From a virus: a DNA stretch of 64,000 bases. The stretch lies in the IMG/VR virus record IMGVR_UViG_3300020185_001680, positions 1-64,000 of that record. One strand, 5' to 3'. How positions within the stretch are numbered: the stretch's first letter is position 1; every line of letters begins with the position of its first letter. Of the stretch, positions 1-64,000 are shown piece after piece. Below the pieces are notes generated by a model, which worked only from the letters and a program-made list of their open reading frames with translations, had not been told where the DNA came from and searched no databases. A program made the translations under genes and the position numbers.

Positions 1-190
1 GTACCATGCAATGATATTTGATTTGGTCTACTTTCATTGCTTGGGGAGAAGCATTTTGTGTGAATCCTAAGTCTCCTGCTATCTTGCAGAATTTTTCTAG
101 CTTTGGCATCCAATAGTCGTTGAGTTCTACGCAACCTATTTTGCCGTCAAAGAAAGTTCTTAAGATTTTTTGATCGTTGCTATTAGCCAT
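1..190 (-). CDS. Hypothetical protein, 3' end outside window
   Basis: An open frame starts at the ATG at 188-190 and runs off the left edge, giving at least 63 residues beginning MANSNDQKILRTFFDGKIG. It overlaps the last 31 bases of the desaturase gene in another frame. A GGATGTGG stretch just upstream could serve as ribosome binding site. The fragment is rich in charged residues and has no membrane segment. I do not recognise the family. It would be the last visible gene of the late cluster that begins with the PAAR gene. Confidence 0.55.
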   Translation of the reverse strand, partial: MANSNDQKILRTFFDGKIGCVELNDYWMPKLEKFCKIAGDLGFTQNASPQAMKVDQIKYHCMV

Positions 191-927
191 CTTCCCACAT
201 CCAATTCGTACCATTTAGTATTAAAATTTAATCTTGCTGGTCTATAGTGGTGGTTGTTGTGTAGGCTTTCGCCCCAACTAACAAACACTAACCAGGGATT
301 ATTTGTACTGTTGTTTTTAGTCTTATCTGTTTCGTATGTTAAACCTTTTATAGGTAAGTGTCCAAACACGTTAACAATACCGCTTATTATTACAGCAAGA
401 AAACTTGCATTCAAACTTGCAAGTACATATCTACCGTCAAACCACCAACCTGTAATCAAAGCAATTAAGACTAAATTTAAAACAATTAACAAAGTATAAT
501 TCTTGTGGCACCATAATGCATATGGGTCTAAATTTTTTCTCATTTTAAATAGTTCTGTTTGTGCAAATTGATGATTACTTTTATCAAATATCCATCCAAA
601 GAAAGCATAAAATAATCCTTTCGTAGGTGTATGCACATCTCCTTCTCTGTCTGTGTGTGCATGATGACTTCTGTTGTGAATAAGGCTCCATGTTACTGGA
701 GAACCTTGTGCTCCTTGACAGCCGAAATACAATAATAGTTTTCTTATAGGCTCCCAAGTTTTAAAACTTCTATGACTGTGTAATCTGTGATATCCAACAC
801 TGACACCATATCCGCTATATAACAAAGTAAAGAATGCTGTTGCAGTCCATAAATGTGTTGTACCGTAAAATAAGGAATAGCCTAAACTTAGTGCGGCTAG
901 TGGTAAAAATATTAGATAGAATAGCAT
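160..927 (-). CDS. Fatty acid desaturase (delta-9 type), copy 1
   Basis: This is a membrane di-iron fatty acid desaturase of the acyl-CoA/acyl-lipid delta-9 type, which would insert a double bond into membrane acyl chains. All three histidine boxes are present: HRLHSH (residues 47-52), HNRSHH (84-89) and HNNHH (about 223-227). Hydrophobic segments lie at residues 1-40 and around 145-190, as expected for the hairpin membrane topology. At 255 residues it is on the short side but looks complete. Its ATG overlaps the stop of the second desaturase by one base (TAATG), so the two are translationally coupled. Family assignment is strong; the substrate and double-bond position cannot be read from sequence. 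Confidence 0.9.
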   Translation of the reverse strand: MLFYLIFLPLAALSLGYSLFYGTTHLWTATAFFTLLYSGYGVSVGYHRLHSHRSFKTWEPIRKLLLYFGCQGAQGSPVTWSLIHNRSHHAHTDREGDVHTPTKGLFYAFFGWIFDKSNHQFAQTELFKMRKNLDPYALWCHKNYTLLIVLNLVLIALITGWWFDGRYVLASLNASFLAVIISGIVNVFGHLPIKGLTYETDKTKNNSTNNPWLVFVSWGESLHNNHHYRPARLNFNTKWYELDVGRWLIATIKKS

Positions 928-1751
928 TACTTTTTAAGTCCTTTTATTACCCAGCCACTCATATCTATTTCGCTCCAATGGTGACTGTTGCTTTGTGCAT
1001 TCCAATATCTGTGATGATTGTTATGTAACATTTCACCCCATGTGAGTATTGCACCCACTCTATTGTTTACACTGTTATCCTTTGTTTCAAAATTTCTGTA
1101 ACCAAACCACTTGTAGTGGCTAAGTGCCGTTACAGTACTTGTATTCATTAATGTTGCCCATACACCAAACACTATGCCGTATAGTGCAACTTCCCAACCA
1201 AACAATGCCCATGCTAATAAAACTGTGCCATAGTTGATTGCTAAATGATAGTCGTTTAAAAACTGATAATATTTGTCGTTGACAAAACCACGTCTAATAT
1301 ACCCAACCAAAACACGTCTATCAATGTGTTGGTCAAAGTATTTTTGTTCTCTGTGCCATGTTAAAAAGGCATGCCAAAATCCTTGTGTAGGACTATGTGG
1401 GTCGCCTTCTCTGTCGCTGTTCTTGTGATGCCCCGCTGTGTGTATCATAACCCAAGGAAAAATTGCACCATAGCCATTAAATATACTGCAAGTTGTCATA
1501 ATGCGTTCTTTCCATTTAGGCATTTCAAATGCGGCGTGGCCCCAGTATCTATGTAATCCGATAGCCATGCCCACACAACCAAATAGGAAGTATGTAAGTA
1601 AGCCTAGCCATAAGTAGTTCCAGTCACCATTGTATGCCATAATAGGAATAATACACCAACCTACTAATTGCACAGGTAAAGTATATAACCAGAAATTTGC
1701 TTTTGCTTTATCTTTAAAAAAGTTTGTTAAGGAATTCAAAATTCGTTTCAT
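927..1751 (-). CDS. Fatty acid desaturase (delta-9 type), copy 2
   Basis: A second di-iron desaturase, 274 residues, is clearly related to its neighbour but divergent. Histidine boxes are HRYWGH (67-72), HTAGHH (104-109) and HNNHH (about 243-247). Several hydrophobic segments flank them. Its start overlaps the end of the PP-loop-like gene by 38 bases, and its stop is coupled to the start of copy 1. Two consecutive non-identical desaturases suggest either an old duplication or two different positional specificities. The enzyme would act in the host inner membrane and need host electron donors (ferredoxin or cytochrome b5-like), none of which is seen here. Confidence 0.9.
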   Translation of the reverse strand: MKRILNSLTNFFKDKAKANFWLYTLPVQLVGWCIIPIMAYNGDWNYLWLGLLTYFLFGCVGMAIGLHRYWGHAAFEMPKWKERIMTTCSIFNGYGAIFPWVMIHTAGHHKNSDREGDPHSPTQGFWHAFLTWHREQKYFDQHIDRRVLVGYIRRGFVNDKYYQFLNDYHLAINYGTVLLAWALFGWEVALYGIVFGVWATLMNTSTVTALSHYKWFGYRNFETKDNSVNNRVGAILTWGEMLHNNHHRYWNAQSNSHHWSEIDMSGWVIKGLKK

Positions 1752-2670
1752 AATAAGTTTCTAACATGTCTTTAAGTTTTGTGTCGACTTTAACGGTGTA
1801 CTGTAAACTAGCATACTTCATAGTCAGTGGACCATAAGGCATTAGTTTTTGTCGAAGCTCTTTATCGTATTTATCATGACCGAAGAAACTTTTGAGTAAT
1901 TCAATGCCAATTAACTTCTGCGTTGTAGGTTTTATATCAAAACCTGCTTGTTTTATTGTACGCATTTCATACTGATAATACCTATGTGGGGCATTATCTA
2001 CAAATTCTTGTGTAGCCATTTTGAACACCTCACTGTAACTTTGCGTGAAGAACCAACTACTGTACATGTTTACATAATGTTCTTGGAAGTTAGTGTACTC
2101 TAGTCCGGCATGGGCCGCGGCATGTTCCTGTGTTGCATGTGGTACAAAAGGCATGAAGCCATTGTTTTTACTTCTAGTCCATTCGCTATTACTAACATGC
2201 ATCATAAATCCAGGATATACTAAACAGCAATCTGGTAGTAGGTCAAAAAACTGTCCCACTATTGTCATTTGAGGTTGCGTGGTAGGGAAATGCTCTCCCC
2301 AATATAAAAAGTCTGGTCCGTCGAATAATGCAGGTACATCTATGTAAAATAATTCGTATGGTATATTTCTACTTTCACAATATGCAATAGTGCATTCGTT
2401 CTCACGTTTGCTTAAATTATTACTTAAAATTGGAATAGCGGCTTTGAAATCGATGCCTGCCATCTTGAATGCCTGCATGGCAAGTTGTGAATACATGTGC
2501 TGTACACTGTAATCACACCACACATAAATGTCTTTTGTATATTTTTCTCTAATTTTTATTGCTGTATTAATTGCTTCTTGCATAGGTGTGCCGGGCATAG
2601 TTTCCGGAGCATGTAAAAACATGTCAACATTTTGCCCACCACTGAACTCACTAAATGTTATTCCTCTCAT
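1714..2670 (-). CDS. PP-loop (HUP-fold)-like protein, active motif degenerate
   Basis: The 318-residue protein follows the pattern of phage proteins with an asparagine-synthetase-like PP-loop fold. A beta strand leads into a loop (IYVWCDYSVQHMYSQLAMQA) followed by a helix, 'AGIDFKAAIP', a short N-rich stretch and 'YCESRNIPYELFYIDV'. The canonical ATP-binding SGGxDS is not intact at that position, although an FSGGQN occurs near the N-terminus. Either the protein has lost nucleotide chemistry or my alignment by eye is wrong. It overlaps the upstream subtilase-like gene by 4 bases and the desaturase by 38, so it belongs to the same operon. RBS AGGAG precedes the ATG. Function is unknown; the fold call is an inference. 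Confidence 0.5.
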   Translation of the reverse strand: MRGITFSEFSGGQNVDMFLHAPETMPGTPMQEAINTAIKIREKYTKDIYVWCDYSVQHMYSQLAMQAFKMAGIDFKAAIPILSNNLSKRENECTIAYCESRNIPYELFYIDVPALFDGPDFLYWGEHFPTTQPQMTIVGQFFDLLPDCCLVYPGFMMHVSNSEWTRSKNNGFMPFVPHATQEHAAAHAGLEYTNFQEHYVNMYSSWFFTQSYSEVFKMATQEFVDNAPHRYYQYEMRTIKQAGFDIKPTTQKLIGIELLKSFFGHDKYDKELRQKLMPYGPLTMKYASLQYTVKVDTKLKDMLETYYETNFEFLNKLF

Positions 2671-3809
2671 TCGTAACTCCTGTACAAATGTAAATCATTT
2701 AAGTTATAAGTTCTAATAAAAGGATCTCCTGGCTCTAATAGTTTAACTGGTCTTGCCATAGGCACCCAATATTCTCTTAACGTAAAGGGAGGTGCGTCAT
2801 ATGGTCGATTAAAATATTTTTGTTTTACTTCTTCGTAACTAGGCTTAGAATCAGCATCGCAACTTATAATATGGTACTCGAACAGTTGCCCGTTTATATC
2901 TGCAAGTATTTTATGAAACATTGCTTCTTTGTATTTGAATGTGCCATATAACCATCCTACGTTAGGATCGAATGTTATGCCCCTTGGCATATTAGAATCT
3001 AATTCTATATTATCAACACCAACAAAATCTTGTAGTGGTGCAGAACCGCTTAGTACACTTGTGACGTCACCTGGTCTACTAGGAAGTAAGTGTTCTCCTG
3101 CAATATATCTTAAGTTGGATACAGGATTAAACTCATATAGTTTGTGGTTACTAGACGGCGTCTGTGCGAGTCTAAGAGGCCATGGCGCACTACGAATATG
3201 ACTTTCACTGTAAAAGTCTAACTTGTACTCTATTTCAAGTTCTTTGTTTGTCAATATTTCACAGACTCTATGTGCCGCTTCATTTGAGCAGTTTATGCCT
3301 GGAACCGTTATGTCGTATAAGTCTATCCAGTTCTGATATTTGCCGTTATGCTTGTTGCCGCCTACTCTAATAACTCCGTCAACTGCAACAGGACTAATAT
3401 CCAATACAGGTAAGTCTTGATTTCCTCCTGCACATACAACCTTATGTCCTGCCTCTAGTAGCCTATTAATCCTATAATCAACTATATAATTCCTATCCAT
3501 TTGCCAACTAATGCATATAATCTGTGGTTCAGTAAATGCTAATAAGTCTAATTTTTCTATTAGGTGTACTAGTTTATCCTCGGCTTGAAGTACCGTGTAA
3601 GACGCTGTAAGACGTTCGTAGACGTCGATATAAGCACAATCGTTGTTGCTTTGCATACTTACAACATTGAAATTGCTAGTGATTTGATTAATTAAATCGT
3701 ATTCGTTGAGTTGTACATCTAGAAGATATGTATTATGATGTAATACTTTGATTACATCCACAGGTAAATTATCAGTTATTATTGATTGTTCGAATTGAAA
3801 TAAGACCAT
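2667..3809 (-). CDS. Subtilase-fold protein, probably degenerate
   Basis: Residues about 95-190 follow the core of the S8 subtilisin fold. They show a strand 'IICISWQ', then 'EAGHKVVCAGGN' matching the oxyanion-hole AAGN box (N130), then 'DISPVAVDGVIRVGG' like the conserved SPA..VI.VGA. Last is 'VPGINCSNEAAHRV', which aligns with APG...GTSMAAPHV and places S175 as the nucleophile. I cannot find the catalytic Asp (D-T/S-G) or His (HGT) boxes in the first 95 residues, so it may be inactive. The C-terminal 190 residues are unrelated to subtilase and not recognised. No Shine-Dalgarno is seen; a late box ends exactly 5 nt before the ATG. It is the first gene after PAAR. Confidence 0.5.
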   Translation of the reverse strand: MVLFQFEQSIITDNLPVDVIKVLHHNTYLLDVQLNEYDLINQITSNFNVVSMQSNNDCAYIDVYERLTASYTVLQAEDKLVHLIEKLDLLAFTEPQIICISWQMDRNYIVDYRINRLLEAGHKVVCAGGNQDLPVLDISPVAVDGVIRVGGNKHNGKYQNWIDLYDITVPGINCSNEAAHRVCEILTNKELEIEYKLDFYSESHIRSAPWPLRLAQTPSSNHKLYEFNPVSNLRYIAGEHLLPSRPGDVTSVLSGSAPLQDFVGVDNIELDSNMPRGITFDPNVGWLYGTFKYKEAMFHKILADINGQLFEYHIISCDADSKPSYEEVKQKYFNRPYDAPPFTLREYWVPMARPVKLLEPGDPFIRTYNLNDLHLYRSYE

Positions 3810-3812
3810 ACA

Positions 3813-3832
3813 GTTACTTATCTATAAGTAAC
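3813..3832. repeat. Perfect inverted repeat, 9 bp arms
   Basis: GTTACTTAT, a CT centre, then ATAAGTAAC. The repeat sits in the 28-base gap between the PAAR stop and the next ATG and overlaps the putative late promoter. It could be a protein-binding site or a weak RNA hairpin; there is no U-tract for a terminator. Confidence 0.7.
3815..3822 (-). promoter_or_regulatory. Putative late promoter (GATAAGTA), leaderless spacing
   Basis: GATAAGTA is one base off the local late box GATAAATA and is followed by exactly five bases (ACTGT) and the ATG of the subtilase-like gene. The same ACTGT spacer follows the late box of gp17. It lies inside a perfect inverted repeat, so the promoter call is less certain than elsewhere. 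Confidence 0.45.
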
Positions 3833-3837
3833 AGTGG

Positions 3838-4101
3838 TTAACCTGCAAATACGGTACCCGAACCATTTGTTGTATGACCACACGAAGCACTATCACCATC
3901 TCTAGTAACTAACTTGCCTTCAGCATACACAGTACTACTTGACGACACTAATTTAGCAGAAACGTGAGGTGCTTCTCCGTGTGGTGCTTGGTTATCGTTG
4001 ATAACTGATGTAGTTTTGCCTTCTGTTTTTACAGTAGGTGCCCCTGGTCCCATATTAGTTCCGCCGGCGGCATCTTGTAATACTCTGGTTACACCGGGCA
4101 T
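3838..4101 (-). CDS. PAAR-domain spike tip protein (gp5.4-like)
   Basis: This 87-residue protein is a PAAR-repeat protein of the kind that caps the T4 central spike (gp5.4) and sharpens it for membrane puncture. It begins MPGVTRVLQDAAGG, has the glycine-rich beta pattern with His residues (HGEAPH, CGHTTNGSG) that bind the tip metal, and ends with 'GSGTVFAG'. Its length is typical for single-domain PAAR proteins. The ATG overlaps the nrdB stop (TAATG). Placement of a baseplate gene directly after nrdB is unusual compared with T4 and suggests transcription from both early and late promoters. Confidence 0.85.
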   Translation of the reverse strand: MPGVTRVLQDAAGGTNMGPGAPTVKTEGKTTSVINDNQAPHGEAPHVSAKLVSSSSTVYAEGKLVTRDGDSASCGHTTNGSGTVFAG

Positions 4102-5198
4102 TATAAACTAAATCCTTTAAATGAATCTTTGTCTACGTCTTGCTTTGTGCCGCCAATAACATAACTACTGATTTCAGTTTCTTGTGGTGCTACTTGTACT
4201 TCTCCGCCACTGATCCATTTCTGTGTCCAAGGTAAAGGATTTGTGCCAGTGTTGAAATCTGTTTCAATTTGTGCCGCTCTCATACGTTTGCCTGCAATAA
4301 ACTCAATGTATTGCTTTAGTAGTTCTGCATTAAGACCAATTATACTACCGTCTTTGAACAAGTAGTCTGCCCATGCTTTTTCCTGCTCTACTGCATCTAA
4401 GAACATTGCTTTACATTCTTCTTTTGTTTCTTCTTTGATCTTTGCAAAGTCTTTATCGTCTGCAGGTAATAATTTTAACATTGTTTGTGTACTAGCCAAA
4501 TGCACATTTTCATCTCTAGCAATAAACTTAATAATTTTAGCATTACCTTCCATCTTTTTAAGTTCTGCAAATGCCCAACTACATGCAAATGATACATAAA
4601 AGCGTACACCTTCAAGTATGTTTACACTCATGATACATAACCATAATGCTTTCTTATGCTCGTATTCATTGTAACTTGTTAGTCCACGTTCTCTTAATAA
4701 ATTGTGTTGTATGAGTGCATCATATGTTGATGTAATACTATCAGCACAATCGGTAATTTGTTTCATCTTTGTCATTTCATCAAAAACTTTGCTCGGGTCA
4801 GGATATACGTTTCTGATAATATGTGTGTAACTTCTACTGTGAATTGTTTCACTGAATGCCCAAGTTTCAATCCAAGTCTCTAACTCAGGTATTCCTACTA
4901 TAGGCAAGAAAGCAAGATTAGGTGAACGACCTTGTACACTATCAAGTAGTATTTGTCGCTTTAAGTTACTGGTAAAGATATGCTTCTCAAAATCCGTTAG
5001 ATCTTTGAAGTCTTTGGCATCTTTTACAATGTCAACTTCTTCAGGTCTCCAAAAGAAACCTAATTGCTTCTCTGTAAACTTTTCAAACTGTCTATATTTA
5101 ACAACATCAAAACGTTGTACGCCAGGTGTTCCATTCGCATCTAGGAACATTTTTGCTTTAGTGTGGTCTGTTTTGTTTGTTAAATCTAGTACGCTCAT
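4101..5198 (-). CDS. nrdB: Ribonucleotide reductase class Ia, beta subunit
   Basis: NrdB supplies the tyrosyl radical for reduction of ribonucleotides to deoxyribonucleotides. Di-iron and radical residues are intact: Asp in LLDSVQGRS, 'SETIHSRSY' giving Glu, His and radical Tyr in the E. coli 115/118/122 arrangement, Glu in NILEGVRFY, and ARDENVH with Glu and His. The C-terminal tail that docks on NrdA is present. I chose the ATG at 5198 (MSVLDLTN). An upstream TTG at 5225, preceded by AAGGAA, would add nine mostly Lys/Gln residues and cannot be excluded. It lies 10-45 bases after nrdA and is co-transcribed with it. Confidence 0.96.
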   Translation of the reverse strand: MSVLDLTNKTDHTKAKMFLDANGTPGVQRFDVVKYRQFEKFTEKQLGFFWRPEEVDIVKDAKDFKDLTDFEKHIFTSNLKRQILLDSVQGRSPNLAFLPIVGIPELETWIETWAFSETIHSRSYTHIIRNVYPDPSKVFDEMTKMKQITDCADSITSTYDALIQHNLLRERGLTSYNEYEHKKALWLCIMSVNILEGVRFYVSFACSWAFAELKKMEGNAKIIKFIARDENVHLASTQTMLKLLPADDKDFAKIKEETKEECKAMFLDAVEQEKAWADYLFKDGSIIGLNAELLKQYIEFIAGKRMRAAQIETDFNTGTNPLPWTQKWISGGEVQVAPQETEISSYVIGGTKQDVDKDSFKGFSL

Positions 5199-5242
5199 CT
5201 TTTTCTTTTTCTTTTGCTTTTGCAAATCTTAATTTCCTTTTG

Positions 5243-7534
5243 TTATATTTTACAACTCTCACAATCCTCATCATCTACAAATGTAGTGGTGGGTAACGAT
5301 TGTTGTGCATCATCTTTATTGATATCTATCTCGCCTTGTCCATCGTATGTGTTGTTGTAGTATAACTGCTTGCCACCATATTTATAAAACATTATAAGAT
5401 GTTGTAGCAAAACAGACATCGGAACCTTTTCATCTTCAAAGTGTTCTGGATTGTAAGATGTATTTACCGAAATACCTTGATCTATGTACTTTTGAAGAAC
5501 AGCCATAATCTTAATATAACCCTCTGGGCTCTTTTGATCCCACAGTAAATCATACTTGTTTTTCAGTCTAGGATAACCTGGTACTACTTGTTTCAACACA
5601 CCATGCTTACTTTGTTTAACACTGATGTAACTGCGTGGTGGTTCAATACCGTTTGTGCTGTTACTAATCTGTGCTGATGTTTCTGCTGGCATAAGTGCCA
5701 TTAGTGTTGAATTACGGATACCTGTTTCTTTGAGTTGCTTACGCAATCCTTTCCAATCCTGTCTTTCTTTATGCTTTACTAACTCGTCAACATCTGATTT
5801 GTATGTTTGGTTAGGTGTAATACCGTGTCCGTATTTTGTTTCCATATTTTTAGCAATTGCGCCTTTCTCAATGGCTAAGTTTGCACTTGCTTTGATTAAG
5901 AAGTAACTCCATGCTTCAGCCCATTCGTCTACTAACTCTAAGTTAGGATCTTGATATGTTGTGTCATTCTTTGCTAACCAATATGCAAAGTTAATAATAC
6001 CAACACCTAGTGGGCGTCTGTTCATGGTACTAAGTTCTGCGGCAATTACAGGATACTCCTGATAGTCTAGCAATTCGTCTAAACCTCTAACTGCTAAGTC
6101 GCATACTTTTTCAAAGTCTTCAGGCTTTTTAATTGCTCCCCAATTGATTGCACTTAACGTACACAAACTAATCTCACCTTCTTCGTCATTGATATGTGAT
6201 AATGGTTTAGTAGGTAAGTTAATTTCACAACAAAGATTACTTTGTTTAATTGGTGCTTCTGATTCTATAAATGCACCATGTGTATTTGCATGGTCAACAT
6301 TCATTAAGTATATTCTACCTGTGTCTTTTCTTTCTTGTACAAAGTTGCTGAACAACTCTACAGCAGGAATACTTTTGTATCTAATGTCTGTGCGTTCTTC
6401 TGCTTGTTCATACAATCTTGTAAATTCTTCTTGGTCATTAAAGAATGCATCATACAATCCTGGAACATCACTTGGTGAGAATAACGTAATGTCTCCACCA
6501 CTTAATAATCTTTCGTACATCAACTTGTTAAACTGTACACCATAGTCCATATGACGTACTCTGTTATCCTCTGTACCTTTGTTGTTCTTTAGTACAAGCA
6601 TGTCTTCAATTTCTAAATGCCAAATAGGATAGTATAATGTAGCCGCTCCGCCTCTTACTCCACCTTGTGAGCATGACTTAACTGCTGATTGGAATAGTTT
6701 ATAGAAGGGGATAACTCCTGTGTGAGTTGCGTCTCCACTCCTAATCTTAGAGCCGATTGCTCTAATACTTCCTGCACCAATACCAATACCAGCCTTTTGA
6801 CTTACATACTTAACTACGGCACTACTTGTTGCGTTAATGCTATCTAAACTATCATCAGTTTCAATAAGCACACAACTACTAAACTGTCGTTGTGGTGTAC
6901 GCACACCTGCCATAACTGGCGTAGGTAAAGATATTTTAAAAGTACTAATAGCATCATAATATGCTTTCACATACTTCATCCTAGTGTCTGCTGGATACTT
7001 ACTAAACAATGTAGCCGCTATCATTATATATGCTACTTGTGGTGTTTCAAATAGTTCACCTGTTGCTCTGTTCTGTACAAGGTACTTACCACGGAATTGT
7101 TCCATAGCCGCATAAGTTAAATACTCGTCTCTACTATGGTCAATGTATTCTTGTAATTGATTTATTTCATCCTTAGTGTATAGTTCTGTAAACTCTTTGT
7201 CGTAAAATCCAATATCAATATTCTTATCGATAATGTCACATAAGCAAGGAGGAGTAAACGTACCATAAACTTTTTTTCTTAAATGATAGTTGATGAGTCT
7301 TCCACCCACATATTGGTAGTTCGGTGACTCTTCACTGATGAGGTCTGCCGCACTTTTAATAAGGGTCTCTTGAATATCTGTTGATGTAATTTTATCGAAA
7401 AATTGGATGTGTGAGTTAATTTCTACTTCTGACGCACTAACTCCTGTTATGCCTTCGACGGCATACATAACAACTTTGTGTAACTTATCAATATTTAAGT
7501 CTTCTAGTTGTCCGTCTCTTTTCTGTACCTGCAT
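5243..7534 (-). CDS. nrdA: Ribonucleotide reductase class Ia, alpha subunit
   Basis: NrdA is the catalytic subunit of class Ia ribonucleotide reductase. An N-terminal ATP-cone-like region (MQVQKRDGQLEDLNIDKLHK) is followed by the ten-stranded barrel. The redox cysteines are in FSSCVLIE (about 220) and LCTLSA (about 457), and the thiyl-radical cysteine with its Glu is in SNLCCEINLPT (about 434). The C-terminal shuttle pair is CESC, four residues from the end. Length (763) is normal. The gene opens the nrdA-nrdB-PAAR unit, with RBS AGGAT before the ATG and a consensus host-type promoter about 40 bases upstream. It supplies dNTPs for phage replication together with ThyX, MazG-like and gp1. Confidence 0.97.
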   Translation of the reverse strand: MQVQKRDGQLEDLNIDKLHKVVMYAVEGITGVSASEVEINSHIQFFDKITSTDIQETLIKSAADLISEESPNYQYVGGRLINYHLRKKVYGTFTPPCLCDIIDKNIDIGFYDKEFTELYTKDEINQLQEYIDHSRDEYLTYAAMEQFRGKYLVQNRATGELFETPQVAYIMIAATLFSKYPADTRMKYVKAYYDAISTFKISLPTPVMAGVRTPQRQFSSCVLIETDDSLDSINATSSAVVKYVSQKAGIGIGAGSIRAIGSKIRSGDATHTGVIPFYKLFQSAVKSCSQGGVRGGAATLYYPIWHLEIEDMLVLKNNKGTEDNRVRHMDYGVQFNKLMYERLLSGGDITLFSPSDVPGLYDAFFNDQEEFTRLYEQAEERTDIRYKSIPAVELFSNFVQERKDTGRIYLMNVDHANTHGAFIESEAPIKQSNLCCEINLPTKPLSHINDEEGEISLCTLSAINWGAIKKPEDFEKVCDLAVRGLDELLDYQEYPVIAAELSTMNRRPLGVGIINFAYWLAKNDTTYQDPNLELVDEWAEAWSYFLIKASANLAIEKGAIAKNMETKYGHGITPNQTYKSDVDELVKHKERQDWKGLRKQLKETGIRNSTLMALMPAETSAQISNSTNGIEPPRSYISVKQSKHGVLKQVVPGYPRLKNKYDLLWDQKSPEGYIKIMAVLQKYIDQGISVNTSYNPEHFEDEKVPMSVLLQHLIMFYKYGGKQLYYNNTYDGQGEIDINKDDAQQSLPTTTFVDDEDCESCKI

Positions 7535-7572
7535 TGTTTATCCTGTAAAATGTTCTGTATCTTAGTTTTCCT

Positions 7573-7600
7573 ATTATAGCACATTTTGAATCAATGTCAA
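7573..7600 (-). promoter_or_regulatory. Early-type sigma70 promoter for nrdA
   Basis: TTGACA (7595-7600), 16-base spacer, TATAAT (7573-7578). Both hexamers are consensus. It sits in the 68-base gap before nrdA, so transcription would start near 7566. Confidence 0.9.
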
Positions 7601-7602
7601 GA

Positions 7603-8028
7603 TTAAATAATAGGAACTTCTATGTTTTTTAAGTCCTGTAATACGATATACTTGTCTTCATTATCAGCAAATAATATCTTATGTCCAGGGCTCAGATTAT
7701 AAGCATATCCATCGGATATAAAGATTGCTCCATCTTTTCCTGTAACATGATTACTTATCACTTTCCACTCTGTTTTGCTCGGATCTATGAACTTTAAATT
7801 CGACAAAACATTGTATAGCAGTATAGAAACTCCTGTGGTACAGAAATAACCGTTTTCAATAATATCAAAAGGAGCCATCCAGTCTTTAGGAGTCCAGTAG
7901 TCTAAGTATCTGTTGTGGATTTTAATTTCAGCAAAGTATTCTAATACATCTGCTTCTGTTTTAGATTCACGTCTGATCGTTCTAAACTCTTTCAGACGTT
8001 TTTCAACATCGGTGGTTTTATCGAACAT
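7603..8028 (-). CDS. Hypothetical protein
   Basis: A 141-residue protein with a charged N-terminus (MFDKTTDVEKRLKEFRTIRR) and a mixed alpha/beta remainder ending in 'LQDLKNIEVPII'. It has no signal peptide, membrane segment or known catalytic motif that I can see. It starts 9 bases after the stop of the large fibre-like gene and has only a weak GGAT before the ATG, so it probably rides on the same late transcript. Its stop lies three bases from the -35 of the nrdA promoter. The family is not recognised. Confidence 0.8.
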   Translation of the reverse strand: MFDKTTDVEKRLKEFRTIRRESKTEADVLEYFAEIKIHNRYLDYWTPKDWMAPFDIIENGYFCTTGVSILLYNVLSNLKFIDPSKTEWKVISNHVTGKDGAIFISDGYAYNLSPGHKILFADNEDKYIVLQDLKNIEVPII

Positions 8029-8037
8029 ATCCGGTTC

Positions 8038-10716
8038 TTATTGAGACTTCCACTTACGAACAACATATTTCATTACTGCGTTACTAGTAGGAGGTGTAAC
8101 ATTGTTGTCAGCGGAAATAGAAACAGTACCGTTTGCAATTGCACCGCTAAATTCAATGGACCCCGAGTAATATGCGTTACCAGTGGCTAAGTTTGTGTCG
8201 TGTGCTGAACTTGATACATCTTGTAATAAGACCGATCCAGAAATATTGCCGGCGGCATCTGTGCCTGCAAGTGGGTTAGCATTGTAAAATAATGTACCAG
8301 TTTGGTTGTAGTATCTTGTTACAGCACTGTTAGAACTGTCTAATGCTTGACCAACTATTGAATAGTCAATAAACAATGTGTCAATAGCAGTTGCATCAGT
8401 ACCTAAGTCTGTAAGAGCAATACCTGTACCAGCACCAATTGTTAATTGCTGTGGCTGTGAATAAAATGTTTCTGATTGCCCTAATTCTAATGATTGAGTT
8501 GTAAGCATCTCAATATTAGTTTTAATTGTTACTAATCCTCTTTTATCGGGATCGTTAGTTTTAAAGTATAATCTATTAACTAGCTCTGCAAAACTGCCAG
8601 CTTCATCACTACTGTCAAAGTTAATCTCGCCATTAGTTGTATCAACATCAATTTGCCATGTGCCTAATGCTTGAACATTTGCACTATTACTATACTTGTT
8701 GTTGATAAACACATCATTCACTATGTTTACTTTTTCGTCATTTAATACTTTGTCCAGCCAAACTTCTAATTTTGCTTTAATTGTATTACCTGATCTTGTT
8801 GCATGTGTGCCTGTTGTAAATCCTAAAGCACCAAATGAGTCTACAGTATCCTGTGGATCATTAATAATTCTATACTGAGTTTGGTCATCACTGGTGATAT
8901 AAATCTCATCAGTTGTGCCGGGTTTTAAACTAAGGTTAAACCATTGGTTCTTGCCGTTAATTAAAGATATAATGCCGTTAACTGTTGTTTCACTAGAAAC
9001 ATCTAGTAAGTATGCCGGCTTAATAGTTAATTCGTCATCTGCTATCAAGTCTGGTAAGTTTGGATTAAAGTTACCTGTAACATTGGAATCTACTTCTGCA
9101 TTTGCATCTATATAAAATGTATTACTTGTTATAATACTACCTGATAAAGTAAAGTTTGCATTGTTAATTTTAGCCGTATCTGAACTGCTGGTCGTAATAA
9201 TACCAGTTGATATGTTTGCTATATCAAATCCATGATCTTCACTGTAAATTTGAATAGTGTCTGAACCTGTCGTTTGACCTCTGTTAATGAAATCAAGTCC
9301 GCTAGTAATACCGCCTGTTACATTTGCTTCTGTAATAGTAAACTTGTTTAGTCCCGGTGATACTGTTACTACTGGATACTCACCACTTAACTGTGCATTA
9401 CCATAAAACTCTACCTTATCTCCAACAAGAACACCTGTAACATCAGGAGTGGTAAGTGTAACTGTGTTACTTGAATCAACTGCCGCTGTTACACTTCTAC
9501 CTGTTGACCATGCATTGGATGGTAATGTCACACTAAACGTATTAGCAACACTGTTTGCTGAAATTGGTAGCAGTTTTTTATGATACCATGAACTCACTGT
9601 TGAAGGAGGATTGCCAGCAGTATGTGTTGCACCTTCTGTCCATACATAACCGAAACTGCCTGAAGAAGCATTTGCAAGTTCTGTAAATATAATGTTCTCT
9701 TGTCCTGTATCAAATGTAATTGTTGAATTAGCAACATCTACTGTTGATGTAACTCTGCCTATTCCACTATAAGTTACATCTGAAGTTCCTGCACCAACAC
9801 TTAAACTTGGATCTGCAGGGTCTTTAACAAAAACAACATTAGCACTTGCAATACTGCTAGTGTTAGCAATACCAAGTCCTTCTGTAACTACGTCAATATG
9901 TTTCTTTTCTAACCCAATGAAGCCTGTGCCTACTTGTGGATTAACTAAAACTAAGTCTGGGTCAATCTGTCTATAACTAGGAATACTTTGATCTGCATAG
10001 AAACCAGTTGTAGTGGCTCCACTTGCAATAACAGTATTTGAAATAATATGATTAACGTGCGTGTTGCCATAATATGTAATTGCAACATCATCTGAATTTT
10101 GTGGGGCAAAGCCTAAATACAACGAGTGGTCTGCTGTAGAAGTATTAGCACTTATAAAGTTATAATCGTATGCTGTGTTTACTATAGCACCTGTACCACT
10201 GCTATCACCATCTTGTTTTACACCATTAAGTAAAACTGTGATATCATCTGCTGTAAAGGATCTGCTTGTTTGGTTTTGATTAATAAAGTTTGCACCACTA
10301 ACTGTGCTATCGAACACTGTTCTTACCACAGCATTACCATCTGCATCTGTTAAATTTGTACTACTAATCAGTGTGGTGTTTGCTTTCCAAGACTTAGATT
10401 TACTCACACCATCGAAGCCCTGCAGGCTCGAGCCTTTTGGGTATCTAATATGTGGAACTGTGAACTTGATAATTTGACTATTTGCTAAACTTAATGTTCT
10501 AGCAGAAGCACCCAATGTGCCTTCTAATGTTACAGTCTTATTATACGTTGCACTAATGGCATCGTCAGTGTCAGCGCCGATATAAACTTGCTTACTGTCA
10601 GTAGCAAAACCAATCTCTCCAGGTCTAAGTGGATGCGGTAGATCCTGCTTTAATCCACGCCTTTGCTGAATTCTGCTGATAATAATTTTTAAATTTGCAT
10701 TGTCTTGATGTGACAC
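8038..10716 (-). CDS. Fibre-like virion structural protein with Mtd-type N-terminus
   Basis: A beta-rich 892-residue structural protein. Residues about 8-55 match the N-terminal attachment repeat found in Mtd-like and other phage fibre proteins: 'IISRIQQRRG' followed by 'LRPGEIGFATDSKQVYIG'. The rest is a long low-charge Ser/Thr/Asn/Gly-rich stretch with repeated 'TVSTVDVANSTITFDTG'-like strands, typical of fibres or wedge-associated needles. The start is GTG at 10716 with GGAG eight bases upstream and a GATAAATA late box 30 bases upstream. The role is inferred from composition: probably a tail fibre or baseplate-associated receptor-binding component. A chaperone is not seen nearby. Confidence 0.75.
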   Translation of the reverse strand: MSHQDNANLKIIISRIQQRRGLKQDLPHPLRPGEIGFATDSKQVYIGADTDDAISATYNKTVTLEGTLGASARTLSLANSQIIKFTVPHIRYPKGSSLQGFDGVSKSKSWKANTTLISSTNLTDADGNAVVRTVFDSTVSGANFINQNQTSRSFTADDITVLLNGVKQDGDSSGTGAIVNTAYDYNFISANTSTADHSLYLGFAPQNSDDVAITYYGNTHVNHIISNTVIASGATTTGFYADQSIPSYRQIDPDLVLVNPQVGTGFIGLEKKHIDVVTEGLGIANTSSIASANVVFVKDPADPSLSVGAGTSDVTYSGIGRVTSTVDVANSTITFDTGQENIIFTELANASSGSFGYVWTEGATHTAGNPPSTVSSWYHKKLLPISANSVANTFSVTLPSNAWSTGRSVTAAVDSSNTVTLTTPDVTGVLVGDKVEFYGNAQLSGEYPVVTVSPGLNKFTITEANVTGGITSGLDFINRGQTTGSDTIQIYSEDHGFDIANISTGIITTSSSDTAKINNANFTLSGSIITSNTFYIDANAEVDSNVTGNFNPNLPDLIADDELTIKPAYLLDVSSETTVNGIISLINGKNQWFNLSLKPGTTDEIYITSDDQTQYRIINDPQDTVDSFGALGFTTGTHATRSGNTIKAKLEVWLDKVLNDEKVNIVNDVFINNKYSNSANVQALGTWQIDVDTTNGEINFDSSDEAGSFAELVNRLYFKTNDPDKRGLVTIKTNIEMLTTQSLELGQSETFYSQPQQLTIGAGTGIALTDLGTDATAIDTLFIDYSIVGQALDSSNSAVTRYYNQTGTLFYNANPLAGTDAAGNISGSVLLQDVSSSAHDTNLATGNAYYSGSIEFSGAIANGTVSISADNNVTPPTSNAVMKYVVRKWKSQ

Positions 10717-10746
10717 TATGTAAACTCCAATATGTTCTTATAAATG

Positions 10747-10754
10747 TATTTATC
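10747..10754 (-). promoter_or_regulatory. Late promoter GATAAATA
   Basis: T4-type late box, 30 bases before the GTG of the fibre-like gene, with a GGAG ribosome binding site between them. Confidence 0.75.
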
Positions 10755-10773
10755 ACTTTGAGCTAATCTAGTT

Positions 10774-11802
10774 TCAGATCCTGCACAAAGATTTACCCGA
10801 ACATGGAGTTTTTGGTGTAAAATGATCTACGAACTGCTGTGGCATAGATTCAATGCCGTCATATATTGAATTAATGCACTGTAATTCATCGATATTATGG
10901 TTTATAAACTTATGGAATTCATCAGTCCAACTAAATTGTTCTTTCCATTCTTCGGATCCATAAACTAGATCCTTTGTCATATTGCAACCTCTAATGGTTA
11001 CGTCTTTTACTGTTAAAGCAAATAAGTTAGGGCCGCCGCCTGGTGCTAAATCTTGATACAAAGACATAACCCCACAATAAGACATTATACCACTGTAGGA
11101 CATATTTTGTAATGCACCAAAGAAATAGTTGTTGCCGACATTCTCATGGTAAGCATCAAAGGGTTCACATTGTTCTTGTATAATTTTTTTTATTTTTAGT
11201 ACGGAAGTTTTACGAGGCACAACAACACCAGTACCTCCCAATTGGGTTATTAGGTCTGCTTTTTCCTGTGTACTTGTTAAGCCGTATGCTTTAACTCCCA
11301 TAAGGTTTGCAAACTGTACAACCATGTTACCGACGCCGCCGGTTGCACCGCTAACACCTAGTATTTGGCCTTTGCTTACATTTAGAACTTTAGTTAAGGA
11401 ATAGTATGCTGTCCTTCCCACTAAACTATAAAATGTTAAATATTTTTTTAGATCAATATTGGCGGGTATAACAAAATGCTCTGTATCGCTATTGCCTATT
11501 GCATGTGTGCGCCAACCCTTTTTGTGCCACATGTGAGTGCCGACTGGAAAGTCTACATTTTTACTTTCAATAACTTCGCCTACAGACTCACCTGGTATGC
11601 CTTCATTCAATGTTACCATTGGATAGTTAGGAAACACTTCTCCTGGATTCATCGAAATACGCATGTAGGGATCTGTACCACAGTAAATATTCTTTACTAA
11701 GTATTCACCGTCTTGTAATTCTGGAAGTTCCATGTCGACAACAGCAAAGTTGTCTACACTAATTTCACCTACTGCATGTTGTACTAAGACTACTTGCTTC
11801 AT
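10774..11802 (-). CDS. MDR-family NAD(P)H oxidoreductase (zinc-independent)
   Basis: A 342-residue medium-chain dehydrogenase/reductase like the leukotriene B4 dehydrogenase/prostaglandin reductase and CurA group, which reduces activated alkenes with NAD(P)H. The substrate domain is followed by the nucleotide-binding motif GVSGATGGVG (149-158) and 'VKAYGLTSTQEKADLI'. The structural and catalytic zinc cysteines of alcohol dehydrogenases are absent, as expected for this branch. The ATG at 11802 overlaps the exonuclease stop (ATGA), which favours it over an upstream in-frame start. The presence of an MDR reductase in a replication-type operon suggests an auxiliary metabolic gene; the substrate is unknown. 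Confidence 0.85.
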   Translation of the reverse strand: MKQVVLVQHAVGEISVDNFAVVDMELPELQDGEYLVKNIYCGTDPYMRISMNPGEVFPNYPMVTLNEGIPGESVGEVIESKNVDFPVGTHMWHKKGWRTHAIGNSDTEHFVIPANIDLKKYLTFYSLVGRTAYYSLTKVLNVSKGQILGVSGATGGVGNMVVQFANLMGVKAYGLTSTQEKADLITQLGGTGVVVPRKTSVLKIKKIIQEQCEPFDAYHENVGNNYFFGALQNMSYSGIMSYCGVMSLYQDLAPGGGPNLFALTVKDVTIRGCNMTKDLVYGSEEWKEQFSWTDEFHKFINHNIDELQCINSIYDGIESMPQQFVDHFTPKTPCSGKSLCRI

Positions 11803-12470
11803 AGTGATGCATAGTATTCCGACAGTCGTTCGGCCCACTTGTCGCAATACTCGTCAAACTGGTCACCTTGTATTACATATTGCTTGAAAGCAACATCTCT
11901 ACTAACCATAAGTATAACACATTTTCTAATATTAGTGCCGTACATCTCATTGTGTGCTAACGCATAAGCACAACACTGTAAGTAGTAGTCCTGGATCCAT
12001 TCTTCTTTTTTAATTTTCTTGCTAGTCTTGAAGTCAATAATTGCTTCTTCGCCATCATGTATTCCTACACAATCAGTTGTTCCAGCATAAAGACCAGGTG
12101 CAATTAAGCCAACTTCAGTGCCCCATACTTCATCGACATTGCCGAAGCCCTCATTAATCATTAGATTAGTCATATCCCTTGCAAGTATACTTACAAAGTT
12201 ATTCCCTTTGATTTCGTAATCTTCACTGAGGATATATTTTTCTAATGCATTATGTACCTTCGTACCTAAACCAGCACTTTCTTTACTGACACGATTTGCT
12301 TCAGCATCGCCTACACGTTTGCGCCAGGCTATCAAGGCTGTTTTGTCTGAAGTCTTATCTAATACTGTAGTTACACTTGGTACTGGTACATTATCATCAC
12401 CGACATATTTCCTGCCTTCGGCAGTGGTAACTCTTTCTAATTTTTTATATTGTATCTTATCTATTAACAT
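11799..12470 (-). CDS. PD-(D/E)XK exonuclease, RecB/Cas4-like
   Basis: A 223-residue nuclease with the RecB-like order of motifs. It has a His in 'LGTKVHNALEKY', an Asp in 'AGTTDCVG', the D-x-K core in 'EAIIDFKTSK', and QxxxY in 'YYLQCCAYAL'. T4-like marine phages carry a similar exonuclease, thought to act in recombination-dependent replication or DNA degradation. I chose the ATG at 12470 (MLIDKIQYKK), which has AGGA eight bases upstream; it overlaps the SGNH gene by 14 bases. A consensus early promoter lies inside the upstream gene. Conserved catalytic residues suggest an active enzyme. Confidence 0.88.
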   Translation of the reverse strand: MLIDKIQYKKLERVTTAEGRKYVGDDNVPVPSVTTVLDKTSDKTALIAWRKRVGDAEANRVSKESAGLGTKVHNALEKYILSEDYEIKGNNFVSILARDMTNLMINEGFGNVDEVWGTEVGLIAPGLYAGTTDCVGIHDGEEAIIDFKTSKKIKKEEWIQDYYLQCCAYALAHNEMYGTNIRKCVILMVSRDVAFKQYVIQGDQFDEYCDKWAERLSEYYASL

Positions 12471-13101
12471 CAAATAATCCTGCAAAATTGTTGTGTGTTT
12501 GTTCGCCGTAATGTACATCATCAGCGGCTTTGTCTACTATTAAATCCTTATGTTCTTTTAAAAACCTTATACTGTTATAATTAATAAGTTGCAATTCAAT
12601 ATTGTTGATCTCGCAAAATGTTAATAAATGACTAACTGACCTACTATTATAGTACATTTTTGTATCTATGTCAATGTTTTTAAAATCTTCAAAACTTTTA
12701 CTGTAAGGCATAAGTGCTTCTTGTTTACCGTCTTTAAAAACTATAAGCCTTTCTCCATGTGGTGCAAACAACATTAACTTACTGTATTGTTTTTCTTTAT
12801 ATATTGCAAATGCAATATCTATCATATCGTGAATAGTTGCTCCAGGTACTCCTGCATTATATGTATTTTCAAAATATGAGGGCCAAGGCTTGTTAACACC
12901 TATTCCAAAAGTATGGCTACAGCCAACTGCTAAATTAAACCCATCAGAAAACTCACTTAATTCTTGTTCTCTATGCCAGAGACTGTTAAGTGTATATTCT
13001 ATTGTATTTGATATATCTGTGAAAAACTCTTTATGTACTACATACCTTTCATAGACTGTAGCACGACTCACAATGCCTTCCATTAAGTTCTGGATTTCCA
13101 T
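12457..13101 (-). CDS. SGNH/GDSL hydrolase-like protein
   Basis: A 214-residue protein with SGNH-hydrolase landmarks: block I 'AVGCSHTFGIGV' carries the putative nucleophile Ser in a strand-turn-helix context. A later 'DDVHYGEQTHNNFAG' fits the block V D-x-x-H. A related protein is encoded at 32773-33570. Such proteins may deacetylate or de-esterify surface glycans; that role is an inference. There is no Shine-Dalgarno. ACTAAATA ends exactly five bases before the ATG, one of several such cases here. An internal early promoter drives the next gene. Confidence 0.7.
   Translation of the reverse strand: MEIQNLMEGIVSRATVYERYVVHKEFFTDISNTIEYTLNSLWHREQELSEFSDGFNLAVGCSHTFGIGVNKPWPSYFENTYNAGVPGATIHDMIDIAFAIYKEKQYSKLMLFAPHGERLIVFKDGKQEALMPYSKSFEDFKNIDIDTKMYYNSRSVSHLLTFCEINNIELQLINYNSIRFLKEHKDLIVDKAADDVHYGEQTHNNFAGLFDVNR
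12646..12674 (-). promoter_or_regulatory. Early-type sigma70 promoter inside the SGNH gene
   Basis: TTGACA (12669-12674), 17-base spacer, TATAAT (12646-12651), both consensus. It is about 175 bases upstream of the exonuclease ATG, inside the coding sequence of the preceding late gene, so exonuclease and MDR reductase can be expressed early. Confidence 0.8.
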
Positions 13102-13106
13102 GCAAG

Positions 13107-13114
13107 TATTTAGT
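13107..13114 (-). promoter_or_regulatory. Putative late promoter (ACTAAATA), leaderless spacing
   Basis: ACTAAATA followed by CTTGC and the ATG of the SGNH gene; the spacer is exactly five bases. Confidence 0.5.
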
Positions 13115-13120
13115 TATTGT

Positions 13121-13468
13121 TTATTGTGGGAGGTCAGTTTTTACGTCACCGAGTGCTTGGTCGTTTGCCATAGCACCTACGTCAACCGCATCGTCTTGCT
13201 CTGCGTCTGGGTCAACTGTGTCGTTTGGTATTTTGCCTTTGGGAACAATACTGTTTTCATCTGCACTACTAACGACATCCATGTCGTTAAGTGCTTTGAC
13301 AAGTTCATCCGTGCTCATCAAAAATCCATCGTCTGCGAGGCTCTTACGGAACTCTTCCGTTGGTATCTCACTAACGTCGGACCCAACTTGCTGTGCTATT
13401 CTATCACTTATAGCAAGTTGTAAGTCATCGAAGTATAGTTCGAAGAGTAATACTTCGTTAATTTTCAT
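13121..13468 (-). CDS. Hypothetical protein with capsid-targeting-like leader
   Basis: A 115-residue acidic protein. Its N-terminus MKINEVLLFE has the M-K-hydrophobic-x-D/E pattern and an L-x-E site like T4 internal-protein leaders. The C-terminal third is Asp-rich and looks unstructured. It begins on the base right after the stop of the preceding 427-residue gene, so the two are coupled and probably function together. I do not recognise a domain. Confidence 0.75.
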   Translation of the reverse strand: MKINEVLLFELYFDDLQLAISDRIAQQVGSDVSEIPTEEFRKSLADDGFLMSTDELVKALNDMDVVSSADENSIVPKGKIPNDTVDPDAEQDDAVDVGAMANDQALGDVKTDLPQ

Positions 13469-14752
13469 TTAAAGCTCTACTGGTGCTCTACCTAGTGGCT
13501 CATCTTCTGGGCCAGCCGCGGCAGGTACATTATCCAATGCAGGTTCTTCACCGCCTAATGCAGGTTCTTCTTCACCGCCTAATCCAGGCTCCATTCCAGG
13601 TTCAGCACCTAACATGCTTCCATCACCTGTACCAGTTAATCCAGCAATAACTCCGTCAAGTCCATCTTTACCTGCTTTGTTACTGTCTAGTACTGCTGTT
13701 AAAGTTTGTTCCATTGTCTGCTTCATTTGAACAGCCTGTTCTGCACCAAACTCTGATTTCATTTGATCTAATATAGCAGGAAGATCTTCATTAATCATTC
13801 TGCCAACTCTTTCAACGTGGTCTTGTACATCGTCTGCTAAGGCTCTAAGTGCCATAACAACTTCTGCTTGTTCTACTTCTACTTCTTCATTAATCATTTC
13901 ATCAATGATATCGTCAAACATGCTTTCTTTAGCGTCTTGTTTCTTTTCGTCTTTTGTGTCGCCAGTTACTGTGAATTCTTCGCCGTCTACTTCAAAAGAA
14001 TCTTTACCTTGTGCAATAGCGTCTTTTCTAGCACCTGTAAATTTATTTTGTTCTGCAACTTTTTTACCAAACATTTGAATACCGTTTGCAACTGCATCTT
14101 CTTCTAAACCGTTTAGGAAGCCAACAACTGAGTCTCTGCTCTTGCCACTTACTTCTGCAAACATATTTAATTTTTCTTCAATTGCCTTTAATGCTTCAAC
14201 ATTGTCTATTTCCATTCCAACTTCTTTCGCCATTTCTTGGAACAAGTATTCATTGATATCTGTCTCAGGAAATGCTTCAGCAACTTCTTCGCTCATTGAG
14301 CTACATGCTTCCATGTAATCTTTAGCCGCTTTAAGTACGATCGGTAAAACAAATTCATCGTCATGTGCATATCGGGAATCTTTACGGAATTTGTTCATAC
14401 ATTCTTTACTTGCTTCGTCCATTGTGTAACCGCCGTCCATTAAGTCTTTAACTTCAGTAGTAATACCTGCTTTCATTTCTTGCATTGCAGGACTTTCAGC
14501 GTATACGCCTTCGTTAATCATCACGTCAATAATATCTCTAACGCCTAAAAACTTTGCGTATTCTGGATCTAAGTTAAACTTACGATTTGTGTTTCGTAAT
14601 CTAACGAGCGTTTGCTCTGCTTTTTCTTTAATGCTTTCAAGTTTGCCTTTACTGTGCAAACCTTTTACTTGCACACCGTGAGCCTCTTTCAGATATGAAT
14701 TAATTTCTTTAATCCTTTTCTGAGGCGTTTGGTTAAAATTTGTTATTTTCAT
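13469..14752 (-). CDS. Probable virion protein, coiled-coil and acidic C-terminus
   Basis: A 427-residue, strongly charged, mostly helical protein. It starts MKITNFNQTPQKRIKE, has long predicted helices (for example residues 150-260), and ends in a Gly/Glu/Pro-rich tail with three near-repeats of 'GGEEPAL'/'GAEPGM'. The composition resembles scaffold or internal head proteins. A GATAAATA late box and GGGAAAG ribosome binding site precede it, which fits late expression. No enzymatic motif is visible. The assignment to the virion is inferred from promoter class and neighbours. Confidence 0.75.
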   Translation of the reverse strand: MKITNFNQTPQKRIKEINSYLKEAHGVQVKGLHSKGKLESIKEKAEQTLVRLRNTNRKFNLDPEYAKFLGVRDIIDVMINEGVYAESPAMQEMKAGITTEVKDLMDGGYTMDEASKECMNKFRKDSRYAHDDEFVLPIVLKAAKDYMEACSSMSEEVAEAFPETDINEYLFQEMAKEVGMEIDNVEALKAIEEKLNMFAEVSGKSRDSVVGFLNGLEEDAVANGIQMFGKKVAEQNKFTGARKDAIAQGKDSFEVDGEEFTVTGDTKDEKKQDAKESMFDDIIDEMINEEVEVEQAEVVMALRALADDVQDHVERVGRMINEDLPAILDQMKSEFGAEQAVQMKQTMEQTLTAVLDSNKAGKDGLDGVIAGLTGTGDGSMLGAEPGMEPGLGGEEEPALGGEEPALDNVPAAAGPEDEPLGRAPVEL

Positions 14753-14785
14753 GTTCTTTCCCGATAAAAGTTAAATTGTTATTTG

Positions 14786-14793
14786 TATTTATC
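14786..14793 (-). promoter_or_regulatory. Late promoter GATAAATA
   Basis: Late box 33 bases before the ATG at 14752, with GGGAAAG as ribosome binding site. The surrounding 76-base gap holds no gene. Confidence 0.75.
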
Positions 14794-14828
14794 AAAAACT
14801 TATAAAAACAGTATAAAAAAATAAGCCG

Positions 14829-15293
14829 TTAGTAAGAACTATGTATGTGGGAATGTAAATGGTCTTTACAATGACGTAAATGCATCATTGACATGTCTGC
14901 TCTACTCTCTACAACATAGAATTTTTCGCTATCTTTAGTAGTACGCATAGTGTGTCTATAAAACACTAAATCGTTGTAATGCTTTGCTACCTCATCTTGA
15001 TACTTGAAAATAGCAGAGTTAATTAAATGTATTGTGGGATTAAGTTTTTTTGTGGGAGTAGACTTTAGTGTTGTTACTATTGTTCTTGCTGTTTCCGGCA
15101 AATAAACATCTTTACATACTATTTTTTTGTTAGTAGCATTAATAATATCAAACAACCCTTCTTTTGTTTTCACAGAGAAGTATAAACCTTTAGCCAAGAC
15201 ATTTTTAGTTGCTGTTTCCAACTTCTTAGCAACTTGTTTTTTGTCTAGGTTAGTCGTTTTTTTGTGCGACTGCTTTGTACTTTGCTTTGCCAT
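14829..15293 (-). CDS. Hypothetical basic protein
   Basis: A 154-residue protein with a Lys-rich N-terminus (MAKQSTKQSHKKTTNLDKKQ) and a His-rich C-terminus (CKDHLHSHIHSSY). I chose the ATG at 15293, nine bases from an AAGAG ribosome binding site; an ATG six bases earlier (15299) is too close to it. It overlaps the preceding gene by 44 bases. The basic start suggests nucleic-acid binding, but no domain is recognised. Confidence 0.7.
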   Translation of the reverse strand: MAKQSTKQSHKKTTNLDKKQVAKKLETATKNVLAKGLYFSVKTKEGLFDIINATNKKIVCKDVYLPETARTIVTTLKSTPTKKLNPTIHLINSAIFKYQDEVAKHYNDLVFYRHTMRTTKDSEKFYVVESRADMSMMHLRHCKDHLHSHIHSSY

Positions 15294-15465
15294 TATCATT
15301 TACTCTTAATACTAATCCACGTTGTCTTAATTGTTGGGCTGTATATAACTCATTTTCATTAAGCTCATACTCGTATATACCTTTTTCATGTGATAATTTG
15401 TCAAAGAAGTGAAATTCTTTCGAACTTACTACGGTGGGTCCATTCTTAGATGCTAAAATTCTCAT
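15250..15465 (-). CDS. Hypothetical small protein
   Basis: A 71-residue protein (MRILASKNGPTVVSSKEF...) with a C-terminal 'YTAQQLRQRGLVLRVNDNGKAKYK' that looks like a compact helix-strand element. It has AGAGG six bases before the ATG and starts one base after the stop of the preceding basic leader protein. The family is not recognised. Confidence 0.7.
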   Translation of the reverse strand: MRILASKNGPTVVSSKEFHFFDKLSHEKGIYEYELNENELYTAQQLRQRGLVLRVNDNGKAKYKAVAQKND

Positions 15466-15466
15466 G

Positions 15467-15667
15467 CTACCTCTTAATTAGTGTAGATTCTTTTTTAGTC
15501 TTAGGGCCTGGCTTCTTATGAGCCCACTTAGTTTTCTTGGGCTTCTTTGGACGTTGGGCTATACGCTGTGCGTCATTGGCAATTGGCTTTATTACTGTTG
15601 CAACTGCGCCGGCGCTCATGCCTCCAACTGATGCTGTTTCGTTTATTATAATATCTGAAATCTTCAT
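15467..15667 (-). CDS. Small basic protein with capsid-targeting-like leader
   Basis: A 66-residue protein. Residues 1-10 (MKISDIIINE) fit the T4 capsid-targeting/prohead protease pattern ending in I-x-E. The C-terminal half is strongly basic (RPKKPKKTKWAHKKPGPKTK), as in T4 internal proteins that bind packaged DNA. There is no Shine-Dalgarno; GATAAATA ends five bases before the ATG. I infer an internal head protein processed by the prohead protease. Confidence 0.7.
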   Translation of the reverse strand: MKISDIIINETASVGGMSAGAVATVIKPIANDAQRIAQRPKKPKKTKWAHKKPGPKTKKESTLIKR

Positions 15668-15672
15668 ACTGT

Positions 15673-15680
15673 TATTTATC
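15673..15680 (-). promoter_or_regulatory. Late promoter GATAAATA, leaderless spacing
   Basis: GATAAATA, spacer ACAGT (5 bases), then ATG at 15667. No ribosome binding site can fit between promoter and start. Confidence 0.7.
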
Positions 15681-15685
15681 TTTCT

Positions 15686-16939
15686 TTAAAAGATTTTAGT
15701 AAAATCTGTATACACTTTTAGCCAGTCGCTTGTATCTTTTCTAATATTTTCTAAAATGAATGTACAATTGTCTTGAAATATGTTATAATTATGTTCAGCA
15801 CATTCAATACTTTGCTCAACTACGTCTTGCCACATAGCAGGATTGTCCTTTTTCATTTGTAATATTTCTAAATTATCCACCAACATATCAATTTTGTGTA
15901 TAATGTTTGTTTCAGTATCATATAATTGCATATTGTCAAACAAATGGTCGTATGTTTTATATCCCATTTGTTGTAAATGTTGATTTATACGGTTTGGGCC
16001 AAGCAATATAAACGGTTGCTTTTGTATGATAGGCTTAAAAACTTTTTCAGTAAAGTATAAACAATTGCCTACGGTGGATTCTGTTATTAATTGTATGTCG
16101 CAGTCAAACATGTTAGCATAAAACGTACTACTATTACTCATAGTTCTCATATGGACAATATCGTCATCTCTGTCATCAAACTTTATAGGGTAATTTTGCG
16201 ACAATGCTTCTAAATAATTAACACCTTTTTGTATGTCTGCAATACTTGTAAGATTTTTACTAAAGTATTCCATTGTGTTTGCTGTAATTTTTTCAAAAGG
16301 CACATCTGGACTGCTTAGTATATTATCTTGTAGCCTGTGCTTTATAAATGCTCCTAATAATAATGCTCTGTGTGGCTTGGGTGCATTGTTTAAGCAATTA
16401 AATAAATGTGTTTTAGGTGTGCTAAAATCAAATTCATCGTTAATTTCTAACTCAAGCATTGTGTCTTCTTTATAATTCCTAGTGTATAGCACATCAAAAG
16501 TGTCGTAGTTAAACGTTTTAAATATATCTGCTATATTGACGCAACTATTACCGTAAAACACTGTAGTGAGCTTGTATGACTGTGTAACTTGGTGAATAAA
16601 CTCGAATATGTCCTTATCGCAATGCCCTTCTGCCCCATTCTCAAACAGAACTATTGCATGTGGGTTGTTTGTTATAAACTTAGGTATTAGTAAATGTTCA
16701 GTGTTGTACTGTTGCCATGTGTTAAAAATTACACTGGAATCGAATCCGTCTAGACTAATCACATACAATACAGGTTCCATTAAGTAAACAGGTTGATCTT
16801 TATGATTAGGGTGTGTCCAATTAAAACATTCGTTCATTGCAAATATAGATTCACGTGAAGTTGCTGGTACATGAGACACATCAAGGCCACAGTCTTGCAT
16901 AAATTGTTTAAATGGATTATGGATGTCCGCTATAAGCAT
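15686..16939 (-). CDS. Glycosyltransferase-like protein, paralogue 1
   Basis: A 417-residue protein, one of three paralogues in the window (others at 28731 and 46973). Shared landmarks are 'FNCLNNAPKPHRALLL' near the middle and 'ITESTVGNCLYFTEKVFKPI' plus 'LQQMGYKTYD' in the C-terminal half. The E...F-T-E-K-x-x-K-P-I pattern resembles the donor-binding part of exostosin and alpha-1,3-fucosyltransferase-like GT-B enzymes. By that analogy it would transfer a sugar, perhaps onto virion or host surface glycans. There is no Shine-Dalgarno: GTTAAATA ends five bases before the ATG. The family call is an inference; the paralogy is seen directly. Confidence 0.65.
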   Translation of the reverse strand: MLIADIHNPFKQFMQDCGLDVSHVPATSRESIFAMNECFNWTHPNHKDQPVYLMEPVLYVISLDGFDSSVIFNTWQQYNTEHLLIPKFITNNPHAIVLFENGAEGHCDKDIFEFIHQVTQSYKLTTVFYGNSCVNIADIFKTFNYDTFDVLYTRNYKEDTMLELEINDEFDFSTPKTHLFNCLNNAPKPHRALLLGAFIKHRLQDNILSSPDVPFEKITANTMEYFSKNLTSIADIQKGVNYLEALSQNYPIKFDDRDDDIVHMRTMSNSSTFYANMFDCDIQLITESTVGNCLYFTEKVFKPIIQKQPFILLGPNRINQHLQQMGYKTYDHLFDNMQLYDTETNIIHKIDMLVDNLEILQMKKDNPAMWQDVVEQSIECAEHNYNIFQDNCTFILENIRKDTSDWLKVYTDFTKIF

Positions 16940-16944
16940 AGCAG

Positions 16945-16952
16945 TATTTAAC
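16945..16952 (-). promoter_or_regulatory. Putative late promoter (GTTAAATA), leaderless spacing
   Basis: GTTAAATA, spacer CTGCT, then ATG at 16939. Overlaps the TAG stop of the SodC-ParB gene. Confidence 0.5.
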
Positions 16953-18445
16953 TATTTCTTTTTCTTACCGGACTTCATGTTGGCACACCAGTGGTACATT
17001 TTTGACTTCTCTCCACTGCTGTCTTTTGCTTTTTTGCGTAGACTTGTAACTGAACCATCACAACTAGCGCCAGACTTCTTTACTCTGCCTGGACGACTTT
17101 TGCCTTTCACTTTGCCGTCAGCAAAGTTTTCGTCTAAAATTTCATCCGGTACTTCAAATTGCCATACAGTTGCTTGACCTTTATCATGCATCATTGCTGT
17201 AAGCCTAGTGTTACCGCCTATCAATTCCTTGTGCCCATCACTGTAAACAGCCACAATAGGCATTTCTACTTTACCACTTTTTAATTGTGCTGTTGCACGT
17301 TTTTGTTTTTGTGGATCCAATGTTTTAAAACTGTCAACATCTGCCGCATCTGTGTTGTTGATATCTTTGGCGCTCACAATAGTTGTTGCTTTTCCTTTAC
17401 TAGCAAGTTCGACCCAACCGTCTTTGCCTAATTTTTTAAACTCTGGATAACGTTGTGCTTCATCCCATTCCACATCAAACTGTGGCTTATTCATTTTTGT
17501 TTCCAACAGATTCTTAAAGTAATTTTCTGCCATTACTGCTCTGTCACTTGTGGTGTGGTCAAATGCTTTCATTACGTCTTCAATGTCTGCATCTATCATT
17601 ATAGTTTTTACTTTCTTAATACCTAATACATTGGCGGCATCAAATCTATGATGGCCATTAATAAGGTATCCTTTCTTATCTACTATAAACGGCTTGTCTT
17701 CGTTGTTTAAAAATACATCCTGAGACTTCTTTGCTAATCCGTCTACACGCTGAGTCTGTACAGGCTTAATTTTGTCTATGCTCATTGTTCCTTCTTTGTA
17801 CTTGAACTCTGAGCCTACTAAATGTTTTCTTTTAATTTGTGGTAATTGATTTCTATCAAATGTTTTCTCATATACTGGTCTAGTATAACTTTCTTCTACG
17901 CTCTTTCTTAAACGTACAACTCCACATGCTAACCTATCACCTGCGTTACCTGTTTTAAGACTTTCTTCATCTCCGCCTGTGCCTAAGTCATCTTCATCAG
18001 CATGTATAACTATTGCTCTACCAACAATACTTCTGTCGCCGCTTAGGTCAATACGCCTTGCAACAATTTTAAATCTTGCTATACCATCGTCATTGGCAAC
18101 TATGTTTCCTAAATCACCTATATGCCCGTCTGATAAGCCGCCATGGTCAACACCTTCTGGATTGTAATGCCCACCAGCACTTTCACAACCTTTACTAAGG
18201 TCCCCAAATTCATGTACATGGAATCCGTGCTTGCCTGATGTAAGTCCTTTTATTATACCTCGTATAATAGTAGGCTTGCCGGGGTCTTGTTTCATAACTA
18301 TAGCACCACTGATATCGCCTTCAGTGTGTTCTAGTTGTACAACTGCTTTAACTACTTCCTGTGCTTCTTGTATAGCACTTAAACTACTGCACTCGCAAGT
18401 CTTTGCTTTTGTTCGTGGACAACTTGTAAAGTTTGTCGTTCTCAC
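16952..18445 (-). CDS. Cu/Zn superoxide dismutase fused to ParB-like domains
   Basis: A 497-residue fusion. Residues about 30-180 are a complete SodC that converts superoxide to peroxide and oxygen. Copper ligands are H76, H78, H93 and H148, zinc ligands H93, H101, H108 and D111, the disulfide C87-C174, and the guiding Arg R171 in DRLACG. Residues about 215-290 resemble a ParB/Srx-type domain ('LINGHHRFDAANVLG'), and about 390-430 a second one ('ELIGGNTRLTAM'). The tail (450-497) is basic with 'GASCDGSVTSLR' and 'KMYHWCANMKSGKKKK'. The start is GTG in a TAGTG overlap with the 1902-residue gene, with AAAGGTG upstream. No signal peptide is seen, so it may act in the virion or cytoplasm. Confidence 0.88.
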   Translation of the reverse strand: MRTTNFTSCPRTKAKTCECSSLSAIQEAQEVVKAVVQLEHTEGDISGAIVMKQDPGKPTIIRGIIKGLTSGKHGFHVHEFGDLSKGCESAGGHYNPEGVDHGGLSDGHIGDLGNIVANDDGIARFKIVARRIDLSGDRSIVGRAIVIHADEDDLGTGGDEESLKTGNAGDRLACGVVRLRKSVEESYTRPVYEKTFDRNQLPQIKRKHLVGSEFKYKEGTMSIDKIKPVQTQRVDGLAKKSQDVFLNNEDKPFIVDKKGYLINGHHRFDAANVLGIKKVKTIMIDADIEDVMKAFDHTTSDRAVMAENYFKNLLETKMNKPQFDVEWDEAQRYPEFKKLGKDGWVELASKGKATTIVSAKDINNTDAADVDSFKTLDPQKQKRATAQLKSGKVEMPIVAVYSDGHKELIGGNTRLTAMMHDKGQATVWQFEVPDEILDENFADGKVKGKSRPGRVKKSGASCDGSVTSLRKKAKDSSGEKSKMYHWCANMKSGKKKK

Positions 18446-21400
18446 TATAGTACACCTTTGTTAAGACTTAACTGAGCCCATTGCTCTCTACCAGCGCCTG
18501 CTTGTGTTGGTATAACACTAATTGACGTTGACATTGAATGTCCGCTACGTCTAAATGCAATCAAATCTTTTTCATTCTTAATCATTGCAGTTTTCATATT
18601 AGGTATACTTATTAGCAATAGCCCGTCAAAATCATCTCTGTCCTTATACCATAAGAAGTTTTGTGTTAAGTAAACATTTTCAAGTTGGGTTATATCCGTC
18701 TGCGTTGCTATAGCATCACATAATGGGCCAGCATAGCCTTCCATATCCATTGTGAATAGTTCCTGTGCTATTGCTTTTCTTACTTTCTGATTATTTACAT
18801 CAGTTGCTGGTAAGTCTACGTTCAAACCGTTTATAAATTTAGTCCAACCTAAACTTCCACCTTGTCCGCCAATGGATGACATAACAGTTGGAATGTATTC
18901 TGCGTACTTGTCGATAACTGCTCTCTTAGCCTTTTGACTTCCGCCGCCGTAACCAATTCTTCCGCCTGTGCTACTAGTAGCCGCTTTAAGTTCTACTTTG
19001 CCTATGCCCTTGATCTCCAAGTCACCTTCACCTTCTGCAAGGCTAATCTGATTACTTAAACATGCCAAGCCATATTCACCTGGACCTTTTTGGTTAACAC
19101 CAACACCATATGATGTTAATGCCCTAAAGGCTGATATAGATATATCATCTCCGAACACTGCTTGGAAACTGTTAATAGGTTTGTCTAACTCTTTAATGTT
19201 TACTACAGTGCCTTGTTTCTCTAAACGTGCTATGAAGCCGCTCATTGTGCCGTAGTCGCTGTCTAGTCCGCCGATTATCCTTGTTACATCTTGTATAACT
19301 TTTGATTTTTGCTTATCTGATAGTGGCTCGTCCATTAATGGAAAACTAAATGCTTTGTCTAAGGTTTTACCAATATGGTCACTGTTAAGTAATTTGTAAA
19401 TTCTATCTAGTATATTAGCATGTTGCTCATTGCTGGCATCTAGTCCGCTAATAGTTTTAATAATAGTATCTTTTTCAACACCTAAGTCAGTATACTCGTT
19501 AATTAGTTTAGTAACGTGCTGTTTGCTCCATTCAGTCATTCTAATTTTTGCTTTTGTTTCGTCGGGTAAAACACCTACAAACATTTGCAATATGTTTCTA
19601 GCACATGCATCATCGCCTGCTTCAGCTCTTAGTTGTCTAAAATGATCTAACATTGCAGGTACAGGAATCGCCTGGTAGGCTAACATCTGTTTTTTAAGAT
19701 CTCCTACTGGAAAATGATCTGACATTAATCTGTTAATAGTATCTACTTGTTTAAAGTCTGGTACACTTTCTTCGATATTAGCATGGCTCATATTTCGATC
19801 ATGTACATATGAACCAGGGTCTTTTTCAAATTCTTTATCTTTAATTTTTTTAAGATCCCTTTGATCTTTAGTAAAACCTTTATTGTTAAATCCAAACGAA
19901 CCTTTAGGCTTTCTGCCAATCTGAGGAATTTTCTTTATACTTTTAATCCCTAACTCTTTTTTGCTGACATCTTTTCCGTTGCCTAATTTCCTTCTGACAC
20001 CATATGTACTCTGTGCTATCACTTCTTCAGTTCTACCATCTTTGTATGATACTTTCCATTTATGGTATCCACTAGGTAAATCATCTTTGTTTTCGTAAAG
20101 TTTATCAATTTTGTCTTTGCTAACTTTATTAATAATATTAATTTGCTCTTCTAATGGCAAACCGTCGAATTCATCGAATGCATTTTCTTTATTCATTTTC
20201 CATACCGTTGCTGATGTTGGACTAAAAGGTTCACCATCTGGGCCCTTTGCTACATCTGGTGTAACTAATGGAGCAAAGTTAGGTTCTCTACCGTCGCCCA
20301 ATTCATCAGTGAACTCTACTCCTCTTTTTTGTAGTATTTGCTTAATGTTAGATTCGTTATAAGATACAAAATGGTCAAATACACTTTCGTAATCGTAGCC
20401 GTATTTGTTTATAAATCTAGTTTTCATTTCCTCAGCAACTGGCCATCTCCAGTTATCTTTATATTTTTCTGGATTATTTAATATTTCAATAGCATCTCTA
20501 ATTGCACTGCTGTGTGCCCAGGGCATAATTAGTATATCCTTGTATTGAGTTGCATGAATTGAACCAGGCTGTTGAAGTCTGGAAGTTAATTCTCTTTCGC
20601 CTAGTGTACTAAGCTCTTTAGCAAATTCTTTTTTGACCATTACGTCACCACCAAAACTAAATGCTTTTATCTTAGCAATTGATGGATCGCCATGTTTCTT
20701 CATAAACTGTTTTTGTTTTTTAGGAAGTTGTTTTTTCTTGTCAACATCAATACCAGTACTATCAAAGCCTAACTCTTTGCCGAGCTTGTCTACTGTGTTT
20801 ATAAACTTAGATATAGCATCAGTTCTAGTCTTAATTAGTTCAGGCAGTTTGCCTCTAGTAAATACGTCAGCACCATACTTTGCTTTAGCAAGATGATTTC
20901 TTTCGAATACATCATTTAAATATGTTTGTAGTTGTTGCTGTACTTGAATTAAAGGAGTTTCAGAAAAAGGATCTGCTCCAGCTGGGTTTGCCAACTGTCT
21001 AGCAATTGTTGTCAATGTTTCTGCTTGTGACGATCTCATACCAAAGTAATCTAGACCATCTTGTGACATACCGTGAGCCTCATCACCTTTTAATGAAGGG
21101 TCCATTTCTGGCATCATTTTATCTGTGGCTTGTACCGCTGATAATAATTCTGTTAAAGATTTACTTACAACCTTTAGCATATCGTAGTGTTGTGCTGGTT
21201 GCACATCTTTCATACGTTGTATTTCTTCAAATCTCTTTCTTAAGTTAATTTGCATTTTACTAAGTGCATTATCTGTATAAGAATCATCTCCGCTTACTTG
21301 TGGGTTATGACCTTTCTTAACTGGGTGGTTCCACTCTTCATAATCTGCTAAGTGAGTGAGTAATTTCTTTAGTCCTGCTTTATTAACTGGAGAGCCTACT

Positions 21401-24153
21401 GGAAACCAACTGTTGTCACTATTAATGCCGGTACTGTTATAAGAACCTCTTGTCATATCTTGATTGAATTTTTTAAATTCATTCTTGTTAACACTATCCC
21501 ATGCCGCGGCTACTGTTTCTGCATTTACATTAGTAGCACTTGCTAAAGCATTAAAGAATTTTTTATTTTGTTCGCCATCTTGTAATGCACCACTTTGTGA
21601 TGCCGACCACATTCCCTTAACAATTTTGTCACTTTCTGGTCCACTTAAAAAAGCAGGAAGTGTAATAATACTTTTCTTAAATAATTTGTCAACACCGTTT
21701 TGTATTGTGGTTAACTTCTTTTGTGGTGTTGATTGTGCCTGATTAGGAACTTGTACTCTATCTTCTTGTTGTAGTATTAATTTAGCCAACTTATCATATG
21801 TAAGTTCAAAGTCTGCTAGAGATTTTCTAAATTCACCAATGGATTTCGCATTAGGTTTTGCTCTACTTTTGTTTGAACTAAGGTCAAATCCTGCCTGTCC
21901 AATTGCCAGTGCAAAGTTTTCCTGTGCTTTTTTCAAATACAATGGTGCTTGTTTACTTGGTGCTTGTTTGTAAGGCCTTGTAATAGGTTCCTGTGCCTGT
22001 AAAGGCTCCATTTCTTCTACTTCTTCTACTTCCACCTTCTTGCCTGTTCTCTCTTCATAATCTGCAAGTGCTTGTTTCCACTGCTCATCTGCATTTGGCT
22101 GAGAGAATTCTCTATATCTAATTAGACTGTTTACTGCTACAGCAACCGAATCCATTGAATCAATGTAAATGGCTTTATCAAAGTAGTCTTTAATAACATC
22201 TACAATAGGTAGTTCTACATCGAATCTACCTTTAACACGTTCTATATCTTTTGCATCAATTTCATCTAAACTGTTTATTAGTTTGAATAATGCTTTTACA
22301 TAGTCTGCATTATACATTTTATCACTGTATGCCGCACTTAATGTTTCAGCATAACGTATAACTGCTTTTGCGGCTGTATCAAAGTTTAAATGATAGTCAT
22401 TGCCGCCACCAATTCTAAATTCGATAAGTTGATTACCTGTCTGACTATCAGTTTGGTCTTTAAAGTTTATAGAACTAAACTTGCCTGGATTAATACCTTT
22501 TTTAAGAATATTTTCTATGTTTTTTATAGTCTTGGTGTTTTCTGGACTCGATTTTAAGTCTTGTGCGGCTTTCTTTAAACTTTCAATCTGTGACTTTGCA
22601 TAACTGTTGTTTGATCTACCAAATGTACTCAACAAGTATTTGTCGCCTAACAGTACAGCAAGTTTAACTGGATTTACTTCTTCCTTTTCTTCGCTGTCTA
22701 AACTCATTGTAATGTGTAATCCACAACTACTGTTCGTTTCTACATTTTCCTTTTGGAACCAATCGAACAGGCTTTTCATTTCTTCCAGCATTTGCTTAGG
22801 TGTATCGTAAACAGGAGAAATGACTTCTGCGCCTGTGCCTTCATCTGCATCAATACTGGTGTCAGTCTCTACACGCCAAAAGTCATTGTTAGTACCATAA
22901 CTCGAGTGATATTCACCATGTTCCACATCATCACTAACTTTACTGTTATCGGTGGCCCAATTTCTTAACATGTCTGCTACTTCACCTACACCTTCGCCTG
23001 AGCCGTTTTCGTTATACAAGTAAATACCGTGTTCACCTAAACAACTACTCCAACTACCGTATTCTCTATTAGCCCAGTCATCGTGATCATATTCAGATTC
23101 AGCTGTCTCAACTGCTGTTTCTAATGCTTCGCCATTGTCTCTGATTTTCTCTTCGAGCCACTCAATGTATTCATCTTCTCGTTGTTCTTCGGTATACTGT
23201 CTGCCCCATGCAATAAAGTCCCAATCTTCAAACTCTTCTTTTTGCTCATCGTCCATACCTTCTAATTCTTCTTCTTTGTACGCTTCTATATCATCTTCGT
23301 CTAGCATTGATTCAACAAAATCATTTAACTCATCTTCATCTTCTTTTCTATCTGCGACTAAGTCTTGCATTATGTCGCCTTCTAAATCATATGCCTTTTC
23401 ATAAATCCATTCTCTGTATGCTTCATTGATTGTGTCAACACTGCCACTGCCTTCTTGGTCTCTAATAAATTCTTCAATGTCGTACCAATTGTATTCGTAC
23501 AACCAGTCGTCGTCATCACTTCCTCTGTCCATAACATCCTGGAATACTGTTTCTGCTTCGAATCCACATTTAATAGGACTGTTAAGTGCCTGCTGTGCAA
23601 TATTTTTTCTATTAAAGTTTATTTCAAATATTTGTTCAGGTCCTTGTTCACGCAATTTAAATTTACGCACAAGTTTTTTCATGCCTGTTTTTATTTTGTT
23701 TAGTTTAAGATTTGATGAATTAGACTTACTCAACTTGGAAAGTTTACTAGCATTAAGTACTTGTACTTCTTCATCTGGGTCGACTAATTGGTACTCACCT
23801 TTAGGATCTTGTATTACAACTTTGTCTGGATTTGGATTGTTTCCAACTTTACTAACTACTTTTCCTGCTACTTCGCCTTTATCGTTGTGGTATTCTGCAT
23901 CAACTTCTATATCCTTTGCTTTAGACTTCGTGTAAGTTGGTTCTACTTTCTCAGGCTCTGCATCTTTAACATCTAACCCAGGTGTCACTGTTGGACTACC
24001 TTTATCTACTTTAGTAGTTGTAGGAGTTGTAGGTTTAGCATTTGCTTTTGCTGTTGCCCCAGTCTTTTGTTGACTAGTGGGTGTACTTGCTCCAGAACTC
24101 ATACCATATTCTGCTAGTACACTTTCTAAAGTTCTCACATCCGTAAATTTCAT
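18445..24153 (-). CDS. Giant polyvalent protein: amidoligase-like and PD-(D/E)XK domains
   Basis: A 1902-residue protein and the largest gene here. Residues 1-15 (MKFTDVRTLESVLAE) look like a capsid-targeting leader ending in L-x-E. A Thr/Lys-rich linker follows. Residues about 190-620 match putative amidoligases (ATP-grasp-like peptide-bond formers): 'CGFEAETVF', 'GTGAEVISPVYDTP' (about 440), 'SSCGLHITMSL' (about 475), 'LIEFRIGGG' (about 580). The middle is helical and unrecognised. Residues about 1690-1740 have a PD-(D/E)XK pattern, 'GDLEIKGIG' then 'VELKAATSS'. Late-region position and leader suggest packaging in the head and injection, as proposed for polyvalent proteins and T4 Alt. It is coupled to SodC-ParB downstream. 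Confidence 0.8.
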   Translation of the reverse strand: MKFTDVRTLESVLAEYGMSSGASTPTSQQKTGATAKANAKPTTPTTTKVDKGSPTVTPGLDVKDAEPEKVEPTYTKSKAKDIEVDAEYHNDKGEVAGKVVSKVGNNPNPDKVVIQDPKGEYQLVDPDEEVQVLNASKLSKLSKSNSSNLKLNKIKTGMKKLVRKFKLREQGPEQIFEINFNRKNIAQQALNSPIKCGFEAETVFQDVMDRGSDDDDWLYEYNWYDIEEFIRDQEGSGSVDTINEAYREWIYEKAYDLEGDIMQDLVADRKEDEDELNDFVESMLDEDDIEAYKEEELEGMDDEQKEEFEDWDFIAWGRQYTEEQREDEYIEWLEEKIRDNGEALETAVETAESEYDHDDWANREYGSWSSCLGEHGIYLYNENGSGEGVGEVADMLRNWATDNSKVSDDVEHGEYHSSYGTNNDFWRVETDTSIDADEGTGAEVISPVYDTPKQMLEEMKSLFDWFQKENVETNSSCGLHITMSLDSEEKEEVNPVKLAVLLGDKYLLSTFGRSNNSYAKSQIESLKKAAQDLKSSPENTKTIKNIENILKKGINPGKFSSINFKDQTDSQTGNQLIEFRIGGGNDYHLNFDTAAKAVIRYAETLSAAYSDKMYNADYVKALFKLINSLDEIDAKDIERVKGRFDVELPIVDVIKDYFDKAIYIDSMDSVAVAVNSLIRYREFSQPNADEQWKQALADYEERTGKKVEVEEVEEMEPLQAQEPITRPYKQAPSKQAPLYLKKAQENFALAIGQAGFDLSSNKSRAKPNAKSIGEFRKSLADFELTYDKLAKLILQQEDRVQVPNQAQSTPQKKLTTIQNGVDKLFKKSIITLPAFLSGPESDKIVKGMWSASQSGALQDGEQNKKFFNALASATNVNAETVAAAWDSVNKNEFKKFNQDMTRGSYNSTGINSDNSWFPVGSPVNKAGLKKLLTHLADYEEWNHPVKKGHNPQVSGDDSYTDNALSKMQINLRKRFEEIQRMKDVQPAQHYDMLKVVSKSLTELLSAVQATDKMMPEMDPSLKGDEAHGMSQDGLDYFGMRSSQAETLTTIARQLANPAGADPFSETPLIQVQQQLQTYLNDVFERNHLAKAKYGADVFTRGKLPELIKTRTDAISKFINTVDKLGKELGFDSTGIDVDKKKQLPKKQKQFMKKHGDPSIAKIKAFSFGGDVMVKKEFAKELSTLGERELTSRLQQPGSIHATQYKDILIMPWAHSSAIRDAIEILNNPEKYKDNWRWPVAEEMKTRFINKYGYDYESVFDHFVSYNESNIKQILQKRGVEFTDELGDGREPNFAPLVTPDVAKGPDGEPFSPTSATVWKMNKENAFDEFDGLPLEEQINIINKVSKDKIDKLYENKDDLPSGYHKWKVSYKDGRTEEVIAQSTYGVRRKLGNGKDVSKKELGIKSIKKIPQIGRKPKGSFGFNNKGFTKDQRDLKKIKDKEFEKDPGSYVHDRNMSHANIEESVPDFKQVDTINRLMSDHFPVGDLKKQMLAYQAIPVPAMLDHFRQLRAEAGDDACARNILQMFVGVLPDETKAKIRMTEWSKQHVTKLINEYTDLGVEKDTIIKTISGLDASNEQHANILDRIYKLLNSDHIGKTLDKAFSFPLMDEPLSDKQKSKVIQDVTRIIGGLDSDYGTMSGFIARLEKQGTVVNIKELDKPINSFQAVFGDDISISAFRALTSYGVGVNQKGPGEYGLACLSNQISLAEGEGDLEIKGIGKVELKAATSSTGGRIGYGGGSQKAKRAVIDKYAEYIPTVMSSIGGQGGSLGWTKFINGLNVDLPATDVNNQKVRKAIAQELFTMDMEGYAGPLCDAIATQTDITQLENVYLTQNFLWYKDRDDFDGLLLISIPNMKTAMIKNEKDLIAFRRSGHSMSTSISVIPTQAGAGREQWAQLSLNKGVL

Positions 24154-24156
24154 GTA

Positions 24157-24438
24157 TTATCGCCTGTTTAATGTTCTTAATCTTCTACTTGCAGGATTAA
24201 GTCTTTTTGTTCTTTGCGACTTTCTAGAAAGTCTTTTGCCCATTCTTGCTTTTGTTTTTTTCAACGTCATACGTTTTTTCATATTGATAGGAGCAGAACA
24301 TTGTGCTGGGCTACTAACTACTCTACCTTTACGCCTTCCGCTAGTACATCTAACAGCACGTTTGATCTTCTTACCGCTTCTACGCCAAACCATTCTGGCT
24401 TCAGTAATTGTATCTTCTGTTATATCTTCTAGTCTCAT
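24157..24438 (-). CDS. Very basic internal-protein-like, capsid-targeting-like leader
   Basis: A 93-residue protein. MRLEDITEDTITE is an acidic leader with two I-T-E sites, followed by an extremely basic body (SGKKIKRAVRCTSGRRKGRV, then many Lys/Arg). That layout is what T4 IPI-IPIII show: a leader that targets the prohead and is cut by the prohead protease, then a DNA-binding body. The 'CTSGRRKGRVVSSPAQC' stretch with two Cys is probably a small structured knuckle. Its start overlaps the stop of the membrane protein gene (TAATG), and the giant protein gene starts three bases downstream. Confidence 0.78.
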   Translation of the reverse strand: MRLEDITEDTITEARMVWRRSGKKIKRAVRCTSGRRKGRVVSSPAQCSAPINMKKRMTLKKTKARMGKRLSRKSQRTKRLNPASRRLRTLNRR

Positions 24439-24686
24439 TATTTTCCAAATACATTAACCATCAAACCGATTACTACAGCAATAAGTGTTGTAAAACTAGT
24501 ACCAACTATTGCTACCAACCAGTTCTCTAATTTATTAAGTCTTTGTTTTGTATCGTCTTTGAATTCTCTTAGTTCAGTAGTGATACTTTCTATTCTCAGC
24601 ATGTCTGCAATAATGTGTGCTTCTAAGTTGCCCTTTTCTGCATACACTTCTTGTTCAACTGGTTTTGGTTGATTACGTTCTTCCAT
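24438..24686 (-). CDS. Small membrane protein, XhlA/holin-like
   Basis: An 82-residue protein with a helical, coiled-coil-prone part (residues 20-55, 'TELREFKDDTKQRLNKLENW') and one C-terminal membrane segment (about 57-79, 'LVAIVGTSFTTLIAVVIGLM'). The layout is that of XhlA-type holin-associated proteins. Whether it acts in lysis is unproven, since no endolysin gene is next to it. It starts one base after the preceding stop in a late operon. Confidence 0.6.
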   Translation of the reverse strand: MEERNQPKPVEQEVYAEKGNLEAHIIADMLRIESITTELREFKDDTKQRLNKLENWLVAIVGTSFTTLIAVVIGLMVNVFGK

Positions 24687-24687
24687 T

Positions 24688-25092
24688 TTACAATAAATCC
24701 TGTTTAGTAAATTCCATATTAATACTTGTTTTAGTATTAATTGTCCCGTCGTTTAAAACGACAAGGTCTAACTCGTCTATCAATGTCTGTACCGTATGTG
24801 CTCCGGGCTGTTCTGTTGCGAACTTAAAGATATAACCTGCACCTGTTAAACTTGGTGCTCCGTAATTCTCTAGTAAGTTCTGCCCTATACCATTTAAAAA
24901 TACAGGATTATTCATCACTGTTGGCATAGCTCTCAAACCAATTACCTGAACAACGCTCTCAAAATCTTTCTGTGTAGCATCTGCAAAATCACCAGTTACG
25001 GATATATCTAAAGATGTAAACAGTGTAAAAAATTCTATGTTACCAGTTAGTACTTCAACTGATCCCATTGCTCCTGTTCTTGTCATACTCAT
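24688..25092 (-). CDS. Probable virion structural protein
   Basis: A 134-residue protein with a beta-rich, low-charge composition (MSMTRTGAMGSVEVLTGNIE). I chose the ATG at 25092 because GGAGAC lies seven bases upstream and a GATAAATA late box lies 23 bases upstream; an earlier in-frame start at 25170 would be upstream of the promoter. It is followed directly by the membrane protein gene. No domain is recognised; the late promoter and composition suggest a structural role. Confidence 0.75.
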   Translation of the reverse strand: MSMTRTGAMGSVEVLTGNIEFFTLFTSLDISVTGDFADATQKDFESVVQVIGLRAMPTVMNNPVFLNGIGQNLLENYGAPSLTGAGYIFKFATEQPGAHTVQTLIDELDLVVLNDGTINTKTSINMEFTKQDLL

Positions 25093-25115
25093 GTGTGTCT
25101 CCGTGTTATTTGTAG

Positions 25116-25123
25116 TATTTATC
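25116..25123 (-). promoter_or_regulatory. Late promoter GATAAATA
   Basis: Late box 23 bases before the ATG at 25092, with GGAGAC between. It fixes the start of this gene and opens the 25092-to-16952 gene run. Confidence 0.8.
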
Positions 25124-25158
25124 ATTATACACAAAAATATGGCTCCGGAACGAAAGCC

Positions 25159-25188
25159 AAAAAAAAGCACACCGTAGTGTGCTTTTTT
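25159..25188 (-). terminator. Rho-independent terminator
   Basis: Perfect inverted repeat AAAAAAGCACAC-CGTA-GTGTGCTTTTTT, 22 bases after the stop of the 109-residue gene, with a U-run on the minus transcript. The A-run on the other side makes it potentially bidirectional. Confidence 0.9.
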
Positions 25189-25210
25189 AAAAGTTGTAAA
25201 GTAGTTAAAC

Positions 25211-25540
25211 TTACGCTACTCTATATTCACCTGCTGTTGCAGTTGCGTTTGCACCGTTACCAGTTAATGCTGGTTGGATTGCCGCTAATACTGATGCCGC
25301 TGAAGGTTGACCTTCTACTGCTACATGCATTACTGTTGCTGAAACAGAAGTAATAATTACTGGTGTACAGATTGTTGCTAAAGCTGAAACTAATGCTTCA
25401 CCTTTGTTTGCCGCACCTGCTGTGAAACCAAATGAACTGATGTCATCTACTCCGTCTACTTCGTCGATGATGAAGTGGCTTAAAGAACCTACTAATAGTT
25501 GTCCTTCTGCTACTGCACCGTTTACTCTTGTTTGTGCCAT
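25211..25540 (-). CDS. Small Ala/Gly-rich virion-type protein
   Basis: A 109-residue, low-charge, Ala/Val/Thr-rich protein (MAQTRVNGAVAEGQ... ending ATATAGEYRVA). The short MAQT start, similar size and similar composition suggest a relation to the next upstream gene (MAQTQNAGAAVAAG). It forms its own transcription unit: late box, 5' hairpin, RBS AGGAGA, gene, strong terminator. Such isolated, strongly bounded units usually encode abundant structural proteins such as head decoration proteins; that role is an inference. Confidence 0.8.
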   Translation of the reverse strand: MAQTRVNGAVAEGQLLVGSLSHFIIDEVDGVDDISSFGFTAGAANKGEALVSALATICTPVIITSVSATVMHVAVEGQPSAASVLAAIQPALTGNGANATATAGEYRVA

Positions 25541-25561
25541 GTTAATCTCCTAAACTTGGTT

Positions 25562-25579
25562 GTATGCTCTTCAGCATAC
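25562..25579 (-). promoter_or_regulatory. 5' leader hairpin
   Basis: GTATGCT-GAAG-AGCATAC on the transcript, starting a few bases after the expected +1 of the late promoter at 25592-25599. A 5'-terminal hairpin could stabilise this message. The stem is seen; the function is inferred. Confidence 0.6.
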
Positions 25580-25591
25580 GCTTGTTACTTT

Positions 25592-25599
25592 TATTTATC
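25592..25599 (-). promoter_or_regulatory. Late promoter GATAAATA
   Basis: Late box between the terminator of the 122-residue gene and the leader hairpin of the 109-residue gene. Confidence 0.75.
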
Positions 25600-25610
25600 T
25601 AAATCAGTCA

Positions 25611-25641
25611 AAAAAAAGCACCAAGTAAATGGTGCTTTTTC
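25611..25641 (-). terminator. Rho-independent terminator
   Basis: AAAAAGCACC, loop AAGTAAAT, GGTGCTTTTT, about 20 bases after the stop of the 122-residue gene. It has a U-tract in the minus-strand transcript. Confidence 0.9.
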
Positions 25642-25661
25642 ATTGTTTTTATTACAATTTC

Positions 25662-26030
25662 TTATAGATCGAAAGCAGTAATTGTTGCTAATGCTAAGTT
25701 AACACCGTCAACTGTGCCCAATGAAATAATAACGTCTTCTAAGTGAGCCGCTAATGTTTCTGAGTTAGTTCCATCATAAGTGTCAGTACCGTGTTCGCCT
25801 TCAAAAAGGATTCTAAGTCCTTGTCCAGCTCCACCTGTTGCGTCGACTGTGCCAACTGCTACTGGTGTTAAACCTTCAATACCAAATGCTTTTAATACTG
25901 AATCAACACATCCGCCTACAGCCAATTTAGCTGAAACGTCTGCACCGAAATCGATCTGGATACCTGCTAAAGGTAGACCACTGTAGTGACCAGCGGCAAC
26001 TGCCGCCCCTGCGTTTTGAGTTTGTGCCAT
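25662..26030 (-). CDS. Small Ala/Gly-rich virion-type protein
   Basis: A 122-residue, low-charge protein (MAQTQNAGAAVAAGHYSG... ending LATITAFDL). It resembles its downstream neighbour in start, composition and gene architecture: late box CATAAATA, RBS AGGAGA and a terminator after the stop. I infer an abundant virion component, possibly a decoration protein. It contains 'GAGQGLRILFEGEHGTDTYD' but no catalytic motif that I recognise. Confidence 0.8.
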   Translation of the reverse strand: MAQTQNAGAAVAAGHYSGLPLAGIQIDFGADVSAKLAVGGCVDSVLKAFGIEGLTPVAVGTVDATGGAGQGLRILFEGEHGTDTYDGTNSETLAAHLEDVIISLGTVDGVNLALATITAFDL

Positions 26031-26061
26031 TTTTATTCTCCTAAAATGTATATGTTACACT

Positions 26062-26069
26062 TATTTATG
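26062..26069 (-). promoter_or_regulatory. Late promoter (CATAAATA)
   Basis: Late box 31 bases before the ATG at 26030 with AGGAGA as ribosome binding site. Confidence 0.7.
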
Positions 26070-26102
26070 CCAATTGGCTTAAAAATAGTTTTAATTATTG
26101 TA

Positions 26103-26618
26103 TTATTTAGGAGTAGTGCCGATAATATTCTTAAGTTGTTGTGCCCTTTTAGATGCTCTATTCTTGCCAGCATCGAAGTTTGCCTTCCCAGTTTGTTTAA
26201 CATCAAAGGATGAAGGGCCTTTTGGAGCCTTAAGTTCTCTACCTTTTCTTAAATGTCCGTGGGTCATATCGTCCCAACCCTTGTTTACACTTTTGCTAGG
26301 ACTAATGTCTAGTCCTTTCTTTTTCGTTTGCTGTGGGCTATTAGATTTTGATGTAGAAGAATTACGCCTCATTATCTTATCTTCGATGTCAGGGTGTACC
26401 TGTATCATTGCCATTTTAACTGCTATACCTGGAGTAATACTAGGACCACCTGTGGTAAATTTGCCAATTGCTACGGACTTTACAGCCGCCTTGTCTACTC
26501 CTTCGTATCCGGGGCGTCTGTTTCCAGGAGGACCTATCTCATCATCAATCTCACTGTCAATCATTTCAGCAGTTGATTGTTCTTCTTCTAAGTTTTGTAC
26601 AATTTCGTAAATCTTCAT
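26103..26618 (-). CDS. Hypothetical protein with capsid-targeting-like leader
   Basis: A 171-residue protein. The leader MKIYEIVQNLEEE has the M-K-I pattern and an L-x-E site. An acidic stretch (about 14-30) follows, then a basic, Ser/Lys-rich C-terminal half (SKSNSPQQTKKKG, KNRASKRAQQLKN). Charge layout again resembles T4 internal proteins. The canonical late box TATAAATA ends five bases before the ATG and no Shine-Dalgarno is present. I infer an internal head protein. Confidence 0.72.
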   Translation of the reverse strand: MKIYEIVQNLEEEQSTAEMIDSEIDDEIGPPGNRRPGYEGVDKAAVKSVAIGKFTTGGPSITPGIAVKMAMIQVHPDIEDKIMRRNSSTSKSNSPQQTKKKGLDISPSKSVNKGWDDMTHGHLRKGRELKAPKGPSSFDVKQTGKANFDAGKNRASKRAQQLKNIIGTTPK

Positions 26619-26623
26619 ATCTA

Positions 26624-26631
26624 TATTTATA
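26624..26631 (-). promoter_or_regulatory. Late promoter TATAAATA, leaderless spacing
   Basis: Exact T4 late consensus TATAAATA, spacer TAGAT, then ATG at 26618. Confidence 0.75.
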
Positions 26632-27370
26632 CCTTTTTTCGTCCACTGGCCCAGTAGCCTGCAATCTTTCCTATACCTGAACCAGTTGTGCCTTGTATTT
26701 TAGTCTTAGTAAGTGTTGGTATTACTGGACTGTCCTTATAACCAGACTTTTTACTAGTGTCAGTATACTTTCTTTCTCTTTTCATAGCATGTAAATGCTC
26801 GTATGAGTCACTTGCTTTGCCTCTTAGCATTGTTTGTTGTTGCATTAACTTAGATACCACAAACTGTTTTTGGGCATATTTTAAATCTTCCCAATCTATA
26901 ATTAAACGCCTTAACTGTTTGAACAAAGAGTTTGTTATTTTTAATTGTGTTTCCAATCTTACAAGGAATGCTGTTGTCTCACTTCTATTCGGTGGACGCA
27001 CAGCCATTCTTTTTATAAAATTAAAATGTCTTCTGTTTTGAAATTGTACAGATTTTAATAGTTTTTGTTCTCTAGTAGAGATGTTTAAACTTTGATACTC
27101 CGGATTATCTAAAGCAAACGCCAATACATATATATCAGTTGATGTTGTTCTAAAAAGTGCATAAGGACCAAACTGTGTTGTCTTTCTTGCATAACCAACA
27201 GAGTAATCTCGTTGCTTAGAGTCTCTGTTAAACATAATAAGTTGTAGTGTTTGCAAATACAGTAGGTCTGCAATAGACCTACCTTTAAGCATACCAAAGT
27301 TACTTGTTGTTCTTAATAATTTGCTCTCTGATAAATCCTGGTTTATCATTTGGAAGTCGTATTGTGCCAT
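26627..27370 (-). CDS. Hypothetical virion-region protein
   Basis: A 247-residue basic protein. I chose the ATG at 27370 (MAQYDFQMINQDL), two bases after the stop of the KxDG gene; an in-frame start 27 bases earlier would overlap that gene. The middle is helical and Arg/Gln-rich (FLVRLETQLKITNSLFKQLR) and the C-terminus is basic and Gly-rich. No domain is recognised. Position in the late region suggests a structural or packaged protein. Confidence 0.75.
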   Translation of the reverse strand: MAQYDFQMINQDLSESKLLRTTSNFGMLKGRSIADLLYLQTLQLIMFNRDSKQRDYSVGYARKTTQFGPYALFRTTSTDIYVLAFALDNPEYQSLNISTREQKLLKSVQFQNRRHFNFIKRMAVRPPNRSETTAFLVRLETQLKITNSLFKQLRRLIIDWEDLKYAQKQFVVSKLMQQQTMLRGKASDSYEHLHAMKRERKYTDTSKKSGYKDSPVIPTLTKTKIQGTTGSGIGKIAGYWASGRKKV

Positions 27371-27371
27371 A

Positions 27372-28685
27372 TTATGAGCCCGGCTTACCTGAGCCAAAAT
27401 TTAGTCTACTAAACTCTAGCCTATCAACTAGTTTAAGAGCATTGCCTATCCTGTCTACAGCAACAAACCCTTCCTCTGCCGTAACGTCGAAACCTGTATC
27501 TGTTTGTATAAACGTTCCGATTTGTTTAATTTGTTCTAGTTTCTTAACAATCTTAAGTTTTGCTTCAATAAGTTTTAAGTACAAGTCATATACTGCTACA
27601 ATACTCGGAACATGTTCTTTGATAAACTTAACACCTTGTATCATCATCTCTGTCTTAGCATCTATGCTTTTTTGTGTACTGACTTTAGCAATTTCTTTTT
27701 CCATGTAGTTAATATATTTTGTAACAAAGTCTTGTGCAAATTTTGTAGGTTCGTCAAAATGACCTTGTCTAACTTGATTATTAGCATGTGCTTTGAGCTG
27801 AGGTAAAAATACTTTGTCGCCTATTAAATCTGTGCCTTGTTGCAACCATTTAAATGTTTCTGTATCAATAGTCTTAAGATAGTCATTTGCCACAGTTATA
27901 GCATTCAGTATGTCATCGCTTTCTTCAGTAGTCATTGTAACTGTGCCGCTGAGGTCTTTGATAAGTGCATCTCTGTGCCATACACCGTTTGCTTGTCCTA
28001 ACACACTGCTGTCAAATCCAAAACTTGCATTTGTGTCTGCTAGTGTAGGGCCGCCTACATATTCTGTGTGCCATACTATGCCAAACTCTGAGTTTAATAT
28101 TTGTTTTGCCATGTCACTGTTCTTAGGAACAGCATAAGTTATTGTATTAGGTTTAAAAATTATATGCTCTTGGTTATCAAGAGTAACTGTTTTGATGTCT
28201 TTACTTCCAGCAAACAACATGTCACCTTGTGCTACAGTGTCCCAGTTTAATCTACCGAGATACTTCAGTGCCAGTTTTAACTTTCGTCTCAACCCTTCGG
28301 CACTTTTAGGTTCGCCTTTTTGAACAGTGTCCGGGTGATTAGCGTCTATATCCTTGTCAGTAAAGTTAATTTTAGGCTGGCGTGTTGCAAACACACCTTT
28401 AGTACCTACAAAAAACTTGCCTGTTGCAGGATCTTTTCCGCATATTAATGCAGGTGCTCCATCCCACTTAGTAGTCATTGATATCGGTGATTTTGCGTTA
28501 CCATCGAGCATAGAATGTAAACTGTATAAGTAATCTACTGCTTCTTTGGCACCTGGATACCCTTTCATTAATATATTATCTTCTAAATGTTCCAAATGGG
28601 TATTCTTACCATCCTTACCTTCTAACAATATGCTTTCGCTAAGAATAGATGTGACTAATGGTTTTGATATTTCAATAAATTTCAT
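27372..28685 (-). CDS. KxDG nucleotidyltransferase-like protein with capsid-targeting-like leader
   Basis: A 437-residue protein. After the leader MKFIEISKPLVTSILSESIL (then LE-GK, an L-x-E site) comes 'MTTKWDGAPAL' with K73-W-D-G76, the covalent-nucleotidyltransferase motif I of DNA/RNA ligases and capping enzymes. 'GKFFVGTKG' downstream resembles the strand after it. Similar proteins occur in marine T4-like phages without assigned function. I cannot confidently place motifs III-V, so ligase activity is unproven. The C-terminal half is helical. A GATAAATA late box lies 24 bases upstream. If packaged, it could act on host or phage nucleic acid at entry. Confidence 0.7.
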   Translation of the reverse strand: MKFIEISKPLVTSILSESILLEGKDGKNTHLEHLEDNILMKGYPGAKEAVDYLYSLHSMLDGNAKSPISMTTKWDGAPALICGKDPATGKFFVGTKGVFATRQPKINFTDKDIDANHPDTVQKGEPKSAEGLRRKLKLALKYLGRLNWDTVAQGDMLFAGSKDIKTVTLDNQEHIIFKPNTITYAVPKNSDMAKQILNSEFGIVWHTEYVGGPTLADTNASFGFDSSVLGQANGVWHRDALIKDLSGTVTMTTEESDDILNAITVANDYLKTIDTETFKWLQQGTDLIGDKVFLPQLKAHANNQVRQGHFDEPTKFAQDFVTKYINYMEKEIAKVSTQKSIDAKTEMMIQGVKFIKEHVPSIVAVYDLYLKLIEAKLKIVKKLEQIKQIGTFIQTDTGFDVTAEEGFVAVDRIGNALKLVDRLEFSRLNFGSGKPGS

Positions 28686-28709
28686 ATTAACTCACTGTTA
28701 AGTTACATG

Positions 28710-28717
28710 TATTTATC
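28710..28717 (-). promoter_or_regulatory. Late promoter GATAAATA
   Basis: Late box 24 bases before the ATG at 28685, in the 45-base gap after the glycosyltransferase-like gene. Confidence 0.75.
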
Positions 28718-28730
28718 ACATTATAACAGT

Positions 28731-29939
28731 TTATTTAATATTCGTCAACTGCTTCATAAACGGATCGAAGTAAGAGTTGTATGTTTCAGCTGAATAAAAA
28801 TGGTCGGCATTGCGTTTTTCCCTATCAATATCTCTTACATAGTCTGATTGCATAAACTTTCTTATGCTGTCCATAAGCATAGTTTGACGTTTAGCATAAT
28901 CTACTTCTGTGTCGTACGAATGGTCTAGTACATCGTCATACACATCAAACCCTTGTTCTCTAAGGTATGCTATTGAACCAGATCCTGCTTGTGCAAAGAA
29001 CGGCATGCCTAATGCTATAGGCTTGTAAGTCTTTTCTGTTAAAAACACGTTGCTGTCTGCCCACCATGTAGTAGTTTCAGTTGCTATATTACACACACTG
29101 TTTGAATAAGCATCGTTAACATCTATTCCGGTTCGTATAACTTTATCCATTAGATTATATTCTGAACTTTCTTGCACTCTTATAGGCAATAGATGCCATT
29201 GTTGTTTTAGGGTGTCATCGATATACTGTAGTTCAGTATCGTTAAGTGCTACACGCGATGGTCCCATATACTCATACAATGCCTTTGGCACGGTGTTATT
29301 ATCCGTTAATATGTTTCCTGATTTTGTTTGGGTTAATCCTAACCCATGAAAAGAAAAATACATATCTTTAAAGAAATCTTCTTTAACTAAATTAGTAAAC
29401 ATGTGTATTCTAGAAGGTCTTGCAACTCTATTTAAACAAGACAATTTATGCTGTTTGTGTTGGGGCGGAATAGTCTTTGTTACATGATTATATGTAAGAA
29501 AATAAAACATGTTAAAGTGTATTATGTTATAGTAAGGATCTGTTTGATTAGGGTCTGAAGATAGAATAACTTTAGGCTCTTTTATACTGTCATACAAAGT
29601 GCGTATATCAGCATTTTGCTTCAGCATTATTTTTTTACTTGCTTCTAAATTTTTGTGGCCACCAGTTTGTGTGTCTCTATCTAAACCCATAAGATTTGGC
29701 TCACACGCAAAAAGTATAATAACAAGGTCTGGTTTAAACTCGGATTTTGTTAGTTCTCTATAGAAAGCCAATGTTGCAGGAATACAATACATTGTTCTAT
29801 CGCATAATATAAGAATTTTTTTATCTAATTGTTGTGCAATATCATACCAAAAGGACTTCTCTAACGCAAAATAAATATCGTCTGAAGGATTAGAAATAAA
29901 TTTACAGTTGTCCGAACCACTGACGTGTGGATTGTCCAC
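28731..29939 (-). CDS. Glycosyltransferase-like protein, paralogue 2
   Basis: A 402-residue paralogue of the proteins at 15686 and 46973. It shares 'LSCLNRVARPSRIHMF' and 'NVFLTEKTYKPIALGMPFFA' followed by 'LREQGFDVYDDVLDHSYD'. The start is GTG at 29939 inside a TAGTG overlap with the preceding gene, the same coupling as SodC-ParB. N-terminal residues about 40-110 form alternating hydrophobic strands and helices as in a Rossmann-like domain. A GT-B glycosyltransferase role is an inference from the E-K-x-x-K-P-I signature. Confidence 0.65.
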   Translation of the reverse strand: MDNPHVSGSDNCKFISNPSDDIYFALEKSFWYDIAQQLDKKILILCDRTMYCIPATLAFYRELTKSEFKPDLVIILFACEPNLMGLDRDTQTGGHKNLEASKKIMLKQNADIRTLYDSIKEPKVILSSDPNQTDPYYNIIHFNMFYFLTYNHVTKTIPPQHKQHKLSCLNRVARPSRIHMFTNLVKEDFFKDMYFSFHGLGLTQTKSGNILTDNNTVPKALYEYMGPSRVALNDTELQYIDDTLKQQWHLLPIRVQESSEYNLMDKVIRTGIDVNDAYSNSVCNIATETTTWWADSNVFLTEKTYKPIALGMPFFAQAGSGSIAYLREQGFDVYDDVLDHSYDTEVDYAKRQTMLMDSIRKFMQSDYVRDIDREKRNADHFYSAETYNSYFDPFMKQLTNIK

Positions 29940-31099
29940 TACATACCTGCTAGATTCTTAAGTTCCTGTATTTCAATTGCTTCGTTTAACTCGGCCATTG
30001 CTACTATAGGAGTTAAGAACACAACATCACTTGCATCTTCATGTAATGATACTTTATAACCTGCTTGTTCCCAAGTAATGCCTGCCGCTTCTAATACACT
30101 GTTTGCATATTCAAATGCTTCGGCTCTCATAGCTCTAACTTGTTTTACAAACTGACCATAAAACTCTGGGGCCGCTTTCTGTAGTCCTGATTTCTTAATA
30201 GCAGGAGTAATTGCTTGAACATATTTGTCAACATCATACTTTACATCATGTTTCTTTAACAATTCTAAAAACTGTTTTGCATGTTCTATTCTAGCACCCT
30301 GATCTTTGCCTTGGTCAACCATACCTGTTTGGTGCAGTTTTATATCGTTCATATGCACACCTTGTAGTGGTAATTCAGGCTTTGGTGCTTGTACTTGTGG
30401 CTTCTTAATCATTTTAGATGCCAATCTGCCTAACCCAGCACCTGCAACAGCGCCTACTTTAGCGGCTGTGGTTGCATCTGGATCTTGCATTGTTTTGTTT
30501 GCTAACGTGCCGCCCATAGCCGCAACAGCCTTATCTTTAACTTTATCTGCAATACTTTTATCTGAATATGTGCCTTTAGCAATAGATATTAATTCCATAC
30601 TAATTGTATCTTTATCTGCTAACGGGTATGTTCCTGGTATAGGCTCTCTTAATGCCTTTGGATCATCCATATCTGGTTGCCCTGGAACTTTCTTAGTTTT
30701 AGAAACTTCTTGCCATTGGTAGCCTGTTTGTCCTTTACCTGTTTGAATATACTGGAATGCAACATCGTCTCTGTTAGGATGCATAACAACTTGGTTTTGC
30801 ATATTCTTTGCGGCGGCTTTGTGTGCTCCGAACTGTCCTATTTCACCAGTCTTCTTAGCACCAGCGGCATTGCCTGCGGCTTGTTGAGCTTTTTGTCTAT
30901 CAATTTTTTTCTGTTTAGCCATAGCGGCAACTCTTCCAGGTGCCATTTTGTCATTGCTCATTGCACCTTTTTCTTGGCCTCTATATAACGCTGATGTACC
31001 AGTGTCTCCACCGCCTCTGCTCGAACCTTTGTTAGTTCTTTTGTACCCAACTTCTGGGCCTCTTTCGTTTACTAAATCACCAAATTCAAAAATTTTCAT
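29939..31099 (-). CDS. Probable packaged virion protein
   Basis: A 386-residue protein. It starts MKIFEFGDLVNE, close to the capsid-targeting pattern but with V-x-E in place of L/I-x-E. Residues 20-120 are basic, Gly/Ala/Gln-rich and probably disordered. A Gly/Ala segment near 200-225 ('VGAVAGAGLGRLASKMI') could be membrane-active. The C-terminal part is helical. GAGAA precedes the ATG; the gene starts one base after the upstream stop. No enzymatic motif is seen. Confidence 0.75.
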   Translation of the reverse strand: MKIFEFGDLVNERGPEVGYKRTNKGSSRGGGDTGTSALYRGQEKGAMSNDKMAPGRVAAMAKQKKIDRQKAQQAAGNAAGAKKTGEIGQFGAHKAAAKNMQNQVVMHPNRDDVAFQYIQTGKGQTGYQWQEVSKTKKVPGQPDMDDPKALREPIPGTYPLADKDTISMELISIAKGTYSDKSIADKVKDKAVAAMGGTLANKTMQDPDATTAAKVGAVAGAGLGRLASKMIKKPQVQAPKPELPLQGVHMNDIKLHQTGMVDQGKDQGARIEHAKQFLELLKKHDVKYDVDKYVQAITPAIKKSGLQKAAPEFYGQFVKQVRAMRAEAFEYANSVLEAAGITWEQAGYKVSLHEDASDVVFLTPIVAMAELNEAIEIQELKNLAGM

Positions 31100-31100
31100 A

Positions 31101-31358
31101 TTAATTCTCTTTGTTTTCGAGTATTTTTTTTATACCCCTCGAGAATTTTTTTGGATCGCCACTTTTAATGCTATTGATAAGTCTTCTTTCTAAGTCTAGA
31201 GCATCTTCTTCACTGTATGTTTCTTGTAACATCTTTTTAAGATTCTGTACAGCAGACACAACATTTTCCACTCTGTTTTCTAAAACATGGTGCTTGTCTC
31301 TGTCAACAGAAATCTGTTGTAGTTCTTCTAAGATTGTTCTAGACTTTTTTAATGACAT
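31101..31358 (-). CDS. Hypothetical small helical protein
   Basis: An 85-residue helical, highly charged protein (MSLKKSRTILEELQQISVDR... ending KKILENKEN), probably coiled-coil. It is led by a GATAAATA late box and an AGGGAAT ribosome binding site and is the first gene of the run that continues into the 386-residue protein. The family is not recognised. Confidence 0.72.
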   Translation of the reverse strand: MSLKKSRTILEELQQISVDRDKHHVLENRVENVVSAVQNLKKMLQETYSEEDALDLERRLINSIKSGDPKKFSRGIKKILENKEN

Positions 31359-31380
31359 AATTAAATTCCCTATGTATCTG

Positions 31381-31388
31381 TATTTATC
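31381..31388 (-). promoter_or_regulatory. Late promoter GATAAATA
   Basis: Late box directly after the gp41 stop, 22 bases before the ATG at 31358. Confidence 0.78.
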
Positions 31389-31390
31389 AA

Positions 31391-32773
31391 TTAGAGGTCA
31401 TTTTTCTTCATAAACTCTCGCATGTTTAATGCTTGGTTCACAGTATCTTGTTGCTCTGGCTCATCTGCCTTGATACTTTTATTCCTACTAAGTTGTTCTA
31501 GTAATCCACTAGATGCTACACTTACAGCACCCTCATCGCCTTCTTCTAAATCTTCTACTCTTAATGTATCAGGACAAAATTTCAAATCTACTTTACTACC
31601 AACACCACTACTAGAACGTGTTTTCATAAACTGTATTTGATATCTACCACGTTCCCTCATTGCATTACTTGTAAAAATACCAATTACATTATCCGCTGTT
31701 TGTATCTTAGATATACCACCTGCAATATGGTGGTGGTCAAATTCTATTTCTTCTACTGCACCCCTATTCAACTGCGATGCTGTTACAAGTATTACACCAG
31801 TTTCCATTGCTAAGTTACGCAATTCTTCTGATACAAACTTGTCTTTGATAAACTGGTCATTAGCACTAATCTTGCTGTTAATAGGCATCATTAAATCCAA
31901 GTAATCAACTAATACAACATCGACTTTTAAGTCTGAATTAATTTCATACTCTCTAATAAATGCCCTAACATCATTAGTTGTTACACCACTGCTCATTTGT
32001 TTTACTCTGAACTTGCCTGCACCTTTACCTTTCATACGCACTTTTAAATCAACGTCATCCATATTCTTCATAACATCTTTAGTACTGTAGCCACTTACCA
32101 TTGCATCTAGACGCATACTAATAAGTTGTTCACTAAGCTCTAAACTAATATATACAACATTAAGTCCTGCTAAACTCCAGTTAACACCTAAGTTCTGTAA
32201 GAACAAACTTTTACCTGCACCTGAGCCTCCAGCAAAAATAGTAATCTCGCCTTTGTTTAATCCACCATATAATTTTCTATCAACATCTCGCCATCCTGTG
32301 CTTGTTGCACCTGCTTGACTTTTAATGTATTGTAAACGTTCTTTAGGGTTATCAAAATACTCTAGTCCTAAGTCTTTTACTAATCCTACTTGACTTGCTT
32401 CTTTAATTAATACTTCTACTGCACCATAGTCTGCTGTTTCTAATAAGTCTGTACTTTCTAAGATTGCTTTTTCTAATGCTTTGTGTCTACAAAATCTTTC
32501 AAAACTATCTAAGAACCAATCCACGTGGTTATCGTTAACACCATCTATACGTTCTAAGTCTACATTTGTTGTTGCACTAATTTGGTCAATAGTGGGTATG
32601 CTACTATAATCTGTAGCATGGTCCTTTAAGAATTTAACGGTTGCTTGAAACTTTTTGTTAAACATATACGGTTCAATAATACCGTTTACCCTAACAAACA
32701 ATTCTGGATCAGTAACTAAAAAGTTAAGGAATAACTGTTGTATTTCTTCGTTGTAATCTTGTATTTGATCCAT
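31391..32773 (-). CDS. gp41: Replicative DNA helicase, T4 gp41-like
   Basis: A DnaB-family hexameric helicase (460 residues) that unwinds the replication fork and works with primase gp61. The N-terminal helical domain covers about 1-150. The RecA-like core has Walker A 'FAGGSGAGKS' (about 180-187), 'VVYISLELSE' as the DnaB-family strand, and Walker B 'VDVVLVDYLD' (about 280). The C-terminal 'QDTVNQALNMREFMKKNDL' is a tail. Its ATG overlaps the stop of the SGNH-like gene by one base, placing it in the gp61-SGNH-gp41 unit under the early promoter before gp61. Confidence 0.95.
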   Translation of the reverse strand: MDQIQDYNEEIQQLFLNFLVTDPELFVRVNGIIEPYMFNKKFQATVKFLKDHATDYSSIPTIDQISATTNVDLERIDGVNDNHVDWFLDSFERFCRHKALEKAILESTDLLETADYGAVEVLIKEASQVGLVKDLGLEYFDNPKERLQYIKSQAGATSTGWRDVDRKLYGGLNKGEITIFAGGSGAGKSLFLQNLGVNWSLAGLNVVYISLELSEQLISMRLDAMVSGYSTKDVMKNMDDVDLKVRMKGKGAGKFRVKQMSSGVTTNDVRAFIREYEINSDLKVDVVLVDYLDLMMPINSKISANDQFIKDKFVSEELRNLAMETGVILVTASQLNRGAVEEIEFDHHHIAGGISKIQTADNVIGIFTSNAMRERGRYQIQFMKTRSSSGVGSKVDLKFCPDTLRVEDLEEGDEGAVSVASSGLLEQLSRNKSIKADEPEQQDTVNQALNMREFMKKNDL

Positions 32774-33570
32774 TATTGTTTCATGTCCTTCTTTATGTGA
32801 TTGTATATTAATTTATGTCCTTCTAGACTTGGATGCCCGTCTTCGTGGCTTACTGTTTTGTTGTCCATCATAAAACTCATCGGCTTACCAGTCCATTTTG
32901 TTATATCTATTTCTTTTAATAAGTGTCTTTCGTAGTCGCACAGCATATGGTTGCTGTTAAAATCATAGCCGGAGCCGCCCATTGCTATAGTAGGTATATG
33001 TGATTCGTTAGACATACTAGTAAAAAGAAATGGAATGTTTCTTCTTAGTAATGCTTGTTGCATTGTGATAACTGTTTTTAAAAAGTCTATTCTGTAATCT
33101 TGTAACGACTTGCCGTGTAATAATTCTGCGGTCATAGCCTTGTTTGTTAAATTGAATGTTTTTTCCACTCCGACATTTGCAGGAGTATCATCCATGTACT
33201 TGTAGTCGTCTGTGTGCCAGTCGTACAATCCTTTCTCGTAAGAACCTTCTACTTTATTGTAAGGGTCATTTGTTATTACATGCCCAGCATTACAAAAGTT
33301 TACCCATTGCTTTGTCATAGTGTTGTAACGCTCTTGTCTATGCAGTGCTGTCCACTGTACTATAACATAGTCATATGAATTGTCTAGTTCTTCAAACACT
33401 CTACGACTTATTTTGTGGTTGCTGTTTCCACCTAATGCAATGTTGTTTACATCTGCATCTAAAAAACTGCACCATGTTGTTTGGTTGTTCTTTACTACTA
33501 GCCCTGTTTCTTCGTCATGTATTACATCTGACCCGCCAGTAAAACTGCAACCACTAATTAATATATTCAT
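32773..33570 (-). CDS. SGNH-hydrolase-like protein between primase and helicase
   Basis: A 265-residue protein starting MNILISGCSFTGGSD, an SGNH block I with the nucleophile Ser, and ending with 'SHEDGHPSLEGHKLIY', a D-x-x-H block V. It is related in layout to the protein at 12457-13101. It overlaps the primase gene by 4 bases and gp41 by one. Its insertion between two core replication genes is odd for an esterase-like protein. The substrate is unknown. Confidence 0.7.
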   Translation of the reverse strand: MNILISGCSFTGGSDVIHDEETGLVVKNNQTTWCSFLDADVNNIALGGNSNHKISRRVFEELDNSYDYVIVQWTALHRQERYNTMTKQWVNFCNAGHVITNDPYNKVEGSYEKGLYDWHTDDYKYMDDTPANVGVEKTFNLTNKAMTAELLHGKSLQDYRIDFLKTVITMQQALLRRNIPFLFTSMSNESHIPTIAMGGSGYDFNSNHMLCDYERHLLKEIDITKWTGKPMSFMMDNKTVSHEDGHPSLEGHKLIYNHIKKDMKQ

Positions 33571-34547
33571 AACATTTTGCTCTGTACACGGATTTTAACT
33601 TTATTATTTGTAGCAAAATCCACAATACTTTTTACTGTAAGTAATCTACCGTAACGCTCTACTGCGTCCGCGGCATCTTTTATATCAGGATGCCAAGGTG
33701 GAAAACTAACTTCCCAACCTAAATCAACTGCTTGGTCGATTAACTCTTTGCCTGGTTCATCTCTGTCCGGGCATAGTATAACACGTTTATTTAGTTTGTC
33801 AATTAAGTGTGCTTGTTCTGGTGTTACTACATTTCCTAGTACACTTATGCCGTCAACAAACACTGCATCAAATACACCTTCTACCACAATAACAAAATCT
33901 CTATCACTGTCTACAAACCTATCAATATTGAATACATACCCAGGTTGTGTGTTTAGCAAATACTTTGCTGTTTCTTTATTAGGTGGATTTACATGCCTTC
34001 CTGTCCACCCTACTAATTTGTTATTGTACATAAACGGTATTGTAAGCCTAGCACTATAAACAGGATTATTAATATGCAATAATGGAAACTTGCCTAATAG
34101 TCCACGCTCAATTGCATACTGTTTTACTTTATGGTCATCGGGCAAGTCTTCTACCATAGTAGTTTCATCTGGCAGACTATGTGTTTTAAATTCTGCCGCA
34201 CTGTACACATAACTATCGTCAGTATCTTCTATTTCTAGCTCTTCGCCAAACTTCATCAAGTCTAATACAACTTTATGAATGTCTGTTACCTGCACACCCA
34301 ATGTCTCAACTAGTTTTTTATACTTGCCACCTAATCTAGGTGCAGGTGCCCAACCAGTTGTGTATTGGCAATTGAAACAATGGAAACTTATTTTGCTACC
34401 CGATTGTATAACACCAGCACGTTTACGCCTGTCGCTACACATTGGGCAATTGAATGTTGTCCAGCCGCCTGGAGTCTTGCCATTTTGTAACGGCAAGTTA
34501 TCCATTAACAGTCGGTGTACTTGGTCAACTAATTCATGATGATGCAT
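33567..34547 (-). CDS. gp61: DNA primase, T4 gp61-like
   Basis: The 326-residue primase makes RNA primers on the lagging strand. A zinc ribbon is formed by C34, C37, C57 and C60 ('NCPMCSDR', 'HCFNCQ'). A TOPRIM domain follows, with 'FVIVVEGVFDAVF' (about 220) and 'CPDRDEPGKE' (about 257) giving its acidic residues. It is the first gene after a consensus promoter whose TATAAT ends only seven bases before the ATG. There is no room for a Shine-Dalgarno, so translation may be leaderless. Confidence 0.93.
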   Translation of the reverse strand: MHHHELVDQVHRLLMDNLPLQNGKTPGGWTTFNCPMCSDRRKRAGVIQSGSKISFHCFNCQYTTGWAPAPRLGGKYKKLVETLGVQVTDIHKVVLDLMKFGEELEIEDTDDSYVYSAAEFKTHSLPDETTMVEDLPDDHKVKQYAIERGLLGKFPLLHINNPVYSARLTIPFMYNNKLVGWTGRHVNPPNKETAKYLLNTQPGYVFNIDRFVDSDRDFVIVVEGVFDAVFVDGISVLGNVVTPEQAHLIDKLNKRVILCPDRDEPGKELIDQAVDLGWEVSFPPWHPDIKDAADAVERYGRLLTVKSIVDFATNNKVKIRVQSKML

Positions 34548-34554
34548 AACAGTA

Positions 34555-34582
34555 ATTATAACACCTAGTATTTAAAAGTCAA
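34555..34582 (-). promoter_or_regulatory. Early-type sigma70 promoter for gp61, near-leaderless
   Basis: TTGACT (34577-34582), 16-base spacer, TATAAT (34555-34560), then seven bases to the ATG at 34547. Confidence 0.85.
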
Positions 34583-35413
34583 CTAGTTTCTGAGTAAAAC
34601 TTTATCTAAAGTTCCTGAAGTTTGGTCAAAAATAACTCTAATCCAATTAGTGTTTATTGTGAAGTTAAAAGGATCAACGCCATTTGTTGCTGTAGTATAA
34701 GGAATTGCTGGATTACCAATATCACCTTGTGCATTAATATCATACCAATCTGTATCTTGTGTTGGTGCTGATGCTAGTGCTGAACCTTGTATTTTAACAG
34801 TGCCTACAAAGTCTGTCATATAAAGTGCTATTGTGTGTCCGCTATGCTTATAGTTTTTATCTTGATTACCATACAACGAAGAGGTTGCAAAGGAATCTAT
34901 ACCGTCTACACCAACACTTGCTGTCTGTGTGAACACAGATGCTGTTTGAGTTGGGCTTGGTTCATACTCTAAACTACTTTTGATTTCTAAATCAGTTATA
35001 ATTCTATCGTTTTGATTTGCGTATAACGGAGACTGTGTTACACCTGAATCTGCACTTTCACTGATTGCTATTTGATATAGCCCGGGTGACAAATCTTGTA
35101 TATCACCTGTAACTAAATCTAGTCTTGCTTCGCCTGTTGTTCCACCACTAACTAACGTTAACGGTTTAAATAAAACACGTTTACTAGTGTTAGGATTAAT
35201 AACTGTAGCATACAGTGTTTTGGTGCTAAGATTTTGCTTAACTCTGTCTCTGTTTCTTACATGAAAGTTTAATTGATTGTTTAACCCTTTATGTACTACT
35301 AATTTTGTCTGATTCATAGGTCTATTATCCACATATATACCATCCGCACTAAGAACTAAATCTACGGTCTGATATCCTAAGTTATATAATGTATGTGCGG
35401 TTCCGCTTGTCAT
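34583..35413 (-). CDS. Virion structural protein
   Basis: A 276-residue beta-rich, low-cysteine protein (MTSGTAHTLYNLGYQTVD... ending SGTLDKVLLRN) with strand-turn repeats and 'GLYQIAISES', typical of tail or fibre-associated proteins. A GATAAATA late box and GGTAAAG ribosome binding site precede it. It shares a divergent promoter region with the plus-strand gene at 35468. No family is recognised; the structural call is from composition and promoter class. Confidence 0.72.
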   Translation of the reverse strand: MTSGTAHTLYNLGYQTVDLVLSADGIYVDNRPMNQTKLVVHKGLNNQLNFHVRNRDRVKQNLSTKTLYATVINPNTSKRVLFKPLTLVSGGTTGEARLDLVTGDIQDLSPGLYQIAISESADSGVTQSPLYANQNDRIITDLEIKSSLEYEPSPTQTASVFTQTASVGVDGIDSFATSSLYGNQDKNYKHSGHTIALYMTDFVGTVKIQGSALASAPTQDTDWYDINAQGDIGNPAIPYTTATNGVDPFNFTINTNWIRVIFDQTSGTLDKVLLRN

Positions 35414-35437
35414 TGTTCTTTACCATTATCTTTACTA

Positions 35438-35445
35438 TATTTATC
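35438..35445 (-). promoter_or_regulatory. Late promoter GATAAATA (divergent pair, minus)
   Basis: Late box 24 bases before the ATG at 35413. It lies back to back with a plus-strand late box at 35455-35462. Confidence 0.78.
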
Positions 35446-35454
35446 AATTAAACA

Positions 35455-35462
35455 CATAAATA
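35455..35462 (+). promoter_or_regulatory. Late promoter (CATAAATA), plus strand, leaderless spacing
   Basis: CATAAATA, spacer TCACG, then ATG at 35468. No ribosome binding site. Confidence 0.7.
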
Positions 35463-35467
35463 TCACG

Positions 35468-35839
35468 ATGACTAAAGAACAAGAGCTACAAGATAAATTT
35501 CCATTTTTGACTGGTTTGCTCTTTAGCGAAAAAGAATTCGTAGGTATTGTACAAAATCAAGATAAACAAATCATAAGTTTCTATGATATTGAACGTTGCA
35601 AAACCGGGGAGCATAAAAAATTAATGCTTGATTACGGAGAACTATGGTGGTGGGAGTCAAATAGACAATTGCCAATAGATATATTCTTATTCCAAGAGAT
35701 GCAAGAATTACAGTACTGCCTGAGAACATTTATTCTAAAAGAGACGGATGTATTATTCGGTCCTGTGACCAGTATGCAGAATATTCTTAAGAAGCGAATA
35801 AAACGAAGAAGTATTCAGTTAGTTAAAAAGACTATTTAA
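35468..35839 (+). CDS. Hypothetical protein, plus strand
   Basis: A 123-residue protein (MTKEQELQDKFPFLTGLLFS... ending RRSIQLVKKTI). I chose the ATG at 35468 because a late box ends five bases before it; an upstream in-frame codon at 35393 lies inside the divergent gene. It has a Trp-rich patch (GELWWWESNRQ) and a basic C-terminus. Its stop overlaps the stop of the minus-strand DnaE-like gene, tail to tail. It is one of only two plus-strand genes in the window. The family is not recognised. Confidence 0.8.
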   Translation: MTKEQELQDKFPFLTGLLFSEKEFVGIVQNQDKQIISFYDIERCKTGEHKKLMLDYGELWWWESNRQLPIDIFLFQEMQELQYCLRTFILKETDVLFGPVTSMQNILKKRIKRRSIQLVKKTI

Positions 35840-36402
35840 ACCTTACCGACCAAAAGATTCAGTTGGACTATAATTACCATTGCGTATCCTATCGCATGAC
35901 TTTTCTTAAAGAAGTAGTCGTCAGTTCTTTCCCATACTTCTTTTTCAATAATATCCCAACTGTTACCTACCAAGTATCGCTTGCCTGGTCTAATCATTGC
36001 AAGTATCATTGCTAGTTGTTCAACATTTTTAGGTTGGTGCTGTTTAATAATATCATAGTGATTACCAACGTGGAAGAGTTGCTTAACAATTTCTTCATGT
36101 TCAAATAACTCCCACATTGGTTCTTTTGACAATAGACTATCTAAGTGTGCTTCGTCTATGATATCTTTGTAAACACTATTATTCAATACGTCTACTTTAA
36201 AATACCCCATGTCCTCTGCTTCTTTATGATCTATTGTGCTGTATCCTTCTAAAGGAAAAGAAGGAATAGGCTGGAAGTAAACTCCGGTGTTGTGCTTTTC
36301 ATATGATTGCTCACGTTTGATACTAGCAGGTATAGGATCAAAAAGTTCTAAGAACTTATCCCTATTTGCCATATCAATATCAACATCGAAGTTTATTTTC
36401 AT
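35836..36402 (-). CDS. DnaE-like fragment without polymerase active site
   Basis: A 188-residue protein that resembles separated pieces of bacterial DNA polymerase III alpha (DnaE). 'MGYFKVDVLNNSVYKDI' is like the KFDFLGL-T motif, 'QPKNVEQLAMILAMIRPG' like FEDIVALVALYRPGP, and 'FFKKSHAIGYAMVIIVQL' like the KSHAAAYAL motif. The PHP and palm domains with catalytic aspartates are missing, so it cannot polymerise. It might bind the clamp or a replication partner. It overlaps the next gene by 4 bases in the nucleotide-metabolism run. The similarity is by eye. Confidence 0.6.
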   Translation of the reverse strand: MKINFDVDIDMANRDKFLELFDPIPASIKREQSYEKHNTGVYFQPIPSFPLEGYSTIDHKEAEDMGYFKVDVLNNSVYKDIIDEAHLDSLLSKEPMWELFEHEEIVKQLFHVGNHYDIIKQHQPKNVEQLAMILAMIRPGKRYLVGNSWDIIEKEVWERTDDYFFKKSHAIGYAMVIIVQLNLLVGKV

Positions 36403-36734
36403 AGTTTGCCTTTTATTTTATCTATCATACGTTGTGCATTATACAACTCTTTGATAGCATTGTCATCCTCTAAAGATTCAATTACACTTAATAGTGCATC
36501 TAACTTACCTAATTTTTCTTCGTCAAGTTCGAACTTACCTATTTGAATCTTGTTCTCTTTATTAATATTATTAAAATCTAATGTAATATTATCATCGAGT
36601 GTAAAATAAGGTGTACTTGCATCATTAATAGTAACTGTTGATGTATCCATTGTTGTGTCAATTGTTGTGTATATATCACTGCCCACTGTAATTGACCCCA
36701 TGTTATCGTAATTATAATCGTCGTAGTCGTTCAT
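36399..36734 (-). CDS. Hypothetical acidic protein
   Basis: A 111-residue protein with an Asp/Tyr/Thr-rich N-terminal half (MNDYDDYNYDNMGSITVGSD) and a helical C-terminal half (LGKLDALLSVIESLEDDNAI). AGGAGAATGAG precedes the ATG. It sits one base after the MazG-like gene. No domain is recognised. Confidence 0.75.
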   Translation of the reverse strand: MNDYDDYNYDNMGSITVGSDIYTTIDTTMDTSTVTINDASTPYFTLDDNITLDFNNINKENKIQIGKFELDEEKLGKLDALLSVIESLEDDNAIKELYNAQRMIDKIKGKL

Positions 36735-36735
36735 C

Positions 36736-36990
36736 TCATTCTCCTTCTGTGTACAACATACTCCACTTCATTAACTTTTCTTTCTTAACTTGTATACGTT
36801 CTTGTATTTGTTCTTCACTTACAAGTCCACCATCACGCAAGATTTCAATCATGCACATTACATCGCCGATTTCTTCTTGTAGTTGTGTGTAGTCTTGGTC
36901 TTCTCCAAAACGTAACATTTTACTACATGCCTGAATTAACTCACCACATTCTTCCATGGTGATTACTAACATTTCTTCCCTTTTTTTCAT
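36736..36990 (-). CDS. MazG-like nucleotide pyrophosphohydrolase
   Basis: An 84-residue all-alpha NTP-PPase of the MazG type. The metal-binding pattern is E14-x-x-E17 ('MEECGEL') and E40-x-x-D43 ('LQEEIGDV'). Single-domain MazG proteins of this size hydrolyse (d)NTPs to monophosphates; in marine phages MazG has been linked to nucleotide or alarmone control. It overlaps thyX by 4 bases, which fits a role in dNTP pool management. Confidence 0.8.
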   Translation of the reverse strand: MKKREEMLVITMEECGELIQACSKMLRFGEDQDYTQLQEEIGDVMCMIEILRDGGLVSEEQIQERIQVKKEKLMKWSMLYTEGE

Positions 36991-37655
36991 ATCTCTTTAC
37001 TCTTGTATTCCTCTGCCATAGGGAAAATTCTAGCAATAGCATCCGCTATTGCCCATGCTAACTCCATATGCTCTAACTGTGTTCCGTTGGAGCCACGCAA
37101 TTCAATGTAATGAATCCAACTACGCAACGTACCGTTCACATACAGCCTGCTTAGTGTGTTTCCTTCTGGAAGTACTGCTCTTGCCTGCTCTTTAGCAATA
37201 CCATTGCTTACAGCGTAATTGTATGCTTCTGTGGCAGTGTCTATAACCTTCTGTTGCATGTCTGCCCAGCCATGCTGTAACAATCCATCATCTGTTGAAA
37301 CACTATTCTGCCTATTTTTAGGATCTTGCAGTCTTGCTTCACGAATTTCAAACTCTAAATCCTTTGTAGGGTCTGCATAACGTTGACTAAACTCTTGGAA
37401 ACTAAAACTTCTGTGCCGTAACAGTTGTCTTGCTATGTCTCTGGTTGTTTCTACTTCCATACACACTGATACCATTTCAAGTGGACTCCAATGTTTATGT
37501 TTAATCAAATATTTCACAAGTTTTTCATTTGTTTCTGTGTTATTCTGATTACCAGGATTACTTACTCTAGCACAGTAAGCCACTAAATCCAAAAGACTGG
37601 GGTCTGCACCTGTTAATGCTGGTGCTTGACTATAACTAATTATTTTTGTTTTCAT
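36987..37655 (-). CDS. thyX: Flavin-dependent thymidylate synthase
   Basis: ThyX makes dTMP from dUMP using FAD and methylene-tetrahydrofolate. The signature RHRxxSxQExSQRY is complete at residues 80-93 ('RHRSFSFQEFSQRY'). Length (222) is typical. It overlaps the zinc-finger protein gene upstream by 4 bases and the MazG-like gene downstream by 4. ThyX replacing T4 Td is common in marine T4-like phages. Confidence 0.96.
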   Translation of the reverse strand: MKTKIISYSQAPALTGADPSLLDLVAYCARVSNPGNQNNTETNEKLVKYLIKHKHWSPLEMVSVCMEVETTRDIARQLLRHRSFSFQEFSQRYADPTKDLEFEIREARLQDPKNRQNSVSTDDGLLQHGWADMQQKVIDTATEAYNYAVSNGIAKEQARAVLPEGNTLSRLYVNGTLRSWIHYIELRGSNGTQLEHMELAWAIADAIARIFPMAEEYKSKEI

Positions 37656-38320
37656 ATTTTTGCTTCCTTACAAGCCTGTTTAATTTCGTTTGCTTCTTCT
37701 TTGTTCGCAGTAAACAGTTTCATCCAAAATGGAGGATCAATCACATCTTGTATCATTTTAACTTGCTCACTATTGAATCTTTCTAATAATTTATCACCCG
37801 ATTCGCTAAGATATAATATCCAAGGACTTACTTTTGCACTTCTTAAATCATACACTGCTCTGCTAGGCGATACTTTTTCAAAGTAATCTTGCCAAGGCTC
37901 ATTATTTTCTTCGCCCCAACCTGCAAGATATATCACAGTACGCTCTAACGCCCTAAGTCCTGGTTCTTTCCTAACATAAATCTTTAAGTACTTGTCATAC
38001 TCTTTGTCTGATGCCCATTGTTTTAACTTTACACCTGTCTTAATAAGATGCTCAGTGTACTTCACAGGGTCTAACCATTCGTTTACTGTACACGCTCTAC
38101 CATATTTTACAAATGCTTCATAATATTGACTGCGAATAAAGTCTTCGATGCTCTTGGGTTCTTTTGCACTAGTGTTTATTTCATAGAATATCTGAAATGC
38201 TCTGTGTGCCAATCTAATATGACTCATATCTTTGTCTGCCCAGCGCCTTTTCTTTACGCACATATGGACAGCCAGAGTAGTCTCAGACTTAAATGACTTT
38301 TTACACCACTTACATTCCAT
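37652..38320 (-). CDS. Zinc-finger-containing hypothetical protein
   Basis: A 222-residue protein that begins with a C2H2-like finger (MECKWCKKSFKSETTLAVHM, then C): C3, C6, H19 and C21 are placed to bind zinc. The rest is helical, with conserved-looking Trp residues ('YLAGWGEENNEPW', 'SPWILYLSES'). It lies between gp62 and thyX with 4-base and 1-base overlaps. I do not recognise a function beyond probable nucleic-acid or protein binding. Confidence 0.8.
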   Translation of the reverse strand: MECKWCKKSFKSETTLAVHMCVKKRRWADKDMSHIRLAHRAFQIFYEINTSAKEPKSIEDFIRSQYYEAFVKYGRACTVNEWLDPVKYTEHLIKTGVKLKQWASDKEYDKYLKIYVRKEPGLRALERTVIYLAGWGEENNEPWQDYFEKVSPSRAVYDLRSAKVSPWILYLSESGDKLLERFNSEQVKMIQDVIDPPFWMKLFTANKEEANEIKQACKEAKI

Positions 38321-38784
38321 TATTTTAATAGGTCCTTAATTTCTTTATCTTCCCAACCGTGTGCTAATGCTAATTCTTTAAGGTCACTGTCATCATTTAA
38401 AGATAAAAACAATGTTACTTCATCGCCTTTCAAGTGAGGTAGTACCGAATGCACAAAGTCTCCACGTTTACTTTTCTTCTTTCTACTGTTGGGCGGTTTG
38501 ATATATGGATGATGCTGTACCTTACCACTACCAGCGGCTGTTAATAGTAACCATTGTAATTCAGGGTGCTTACTAACATCAGTAAACTTGTGATTAACTA
38601 ACTCATTAACCATCCAAATATAGTCTGGTGCTGAACTGCCTTGCACACTACTCGCATACCTCATCATCATCCAGGCACTAAAAGCCTTTTTCTTTTCAGC
38701 ATCAAGTTTATTATACCAGCCGCGGTCCTTTTTGTCTATGGCTTTCATAACTTCTTGTAAAGGTATTTGCGGTTTCTTTGCCAT
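38320..38784 (-). CDS. gp62: Clamp-loader small subunit, gp62-like
   Basis: A 154-residue protein resembling gp62 of marine T4-like phages: 'IDKKDRGWYNKLDAEKKKAF' and 'AWMMMRYASSVQG' at the start, then 'HPELQWLLLTAAGSGK', then 'HPYIKPP'. With gp44 it would load the sliding clamp gp45; neither gp44 nor gp45 is in the window. The similarity is remembered from family sequences, so confidence is moderate. Confidence 0.7.
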   Translation of the reverse strand: MAKKPQIPLQEVMKAIDKKDRGWYNKLDAEKKKAFSAWMMMRYASSVQGSSAPDYIWMVNELVNHKFTDVSKHPELQWLLLTAAGSGKVQHHPYIKPPNSRKKKSKRGDFVHSVLPHLKGDEVTLFLSLNDDSDLKELALAHGWEDKEIKDLLK

Positions 38785-38785
38785 G

Positions 38786-38911
38786 CTACTTTTTCTTCCC
38801 TTTGTGAAGTTCTGCGATACGCTTCGTCTGTTCGGCTATTTGTTTCGCTTGATCCTTAATTTGTTTCTCTTGGAACTTTAACTTTTGTTCCTGGTGTTCT
38901 CTACTGTCCAT
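38786..38911 (-). CDS. Small coiled-coil protein
   Basis: A 41-residue Gln/Lys-rich coiled coil starting MDSREHQEQKLKFQ, with heptad-like 'QIKDQAKQIAEQTKRIAEL'. Three ATGs stand in tandem; I chose the third (38911), which is seven bases from GGAG. It overlaps the end of the nucleosidase gene by 11 bases and ends one base before gp62. Real but unrecognised. Confidence 0.6.
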   Translation of the reverse strand: MDSREHQEQKLKFQEKQIKDQAKQIAEQTKRIAELHKGKKK

Positions 38912-39452
38912 CATCATTCTCCGTATATGCTTGTATATAATAAGGTTCGCCGTTAGAAACTGTCTCGTGCCATTCTTTATTTGCATTTTCATCGGCACTA
39001 TCACTTATATATTTAAAACACTTAAAATCAACACCGTGGTACTGGCACGCCTTTGCAATAGCATAAGCCTCCATATCTACTAAGTCTGCAGGTATTTCTA
39101 AGTCTGGATTATCAACAAAATTATCACCTGTACTACAAGTATATCCTTCATCAGGGTCGTTGAAATGAATTGCAATGTAGTCCTCGAATGGGGTCATGCC
39201 TAGATCAAAGCCTAGTTCACAACAACGCATATCACGTTGGACAAAATTTGATACTTCTACTAAATCTTTACAGTTAGAATTTATACCGCCTGCTGTGCCA
39301 AAATTCCAAACTCTACTAGGATTGTGTTCTTGTATTAGTGCCGATGCTCTAATGGCGGCATTAACTTTGCCTACACCAGTAAAAAATACATTGTCCCACT
39401 CGGCCATAGTAGGTGCTTCACTTTCTAACGCAATTAAAATTAGATCTTTCAT
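38901..39452 (-). CDS. MTA/SAH nucleosidase-like (PNP/UDP family)
   Basis: A 183-residue nucleosidase of the MtnN/Pfs type, which cleaves methylthioadenosine or S-adenosylhomocysteine to adenine. Landmarks are 'FTGVGKVNAAIRAS', 'VWNFGTAGGI', 'DLVDMEAYAIAKAC' and 'YISDSADENA', with the catalytic Glu and Asp in the last two. It is shorter than MtnN (about 230), missing part of the middle. The ATG at 39452 overlaps the apt stop (TGATG); a TTG one codon earlier is unlikely. Pairing with Apt makes an adenine-recycling module. Confidence 0.82.
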   Translation of the reverse strand: MKDLILIALESEAPTMAEWDNVFFTGVGKVNAAIRASALIQEHNPSRVWNFGTAGGINSNCKDLVEVSNFVQRDMRCCELGFDLGMTPFEDYIAIHFNDPDEGYTCSTGDNFVDNPDLEIPADLVDMEAYAIAKACQYHGVDFKCFKYISDSADENANKEWHETVSNGEPYYIQAYTENDDGQ

Positions 39453-40027
39453 CAATGTCCCTCAAACTCGATCAATGTGTTTACTCTATACCCATGCTCT
39501 TCTATTATAGCACTTCCTCTAAGTGTGGGCAAGTCTATTAGTGCTAATATTTGAATATTTTCTTTGGGTACTCCAAAATGTGTATGTACAATATCTGCAC
39601 AGGCTATTGCTGTACCACCTGTAGCAATCAAATCGTCCATTATTACAACTTTATCAGCTGGAACAATATCTGTATTGCATTGTATATTCAAACATGCAGT
39701 ACCGTACTCTAATTCATACTCTTTCCTGTATACGTTGCCTGGTAACTTGCCAGGCTTACGAGCCATTATAAAAGGTACGCTCAAGTCTCTAGCCACTGGG
39801 GCACCAAAAACAAACCCTCTACTTTCAATGCCAATAACTTGAGTAGCACCAAAGCTCATTGAAAGCGAAGTTAAATCCATTAACGACTTATTAAATGACT
39901 TTGGATTTTCCAATAGACTAGATATGTCTCTAAATTCAATACCTGCTTTTGGAAATCCGGATACTGTTCTAATGTGGTCTTTTAAATCTATATTATAACT
40001 ACTCACTGTCGGAGAGCTCGTCATCAT
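39452..40027 (-). CDS. apt: Adenine phosphoribosyltransferase
   Basis: Apt joins adenine and PRPP to form AMP. The PRPP-binding motif 'VVIMDDLIATGGTA' is intact, as are 'GIESRGFVFGAP' and the flexible-loop 'ARKPGKLPG'. Length (191) is normal. Two ATGs stand in tandem at the start (40027 and 40024), overlapping the acidic gene by about 28 bases. The nucleosidase gene follows in a TGATG overlap, so adenine released there can be salvaged here. Confidence 0.95.
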   Translation of the reverse strand: MMTSSPTVSSYNIDLKDHIRTVSGFPKAGIEFRDISSLLENPKSFNKSLMDLTSLSMSFGATQVIGIESRGFVFGAPVARDLSVPFIMARKPGKLPGNVYRKEYELEYGTACLNIQCNTDIVPADKVVIMDDLIATGGTAIACADIVHTHFGVPKENIQILALIDLPTLRGSAIIEEHGYRVNTLIEFEGH

Positions 40028-40754
40028 AACATTCCCAATATTCGTTTTCTGCTAGATACTCATCAGTGTATTGTTCATCGTCGTCATGCCATTTCATATT
40101 CATGTACCCTACACTTGCATAGTATCCTTTACCGGTAGTATCACAGTTATCATAATCTTTGTCAACCAGTTCCTTGTCATACCACATGTCTTGAACTATT
40201 TCGGCTACCTGAGATTCAACAGTACTAAATGCTACTTTCTTAGGATTGAACTCTTCGCCGATTAGTTCAACAAACCAAGAACCAAAACCGCCTTTCTCAC
40301 CACTGTGAAATTGTAGTACTGGCTTATAATTGGTCATATCTTCTGGCTTCTTGTCATCCATGTATGCTTCTCTGCCGTACAAATGGTAAGGATCGAAATC
40401 AACTACATTTTCATAAGCATAATCATCGCTACCGTCTGCAGGAACTTCTTCGTAAGTCCATTGGTCGTCAGCGTATGCTCCATTTAGATGTTCAATGTCA
40501 TTTGTTTCTGTCCACGATTCAAAGTTTTCATATGGTTCCGGTATTGTCTCGTCCACTTCATCCCAGTCGAAACTGGTAACGAAATCTATTAAGTCGCCAT
40601 CGCCCTCTTCTGGTTTTATGAAATGATCTACAAAGTCTGCCTTAACTGTGCCAATTGTTACTTCGCCACCTCGGTATCCTGCTTCAATTCTAAAACGCCT
40701 TTTTATGCCTTTCAACTTTTCTGCCATCTTATCAATATCTTTATCTAAACTCAT
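39999..40754 (-). CDS. Very acidic hypothetical protein
   Basis: A 251-residue protein extremely rich in Asp, Glu and Tyr/Trp (for example 'EHLNGAYADDQWTYEEVPAD', and a C-terminal 'ECYDDELSDSE'). A short basic N-terminus (KLKGIKRRFRIEAGYRGG) precedes it. AGGAGG gives a strong ribosome binding site. The charge would allow a DNA-mimic role such as anti-restriction, but there is no sequence motif for that. The family is not recognised. Confidence 0.78.
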   Translation of the reverse strand: MSLDKDIDKMAEKLKGIKRRFRIEAGYRGGEVTIGTVKADFVDHFIKPEEGDGDLIDFVTSFDWDEVDETIPEPYENFESWTETNDIEHLNGAYADDQWTYEEVPADGSDDYAYENVVDFDPYHLYGREAYMDDKKPEDMTNYKPVLQFHSGEKGGFGSWFVELIGEEFNPKKVAFSTVESQVAEIVQDMWYDKELVDKDYDNCDTTGKGYYASVGYMNMKWHDDDEQYTDEYLAENEYWECYDDELSDSE

Positions 40755-40763
40755 AATATCCTC

Positions 40764-41267
40764 CTAGTCTAATAAATCGCCAATGTAAAGATCATTAGGT
40801 ATCTTATTGGCTTCTTTTACAAAAAATGCACACCTAGGATTTGGCTTGTTTTCTAGAGGTGCAACTAATAAATGCCCGTTCTTCAATTTAGGGAAGAACC
40901 ATTTTACGTCTTGATAGATGTTTGTAATTTTTATTTCTTGTGCTTCTAACATCTTTCTGCCTAAAGGATTCATTGTTGCTGTTAAGAATCCTCTATTGTT
41001 TAAACTAGTTAAAGGCACTACTTCAATACCAGTCAAATCTTCATCTGTTATTACTATGCTCCAATCCATAGGCATCTGGATAGTGTTTTCGCCTATTTGT
41101 AAACATATTGCTGGAGCGTAAAAGCTCTCCAGAAAAATTAAAGGAAGGAAATAATAATCCATCCAGTCTGTTTCTGTTGTGTCAAATACACAGAAACGTA
41201 TATCATCTATTTCGTCAGGTACATGGTCAATTTCATATACATCGTTCTCTACTGTTAATATTTTCAT
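40764..41267 (-). CDS. Hypothetical protein downstream of uvsW
   Basis: A 167-residue mixed alpha/beta protein (MKILTVENDVYEIDHVPDEI) with 'VKWFFPKLKNGHLLVAPLEN' toward the end. It starts with GGAG in front of the ATG and overlaps the uvsW stop by 4 bases. It probably belongs to the uvsW transcript. I do not recognise a domain; the size and position suggest a conserved accessory replication gene. Confidence 0.78.
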   Translation of the reverse strand: MKILTVENDVYEIDHVPDEIDDIRFCVFDTTETDWMDYYFLPLIFLESFYAPAICLQIGENTIQMPMDWSIVITDEDLTGIEVVPLTSLNNRGFLTATMNPLGRKMLEAQEIKITNIYQDVKWFFPKLKNGHLLVAPLENKPNPRCAFFVKEANKIPNDLYIGDLLD

Positions 41268-42721
41268 TTATACTCCACTTTGGTCACTTGGAACGGAAAT
41301 CCTTGTTCTTTATAAAACGCCTTACGGGCTGTCAAGTGTTTCTTACTATATTTTAAATTACTCGTAATGTCAACAACATTTAAATAGTCCTTGTCCTCTG
41401 CTTTACGAATGCCTCTACCTATGCTTTGTATAACACGCACATAACTTTTGCCTGGCTCTAAAAGAACTAAGTTAAAAATTCTGGGTATGTTAATACCTAC
41501 TGCCGCTACTCCATATGTAGCAACAATAACTTTATTATCCATTTCACTAACTTCTCTGTATTCCTTTTGCCTGTCAGATACTTTCATCTCCCCGCTAATA
41601 AATACCCACTCCGGAAACATTTCGGATAATAGTTGCCCTGTGGCAAGTCTGTCAATCAAAACTAATGTGTTTCCGCCTGTGCTGAGACCAGTAATAACTT
41701 TACTAATCTCGGTAATTCTGTCTTTGTCAGTTACAAGCCATTTAAGTTCTTGTGCATAATTATTAAATCCTAGCACACCGTCTTGCATTTGCAGTATGTT
41801 AATATCTAATTTTGCTAACACACCTTTGTCTTGTAATTCTTTACTGCTTAAATTTCCAATCACAGGGCCTAAACTACAAACACAACCAACTGCTTCGTAT
41901 TCGTCTTTGGGTATAGTTCCTGTAAGTCCCCATCGAACGGGAACATTCCTAAATGCCCCGCTCAACAAGTTACGGAGTACATCTGCTTTCGCTTTATGTA
42001 CTTCGTCTACCATAATGCAAACCACGTCCTCTAGAAATGTATCTATAGGGAAGTCTGCTTCGTACTTCTTACTTTTCTTTTCCATTATACTTAGGCTCTG
42101 CCAAGTACAAATTGTGTGCGTTTTGTCGTACTCTTTACGGTCTCCAAATAGTACACCAACATCAAGTCCTAAGTTTTTGTAGTCACGTTCTGTTTGTACT
42201 ACTAAGTCTTTGTTTGGAACAATAACTATAGTACGCCCATATGGTTCACACATATTGCTTAAGGCGGCTGTTATGAGAGTCTTACCTGCTCCTGTCGCCA
42301 CTTCTTGAATACTCTGTGGATGTTTTAAAAAGTTATTAATAACTTCTACTTGATAGTCTCGCAATATAATTGGTTCACCTTCTGCTGGATGACCTTTGGG
42401 CCAAGCAACATTGTCGAATCTAGTCTGTGTGATCTCTGGGAAATCAAATGACCAAACGTCTCTGTTGTCTTGGACCTCAATGTCGTATCCTGCTTGTTGA
42501 ACAATCGGAAGCAATCTATCGAGTAGGTTCATATATGTCCTACCGCCTACGTCACAATACCTTACACAACCATCCCACCGACCTAACTTGTAAGCCGGCA
42601 TATGATATGCATATGGTAAAAAGTATTTTACAGCGTCTGATACGTTACGTCTAGTTTTAACATCAAGTCCAACGAACTTGACATTTACTTCATCACGTAT
42701 TTCTAGAACACATTTTCCCAT
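41264..42721 (-). CDS. uvsW: UvsW DNA helicase
   Basis: A 485-residue SF2 helicase like T4 UvsW, which remodels branched DNA and helps switch from origin- to recombination-dependent replication. Walker A is 'EVATGAGKT' (about 140), the DExH box is 'CIMVDEVHKAK' (about 236), and motif VI is 'VIQSIGRGIRK' (about 440). The N-terminal small domain (1-110) is also present. AGAGG precedes the ATG. A consensus early promoter overlaps the end of the receptor gene upstream. Confidence 0.94.
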   Translation of the reverse strand: MGKCVLEIRDEVNVKFVGLDVKTRRNVSDAVKYFLPYAYHMPAYKLGRWDGCVRYCDVGGRTYMNLLDRLLPIVQQAGYDIEVQDNRDVWSFDFPEITQTRFDNVAWPKGHPAEGEPIILRDYQVEVINNFLKHPQSIQEVATGAGKTLITAALSNMCEPYGRTIVIVPNKDLVVQTERDYKNLGLDVGVLFGDRKEYDKTHTICTWQSLSIMEKKSKKYEADFPIDTFLEDVVCIMVDEVHKAKADVLRNLLSGAFRNVPVRWGLTGTIPKDEYEAVGCVCSLGPVIGNLSSKELQDKGVLAKLDINILQMQDGVLGFNNYAQELKWLVTDKDRITEISKVITGLSTGGNTLVLIDRLATGQLLSEMFPEWVFISGEMKVSDRQKEYREVSEMDNKVIVATYGVAAVGINIPRIFNLVLLEPGKSYVRVIQSIGRGIRKAEDKDYLNVVDITSNLKYSKKHLTARKAFYKEQGFPFQVTKVEYK

Positions 42722-42745
42722 TTAAACCTCTATTTGCTTTTATGT

Positions 42746-42775
42746 ATTATACTACCAGTTGTAGCCTAATGTCAA
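42746..42775 (-). promoter_or_regulatory. Early-type sigma70 promoter for uvsW
   Basis: TTGACA (42770-42775), 18-base spacer, TATAAT (42746-42751). The -35 and spacer overlap the last codons of the receptor gene. Confidence 0.85.
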
Positions 42776-44398
42776 GTAAATTTCTCTTCCTTGGTTATCA
42801 TAAAATGGAACAACCTCAACTACATCGTCAAATGCGTTCTCAACCTTTAAAGATAATGTTACTTTTTCATTGATGTATCTAGTGTAGTACAAGTTCATCT
42901 TTTTCAAGTCCTCTAAAAACTCGCTGTCAATTATATCATATTGACTAGGTGCCCTGTCTAAGTTAACTGCATACTTCACTTGATATTCGTTCTTGCCGTA
43001 ACGTTGTTTCCAACTAATCATAGCACCATACTTGGCAACTCTAGGTTGCTCTGTGTCTGTATACTTTAGCATAACACTTACTGCACCAAAGTTCTGCATG
43101 TATCTAAAACCCTGTGTAATGAAGTCTCCTGCGTTGTAGTACTGCGGATTAACATACACATCACCTAACATAAAGCCGGATTGATAATCAATAGTTTCTG
43201 AAAACTCGTATCTAAATAGACCAAGTGTTCCGAACCCAATCTCATACCCAATGCCTTCTTCTGGTTTTAAAGTTTCGTTACCTAATACAAAATCGTCACC
43301 GAACTTTTCATACAGTGTAGGCTTTCTAAAACTGTTTCCAATATTTAAAAAGAACTGTCCTTTTGTCATACCAAAACGTAATGCATTCTGATCATCGTTA
43401 CCAACTCTAATACCAAAGTTATAATCGAATACTGCCGATGCATTAACACTAACGAACGCTCCGTAGTTGTCATCTTCGTATGTGTTCGAGCCTGATGTTG
43501 ATTCAGTTGCATAATGTAATGCTTCTGCGTCTACACCAAAGTCAATAGACACCATTGAACTTAGGTCTTTATGCTCTGCTATTCTCAAGAAGTTTCTATA
43601 ACTCTCATTACTGTAAGTTTGAATACCATCTGTGGAATACTTGCTGTCAGTGAATGACCTGCCTATAGTAATGTTATCATTTCTAACACTAAGATTATAA
43701 CGGTCACCTACATCCACACAATCGTTTGATTGTGAAAAGTCAGCAGTGTAGCAGTTGTCGTAATCATATTCGTACTCAACAAACTTACCTGCGAATGTCC
43801 AATCGCCTGCATCAACGGATACTTTTACTTGTTGTAAGTCATAAGAATCCTCCTCAGTGTTGTCATTTCTAACACTAGGCATATCGGATCTAAACTTAGT
43901 ATACTCAAAATTATCGGTTGGTGCTATTCTTAAATAAGAAGGGTCAGATCCTTCAAATCTAATAGTGCTACCAGAATCGATAACGTCTTTGATTAACACT
44001 GTTCCTGCAATACTGCCTGAACCATATAGTACACCATTTGCACCTGTGATTACTTTTACGCTCTCACCTGATACAATGTCGTGTCCAAAGTTATACCATC
44101 CTGATCCGGGCTCATTGGCTGGTATACCGTTAGTGTATACTGTGGTGTGTACTGTTTGAGCACCACGCTCGTTATAGCCTATAAATCCACCATAACCACC
44201 TGGGTTATAAGTGAAAGCAGGCATAATTGCACTAATCAATCTAGTACTTGTAATTGGAGTCGTCTCCATTAATTGTACTTGTTGGGCAACTACTATTACC
44301 TCTTCTATCTCATCTGCTTCTACTGTAGCAGGCGTCATAAATGCTATTGTTAATAACAGTGCGCCGCCTGTACTGTAAAATGTATTTTTAAGTTTCAT
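42752..44398 (-). CDS. TonB-dependent outer-membrane receptor
   Basis: A 548-residue TonB-dependent receptor. Residues 1-28 are a signal peptide (MKLKNTFYSTGGALLLTIAF, cleaved near TVEA-DE). 'EEVIVVAQQ' follows as a TonB box. The plug (about 45-170) contains 'GYNERGAQTVHTTVYTNGIP' and 'VITGANGVLYGSGSIAGTV'. The remainder is a beta barrel with 'NSFRKPTLYEKFG' and 'NETLKPEEGIGYEIGF', ending in YNW, an aromatic last residue as used for BAM insertion. Sequence layout is nearest the BtuB/vitamin or siderophore type; the ligand is unknown. It is shorter than most (600-750). It has its own promoter, GGAGAG ribosome binding site and a structured terminator-like element upstream. A phage copy could feed the host or block rival phages. 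Confidence 0.92.
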   Translation of the reverse strand: MKLKNTFYSTGGALLLTIAFMTPATVEADEIEEVIVVAQQVQLMETTPITSTRLISAIMPAFTYNPGGYGGFIGYNERGAQTVHTTVYTNGIPANEPGSGWYNFGHDIVSGESVKVITGANGVLYGSGSIAGTVLIKDVIDSGSTIRFEGSDPSYLRIAPTDNFEYTKFRSDMPSVRNDNTEEDSYDLQQVKVSVDAGDWTFAGKFVEYEYDYDNCYTADFSQSNDCVDVGDRYNLSVRNDNITIGRSFTDSKYSTDGIQTYSNESYRNFLRIAEHKDLSSMVSIDFGVDAEALHYATESTSGSNTYEDDNYGAFVSVNASAVFDYNFGIRVGNDDQNALRFGMTKGQFFLNIGNSFRKPTLYEKFGDDFVLGNETLKPEEGIGYEIGFGTLGLFRYEFSETIDYQSGFMLGDVYVNPQYYNAGDFITQGFRYMQNFGAVSVMLKYTDTEQPRVAKYGAMISWKQRYGKNEYQVKYAVNLDRAPSQYDIIDSEFLEDLKKMNLYYTRYINEKVTLSLKVENAFDDVVEVVPFYDNQGREIYLTLGYNW

Positions 44399-44424
44399 AA
44401 ACTCTCCTTATTATTATACAACTA

Positions 44425-44452
44425 ATTATACGCATCAGTGGCACAAAGTCAA
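44425..44452 (-). promoter_or_regulatory. Early-type sigma70 promoter for the receptor gene
   Basis: TTGACT (44447-44452), 16-base spacer, TATAAT (44425-44430). It is followed by a GGAGAG ribosome binding site and the ATG at 44398. Confidence 0.9.
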
Positions 44453-44472
44453 GTGTTTTCTTAATAAAAGGT

Positions 44473-44537
44473 GAAGCCCGGAGGGGATCCGGGCTTCGTG
44501 GTGCTCTGTTGGGGGGATGACTAACGTTTGAGCACCA
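44473..44537 (-). terminator. GC-rich double-hairpin element, terminator-like
   Basis: Two stems between the AAA ATPase gene and the receptor promoter. One is TGGTGCTC/GAGCACCA (8 bp, 23-base loop, 44499-44537), the other GAAGCCCGG/CCGGGCTTC (9 bp, 7-base loop, 44473-44497). On the minus transcript the second stem is followed by ACCTTTTATT, a weak U-tract. It is much more GC-rich than its surroundings. It could be a terminator or a small structured RNA. Confidence 0.65.
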
Positions 44538-44563
44538 GGGAAACGATAGCAATGTTACTTATT

Positions 44564-45598
44564 TTAAATATGCCCCTTCATACAAGTAGTTCTGGCTAGT
44601 GCCTGCCAATTTGCAGGGTCCATTTTTCTCAAGTCTGAGATTTTAAGAACCATTCGCAAACTAATCTCTCTAAGGATTGCGGCATTGTCTAGCATAAAGT
44701 TAATAATTTCTTTATCACCTTCTTCACCAAACTTGTATTCTTCAAGCATACCATCACGAACAATTTGCTTGATCCTAATGAACTTATCTGAGATGCTGTT
44801 CATTGTAAGATCCAAGTAGTGACATCTTGACATAAGAGCCGCTAAGTGATCCTTAATCTTCTTAGAACGAACGTTTTCAAAGTCAACGTTAGTAATAAAG
44901 ATACAACCACCTTTGAACTCAAACCTATCTGGAATGCCTTCCCTACGCAATGCGTTGGACTCTGACTTCCAAGTGATGTAACGCTTCTTACCTGAATCCA
45001 ATGTAGCCTTCAGCATGTTCAAACATACTTCGTCAAACAATACACTGTCACAGTCATCAAATACAAGTATGTTACCTGCCGCACTATTGTTATATAGTGT
45101 TTGGAATAAACCAATTGGCGTAACAGAACCTTTAACAACTTCAGTCCTTGCAGGCTTACCAGCAACTTCTGTAAGCATATCGTAATCTTCCAATACAGTT
45201 TCTACACCAAAAGACTTACCAACACCTGGAGGACCACTAACAATCATACCACGTACTGTGCCTTCTGCTACAGCATGAGTCATACGATCCAAGATATCAA
45301 AACGTTCTTTAATACGTTCGATTGCTTGTTCTTCGTTTTCTTCCTCTTTAGGAGTGTTGTCGATTTTAGGCTGTTCAGCATAAACACTTGGAGTAACATA
45401 TTCTAAATCCTGTGTAGGATCTTCTATAAGTACTCTAATGCTTGAAAACTTCTCGCCCATTGCTTCACTACCGTCCACTGTAATAAAGGCACCTTTTTTG
45501 CCTATGTTAAGTGGCTTGATGATTGGAAATACTGTATCAACGATATCGTTTTTACGGTATGTACCAGTCTTGATTTTTACATAATTTTGTTTTGTCAT
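44564..45598 (-). CDS. AAA-family ATPase
   Basis: A 344-residue P-loop ATPase. Walker A is GPPGVGKS (122-129), Walker B 'NILVFDDCDSVLFDE' (about 178-192), then 'GGCIFITNVD' as sensor 1. It is not the clamp loader gp44, whose N-terminus differs. Similar single AAA proteins occur in many large myophages, with unproven roles in replication or assembly. Two strong tandem promoters in the 198-base leader suggest high early expression. Confidence 0.85.
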   Translation of the reverse strand: MTKQNYVKIKTGTYRKNDIVDTVFPIIKPLNIGKKGAFITVDGSEAMGEKFSSIRVLIEDPTQDLEYVTPSVYAEQPKIDNTPKEEENEEQAIERIKERFDILDRMTHAVAEGTVRGMIVSGPPGVGKSFGVETVLEDYDMLTEVAGKPARTEVVKGSVTPIGLFQTLYNNSAAGNILVFDDCDSVLFDEVCLNMLKATLDSGKKRYITWKSESNALRREGIPDRFEFKGGCIFITNVDFENVRSKKIKDHLAALMSRCHYLDLTMNSISDKFIRIKQIVRDGMLEEYKFGEEGDKEIINFMLDNAAILREISLRMVLKISDLRKMDPANWQALARTTCMKGHI

Positions 45599-45656
45599 AT
45601 TGTCATCCCCGACATAATGATTAATGTTAATAAGCCCTTCTTACTAACTTGTGTAT

Positions 45657-45685
45657 ATTATACTAAATTCCAGTGTCCATGTCAA
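45657..45685 (-). promoter_or_regulatory. Early-type sigma70 promoter, proximal of tandem pair
   Basis: TTGACA (45680-45685), 17-base spacer, TATAAT (45657-45662). Preceded by TGGTAAAAAGG, shared with the distal copy. Confidence 0.92.
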
Positions 45686-45742
45686 CCTTTTTACCAGTTT
45701 TATTGAACTTTTTTCCTGTCCTTTATTGTTTAATATGTATAT

Positions 45743-45771
45743 ATTATACAGTCGTATGCCCCCGAAGTCAA
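45743..45771 (-). promoter_or_regulatory. Early-type sigma70 promoter, distal of tandem pair
   Basis: TTGACT (45766-45771), 17-base spacer, TATAAT (45743-45748). The 16-base stretch TGGTAAAAAGGTTGAC is identical in both copies. Confidence 0.92.
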
Positions 45772-45796
45772 CCTTTTTACCATTCTTTTTGGTAAA

Positions 45797-46345
45797 TTAT
45801 TGAGAAATATTGAGGTGTTTGTACGCTTTTTGTACTGCTTTCGCTTGATTATAAGCATCAGCGAGTGCTGAATGCAGGTCTTTTTGGGTGCCGGAATCGT
45901 CTTTACGCATGTCTCTAGGCACTAATTGCCCTAATGTTCTGCTATCCGCTTCTTGCCAATATGCCCAATTCTTGTGCTGTTTAAAACTGTTCTCTATTAG
46001 GTCTTCAAGGATGCCGTAATCAAACCGCGATCCTTGAGCCCATTTAAGTTCAGTTCCAACTAGCCACTTGTTAAGGTCTGCAATGAAAGTCATAACAGGC
46101 GTCCTGTTCTCATCTGAAAACGCTTCGTCCTGTATTGCTTTATCTTGTTGTCCCCACCATTCAATAGTATTAGGATCAATTACTCTGCCAGCGGCAGTTT
46201 GTTCATCAATGTCTAATCTTACACTAAATGGGGTATGTGGTTCTTCGCTAGTGTACGGGTCGAACTTTACACCGCCAATAGTTAAAACCACAGCATCAGG
46301 TTTAGTACCCAATGTTTCAATGTCAATCATTGCATGTGTTGTCAT
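45797..46345 (-). CDS. dexA: DexA-like 3'-5' exonuclease
   Basis: A 182-residue DEDD-family exonuclease like T4 DexA. Exo I is D8-I-E10 ('AMIDIETLG'), exo II 'SRFDYGILED', exo III 'DLHSALADAYNQ' with the catalytic His and Asp (about 155-160). It degrades DNA from the 3' end, mainly in nucleotide recycling or host DNA breakdown. Its ATG overlaps the stop of a small upstream gene by one base; both follow the promoter at 46555. Confidence 0.9.
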   Translation of the reverse strand: MTTHAMIDIETLGTKPDAVVLTIGGVKFDPYTSEEPHTPFSVRLDIDEQTAAGRVIDPNTIEWWGQQDKAIQDEAFSDENRTPVMTFIADLNKWLVGTELKWAQGSRFDYGILEDLIENSFKQHKNWAYWQEADSRTLGQLVPRDMRKDDSGTQKDLHSALADAYNQAKAVQKAYKHLNISQ

Positions 46346-46527
46346 TACTTATATTGTCCAAATAATTTATCAAAAATTTCTTCTGCTTCATCGGGCGTTA
46401 GTAACGCTTCATTGTAAGCAGAACGCTCTTCGTGATTCTTAAGACGCCATTCAGTGAAGTTCTCATTGTATGGTTTCTGTGGATCATAAGTAAACGTATA
46501 GCCATCGTCAAATGTTTGAATAGTCAT
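46345..46527 (-). CDS. Hypothetical small protein
   Basis: A 60-residue protein (MTIQTFDDGYTFTYDPQKPY... ending FDKLFGQYK), coupled to dexA by a one-base overlap. AGGAG lies upstream and a near-consensus promoter is about 30 bases before the ATG. No family recognised. Confidence 0.75.
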   Translation of the reverse strand: MTIQTFDDGYTFTYDPQKPYNENFTEWRLKNHEERSAYNEALLTPDEAEEIFDKLFGQYK

Positions 46528-46554
46528 ATCATACTCCTAATTTATGTACTGCAT

Positions 46555-46584
46555 AGTATAGCACTAAAAGATACGGTGTGTCAA
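46555..46584 (-). promoter_or_regulatory. Early-type sigma70 promoter for the dexA unit
   Basis: TTGACA (46579-46584), 18-base spacer, TATACT (46555-46560). The -35 overlaps the last codons of the metallopeptidase gene. Confidence 0.82.
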
Positions 46585-46976
46585 CCGATTTCGAAATATT
46601 TTTTGCACATATCCTCTTCGATGCCAAATGCTTCTTTTTCCCACGGTAGTTCGATATAAGGTAAATGCCGAGTTTCAGCATAGTCATATTGATTGTTTAT
46701 CAGTTGCTTTGCATGTATTAGTTCATGCGTAAGATGTAGCAATATATCATCGCGAGTAAATGTAGTATCATAACTGTGTCTTGCCAAATCTATGTGTATT
46801 AGTTCTGAATCGCCCCAACAATATCCTGCCATTTGTTGGTCTAAATGATGTAACAAGTTAATGTCTATATCTACATCGTGTTCAGCATCAGGACATAATT
46901 CATTTAGCATAAGCATACATGCTTCTACAATATCACTCTTATGTTTAATCCTTCCAGTAAAGTATATATAAATCAC
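46581..46976 (-). CDS. Zinc metallopeptidase-like protein (HExxH)
   Basis: A 131-residue protein with the zinc motif H84-E-x-x-H88 ('THELIHAKQ') and a downstream Glu-rich 'PWEKEAFGIEE' whose E115 or E120 could be the third ligand, giving a gluzincin or SprT-like arrangement. It is a minimal single-domain form. The start is GTG at 46976, overlapping the upstream stop (GTGA). The target protein is unknown. Confidence 0.72.
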   Translation of the reverse strand: MIYIYFTGRIKHKSDIVEACMLMLNELCPDAEHDVDIDINLLHHLDQQMAGYCWGDSELIHIDLARHSYDTTFTRDDILLHLTHELIHAKQLINNQYDYAETRHLPYIELPWEKEAFGIEEDMCKKYFEIG

Positions 46977-47971
46977 ACACTTATCTCAACAAGTTGCTTA
47001 AATTCATTGCTTTGCAGATGCAAAAAGTTATTCTTGCGCCTGAGTGCTGTATGATGGTATATATCGATTATGTTATCATTTAATCGACCTATTTCGCTAA
47101 CACAGGAATTAACACGTTTTACCAAGTCAATCTCTTCATCATAAGAATGATCTATTAAGTCTCTAAAAACATCAAACCCAAACTGCTCTAGTTTCTTAAT
47201 AGAACCTGGAGCATTTATTGATAAAAACAACTGCCCTGAATATATAGGCTTCCATGTTTTCTCTGAAAAGAACAAACGTACACACGAACTTTCAGTTATA
47301 ACATGCAATGCTGTTTCATTATATGCTGGGCTACTCACAGTGTGGTCATTAACATATGATGAGCTTTGTCTTCCAATATCGTCTATTGTAATTGGACATT
47401 TATGCTGTATCTTCTGCATAAAATATTCGTACTCATCAGTATAGTTTATGAGATCCTGTTTCCAATATTCTGTCTGCAAGTGATTTCTAGAATGCTCTTG
47501 CTTATCCCAAAGAAAACTATGCAACACAGAATCTTGTAAGTTATGCTGATAAATTTTATTCAGTGTGATCAGTCTGTGCATTTTAGGAACAGAGTTCAAA
47601 CAAGAAAATTTATATGTTATAGGCTTTTCTTCAATCGGGTATACTAACTGACTATAGGGCAAATGGAAGTAAGAAGTGTAATACTGTTCGTTAGCGTCAT
47701 CGCTAAGTACTACCACCTTTTTGTTTTTATGCTCATCAATAAATGATTGGACTTGCTGTTGAAATGATATGACATCGACCATTGGGTTATGACTTATGTC
47801 CAATATAATAGTGTCAAACCATTCAAGCTCGGGTAGTGTGCGGTGCATTAAACCATCGTTAACTATGACGTAATTGTCGTGTATACCTAATTTAGTAGAC
47901 AACCACGGTATGAGGTATTGTCTACTAGTAGAGATATTGTAAACTTCAGTCAAATCAAGAATTTGTTTCAT
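46973..47971 (-). CDS. Glycosyltransferase-like protein, paralogue 3
   Basis: A 332-residue paralogue of the proteins at 15686 and 28731, with a shorter N-terminal part. Shared landmarks are 'FSCLNSVPKMHRLITL' and 'LFFSEKTWKPIYSGQLFLS', then 'LEQFGFDVFRDLIDHSYD'. It lies between uvsY and the metallopeptidase in the replication run, whereas the other two are in the late region. No Shine-Dalgarno is apparent. A glycosyltransferase role is inferred. Confidence 0.65.
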   Translation of the reverse strand: MKQILDLTEVYNISTSRQYLIPWLSTKLGIHDNYVIVNDGLMHRTLPELEWFDTIILDISHNPMVDVISFQQQVQSFIDEHKNKKVVVLSDDANEQYYTSYFHLPYSQLVYPIEEKPITYKFSCLNSVPKMHRLITLNKIYQHNLQDSVLHSFLWDKQEHSRNHLQTEYWKQDLINYTDEYEYFMQKIQHKCPITIDDIGRQSSSYVNDHTVSSPAYNETALHVITESSCVRLFFSEKTWKPIYSGQLFLSINAPGSIKKLEQFGFDVFRDLIDHSYDEEIDLVKRVNSCVSEIGRLNDNIIDIYHHTALRRKNNFLHLQSNEFKQLVEISV

Positions 47972-47972
47972 C

Positions 47973-48434
47973 TTAACTAATAACTATATCTTCCATGCCT
48001 GCTGTTCGCAGTCTTGTGATGTGACCTATTTGCCACTGTTTAGTATCTAAGCCTTTCATGATGCCAAGATACCTATTACGCAATAGGCTGTATTGATTCG
48101 TAAGGTGTGTTAGGTTGATAACACTATCCTCACTATCAACAAACTTTTCAGCATCTCTGCTGGACAGTTGTCTATTGTATGCTTCTAAGTATTTGCGGAA
48201 TGTTTTAGAACGTTCTCTACGAAGTTCTATATTTAAGTGTTCGAGAATTGCTTCAATCTCTTGTAGTTGATTGAAGCGATGCTCTGTGATGCCAGGAAGA
48301 GAAGCACTAGATTTCTCTAGGCTTCCCTTTATACCGCATTCGTATTTGGCGTCTTCTAGCTCGTTTTCAAAATAGTCGATTGAATCAACAATTTTGCCTA
48401 AGTCTGCTACTACTGAATTATACCAACCTGCCAT
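47973..48434 (-). CDS. uvsY: UvsY recombination mediator
   Basis: A 153-residue helical protein of the type called UvsY in marine T4-like phages, with 'YNRQLSSRDAEKFVDSED' and 'NRYLGIMKGLDTKQWQIGHI' then 'RLRTAGMED'. UvsY loads UvsX on gp32-coated ssDNA. Context supports this: it follows uvsX with one small gene between. Compared with T4 UvsY (137) it is slightly longer. Confidence 0.82.
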   Translation of the reverse strand: MAGWYNSVVADLGKIVDSIDYFENELEDAKYECGIKGSLEKSSASLPGITEHRFNQLQEIEAILEHLNIELRRERSKTFRKYLEAYNRQLSSRDAEKFVDSEDSVINLTHLTNQYSLLRNRYLGIMKGLDTKQWQIGHITRLRTAGMEDIVIS

Positions 48435-48437
48435 TTT

Positions 48438-48671
48438 TTAACCCCAGTCGTCGTCTTCTGCGTCTTCATCATCACCGAAACCAAAGTGACCTACAACTGC
48501 TGTCTTCAAGACACCATCAAATGTAATCACTTCATCTTCGATATTACCTAAGTCTGCTTCCTCATCGAAAACTCTCACTAGGTGCTCTGCCGCTTCAACA
48601 CGATCCTTCTTTGGAACATAGTTCTTAATGCTATCCCATATACTTACTAATAATAAAATATCTGGATTCAT
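48438..48671 (-). CDS. Conserved small protein between uvsX and uvsY
   Basis: A 77-residue acidic protein (MNPDILLLVSIWDSIKNYVP, C-terminus DDEDAEDDDWG). It overlaps uvsX by one base and precedes uvsY by three. The acidic tail recalls T4 gp32-type or UvsY-interacting tails. I recognise the position but no function. Confidence 0.8.
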   Translation of the reverse strand: MNPDILLLVSIWDSIKNYVPKKDRVEAAEHLVRVFDEEADLGNIEDEVITFDGVLKTAVVGHFGFGDDEDAEDDDWG

Positions 48672-49780
48672 TATTCAACTCCTTCCTGTGTTGGATCATC
48701 TACTAAAGTTTCGTCATCAACTAAATCAGAAATATCTTCATCTTGTACAGTTTCAGGAATCTGATTCCATTCATCCATAACAACTTGAAGACGTTCTTCT
48801 GTCCATTGCTTTCTAAACTCTTTAATCTCTTCGCCTGTAACAGGTGAGACATAAGAAAGTTTATTTCCTACTTTAGTTACGATTCCTTTTTGTTCAAGTA
48901 ATTCTAAAATACCTGAATAAGGATTCATTCCTGATTCGTATGGAATTTTAATCTGTACACTTTCAAACGGTTTGCTGTAACGAGTTTTCACTACTTTACA
49001 TGCCGCTCTAATACCTTGCACAGTACTAACTTTGTTTCCATCTTCATCTTCTTTCAGTTTCAACTTCTTCATTGCAACAACAATACTTGAAGCATACACA
49101 AAACCTTGTCCTCCACTGATTTTATCATCAGGGTCAAACATATCTTGCGATGCGTATGTATGGTTAGTAGCAACGAGTCCAATTGGATGTGGTGCTAGTT
49201 GGTTAACTGTATTTCTAACTAAGGCTGTTAGTGCCTTTGGCTTTCTACCCATATCGCCTTTCATATCACCTTTTTCAAATTGTGCTACGTCAGTCGGTGT
49301 AAGTAACATACCTAGACTGTCTACAACAAATAGTAGTTTAGGCTGTTCCTCGTATGGTAAATCACCGTAGTTACTTTTATAGTCTTTTACAAAGTCACTG
49401 ATAGTTTTAGCAACATCATCAATCATGCTAACACTAATCTTGAGAAGTTTCTCAGGAGTTGTGTCTACATCTAATGCTTGTAGCCAATCCTCATCAAGTG
49501 CATTTTCACTATCAAATAGTACTACTTGACAACCTTGCTCTTGTGCGTTCTTTACTAAGTTACCAGAACAGATAAAACTTTTACCCGAACCAGACTCTCC
49601 AGCAAACACACTTACTTTACCCAAAGGAACTCCCTTTTGGAAGTCCCCACTAATTAGGTAGTTAAGTGTATAGTTACCAGTAGAGATCCAGTCTTGCGGA
49701 TCATGAAATCCAGCACTAATGCCAGAAATACTTTTCGTGATGCCTGTTCTAAACTTTGTTAAGTCAAATGGTTTCTGCAT
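48671..49780 (-). CDS. uvsX: UvsX recombinase
   Basis: A RecA-family recombinase (369 residues) that catalyses strand exchange. Walker A is 'FAGESGSGKS' (about 60-67), Walker B 'PKLLFVVDSLGM' (about 145), and loop L2 with 'NHTYASQDMFDPDDKISGGQG'-like sequence (about 205-220). The C-terminus is acidic (DETLVDDPTQEGVE). AAGGAG precedes the ATG. It sits ten bases after gp32 in the gp32-uvsX-uvsY run. Confidence 0.95.
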   Translation of the reverse strand: MQKPFDLTKFRTGITKSISGISAGFHDPQDWISTGNYTLNYLISGDFQKGVPLGKVSVFAGESGSGKSFICSGNLVKNAQEQGCQVVLFDSENALDEDWLQALDVDTTPEKLLKISVSMIDDVAKTISDFVKDYKSNYGDLPYEEQPKLLFVVDSLGMLLTPTDVAQFEKGDMKGDMGRKPKALTALVRNTVNQLAPHPIGLVATNHTYASQDMFDPDDKISGGQGFVYASSIVVAMKKLKLKEDEDGNKVSTVQGIRAACKVVKTRYSKPFESVQIKIPYESGMNPYSGILELLEQKGIVTKVGNKLSYVSPVTGEEIKEFRKQWTEERLQVVMDEWNQIPETVQDEDISDLVDDETLVDDPTQEGVE

Positions 49781-49790
49781 GTTAGTCTCC

Positions 49791-50804
49791 TTATGTACGG
49801 TTTCTAATCATGTTCAGAATATCATCTGCACTCGGTTTTGCTTCGCCTTCTGCCACTGGAGCCGCAGGTGCCTCTGGAGCCGGAGCCGCAGGTGCCACTT
49901 CTGCTACTGGTTCTACTGGAGCCGCAACTGGAGCCGCAGGTGCTACTGCTGGTGCAGGTGCAACTGGCGCCGCCTGTGCTGGTGCTGTTGTAGATTGTGT
50001 TGCAGTTGCAGGAACATCTACGCCATATGGCTTGTAGAAGTTACCCCATCTTTCGACATCATACAATTCACCGTCAACTGACGCTTGAAACATTTCGCTA
50101 ATTGCGTTAATTTCATCTGCACCAGGACGCTTCGGTAAGAAGTCTGCAAGGTTATGAAGACCATGTGTATCAATAGCCGCAAGTTCATTTTCATCTAATG
50201 CTCTTTCTTTACGAGCCCATTTAGATGTACTGTAGTCTGCGTATTGACCTTTGGTTGTTTTAGTTACTCTAAAATCTGTACCATTCATATAGTCAGTAGG
50301 CATATTTTCCATATCTGGGTCCATAAGTGCTGACTTAATAATGTTAAAGATTTGAGGTGAAATGACGAAACGTCTGATTGGATTCTCAGGCGTGTTTGCT
50401 TCGGTCATTGGGTTTTCAGTTACATATCCTTGGAAGATATATGAACGCTTTTTCCAATACTTTCTGCCCATGTCTTCTAGACTTGGGTCTTTAAACCAAG
50501 GACGTACCTCAGTTAATACTGGACAAGTGTCTCCATACATTTCTGCACAAGGTACTTGTACTGTTACAGGCTTCATGTCTCCGCCTTTAATACCTGGGAA
50601 AGTCAAACGAATCATTTGTCTTTCTTGCCAAAAGAACGTATTGTCAACGTCTGCGTCAGGTAAGAACCTGAGAGTTGCCGATGTCCCTTCGTCGATATTC
50701 CAGTGTGGATAAATGGCGTTGTCGCCGCCTGATTGTTGCTTTGATCCGGAACCTTTCGATTCCATTGCTTGTAGTTTTGCTCTAATTTCTGCTAAAGATG
50801 CCAT
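49791..50804 (-). CDS. gp32: Single-stranded DNA-binding protein gp32
   Basis: A 337-residue gp32 that coats ssDNA and recruits the replication and recombination machinery. It begins with a basic cooperativity segment (MASLAEIRAKLQAMESKGSG); the OB core carries 'VPCAEMYGDTCPVL' (putative zinc-site cysteines) and 'GRKYWKKRSYIFQGYV'. The linker (about 245-320) is a long Pro/Ala/Val-rich stretch ('APAPEAPAAPVAEGEAKP'), and the C-terminus is SADDILNMIRNRT rather than the fully acidic tail of T4. AGGAGAAAA precedes the ATG and a consensus promoter lies 66-94 bases upstream. Confidence 0.94.
   Translation of the reverse strand: MASLAEIRAKLQAMESKGSGSKQQSGGDNAIYPHWNIDEGTSATLRFLPDADVDNTFFWQERQMIRLTFPGIKGGDMKPVTVQVPCAEMYGDTCPVLTEVRPWFKDPSLEDMGRKYWKKRSYIFQGYVTENPMTEANTPENPIRRFVISPQIFNIIKSALMDPDMENMPTDYMNGTDFRVTKTTKGQYADYSTSKWARKERALDENELAAIDTHGLHNLADFLPKRPGADEINAISEMFQASVDGELYDVERWGNFYKPYGVDVPATATQSTTAPAQAAPVAPAPAVAPAAPVAAPVEPVAEVAPAAPAPEAPAAPVAEGEAKPSADDILNMIRNRT
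49850..49990 (-). repeat. Low-complexity Pro/Ala codon repeat in gp32
   Basis: Imperfect tandem copies of GGAGCCGCAGGTGCC-like units (plus-strand view) code the Pro/Ala linker of gp32. GC content is clearly above the surroundings. Confidence 0.75.
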
Positions 50805-50869
50805 AATAATTTTCTCCTTATATGTGCCATGTTCGTTAATACGTCTGGGTTTTTGTACTAACTGTGGTT

Positions 50870-50898
50870 ATTTTATATTCTTTAAGCCATGTTGTCAA
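50870..50898 (-). promoter_or_regulatory. Early-type sigma70 promoter for gp32
   Basis: TTGACA (50893-50898), 17-base spacer, TAAAAT (50870-50875). Preceded by TATAAAAAGG, like the tandem promoters near 45.7 kb. The rest of the 138-base gap holds no gene. Confidence 0.88.
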
Positions 50899-50942
50899 CC
50901 TTTTTATACTATTGCTGACAAATAGTTTTCTTTCCTGTAATA

Positions 50943-52211
50943 CTATTTATTAAAAATTTCGAAACTCTCTATAAATTTCTCGTATTTTTTGCTTTCGCTT
51001 AATGCTAAATCTTCTGCCATTGCTACTTGCTGTGGTTGTTGTGCTGAAAGTAAAGAAGCCTTAACTGCTCTATATTCCATTGCATCTAAACTACCACCTG
51101 ATGATAATTTGTTACCAATCCCACCTAAGTAATTAGCAAGTCTGCTGTCTTTAGCAACACTGCTTAATTGACTAACTTGGTAGCCTAACTTTGCATGTGG
51201 ATCTGAGAACTCAATTGGATCTTCCGCAATAACTTCTTTTGCTCCGGTGAAATCTGCACCTTCAATTGCTTTCATTATGTAACTTTCAAATGCTGTTTTT
51301 TTATTTACTAACTTAGATAGTGTTTCGTGTGCATTACCTACTTTGTTATCAAAGTGTGTTTCAGTAAAGTGGTCTTCTAAGTTTACTTCATTGACCATTT
51401 CAATGTTATCAAATTCTGCTAAACTCTCAACTGTTTTACTGTATGACTTAGGACCTGCTATTTTTTTGAATGTATTCTTAATACCTTCAATATGTTCTCT
51501 AGCAACACTAACATACTCTTGATTTGATTCATTAACTAGTCCTTGCTTGGATACATAGTTAACAAATTCTTTTAATGTTTTTAAATCACTGCACATACTT
51601 ACAATGCTTTCGCCAACTGAGTCGTGCATTGTGCCGCCATTGTAAATGTGTCTTGCCATTGCTCTTGCGCCTTGCAAGTTTTTACTAGGAAATAAGAAAC
51701 GTTCCTCATTTGCTTGAATGAATATCTTACTAATATTCCTACTTCTAGCACCACGTGATTCTTCGTTTACAGCCTTAGTATGTTTTACAACTAATTTAAC
51801 TGTATCCAAAGGTTGGTAACTTGTTTTTGATGATCCGTATGATGAACCTAAACTTGCTTCTTGTACACTTTCCATATCTGTCTCTTTTGTAATATTAATT
51901 TTTTCGCTGGCTGGTTTTAATGTTTTACCAAACAGTCTATAATCCATTGTCATTAAGTGTTTTCTTGCAATGCTACCTAACTGTGATCTTAGTGTGTCTG
52001 TTTCGTCGGAATTTTCAGATGCACTAAAACGTATTTCTTCACTTGCTACATTCAATGTTACAAGTAAGTTCGGATTCTCTACAAAGAACCTGATTGCTTC
52101 TGCAGGGTCGCCTACTACTTCACCGTCTTTATCGAAAGTATCTATTTCGTAGCCGTGGCCTTTAAGTAAATTAAAGACTCTGTCTGCAACTGTTTTTACA
52201 CTTATTGCCAT
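50943..52211 (-). CDS. Virion-region structural protein
   Basis: A 422-residue protein (MAISVKTVADRVFNLLKGHG). Its N-terminal part has alpha/beta character and the C-terminal part is helical, ending 'YEKFIESFEIFNK'. It lies downstream of the sulfotransferase. GGAG precedes the ATG and a GATAAATA late box is about 20 bases upstream. No catalytic motif is visible; a head or neck role is inferred from position. Confidence 0.75.
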   Translation of the reverse strand: MAISVKTVADRVFNLLKGHGYEIDTFDKDGEVVGDPAEAIRFFVENPNLLVTLNVASEEIRFSASENSDETDTLRSQLGSIARKHLMTMDYRLFGKTLKPASEKINITKETDMESVQEASLGSSYGSSKTSYQPLDTVKLVVKHTKAVNEESRGARSRNISKIFIQANEERFLFPSKNLQGARAMARHIYNGGTMHDSVGESIVSMCSDLKTLKEFVNYVSKQGLVNESNQEYVSVAREHIEGIKNTFKKIAGPKSYSKTVESLAEFDNIEMVNEVNLEDHFTETHFDNKVGNAHETLSKLVNKKTAFESYIMKAIEGADFTGAKEVIAEDPIEFSDPHAKLGYQVSQLSSVAKDSRLANYLGGIGNKLSSGGSLDAMEYRAVKASLLSAQQPQQVAMAEDLALSESKKYEKFIESFEIFNK

Positions 52212-52223
52212 ATTATTTATCTC

Positions 52224-52985
52224 CTACTTGTATTTATCTTTTAAAGCACTTATGTAGTCTATATCTGTTTGATAGAAATTTTGCAACACTTGTAACGTAC
52301 CAGGATTCATACGGTCTTTTCTAAGTTTTTTATTCTTAGTAACATTTGATGTTTGTATAGGATATTGGATATCAATATCCAATGCTTTATTAACGTAATT
52401 TGCTTCATTTAATCTATCATAGTCTAGATACTTTATATTATACTTTTCCCAACTAGGTGCCCAAACACTGTATTGACCTAGTCCAAAAAGATTTTTTAAG
52501 CCGGGTCTAGTTATGCTTTCTTCGTATTTTGTTTTACTTGCATCTATCATTTGTTGCATAGACTCGGGCTTTTGACTATGGCTAATTAGTCCATACATAT
52601 TTAAAAAATTTACACTGGAAATTAATATGTCAATAGGGTCTTTAAGAATACAAATAAACGTTACGTCAAATCTATCTGTAAAAGATTTTACATTTTCAGG
52701 ATACTGTAGTGCTTCTTTATAGCACAATGTAAAATCAAGTATAGGAGTTTTACTATCTTCTATAGCATTAAAATATTCTTCTTTACTGTATGTAGGTACA
52801 GTATGAGGATCGTTATCTGGATGAGCTTGTATTTTTGGACGATTAAGTTCGACTGTTGACCAAAGATTAATTTCTTTTATATCATTGAATGAACTAAATT
52901 TACTATCTAAAACAAGATTGTTGTATAACCAAGTTGTGCCTGTTTTAGGGGGCCCGAAGCAACAAACAACATCCGAGTTTATCAT
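52224..52985 (-). CDS. PAPS-dependent sulfotransferase
   Basis: A 253-residue sulfotransferase that would transfer sulfate from PAPS to a glycan or lipid hydroxyl. The 5'-phosphosulfate loop is 'FGPPKTGTTWLYNN' (about 10-22), and the 3'-phosphate site is 'CILKDPIDILISSVNF'. Length and motifs fit the membrane-type carbohydrate family. It overlaps the terminase stop by 4 bases, which is unusual company. The acceptor is unknown. Confidence 0.86.
   Translation of the reverse strand: MINSDVVCCFGPPKTGTTWLYNNLVLDSKFSSFNDIKEINLWSTVELNRPKIQAHPDNDPHTVPTYSKEEYFNAIEDSKTPILDFTLCYKEALQYPENVKSFTDRFDVTFICILKDPIDILISSVNFLNMYGLISHSQKPESMQQMIDASKTKYEESITRPGLKNLFGLGQYSVWAPSWEKYNIKYLDYDRLNEANYVNKALDIDIQYPIQTSNVTKNKKLRKDRMNPGTLQVLQNFYQTDIDYISALKDKYK
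52231..52238 (-). promoter_or_regulatory. Late promoter GATAAATA
   Basis: Late box in the 3' end of the sulfotransferase gene, 19 bases before the ATG at 52211. Confidence 0.72.
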
Positions 52986-54592
52986 AACAAGCCAATTGGC
53001 ATAGGCTCATCGTATTCATCAAAAGGCCCCGAACTGTCATCGTCATCGAATGAACTTTCGTCTGCACCTTTTATATTTTGGTTTACAACATCATATACTG
53101 AATCTTCAAACGATGCAATATAATTAATCATGCGTACAGCAATAAGCATACTCATAACCAAATCATCAGTGTCGCCTGGTTGTGCGGCAAAACTATTACC
53201 TCTTGCAACAAACACTTTAAGTTCTCGTAAAAATGCTTTACTGTAAGTTTTTAATTTACCTTGTTCTATGTAACGTTTAAGCGATATGCAACCGTCCATT
53301 TTTGTTTTAGCACTAGTATGGAAACCTTTACGTCCACGTTTACCTTGTTGCTTAACAGGATCGTGTAGCATTTGCCCTGGGAAGTTTTCTTCACCTGTGT
53401 CTCTAATAACCACAAGTGCCGCTTCACCAATAGTATTGTTCTCTACTGTCCAGTAAATATCACTAGGTTCGTATGTTTCAATCTCTTGAAGTATTTGTCG
53501 CAAAGTTCTAACTTGGTCTTCAACCGGTGTTTTGTTATGACACCATTCAGCAACTTGTTTCATTGCGGGTAGTTCTAGTACTTGTATTGCGGCATTATCC
53601 CCGCCTGTTCCTGCACTAGGATCTAGTGTTACAACATACATAGCATCTTTCTTGGGCCTAGAATACCAACGGACTTGGCCTGTTCTGTACAGGGTATCTG
53701 TGTGCTTCATATTAGCCAAGCAAAGCGAGTCAATAAGTGTTTCGTTATAAATGATAAATTCGCATTCATGCTCACGCCTAAAACGTTCTTCACCGATTCT
53801 GCTTTGTTCCGCTTCTGCCCACGCAGGGTCTCTGTCTGGATGTTGGTCCCATGTAGCCATGTAACCTTTGAAACCATTGATACCTAAGTCTAATTCGTTA
53901 CCGTATTCATCTACAGTCTTTTGTGATTGATGCCAAATACTAGCAAATGTATCTTCGTCACTGTTGGGTGTGCTTGTAACAATACACTTACCGCCTGTAC
54001 TTAGTGTGGGAGATAGTGCTGTCCAAAACTCCGCGGCAATGCGTGGGGGTACGAACGCAAACTCATCTAAGTATACTAGTGTTAAGGACATACCACGTCC
54101 AGTAGTTTCAGTAGTTGTACTTGCTACAATTCTACTGCCATTATCAAAAGTAATACTCATTTTATTGTATTCACTTACACCCGCTCTAATGTGGTCTGGT
54201 ACACTTTCATATGCATAACGTATACGTTGCATAATCTCCATTGCACCTGCCGCCTTGTGAGCCGCAACTAATATTGTACTGTCAGGCTTAAACATAGCAT
54301 ACCACAGCAAGTATCCTGCCGCTACAGTAGTTTTACCCATCTGTCTGCCCAGCATATTAATACTGTATCTATACTTGTTATAGTTGTTGATTAGGTCATC
54401 TTGATATGAGAACGGATCAAATGAAATACCGCCTTTAGTTGGATGCTGTATCTTTACATAGTTTTTCATAAAGAAAGCAGGCCCGGTATCATCATCACAA
54501 CATTCCTGAAATTCTTTCAGCATTGTTGCGTCATAACTAACTTTATCGTATGCGCCTTTTACAAGCTCTGTACCTACTGTTCCTTTTGGCAT
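52982..54592 (-). CDS. gp17: Terminase large subunit gp17
   Basis: The 536-residue packaging motor. The ATPase domain has Walker A 'LGRQMGKTTVAAG' (about 80) and Walker B 'LTLVYLDEFAF' (about 174). The nuclease domain has 'VVTLDPSAG' (about 320), 'YWTVENNTIG' (about 380) and 'DTDDLVMSM' (about 473) as the acidic triad of the RuvC-like site. No Shine-Dalgarno exists: CATAAATA ends five bases before the ATG. Confidence 0.96.
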   Translation of the reverse strand: MPKGTVGTELVKGAYDKVSYDATMLKEFQECCDDDTGPAFFMKNYVKIQHPTKGGISFDPFSYQDDLINNYNKYRYSINMLGRQMGKTTVAAGYLLWYAMFKPDSTILVAAHKAAGAMEIMQRIRYAYESVPDHIRAGVSEYNKMSITFDNGSRIVASTTTETTGRGMSLTLVYLDEFAFVPPRIAAEFWTALSPTLSTGGKCIVTSTPNSDEDTFASIWHQSQKTVDEYGNELDLGINGFKGYMATWDQHPDRDPAWAEAEQSRIGEERFRREHECEFIIYNETLIDSLCLANMKHTDTLYRTGQVRWYSRPKKDAMYVVTLDPSAGTGGDNAAIQVLELPAMKQVAEWCHNKTPVEDQVRTLRQILQEIETYEPSDIYWTVENNTIGEAALVVIRDTGEENFPGQMLHDPVKQQGKRGRKGFHTSAKTKMDGCISLKRYIEQGKLKTYSKAFLRELKVFVARGNSFAAQPGDTDDLVMSMLIAVRMINYIASFEDSVYDVVNQNIKGADESSFDDDDSSGPFDEYDEPMPIGLL

Positions 54593-54597
54593 ACAGT

Positions 54598-54605
54598 TAT
54601 TTATG
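54598..54605 (-). promoter_or_regulatory. Late promoter (CATAAATA), leaderless spacing
   Basis: CATAAATA, spacer ACTGT, then the gp17 ATG at 54592. Confidence 0.7.
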
Positions 54606-54628
54606 TAGATTTATGTGGGGGATTGTTG

Positions 54629-55066
54629 TTATTTAGAACCGTTCATGAGATATGCTTTAAGTTTATCTCTAATGATGTTGGTTAAAACTTGCTTATCTGG
54701 TGTACCGCTGTTGTATGGATTTGTAGGTTCCTCTTGACTATGATCATGCCCAGGACAGTCACATTCTGATCCAGGCTTGCCACAATCATCACATACTTCT
54801 TCTGCTTCTGGTTCTTCGGCATGGTCATGTTCAATTGGATCTGCGTAATGCATCTGAGTCGCCGCTGGTCCACCACCTGGTAATGTAATACCGACTTTTT
54901 GTAATAACATTTTAAGTTCATCAACTGAATCAGCACTTGCATCAACAGACACCGAGCCTGTTTGTGTACTAAATTCTTTTTTGTAACTGTGACTTTCAGA
55001 AGTGTCTGCAGAAGCACATGAGTCACATGCTTCTAATAACTTCTTATTAAAGTCTATATCGTTCAC
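54629..55066 (-). CDS. Hypothetical protein with Cys cluster and capsid-targeting-like leader
   Basis: A 145-residue acidic protein. It starts MNDIDFNKKLLE-A (L-L-E site). A Cys/His cluster 'CDDCGKPGSECDCPGHDH' (about 91-108) could bind a metal. The C-terminus is helical (LTNIIRDKLKAYLMNGSK). Its ATG overlaps the preceding stop by 4 bases. No family recognised. Confidence 0.75.
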   Translation of the reverse strand: MNDIDFNKKLLEACDSCASADTSESHSYKKEFSTQTGSVSVDASADSVDELKMLLQKVGITLPGGGPAATQMHYADPIEHDHAEEPEAEEVCDDCGKPGSECDCPGHDHSQEEPTNPYNSGTPDKQVLTNIIRDKLKAYLMNGSK

Positions 55067-55767
55067 GAGCTTCTTGAGCCTCTCATTTGGTCGATAGTGT
55101 GTACATGCTTACTAGACTCTGCACCTTTACCCATGTTTGGAGTGTTTTGCATTGTAGCCATTGTGTCTGCATGTTTTTCGCCCATTAGTTCATCTTTAGT
55201 TGGGTAGTTTCTAAAATAGTCTGCACCCTTTTCTGCTTTGATTTTTTCTAACTCTGCTAGGAATTTCGTATTGTATGCTTCACCGAACAATGCTTCACTG
55301 AAATCGACATCAACGTTTTCATTTTCATAATGTGCTTGTTCTTCTTTAGTTAACTCTGCTTCTTCATGGTCAACAAGTCTTCCGTCATCTAATGCTTTTT
55401 GCTCTGCGGCAATATCTGCCTGTAACTTTCTAGGCTCTTTAACACCATAACATAATACACGTTCATGGTCTACACCTAGGTTTACTGCAACGTATACTTC
55501 TAATACTCTGTCGTTGACTGGGTATTTTAATATAACGTCTGAGCTACATACTTCGCTTGTAAAGTTTGCACCTTTTAATCTTGAAAACTCCATTGGGTTC
55601 TCTTGAATAGGCGCTCTCTTCCAAGGAGTAGCACTTATAATATTGTACTTTGCCAATATTGATTCTAATTTTGCTAAATCTTCGTTAGAACAATCTCTGG
55701 CTACTTTAATTTTGTAACCGTACTCTTTGTCTAAAGATTCAGAAATGATGTCTTTTAGTTCTTTCAT
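55063..55767 (-). CDS. Virion-region protein with capsid-targeting-like leader
   Basis: A 234-residue protein. MKELKDIISE fits the I-x-E leader pattern. A compact alpha/beta domain covers about 17-115 ('YKIKVARDCSNEDLAKLESI'), followed by a charged tail. A GATAAATA late box and GGAG ribosome binding site precede it. Function unknown; position next to the packaging genes suggests a head component. Confidence 0.78.
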   Translation of the reverse strand: MKELKDIISESLDKEYGYKIKVARDCSNEDLAKLESILAKYNIISATPWKRAPIQENPMEFSRLKGANFTSEVCSSDVILKYPVNDRVLEVYVAVNLGVDHERVLCYGVKEPRKLQADIAAEQKALDDGRLVDHEEAELTKEEQAHYENENVDVDFSEALFGEAYNTKFLAELEKIKAEKGADYFRNYPTKDELMGEKHADTMATMQNTPNMGKGAESSKHVHTIDQMRGSRSS

Positions 55768-55789
55768 AGTCTAAAACTCCTGTTACACT

Positions 55790-55797
55790 TATTTATC
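55790..55797 (-). promoter_or_regulatory. Late promoter GATAAATA (divergent pair, minus)
   Basis: Late box 22 bases before the ATG at 55767. It shares base 55797 with a plus-strand late box. Confidence 0.78.
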
Positions 55798-55804
55798 ATA
55801 AATA
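55797..55804 (+). promoter_or_regulatory. Late promoter (CATAAATA), plus strand
   Basis: CATAAATA, eight bases, then the ATG at 55813, leaving a leader of about three bases. Confidence 0.7.
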
Positions 55805-55812
55805 CTAAAAGT

Positions 55813-56448
55813 ATGCAGTTTAAACTAAGCCAAAACAAATTTAACACCCGAAGAACGTGGGGAACAGCTATTGAGAACATGGTTTGCCCACATGCAGATG
55901 CTTTAGATAGATTCGACCAAAGTGGTTACGACTTATGTCTATTAGAACAAGAGTATGCAAAAGCAAACATGGGATCATATGATTACATGCGATATAAAGC
56001 ATGTATTAAACAAGAGTGGTATATAAATGACCATGCACATAAAGGTGTACACATTAATCATTCTGACTTGTACGAACGTAAAGGCTACCATGGCTATGCA
56101 TTAGAACAATTAGGGCATTGGGCGCCGGGCAATAATCTACTATGGAAAATGATTAAACTAAAACCCAAGTGGGGTATAGACATGAGCATAGACTATGTAG
56201 ATGACAGAGGTACTGTAATGGAACTTTTTCATTACGAATGGGACGATACTGAATTAGACACAGTGCTAGAAAAGAAAGAAATCATAGAATTAGTTATAGA
56301 AAATAATGACTGGGAAAATGTTGCAAGTACTAAACTGTTAAGAAAGGATGAATGGCAACATTTAGATTTTACAGGTCAAAGTGAGTGGACTACAAAGTTT
56401 TTGGGATTACCTAAAGAACGATTTAAACTAGTTCCTTGGAAAATATAA
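55813..56448 (+). CDS. Hypothetical protein, plus strand
   Basis: A 211-residue protein (MQFKLSQNKFNTRRTWGTAI) rich in Trp, Tyr and His ('GHWAPGNNLLWKMIKLKPKW'). It has no Shine-Dalgarno and starts eight bases after a late box. It is flanked by convergent and divergent minus-strand genes, so it is one of the two plus-strand exceptions. No family recognised. Confidence 0.8.
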   Translation: MQFKLSQNKFNTRRTWGTAIENMVCPHADALDRFDQSGYDLCLLEQEYAKANMGSYDYMRYKACIKQEWYINDHAHKGVHINHSDLYERKGYHGYALEQLGHWAPGNNLLWKMIKLKPKWGIDMSIDYVDDRGTVMELFHYEWDDTELDTVLEKKEIIELVIENNDWENVASTKLLRKDEWQHLDFTGQSEWTTKFLGLPKERFKLVPWKI

Positions 56449-56476
56449 CGGGTCCTCCATGGTCCCTATGATATTA

Positions 56477-56845
56477 CTAACAGCCTCCGCCAAATGTTAA
56501 ACCGTCTGGTACACATTCCGCTTCTTCGACTTCTTCCTCTTCTTCAACAAAACATGCTTCATAACTGAAACCTTGGGGTGGTGCAACACCGGCCCATGCC
56601 CAGCATTGTTCATCACCAGTTACTGGCTCAGGAACATAGTCACGTTTACTCCACTCTTTTGCATTGAAAAAACGAACAGCATTTTTCATACTGCCAGTGG
56701 CAGTGTATACATTATCTTTGTTGCTAATGTAAATGCTTTCTTTGTTTTTGAGAGTGTAGGTTGATCCATCTTCGTAGTTTATTACTGTTTGGGCAGACAC
56801 CGAAGTGGACAAAAGTATCATACCCAACATTGTTGCTATTTTCAT
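56477..56845 (-). CDS. Exported small protein
   Basis: A 122-residue protein with a clear signal peptide (MKIATMLGMILLSTSVSA, cut before QT). The mature part is small and beta-rich and contains four Cys ('GDEQCWAWAG', 'YEACFVEEEE', 'EAECVPDGLTFGGGC'), which could form two disulfides in the periplasm. An AAGGAGAAG ribosome binding site and a TATAAATA late box precede it. A lysis, envelope or superinfection role is possible but not shown. Confidence 0.8.
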   Translation of the reverse strand: MKIATMLGMILLSTSVSAQTVINYEDGSTYTLKNKESIYISNKDNVYTATGSMKNAVRFFNAKEWSKRDYVPEPVTGDEQCWAWAGVAPPQGFSYEACFVEEEEEVEEAECVPDGLTFGGGC

Positions 56846-56893
56846 AACTTCTCCTTGTTGGTCAGTACATGATACAACTGTATACTGAAATTA

Positions 56894-56901
56894 TATTTAT
56901 A
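56894..56901 (-). promoter_or_regulatory. Late promoter TATAAATA
   Basis: Exact T4 late consensus about 48 bases before the ATG of the exported protein. Confidence 0.75.
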
Positions 56902-56922
56902 TATAATTAAAAAAAGGAAAGG

Positions 56923-57411
56923 TTAATCTTTGTTGTTAATAATTTTTAACAACTCGTTTCTATCAAACGTTTGCTCTTTACTTGAATCCCCATTAGAATA
57001 ACTACCAGCATTGCTATCTAATCTTGCTTTCTTAATCATCATATCAATTTGCTTTAACTTAGAATTTATTTTACTGTCTTTAGCATCTAAGGCAGTTTTT
57101 AACATTTTCGACGCACTATCAAAAATACCACCTGCATCTCTATCACTAACATTCATTCCTAAATTCATTAACTGCTGATAACTATCAACTGCCTGGGTGG
57201 CAATACTGTCCATATCGATATTATGATCTTCTAGTCCTTCGACATTTCTTAAAGCATAGTCTATCTTTTCTGCATTACTAAGTGCTTTTTCAACTTCTGC
57301 TATTTCAACAACTGCTGTTTTAGGCGCCTCAGTGAACTTCTCTACTTCGTCGGATGCCAATGCTTCTTCCATAGATGGTAAATTAAATTCTTCTTCTAGT
57401 TTCTTGGTCAT
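56923..57411 (-). CDS. gp16: Terminase small subunit, gp16-like
   Basis: A 162-residue helical protein of the T4 gp16 type that regulates gp17 during packaging. The central helices 'VDSYQQLMNLGMNVSDRDAG' and 'ASKMLKTALDAKDSKINSKL' form the coiled-coil core expected of gp16. Length matches T4 (164). There is no Shine-Dalgarno; GGTAAATA ends five bases before the ATG. Unlike T4, it is not adjacent to gp17. Confidence 0.75.
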   Translation of the reverse strand: MTKKLEEEFNLPSMEEALASDEVEKFTEAPKTAVVEIAEVEKALSNAEKIDYALRNVEGLEDHNIDMDSIATQAVDSYQQLMNLGMNVSDRDAGGIFDSASKMLKTALDAKDSKINSKLKQIDMMIKKARLDSNAGSYSNGDSSKEQTFDRNELLKIINNKD

Positions 57412-57416
57412 GCTAG

Positions 57417-57424
57417 TATTTACC
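57417..57424 (-). promoter_or_regulatory. Putative late promoter (GGTAAATA), leaderless spacing
   Basis: GGTAAATA, spacer CTAGC, then the ATG at 57411. Confidence 0.55.
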
Positions 57425-57467
57425 TATTGTAATGTCTATACCTAAAAAATTCGATAATGTTTTGCGA

Positions 57468-57929
57468 CTACCTCATTTTGCGTCTTGGTTTGGTAGTTCT
57501 CTTAGGCTTATTAAATATCTGATCTTCAGTGATAACTTTAAAATGTATACCTTTGCTTTTAGCCCAGGCACTTGCGGCTTCCCATTTAACAGCATTAACT
57601 TGTGTTGCCATCTTATCACCTCTGCCTCTTGCTTCTTCTATAACTGTTTGACTTTTAGGCTTTACTTCTATAAGCTCTACTCTTGTTTTACCGTTCTTAT
57701 CTTCATATTGAACCATAAAGTCGGGTACATAGTTAGTTATTTTTCCTGTAAAAGGATGCATATAAGGTATCTTAACGTTTTCACTAGCCCACTTAATTAT
57801 GTTTGGATGGCTATCACAGAACCTCATAAACGCCGTTTCCCAACTGCTACGAGCAAAGGGTGCCTTTGCTCCTATATACTTACTAGGATTTTCTACAATG
57901 TATTTTCCTTGGGAATATTTGGACGCCAT
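57468..57929 (-). CDS. gp4: Head completion protein gp4
   Basis: A 153-residue homologue of T4 gp4, needed to finish filled heads. It shows the family start 'YSQGKYIVENPSKYIG', 'RSSWETAFMRFCDSHPNIIK', and a nuclease-like core 'YVPDFMVQY' plus 'VELIEVKPKS' (D...E-x-K). The C-terminus is basic (KPKRTTKPRRKMR). It lies in the gp18-to-gp16 run. Confidence 0.88.
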   Translation of the reverse strand: MASKYSQGKYIVENPSKYIGAKAPFARSSWETAFMRFCDSHPNIIKWASENVKIPYMHPFTGKITNYVPDFMVQYEDKNGKTRVELIEVKPKSQTVIEEARGRGDKMATQVNAVKWEAASAWAKSKGIHFKVITEDQIFNKPKRTTKPRRKMR

Positions 57930-57937
57930 ATCGGTCT

Positions 57938-58372
57938 CTATGGTCTGATTACGTTAGCAATTCTACTGAATTTATTTTGTTTCTCAACTGTTAAACCAAT
58001 AAGATTGCCTTTTGGTCTAATTGTGTTTAATGCTTTATAAGTATTTTCTGCTAGTTTGATACTGTCTTCGTTTAACTCGAAATAAGATATAGGATGTACA
58101 CCTTGTTGATCTGCAATTTTAATTAATGCTTGGGCAAGAGTTGCCGCTGTAGGTTTATTAAATCCTATGTCAGTGAGACGCCCTTCGACCATTTGTAATT
58201 TAGTTGCGTCCATTCCTGCTGTGTTCTGACCTTCTAGCATTGTGGTTAAAATATCTACACTCGCTTCAGGTAGAGGAAAAGCAATTGTGCTGTTCTTTAA
58301 GAACTGTACTAATTTGTCTCGTCTTTTTTCGTAACTGATTTCGTTACCAAATGTTTCATACATGCTGAGCAT
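57938..58372 (-). CDS. Hypothetical virion assembly protein
   Basis: A 144-residue, mostly helical protein (MLSMYETFGNEISYEKRRDK). Its ATG overlaps the preceding stop (TAATG), tying it to the 357-residue tail-type protein. No catalytic motif is visible. Position between tail and head-completion genes suggests a neck or tail-completion component. Confidence 0.78.
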   Translation of the reverse strand: MLSMYETFGNEISYEKRRDKLVQFLKNSTIAFPLPEASVDILTTMLEGQNTAGMDATKLQMVEGRLTDIGFNKPTAATLAQALIKIADQQGVHPISYFELNEDSIKLAENTYKALNTIRPKGNLIGLTVEKQNKFSRIANVIRP

Positions 58373-59445
58373 TAAGGGTTACCTCCGCCGGCTGTTTTCC
58401 AAAAGTCTGACGTACCCTGATCATGTGAATAACGGCTTACTGCATCTGCGTTTGCATCTTTAGGCGTTAACCACTCTGCCTTCTTTTCTTTTAACGATGC
58501 TTGATTTCTAGTGTCAATAGCAGTACCGCTTTCAGTTCCGGGTAAAGGACCTTTGCCTCTAAGTTTTTTGTATTCTAACTTATCGCCGCCGCCCTTAAGG
58601 AAACGCTCCATATCAGCTTCGGGTATAAAACTGTTTACCAAAGGCTTTACTGAGAAGTTTTCGTACTGGATATCCATGTTAACCATTACTGGATCAGCAG
58701 ACGAATGGTCAAATCCATCTACAGTAAATCCTGTTACAATAGGGTTAAACATAGTATAAACAATCGAGCGTTGAGCATGAAACATAACTATGTCTATATG
58801 GCTTAAGAAGTACTTCTGATTACCTGGTAATAAATTATATCCCATGTTGTTATCACTATATTGTGAATTGAATCCGTATGTTGGTCCGTTTGTGCTACCT
58901 GTTGGTATTGCACTAGGAACTACATCATACGGTATCTTTTTAGGACTTAGTGATGTTGTACTAATAGTACCACTGCCGTTGGGGTCAGTTGTCGTTGTGG
59001 TTGTAGATTCGTATTGCCCCATTGGGTTTGTAAATAAATGTGCATACATTTTCATTAATAATAAAACCCATGCACTATCAACGGTGTCGTATGCTGACAT
59101 CGAAATAGGTTTAAATTCTGCGTGGGTTACTGTAATTCGTTTTTTGTTGTATTGATTTTTTACGTCGGTCGCCATTTCGGCACTAGGAACATCACTGTTC
59201 TTGATCATACTGCTGAATACCGTATAGTCTCCAACTTGTGCCATATCAGTAATACCGGGCACACTAACATCACCATTAAAGTAAAAATTAGCATACCCGT
59301 TAAACTTCTGTCTTACCGGGGTGTTCTGCGGGTTAAAAGGCTTTGCATGATTCTCGTCAAATAGAAATGGTTCTGAGCCATCATACTTGACGGACGAAAC
59401 CATTTCCATTGCCATTATTTTAAAGAAATCCTTTAAAAAACTCAT
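58372..59445 (-). CDS. Tail-tube-fold-like baseplate or tail protein
   Basis: A 357-residue protein. The part around 'LSHIDIVMFHAQRSIVYTMF' and 'PIVTGFTVDGFDHSSADPVM' then 'VNMDIQYENFSV' resembles the tail tube/baseplate hub fold shared by gp19, gp48 and gp54. A Thr/Ser-rich insert (about 140-170) and a charged C-terminus flank it. It starts 27 bases after gp19. By position and fold it could be the tube initiator or terminator. Confidence 0.65.
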   Translation of the reverse strand: MSFLKDFFKIMAMEMVSSVKYDGSEPFLFDENHAKPFNPQNTPVRQKFNGYANFYFNGDVSVPGITDMAQVGDYTVFSSMIKNSDVPSAEMATDVKNQYNKKRITVTHAEFKPISMSAYDTVDSAWVLLLMKMYAHLFTNPMGQYESTTTTTTDPNGSGTISTTSLSPKKIPYDVVPSAIPTGSTNGPTYGFNSQYSDNNMGYNLLPGNQKYFLSHIDIVMFHAQRSIVYTMFNPIVTGFTVDGFDHSSADPVMVNMDIQYENFSVKPLVNSFIPEADMERFLKGGGDKLEYKKLRGKGPLPGTESGTAIDTRNQASLKEKKAEWLTPKDANADAVSRYSHDQGTSDFWKTAGGGNP

Positions 59446-59472
59446 CTTATGTTAAAGCCAGCCTAAGCCACC

Positions 59473-60114
59473 TTACCCTGTGATGCCGTCAGATGTTGCG
59501 CCGAATACATTCTCTCCTGGGAAGATTTCGCCATCGCCACCAGCAACTGTAGAACCAGAACCATCACCATCACCAGGAACATGAACTGCATTATCAAATC
59601 TGATAGTCAGTGTAACTGTTACGGGTTCGTTGGTTGTGTAATCCGAATCACTGTAGTCAACATTCTGTAAGAAACATCCTTCTAGTCCCCATGTTTCCAT
59701 AGGTTTAGTAGTTTGACCATCTAGTATCTCAAGTCTAGTGTTAAACTTATAATCTGTGCCGGACAATGCCGCCTGTTGATTAAAGTGGTTCAACTGTCTT
59801 TGAACTTGCTTACCAGCTAATCTGGCTACTGAATTCTGAATGTCATCACGGATAACTAATGTCATAGTTTCCCATGTGTGCTTGCCTTGTACATAAACTT
59901 TTGACTGGTACGAATGAATCTCTACTTCCTCAAAGCTAATCTTAGGACGACTGACGTTCATAACGTTCTGTGTAAATTCCCTTGCGTTTCCTTGTGCACC
60001 AAAATTCTCTACCTTAACCCTAAAACGAAATTTGAGTTTAGGCATTAGAATTCCTGCTGTACCGGATTCGTCAACTGGAACACCAAACTTATTTGTATTT
60101 CCAAAAATTGCCAT
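59473..60114 (-). CDS. gp19: Tail tube protein gp19
   Basis: A 213-residue tail tube subunit that builds the inner DNA conduit. It has 'PKLKFRFRVKVENFG' and 'VHSYQSKVYVQGKHTWETMT'-type strands and 'CFLQNVDYSDSDYTTNEPVT' near the end, all typical of gp19. The C-terminal Gly/Asp tail is longer than T4 (163). TAGGAGAA and a GATAAATA late box precede it; it is separated from gp18 by a terminator. Confidence 0.92.
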   Translation of the reverse strand: MAIFGNTNKFGVPVDESGTAGILMPKLKFRFRVKVENFGAQGNAREFTQNVMNVSRPKISFEEVEIHSYQSKVYVQGKHTWETMTLVIRDDIQNSVARLAGKQVQRQLNHFNQQAALSGTDYKFNTRLEILDGQTTKPMETWGLEGCFLQNVDYSDSDYTTNEPVTVTLTIRFDNAVHVPGDGDGSGSTVAGGDGEIFPGENVFGATSDGITG

Positions 60115-60159
60115 TTGTTTTTCTCCTAACTTAAAATCCTTTTGGATTTATGTTACAGT

Positions 60160-60167
60160 TATTTATC
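60160..60167 (-). promoter_or_regulatory. Late promoter GATAAATA
   Basis: Late box about 45 bases before the gp19 ATG, just after the gp18 terminator. Confidence 0.8.
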
Positions 60168-60208
60168 TAATTAACAGCATTTTTGTTATAGTGTGTTTTA
60201 ACGAAACC

Positions 60209-60240
60209 AAAAAAAAGGGGCCTAAAAGACCCCTTTTTAT
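60209..60240 (-). terminator. Rho-independent terminator after gp18
   Basis: AAAAAGGGG, loop CCTAAAAGA, CCCCTTTTT, 17 bases after the gp18 stop, with a long U-run on the minus transcript. It insulates gp18 from gp19. Confidence 0.92.
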
Positions 60241-60256
60241 TGTTAAGTAATTAAAC

Positions 60257-63034
60257 TTACGCTGTTGAACCCAATGTGTTCTGGATTCTGATTGGTATAT
60301 AAATAAACTCAATCGCTTTCACTGGCTGGATCGCAATATCGATATAAAGTTCGTTTCTATCGATTCTTGTTGGAGTGTTGTTTGATCCGTCACATACTGT
60401 AACATAATCAAATAAACCTCTTTGGATTACTAAGTTAGATAGGAATCCATCAACAACGCCTTTTGCGTTCTGTCTTGTGATATCATCGTTCGGTTCAAAC
60501 AAGAATGGCTTAACGATATCGTCAAGTCTTTCTCTAATGTGAACAATGAGTCTTGCAACGTTAATTCTATCCAAAGCACTTGCAGTTGGGTTTAGTGTCT
60601 TCTGACCGAAAACAACTAGTCCTCTACCTGGGAAAGAAGCGATAGGGTTAACTTTATTCAAGTATAAATTATCTCTCTGTCCTTCGTTAAGTGTTACTGG
60701 AACGTACTCGCCATCAGTTGCGTTAACATAACCTACTGAAGTTGCGTTTTGTACTAGTCCTCTTTGGAAACCAGCTGGTGCAAACCAAGGGTAAGCAATC
60801 TGGTCATTAAATGCAAGAGTTCTTAAAGCAACATGACTTGGTGGTACAACTACGTTAGTACCGTCTAAGTTTGTTGATAAAGCACTTGGATAGTAAACTG
60901 CCGCATATGGAGAGCTTGTTAGCAATCCTTCTTCGCCATTTTCACTAGCAGTATTGGCGTTTGTTGCCCAGTTTTTAGTGCTTGTAGCATCTGCTTTAAG
61001 TCTAAATGGTGTGTCGCCTACAACAAATGCTGTATTTCTTCTATCACCACTTAGTGCAACCATCTCATCTAATAGCTCTGGGAATCCAGGAGCGGATATT
61101 AGATTGAAAGCATTAATTTCACTTCTAAGATCATCATTAGAAACAATAGCACTTTGCATTGCAACTTTAACTACATTGTGTACTGCTTTTCTTAAACCAA
61201 ACATTCTTCCGTCTACTTGGTTCATAGAAGCATCTACCCAAACGTTGCCAATATTAGTTCCTGCAGGAGTATAATTAATCTTATACTCTTTAACATTACC
61301 TGCTGAAGCACGTTTGTTAAATCCTAACATACCTTGTGGATATGCTGTTCTTAAAGGTGCATCTGCATCTAAGGAACTTGATTTGGTTTGTCTAAAGTCA
61401 GCATATATAACACCTTCAGCAGTTACTTGGTCTTTACCATCTACTGCTACCCAACTACCCGAAGCTCTTTTGTAAAGTGCTGGGAAGTTTTCAGTGTCAT
61501 CTGAATCTAACCATACATCGCCGTCTACTAATGCTGTACCATCACTCTGAGTGCTTGGAGCAGTTGAAGCCACTTGTAAGTCCTTAGTAAGTGTCTGCCA
61601 ACCAGCACTTGCATCGTTTTCTAAGATATCTGTTTTTGCTAAAGAAACACCTGCATCGTACCAGTAAGTACCTTCCGCTAATGTTCCTGTAATTGTTGTC
61701 TTACTTGCTTGGTAACTTAAATCACCGAAGTTAGAGTAAGTAATGTCTGCCGTTGCCGCGCCAGCGCCTAGACCCAATGAACTTGGACCAAAGTCTGCGT
61801 GTAGACTTTTAACTTCTACATCTCTGCCTGAAGAAACTGTTAACACTATGTTAGTGTCATCGCCTTCAGAAGCAACTACATCGCTAACGCCTGCACCTGA
61901 TAATGCACTGTTAATATCAAATACTGCATCTTCAACTGTTGATGTAGCAGGTGTGCTACTGATTGAAGCCGTAAGTGCTACGTTTACAGTTGTGCCATTA
62001 TAGACTACTTGTACGTTTGCATTACCTGAAACATCAATTGCCGTTTTCGCAGAACCTGTTCCAGTTACTGTTGCTTTGCCGTTATGTCTTTTCAATGTTA
62101 GACTTGCTGTAGTATTACCTACTGCGATTAAGTCGCCTACTGAAACATTAGCAGTACCTATTGAAGTATATGCCGCATTAGTGTTTGAAAACAACGGAGT
62201 TGCTACTGCACTGAAAGACTTACTTGCTAGGCTGTAATATTTAACACTTAGCTCTACGCCAGTGTTTGGTGTAGTTTTTTGAATAAAAACATCACCTGAA
62301 GATAACGCACTAACGCCATCACTTTGTAAAGTTGGTACTGCAAGGTGTGTTCCAAACTGGAAGTCACTGCTTGTAGCAGAGATCCAACTTGCTGATCCAA
62401 TTTCATACCAGTCATCACTGTACTTTTCAAAGTACTTGACTGTTGTTGCTGTTCCGCCAGCGGCTGTGTTAGCCACAACTGCGTAATCACCGTTAAGACC
62501 AAATGATTGCTTTGGTGCTCCGGTGGCGCTCTTAATATTGATTTTATCTGCAACTGATACGGATTTTTTAACCCATGCTGTACCTGACCATTCTCTTAGT
62601 CCAAAAGATGAACTTGCTGTGTCAAACCAGTATGAACCGTCTGCAATAGCGCCTGTTGGTGCTGTTGAAGAAGCGGCTAATTGACCTAAGTCAATATCCG
62701 CTCTTACGATAAATGCTCTGTTTGCCAAACCTAAGAATGAGTGGGCCGCTAGTAAGCCGTATTCGTTGAGATCATAACCATTTAATGCTGTACTACCACT
62801 GCTGTAAAACAACGGATTACCAAAGTTCTGTAAAAGTTCTCTTTGGCTCGTAATTAATTTTAATTTACCTGCTTGTGTTTTAGTAGTAAATGCTGATGTT
62901 CCTGTGCCAGTTGGACTGCTCTTATCCTGAGCTGTCGCAATGACGATTAAAGGAACTGTTCCTGCGCCTGCTGAGGCGTAAAACGATTCATCACTTACAC
63001 TAATACTAACACCAGGTGATACTAATTCTGCCAT
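60257..63034 (-). CDS. gp18: Tail sheath protein gp18, enlarged
   Basis: The contractile sheath, 925 residues against 659 in T4. The N-terminal 'VSPGVSISVSDESF' and the C-terminal 'ERLDDIVKPFLFEPND' to 'FIYIPIRIQNTLGSTA' are the sheath framework. The extra length is largely a surface insert with four copies of a short repeat: 'DGSYWFD...W' (about 132), 'SGDVFIQ' (about 248), 'EGTYWYDAG...W' (about 455) and 'DGDVWLDSDD...W' (about 505). These would decorate the sheath exterior. TAGGAGAT and a late box precede the gene. Confidence 0.94.
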   Translation of the reverse strand: MAELVSPGVSISVSDESFYASAGAGTVPLIVIATAQDKSSPTGTGTSAFTTKTQAGKLKLITSQRELLQNFGNPLFYSSGSTALNGYDLNEYGLLAAHSFLGLANRAFIVRADIDLGQLAASSTAPTGAIADGSYWFDTASSSFGLREWSGTAWVKKSVSVADKINIKSATGAPKQSFGLNGDYAVVANTAAGGTATTVKYFEKYSDDWYEIGSASWISATSSDFQFGTHLAVPTLQSDGVSALSSGDVFIQKTTPNTGVELSVKYYSLASKSFSAVATPLFSNTNAAYTSIGTANVSVGDLIAVGNTTASLTLKRHNGKATVTGTGSAKTAIDVSGNANVQVVYNGTTVNVALTASISSTPATSTVEDAVFDINSALSGAGVSDVVASEGDDTNIVLTVSSGRDVEVKSLHADFGPSSLGLGAGAATADITYSNFGDLSYQASKTTITGTLAEGTYWYDAGVSLAKTDILENDASAGWQTLTKDLQVASTAPSTQSDGTALVDGDVWLDSDDTENFPALYKRASGSWVAVDGKDQVTAEGVIYADFRQTKSSSLDADAPLRTAYPQGMLGFNKRASAGNVKEYKINYTPAGTNIGNVWVDASMNQVDGRMFGLRKAVHNVVKVAMQSAIVSNDDLRSEINAFNLISAPGFPELLDEMVALSGDRRNTAFVVGDTPFRLKADATSTKNWATNANTASENGEEGLLTSSPYAAVYYPSALSTNLDGTNVVVPPSHVALRTLAFNDQIAYPWFAPAGFQRGLVQNATSVGYVNATDGEYVPVTLNEGQRDNLYLNKVNPIASFPGRGLVVFGQKTLNPTASALDRINVARLIVHIRERLDDIVKPFLFEPNDDITRQNAKGVVDGFLSNLVIQRGLFDYVTVCDGSNNTPTRIDRNELYIDIAIQPVKAIEFIYIPIRIQNTLGSTA

Positions 63035-63078
63035 TATAATCTCCTAATTTAATTTCGCTACATAGTATTATGTATAGA

Positions 63079-63086
63079 TATTTATC
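63079..63086 (-). promoter_or_regulatory. Late promoter GATAAATA
   Basis: Late box about 45 bases before the gp18 ATG, with TAGGAGAT as ribosome binding site. The 144-base gap around it holds no gene. Confidence 0.8.
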
Positions 63087-63178
63087 AAAACAACGGGTAA
63101 ATGGTATTATTATACAACTACTTTTCTAAATTTATAGGTGGTTTGATAAATATGCAAATTTTATCTGTTATAATGCTT

Positions 63179-63829
63179 TCAGGTATTATCGGTTAAATCG
63201 GATGATATTTGGAGAACTGATGCTTCTAGGTCTGTTAAAGTGCCTGTGTTTTCAATTTCATAGTCAAACTCGAAACCTACCCACTTCCACTCACTTGCAT
63301 GTATATGTCTGTATTTAGTCTCCATGGTGTGTTTTGCTGTTACACTACCATTGTTGGCATGTACAGCCACTTCATACCACTCGGGTAACTCAGAGCGTTT
63401 TACATGTATTACTACTCCGCCTAATTCCTTGATTATGTTAAGTTCATTTTTAAATCTAGCATCGCTAACAACTACACATAGGTCATCTTGGCGTTGTCGT
63501 CTTATTCTGTATTCTAAACTGTTTAGCCATATGTCTTGACTAAAATGAGTACGCATAATATCTGTGCCTAACAACTGTAATGCAAGTCTAGGAGTAAAGT
63601 TATCAATCCCTAATTTTCTAGTCCAGTATAAGTCTGCTGTTTCTCTGAACTCTCTACTGTCCATAGTATCGCCTTCTAGCATTTCTCTTTGCCATCCAAA
63701 TATACTTGCACACATATCTTTCAATGGTGCCGCGAAACTATCTTGTACACATCCTTGTTCTACGAACATTTTTGCTACAGTGTCTTTACCGCTACCTATG
63801 AATCCGCAAATGCCTATTAAATTACTCAT
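63179..63829 (-). CDS. gp1: Deoxynucleoside monophosphate kinase gp1-like
   Basis: A 216-residue P-loop kinase like T4 gp1 that phosphorylates dNMPs. Walker A is 'GFIGSGKDTVAK' (8-19). 'APLKDMCASIFGW' and 'RLALQLLGTDIMR' follow the T4 pattern, and 'VVVSDARFKNELN' holds the base-recognition acid. There is only a weak ribosome binding site. A consensus-like promoter lies 28 bases upstream, inside the next gene's 3' end. Confidence 0.88.
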   Translation of the reverse strand: MSNLIGICGFIGSGKDTVAKMFVEQGCVQDSFAAPLKDMCASIFGWQREMLEGDTMDSREFRETADLYWTRKLGIDNFTPRLALQLLGTDIMRTHFSQDIWLNSLEYRIRRQRQDDLCVVVSDARFKNELNIIKELGGVVIHVKRSELPEWYEVAVHANNGSVTAKHTMETKYRHIHASEWKWVGFEFDYEIENTGTLTDLEASVLQISSDLTDNT

Positions 63830-63856
63830 GCCAATACTTATGTTATGTTTACAGTA

Positions 63857-63885
63857 ATACTACTTTAAAAAGGTTCCGTTGTCAA
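63857..63885 (-). promoter_or_regulatory. Early-type sigma70 promoter for gp1
   Basis: TTGACA (63880-63885), 17-base spacer, TAGTAT (63857-63862). Preceded by AAAAAATGG, like the other early promoters. It overlaps the C-terminal codons and stop of the adjacent gene. Confidence 0.75.
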
Positions 63886-64000
63886 CCATTTTTTCCCATG
63901 TACTGAACGGAATATCCTTTTCAGCCATAAGTCGTAGTGTTACTCTTGGTGTGTTGTCCTCTATTTTTACTTTGTGCCACTTGGCTAAATTGAGCAGGAA
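63860..64000 (-). CDS. Hypothetical protein, 5' end outside window
   Basis: The last 46 codons and TAG stop of a gene that enters from the right edge, ending 'STWEKMVDNGTFLK'. The frame is open for all 141 bases, with helical charged content. The gp1 promoter lies inside it. Not enough sequence to assign a family. Confidence 0.6.
   Translation of the reverse strand, partial: FLLNLAKWHKVKIEDNTPRVTLRLMAEKDIPFSTWEKMVDNGTFLK

Follow-up and report, generated by a model that had tools for sequence, protein, structure and literature searches.

We analysed a 64.0-kb window, the whole stretch of DNA under study, taken from a 65.7-kb uncultured virus record that is itself an incomplete virus contig. 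The window encodes T4-type genes for UvsX, gp32, UvsW, a DnaB-type helicase, primase, large terminase and tail sheath, together with a class Ia ribonucleotide reductase. The nearest counterparts of the terminase (59% identical) and of the sheath (44% identical) were in large T4-like phages, Pseudomonas phage PA5oct among them. In the replication region, between a clamp-loader-like gene and uvsW, lies a gene for a TonB-dependent receptor (Table 1). The apt and nucleosidase genes overlap, making up an operon some 2.7 kb downstream of the receptor, and are predicted to form a viral pair recycling adenine from MTA and SAH. At this place several related phages had apt with no nucleosidase in view.

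Table 1. Features of the receptor locus in the window.
Feature	Position	Strand	Remarks
PNP_UDP_1 nucleosidase	38901..39455	-	MTA/SAH-nucleosidase-like; overlaps apt
Adenine phosphoribosyltransferase (apt)	39452..40027	-	Exceeds the NCBIfam NF002636 cut-off
UvsW-like DNA helicase	41264..42721	-	Downstream neighbour
uvsW promoter	42746..42775	-	TTGACA-18-TATAAT; perfect 12/12 sigma-70 consensus
TonB-dependent receptor gene	42752..44398	-	Intact ORF, 548 aa
Receptor parts (residues)			Signal peptide ~1-28; TonB box ~31-38; plug ~39-142; 22-strand barrel 143-548
Receptor ribosome binding site	44402..44411	-	AAGGAGA; directly 5' of the ATG
Receptor promoter	44425..44452	-	TTGACT-16-TATAAT; 11/12 sigma-70 consensus matches; end of -10 is 26 nt from the ATG
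Hairpin resembling an intrinsic terminator, assigned to the upstream clamp-loader-like gene	44473..44497	-	10-bp GC-rich stem, T-rich tail
AAA ATPase (phrog_1250)	44564..45598	-	Upstream neighbour; gp44 clamp-loader position

The receptor protein and its expression signals

A first-pass annotation of this DNA had described a receptor with signal peptide, TonB box, plug, barrel and terminal aromatic residue, and all of these parts were recovered by our searches and modelling. The Plug domain (Pfam PF07715) was detected with an E-value of 2e-8 and a score of 35 bits, above the curated cut-off of 23.9. The signal peptide, whose cleavage site was judged by eye, would be cut between TVEA and DEIEEVIVVAQQ, which places the TonB box at the predicted mature N terminus. 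Among the relatives, AxA-type signal-peptide ends and an EEV(I/V)V(T/V)AQ box recur, and the TonB box is near-invariant. The C-terminal residue was aromatic in all 41 representatives and tryptophan in 40 of them; in the window protein it is Trp548. A structure model based on 40 viral homologues (mean pLDDT 83.9, pTM 0.83) contained a complete plug and 22 barrel strands, and was used in place of a weak first model made from 18 sequences (pLDDT 65). In the barrel the turns on one side, taken as periplasmic, were 2-4 residues long and the outer loops on the opposite side were mostly longer, which is the expected topology. On its plug, its barrel with terminal aromatic residue and its signal peptide with TonB box, the protein is predicted to belong to the TonB-dependent receptor superfamily. 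Signal leaders of no fewer than three unrelated types (KNFHxN, EEFFHKH and KFLYDN) were found shuffled over receptor bodies that are 93% identical, for example in contigs L069 and L016. We also considered whether these are general phage leaders, and rejected this as they preceded receptors only at the loci examined.

The promoter and ribosome binding site that had been claimed for the gene were confirmed. When the 150 nt upstream of the receptor were shuffled, none of 200 shuffles equalled the promoter score. At the clamp-loader/uvsW site, 26 of the 31 representatives had a promoter with 11 or 12 of 12 consensus matches within 150 nt upstream of the receptor; among the five exceptions, L072 begins close to the contig end and in L042 the promoter falls within an over-long ORF call. 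Promoters of the same class stand on the same strand at other replication-region genes of the window, so the receptor gene is likely transcribed by the host RNA polymerase from its own sigma-70 promoter.

The upstream structured element, which the first-pass annotation had read as an insulator of the receptor gene, was only partly upheld. The hairpin is real, a strong intrinsic terminator within a leader that folded better than 200 of 200 shuffles (z -4.3). However, we assign it to the clamp-loader-like gene as its terminator, because a terminator is found in the same place in contig L156, which has no receptor and in which the clamp gene is followed by terminator, promoter and uvsW. Downstream of the receptor gene we detected no terminator belonging to it, and the uvsW promoter, which faces uvsW, lies across the final codons of the receptor gene. 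Judged from the gene order in L156, the receptor with its promoter sits between the clamp terminator and the uvsW promoter in a moron-like way.

Distribution, insertion site and exchange of alleles

A motif scan found relatives of the receptor in at least 240 IMG/VR contigs, and the best 80 of these 240 were carried forward. The window receptor had no match among 50,697 phage records. A divergent member of the family did have matches in these records, all of them BtuB genes in apparently mis-filed bacterial contigs. The records CAKLQH020000002, AGRM01000004 and AFYI01000005 are filed as phages and carry btuB, in two of the three beside 16S rRNA, and look like bacterial contigs that were mis-filed. 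Scanned twice with narrow, virus-specific motifs, bacterial and archaeal genomes gave no receptor relative, and bacterial kin may exist. As far as seen to date, the family appears in uncultured viruses only and is missing from isolate records.

The receptor was present in 10 of the 11 contigs, besides the window, that have a UvsX at least 81% identical and that span the junction. It was present in none of nine more distant relatives with uvsW in view, and we conclude from this difference that the receptor marks one lineage. These patterns suggest that the receptor gene is a moron-like accessory of its T4-like phage. Morons are best known from prophages. The receptor resembles them in having its own promoter, in being inserted between a terminator and the next promoter and in being present or absent among close relatives, but unlike them it sits in a T4-type replication region.

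The pairwise dN/dS of the receptor was 0.06-0.31 (19 pairs), and 0.08-0.12 between the window and its nearest relatives. The gene is under purifying selection and has no sign of decay. TonB-dependent receptors are common in bacteria and the record is an incomplete virus contig, which would be in keeping with a recent host capture, an assembly chimera or bacterial contamination of no use to the phage. We consider this highly improbable, since the gene lies between T4-type replication genes at one and the same junction across many independent contigs, empty sites are defined, at least 240 relatives are viral, and the gene is under purifying selection; limited searches also found no close bacterial homologue. 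Contamination and misassembly in particular were rejected on the conserved junction context and the empty sites. The finding that would have spoken against the first-pass annotation, close identity to a single host gene with signs of decay, was not made: E. coli BtuB, the nearest solved structure by both sequence and fold, is only about 22% identical to the receptor.

The receptors are much more divergent than their surroundings, with a median identity of 54% as compared to 86% for UvsX and 79% for UvsW. Receptor identity tracked that of the flanks poorly (r 0.37-0.45), whereas the two flanks correlated with each other at 0.81. Between phages of the L088 and L069 types UvsX is 92-94% identical and the receptors are only 53-54% identical, with or without the long inserts in outer loops L5 and L8. 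This difference appears to reflect a whole-gene allele swap at a fixed site.

A second receptor site was found near baseplate genes and on the opposite strand to them. Here a PNP_UDP_1 nucleosidase, the receptor and an 87-aa gene stand in a row, as in L083 (9402-12275) and also in L102, L037, L031, L089, L108 and others. The nucleosidase, of the MTA/SAH type and a relative of the one in the window, is the operon partner of the receptor, which in all ten representatives found at this site starts a few nucleotides after it without a promoter of its own. The arrangement was kept although gp25 identity fell to about 54%. Contigs of the two sites never overlap. On the receptor tree, site context requires five changes, at least three of which are forced by well-supported branches. 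Together with the poor tracking of the flanks, this indicates that alleles have moved between sites or phages several times.

Likeness to BtuB and the ligand-facing parts

Searched against the whole PDB, a profile of 40 viral receptors ranked BtuB first (E 3e-7), followed by the heme receptors ShuA and ChuA at about 0.05. In a Foldseek search of the receptor model against the PDB, the first nine matches were all BtuB structures, eight of E. coli BtuB and one of Bacteroides BtuB3G3, and the best match (TM 0.77) was BtuB bound to TonB. The curated BtuB models matched 13 of 18 receptor members but never near cut-off, as the equivalog models gave at most 43 bits against thresholds of 600 (TIGR01779) and 836 (NF007926). 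At this score and at about 22% identity, the ligand is not readable from the likeness to BtuB. The receptor shares with BtuB a plug and 22-strand barrel, a TonB box at the mature N terminus, acid-rich loops L2 and L3 and a similar length. It differs from BtuB in an invariant pair of cysteines in L3, in the variable lengths of L5 and L8, in being borne by a phage and in an equivalog score more than tenfold too low.

In BtuB the ligand is contacted by the plug apices and the outer loops. In the receptor family these parts fell into two groups, with the plug and loops L2, L3 and L6 strongly conserved and L5 and L8 differing by up to 60-70 residues. Across the 41 representatives the mean entropy was 0.44 bits in L2, 0.57 in L6, 0.88 in the plug and 0.96 in L3, in comparison to 1.32 in the barrel strands. 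The acidic residues D179, E182, D184 and D214 of L2/L3 were invariant, as was the L3 cysteine pair. Close to its B12 site, BtuB binds two calcium ions through a cage formed by five aspartates, and loops L2-L5 of BtuB are important for binding (PMC7360065). In a pairwise alignment the acid-rich L2 and L3 of the receptor align with BtuB loops that are likewise rich in acidic residues, and the invariant acidic residues lie at places similar to those of the calcium cage, a correspondence at the level of sequence position. This likeness is suggestive but short of proof.

The outer loops L5 and L8 varied from 0 to 61 and from 4 to 71 residues, respectively. Such variation would fit superinfection exclusion or receptor replacement. 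In that case the phage protein would act against a host receptor exploited by rival phages or bacteriocins, by competing with it, masking it or taking its place, and transport would come second. The exchange of alleles at a fixed locus, with receptors 53% identical beside UvsX 94% identical, and the movement of the gene between two genomic sites agree with this explanation too. We nevertheless regard it as unlikely, because the TonB box, the plug apices and L2, L3 and L6 are among the most conserved parts and a pure mask would need neither a TonB box nor a conserved pocket. The low dN/dS of the whole protein also argues against exclusion, although a gene-wide average can hide positive selection in loops.

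We also asked how well the receptor fits ligands other than corrinoids. Heme, a siderophore, a metal or a nucleoside-containing molecule tied to the nucleosidase and apt genes could be imported instead, and the co-location with purine-salvage genes, the second rank of ShuA and ChuA and the weak matches of heme/hemoglobin receptor models (the hem/lactrns and hemin models) are in line with this. Heme receptors use a histidine between FRAP-like and NxxLxPE (NPNL-like) motifs. This hallmark residue is absent in 38 of the 41 representatives, and assignment to the heme receptor class (TIGR01785/TIGR01786) was rejected. As BtuB moreover tops both the sequence and the fold rankings, another ligand is possible but somewhat doubtful.

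Proposed function and receptors known from other phages

Uptake of a limiting cofactor fits the data best, because the plug apices and L2, L3 and L6 are conserved and no solved structure is closer than BtuB. We give an even chance to the receptor being a working transporter of one scarce micronutrient, most likely a corrinoid of the vitamin B12 type. The low dN/dS and the repeated pairing with an SAH/MTA-type nucleosidase also speak for it. We infer its expression, export, coupling to TonB, ligand and benefit to the phage as follows. The unmodified host RNA polymerase would transcribe the gene from its sigma-70 promoter, and the protein would leave the cytoplasm by Sec and insert into the outer membrane of its Gram-negative host. 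Host TonB-ExbBD would then energise it, and the micronutrient would be imported during infection. A corrinoid would be held, as in BtuB, between the conserved plug apices and the acid-rich, probably calcium-binding L2 and L3. The phage might benefit if the B12-dependent methionine/SAM cycle is sustained in this way while the nucleosidase and apt products recycle the adenine of SAH and MTA.

Some observations count against this reading. The ribonucleotide reductase of the window is of class Ia, which needs no B12, and a search of the window for a cobalamin riboswitch or any other Rfam family found none. The allele swaps and the long insertions and deletions in L5 and L8 also fit conflict with other phages or bacteriocins. 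The fullest version is less likely than not. In it, a transporter family of the cobalamin type, exclusive to viruses and spread through uncultured T4-like phages, would swap alleles between two genomic sites and pair with an SAH/MTA nucleosidase, and phages would use it to raise corrinoid uptake and drive the methionine/SAM cycle of the infected cell.

Most of the accessory genes known from phages work within the cell, and B12 is scarce and traded among microbes in many waters. If the transporter reading is true, a conserved viral family equips the outer membrane with a powered importer, by which phages would alter what the infected cell takes up from its environment. If the imported nutrient is B12, infection by phages would be coupled directly to the flow of the vitamin. 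The family suggests that these phages re-equip the surface of the infected cell.

TonB-dependent receptors had been described in phages before. The uncultured marine megaphage Mar_Mega_1 carries a putative SusC-type TonB-dependent receptor, which was proposed to raise nutrient uptake (PMC9723777) and is, like the window protein, phage-borne. The BFVD entry 'TonB-dependent receptor SusC [uncultured marine phage]', probably the Mar_Mega_1 protein, is 805 aa long and gave a TM of 0.52 and 9% identity to the window receptor over the structural alignment. The pelagiphage Polarivirus skadi also has an annotated TonB-dependent receptor, with tail-tube genes on one side and capsid genes on the other, which was discussed as a clue to the adsorption receptor (PMC10504331). 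It shares with the window receptor its annotation in a (marine) phage genome and differs in location, and the phage records gave no sequence match to the window protein. Our literature search gave no account of BtuB-like receptors as a phage family, of how far they have spread or of their exchange between two sites.

Elsewhere in the window, at 16952-18445, a 497-aa protein joins an N-terminal Cu-Zn superoxide dismutase-like (SodC) domain, a kind usually found in the periplasm, with a nuclease-type domain resembling ParB.
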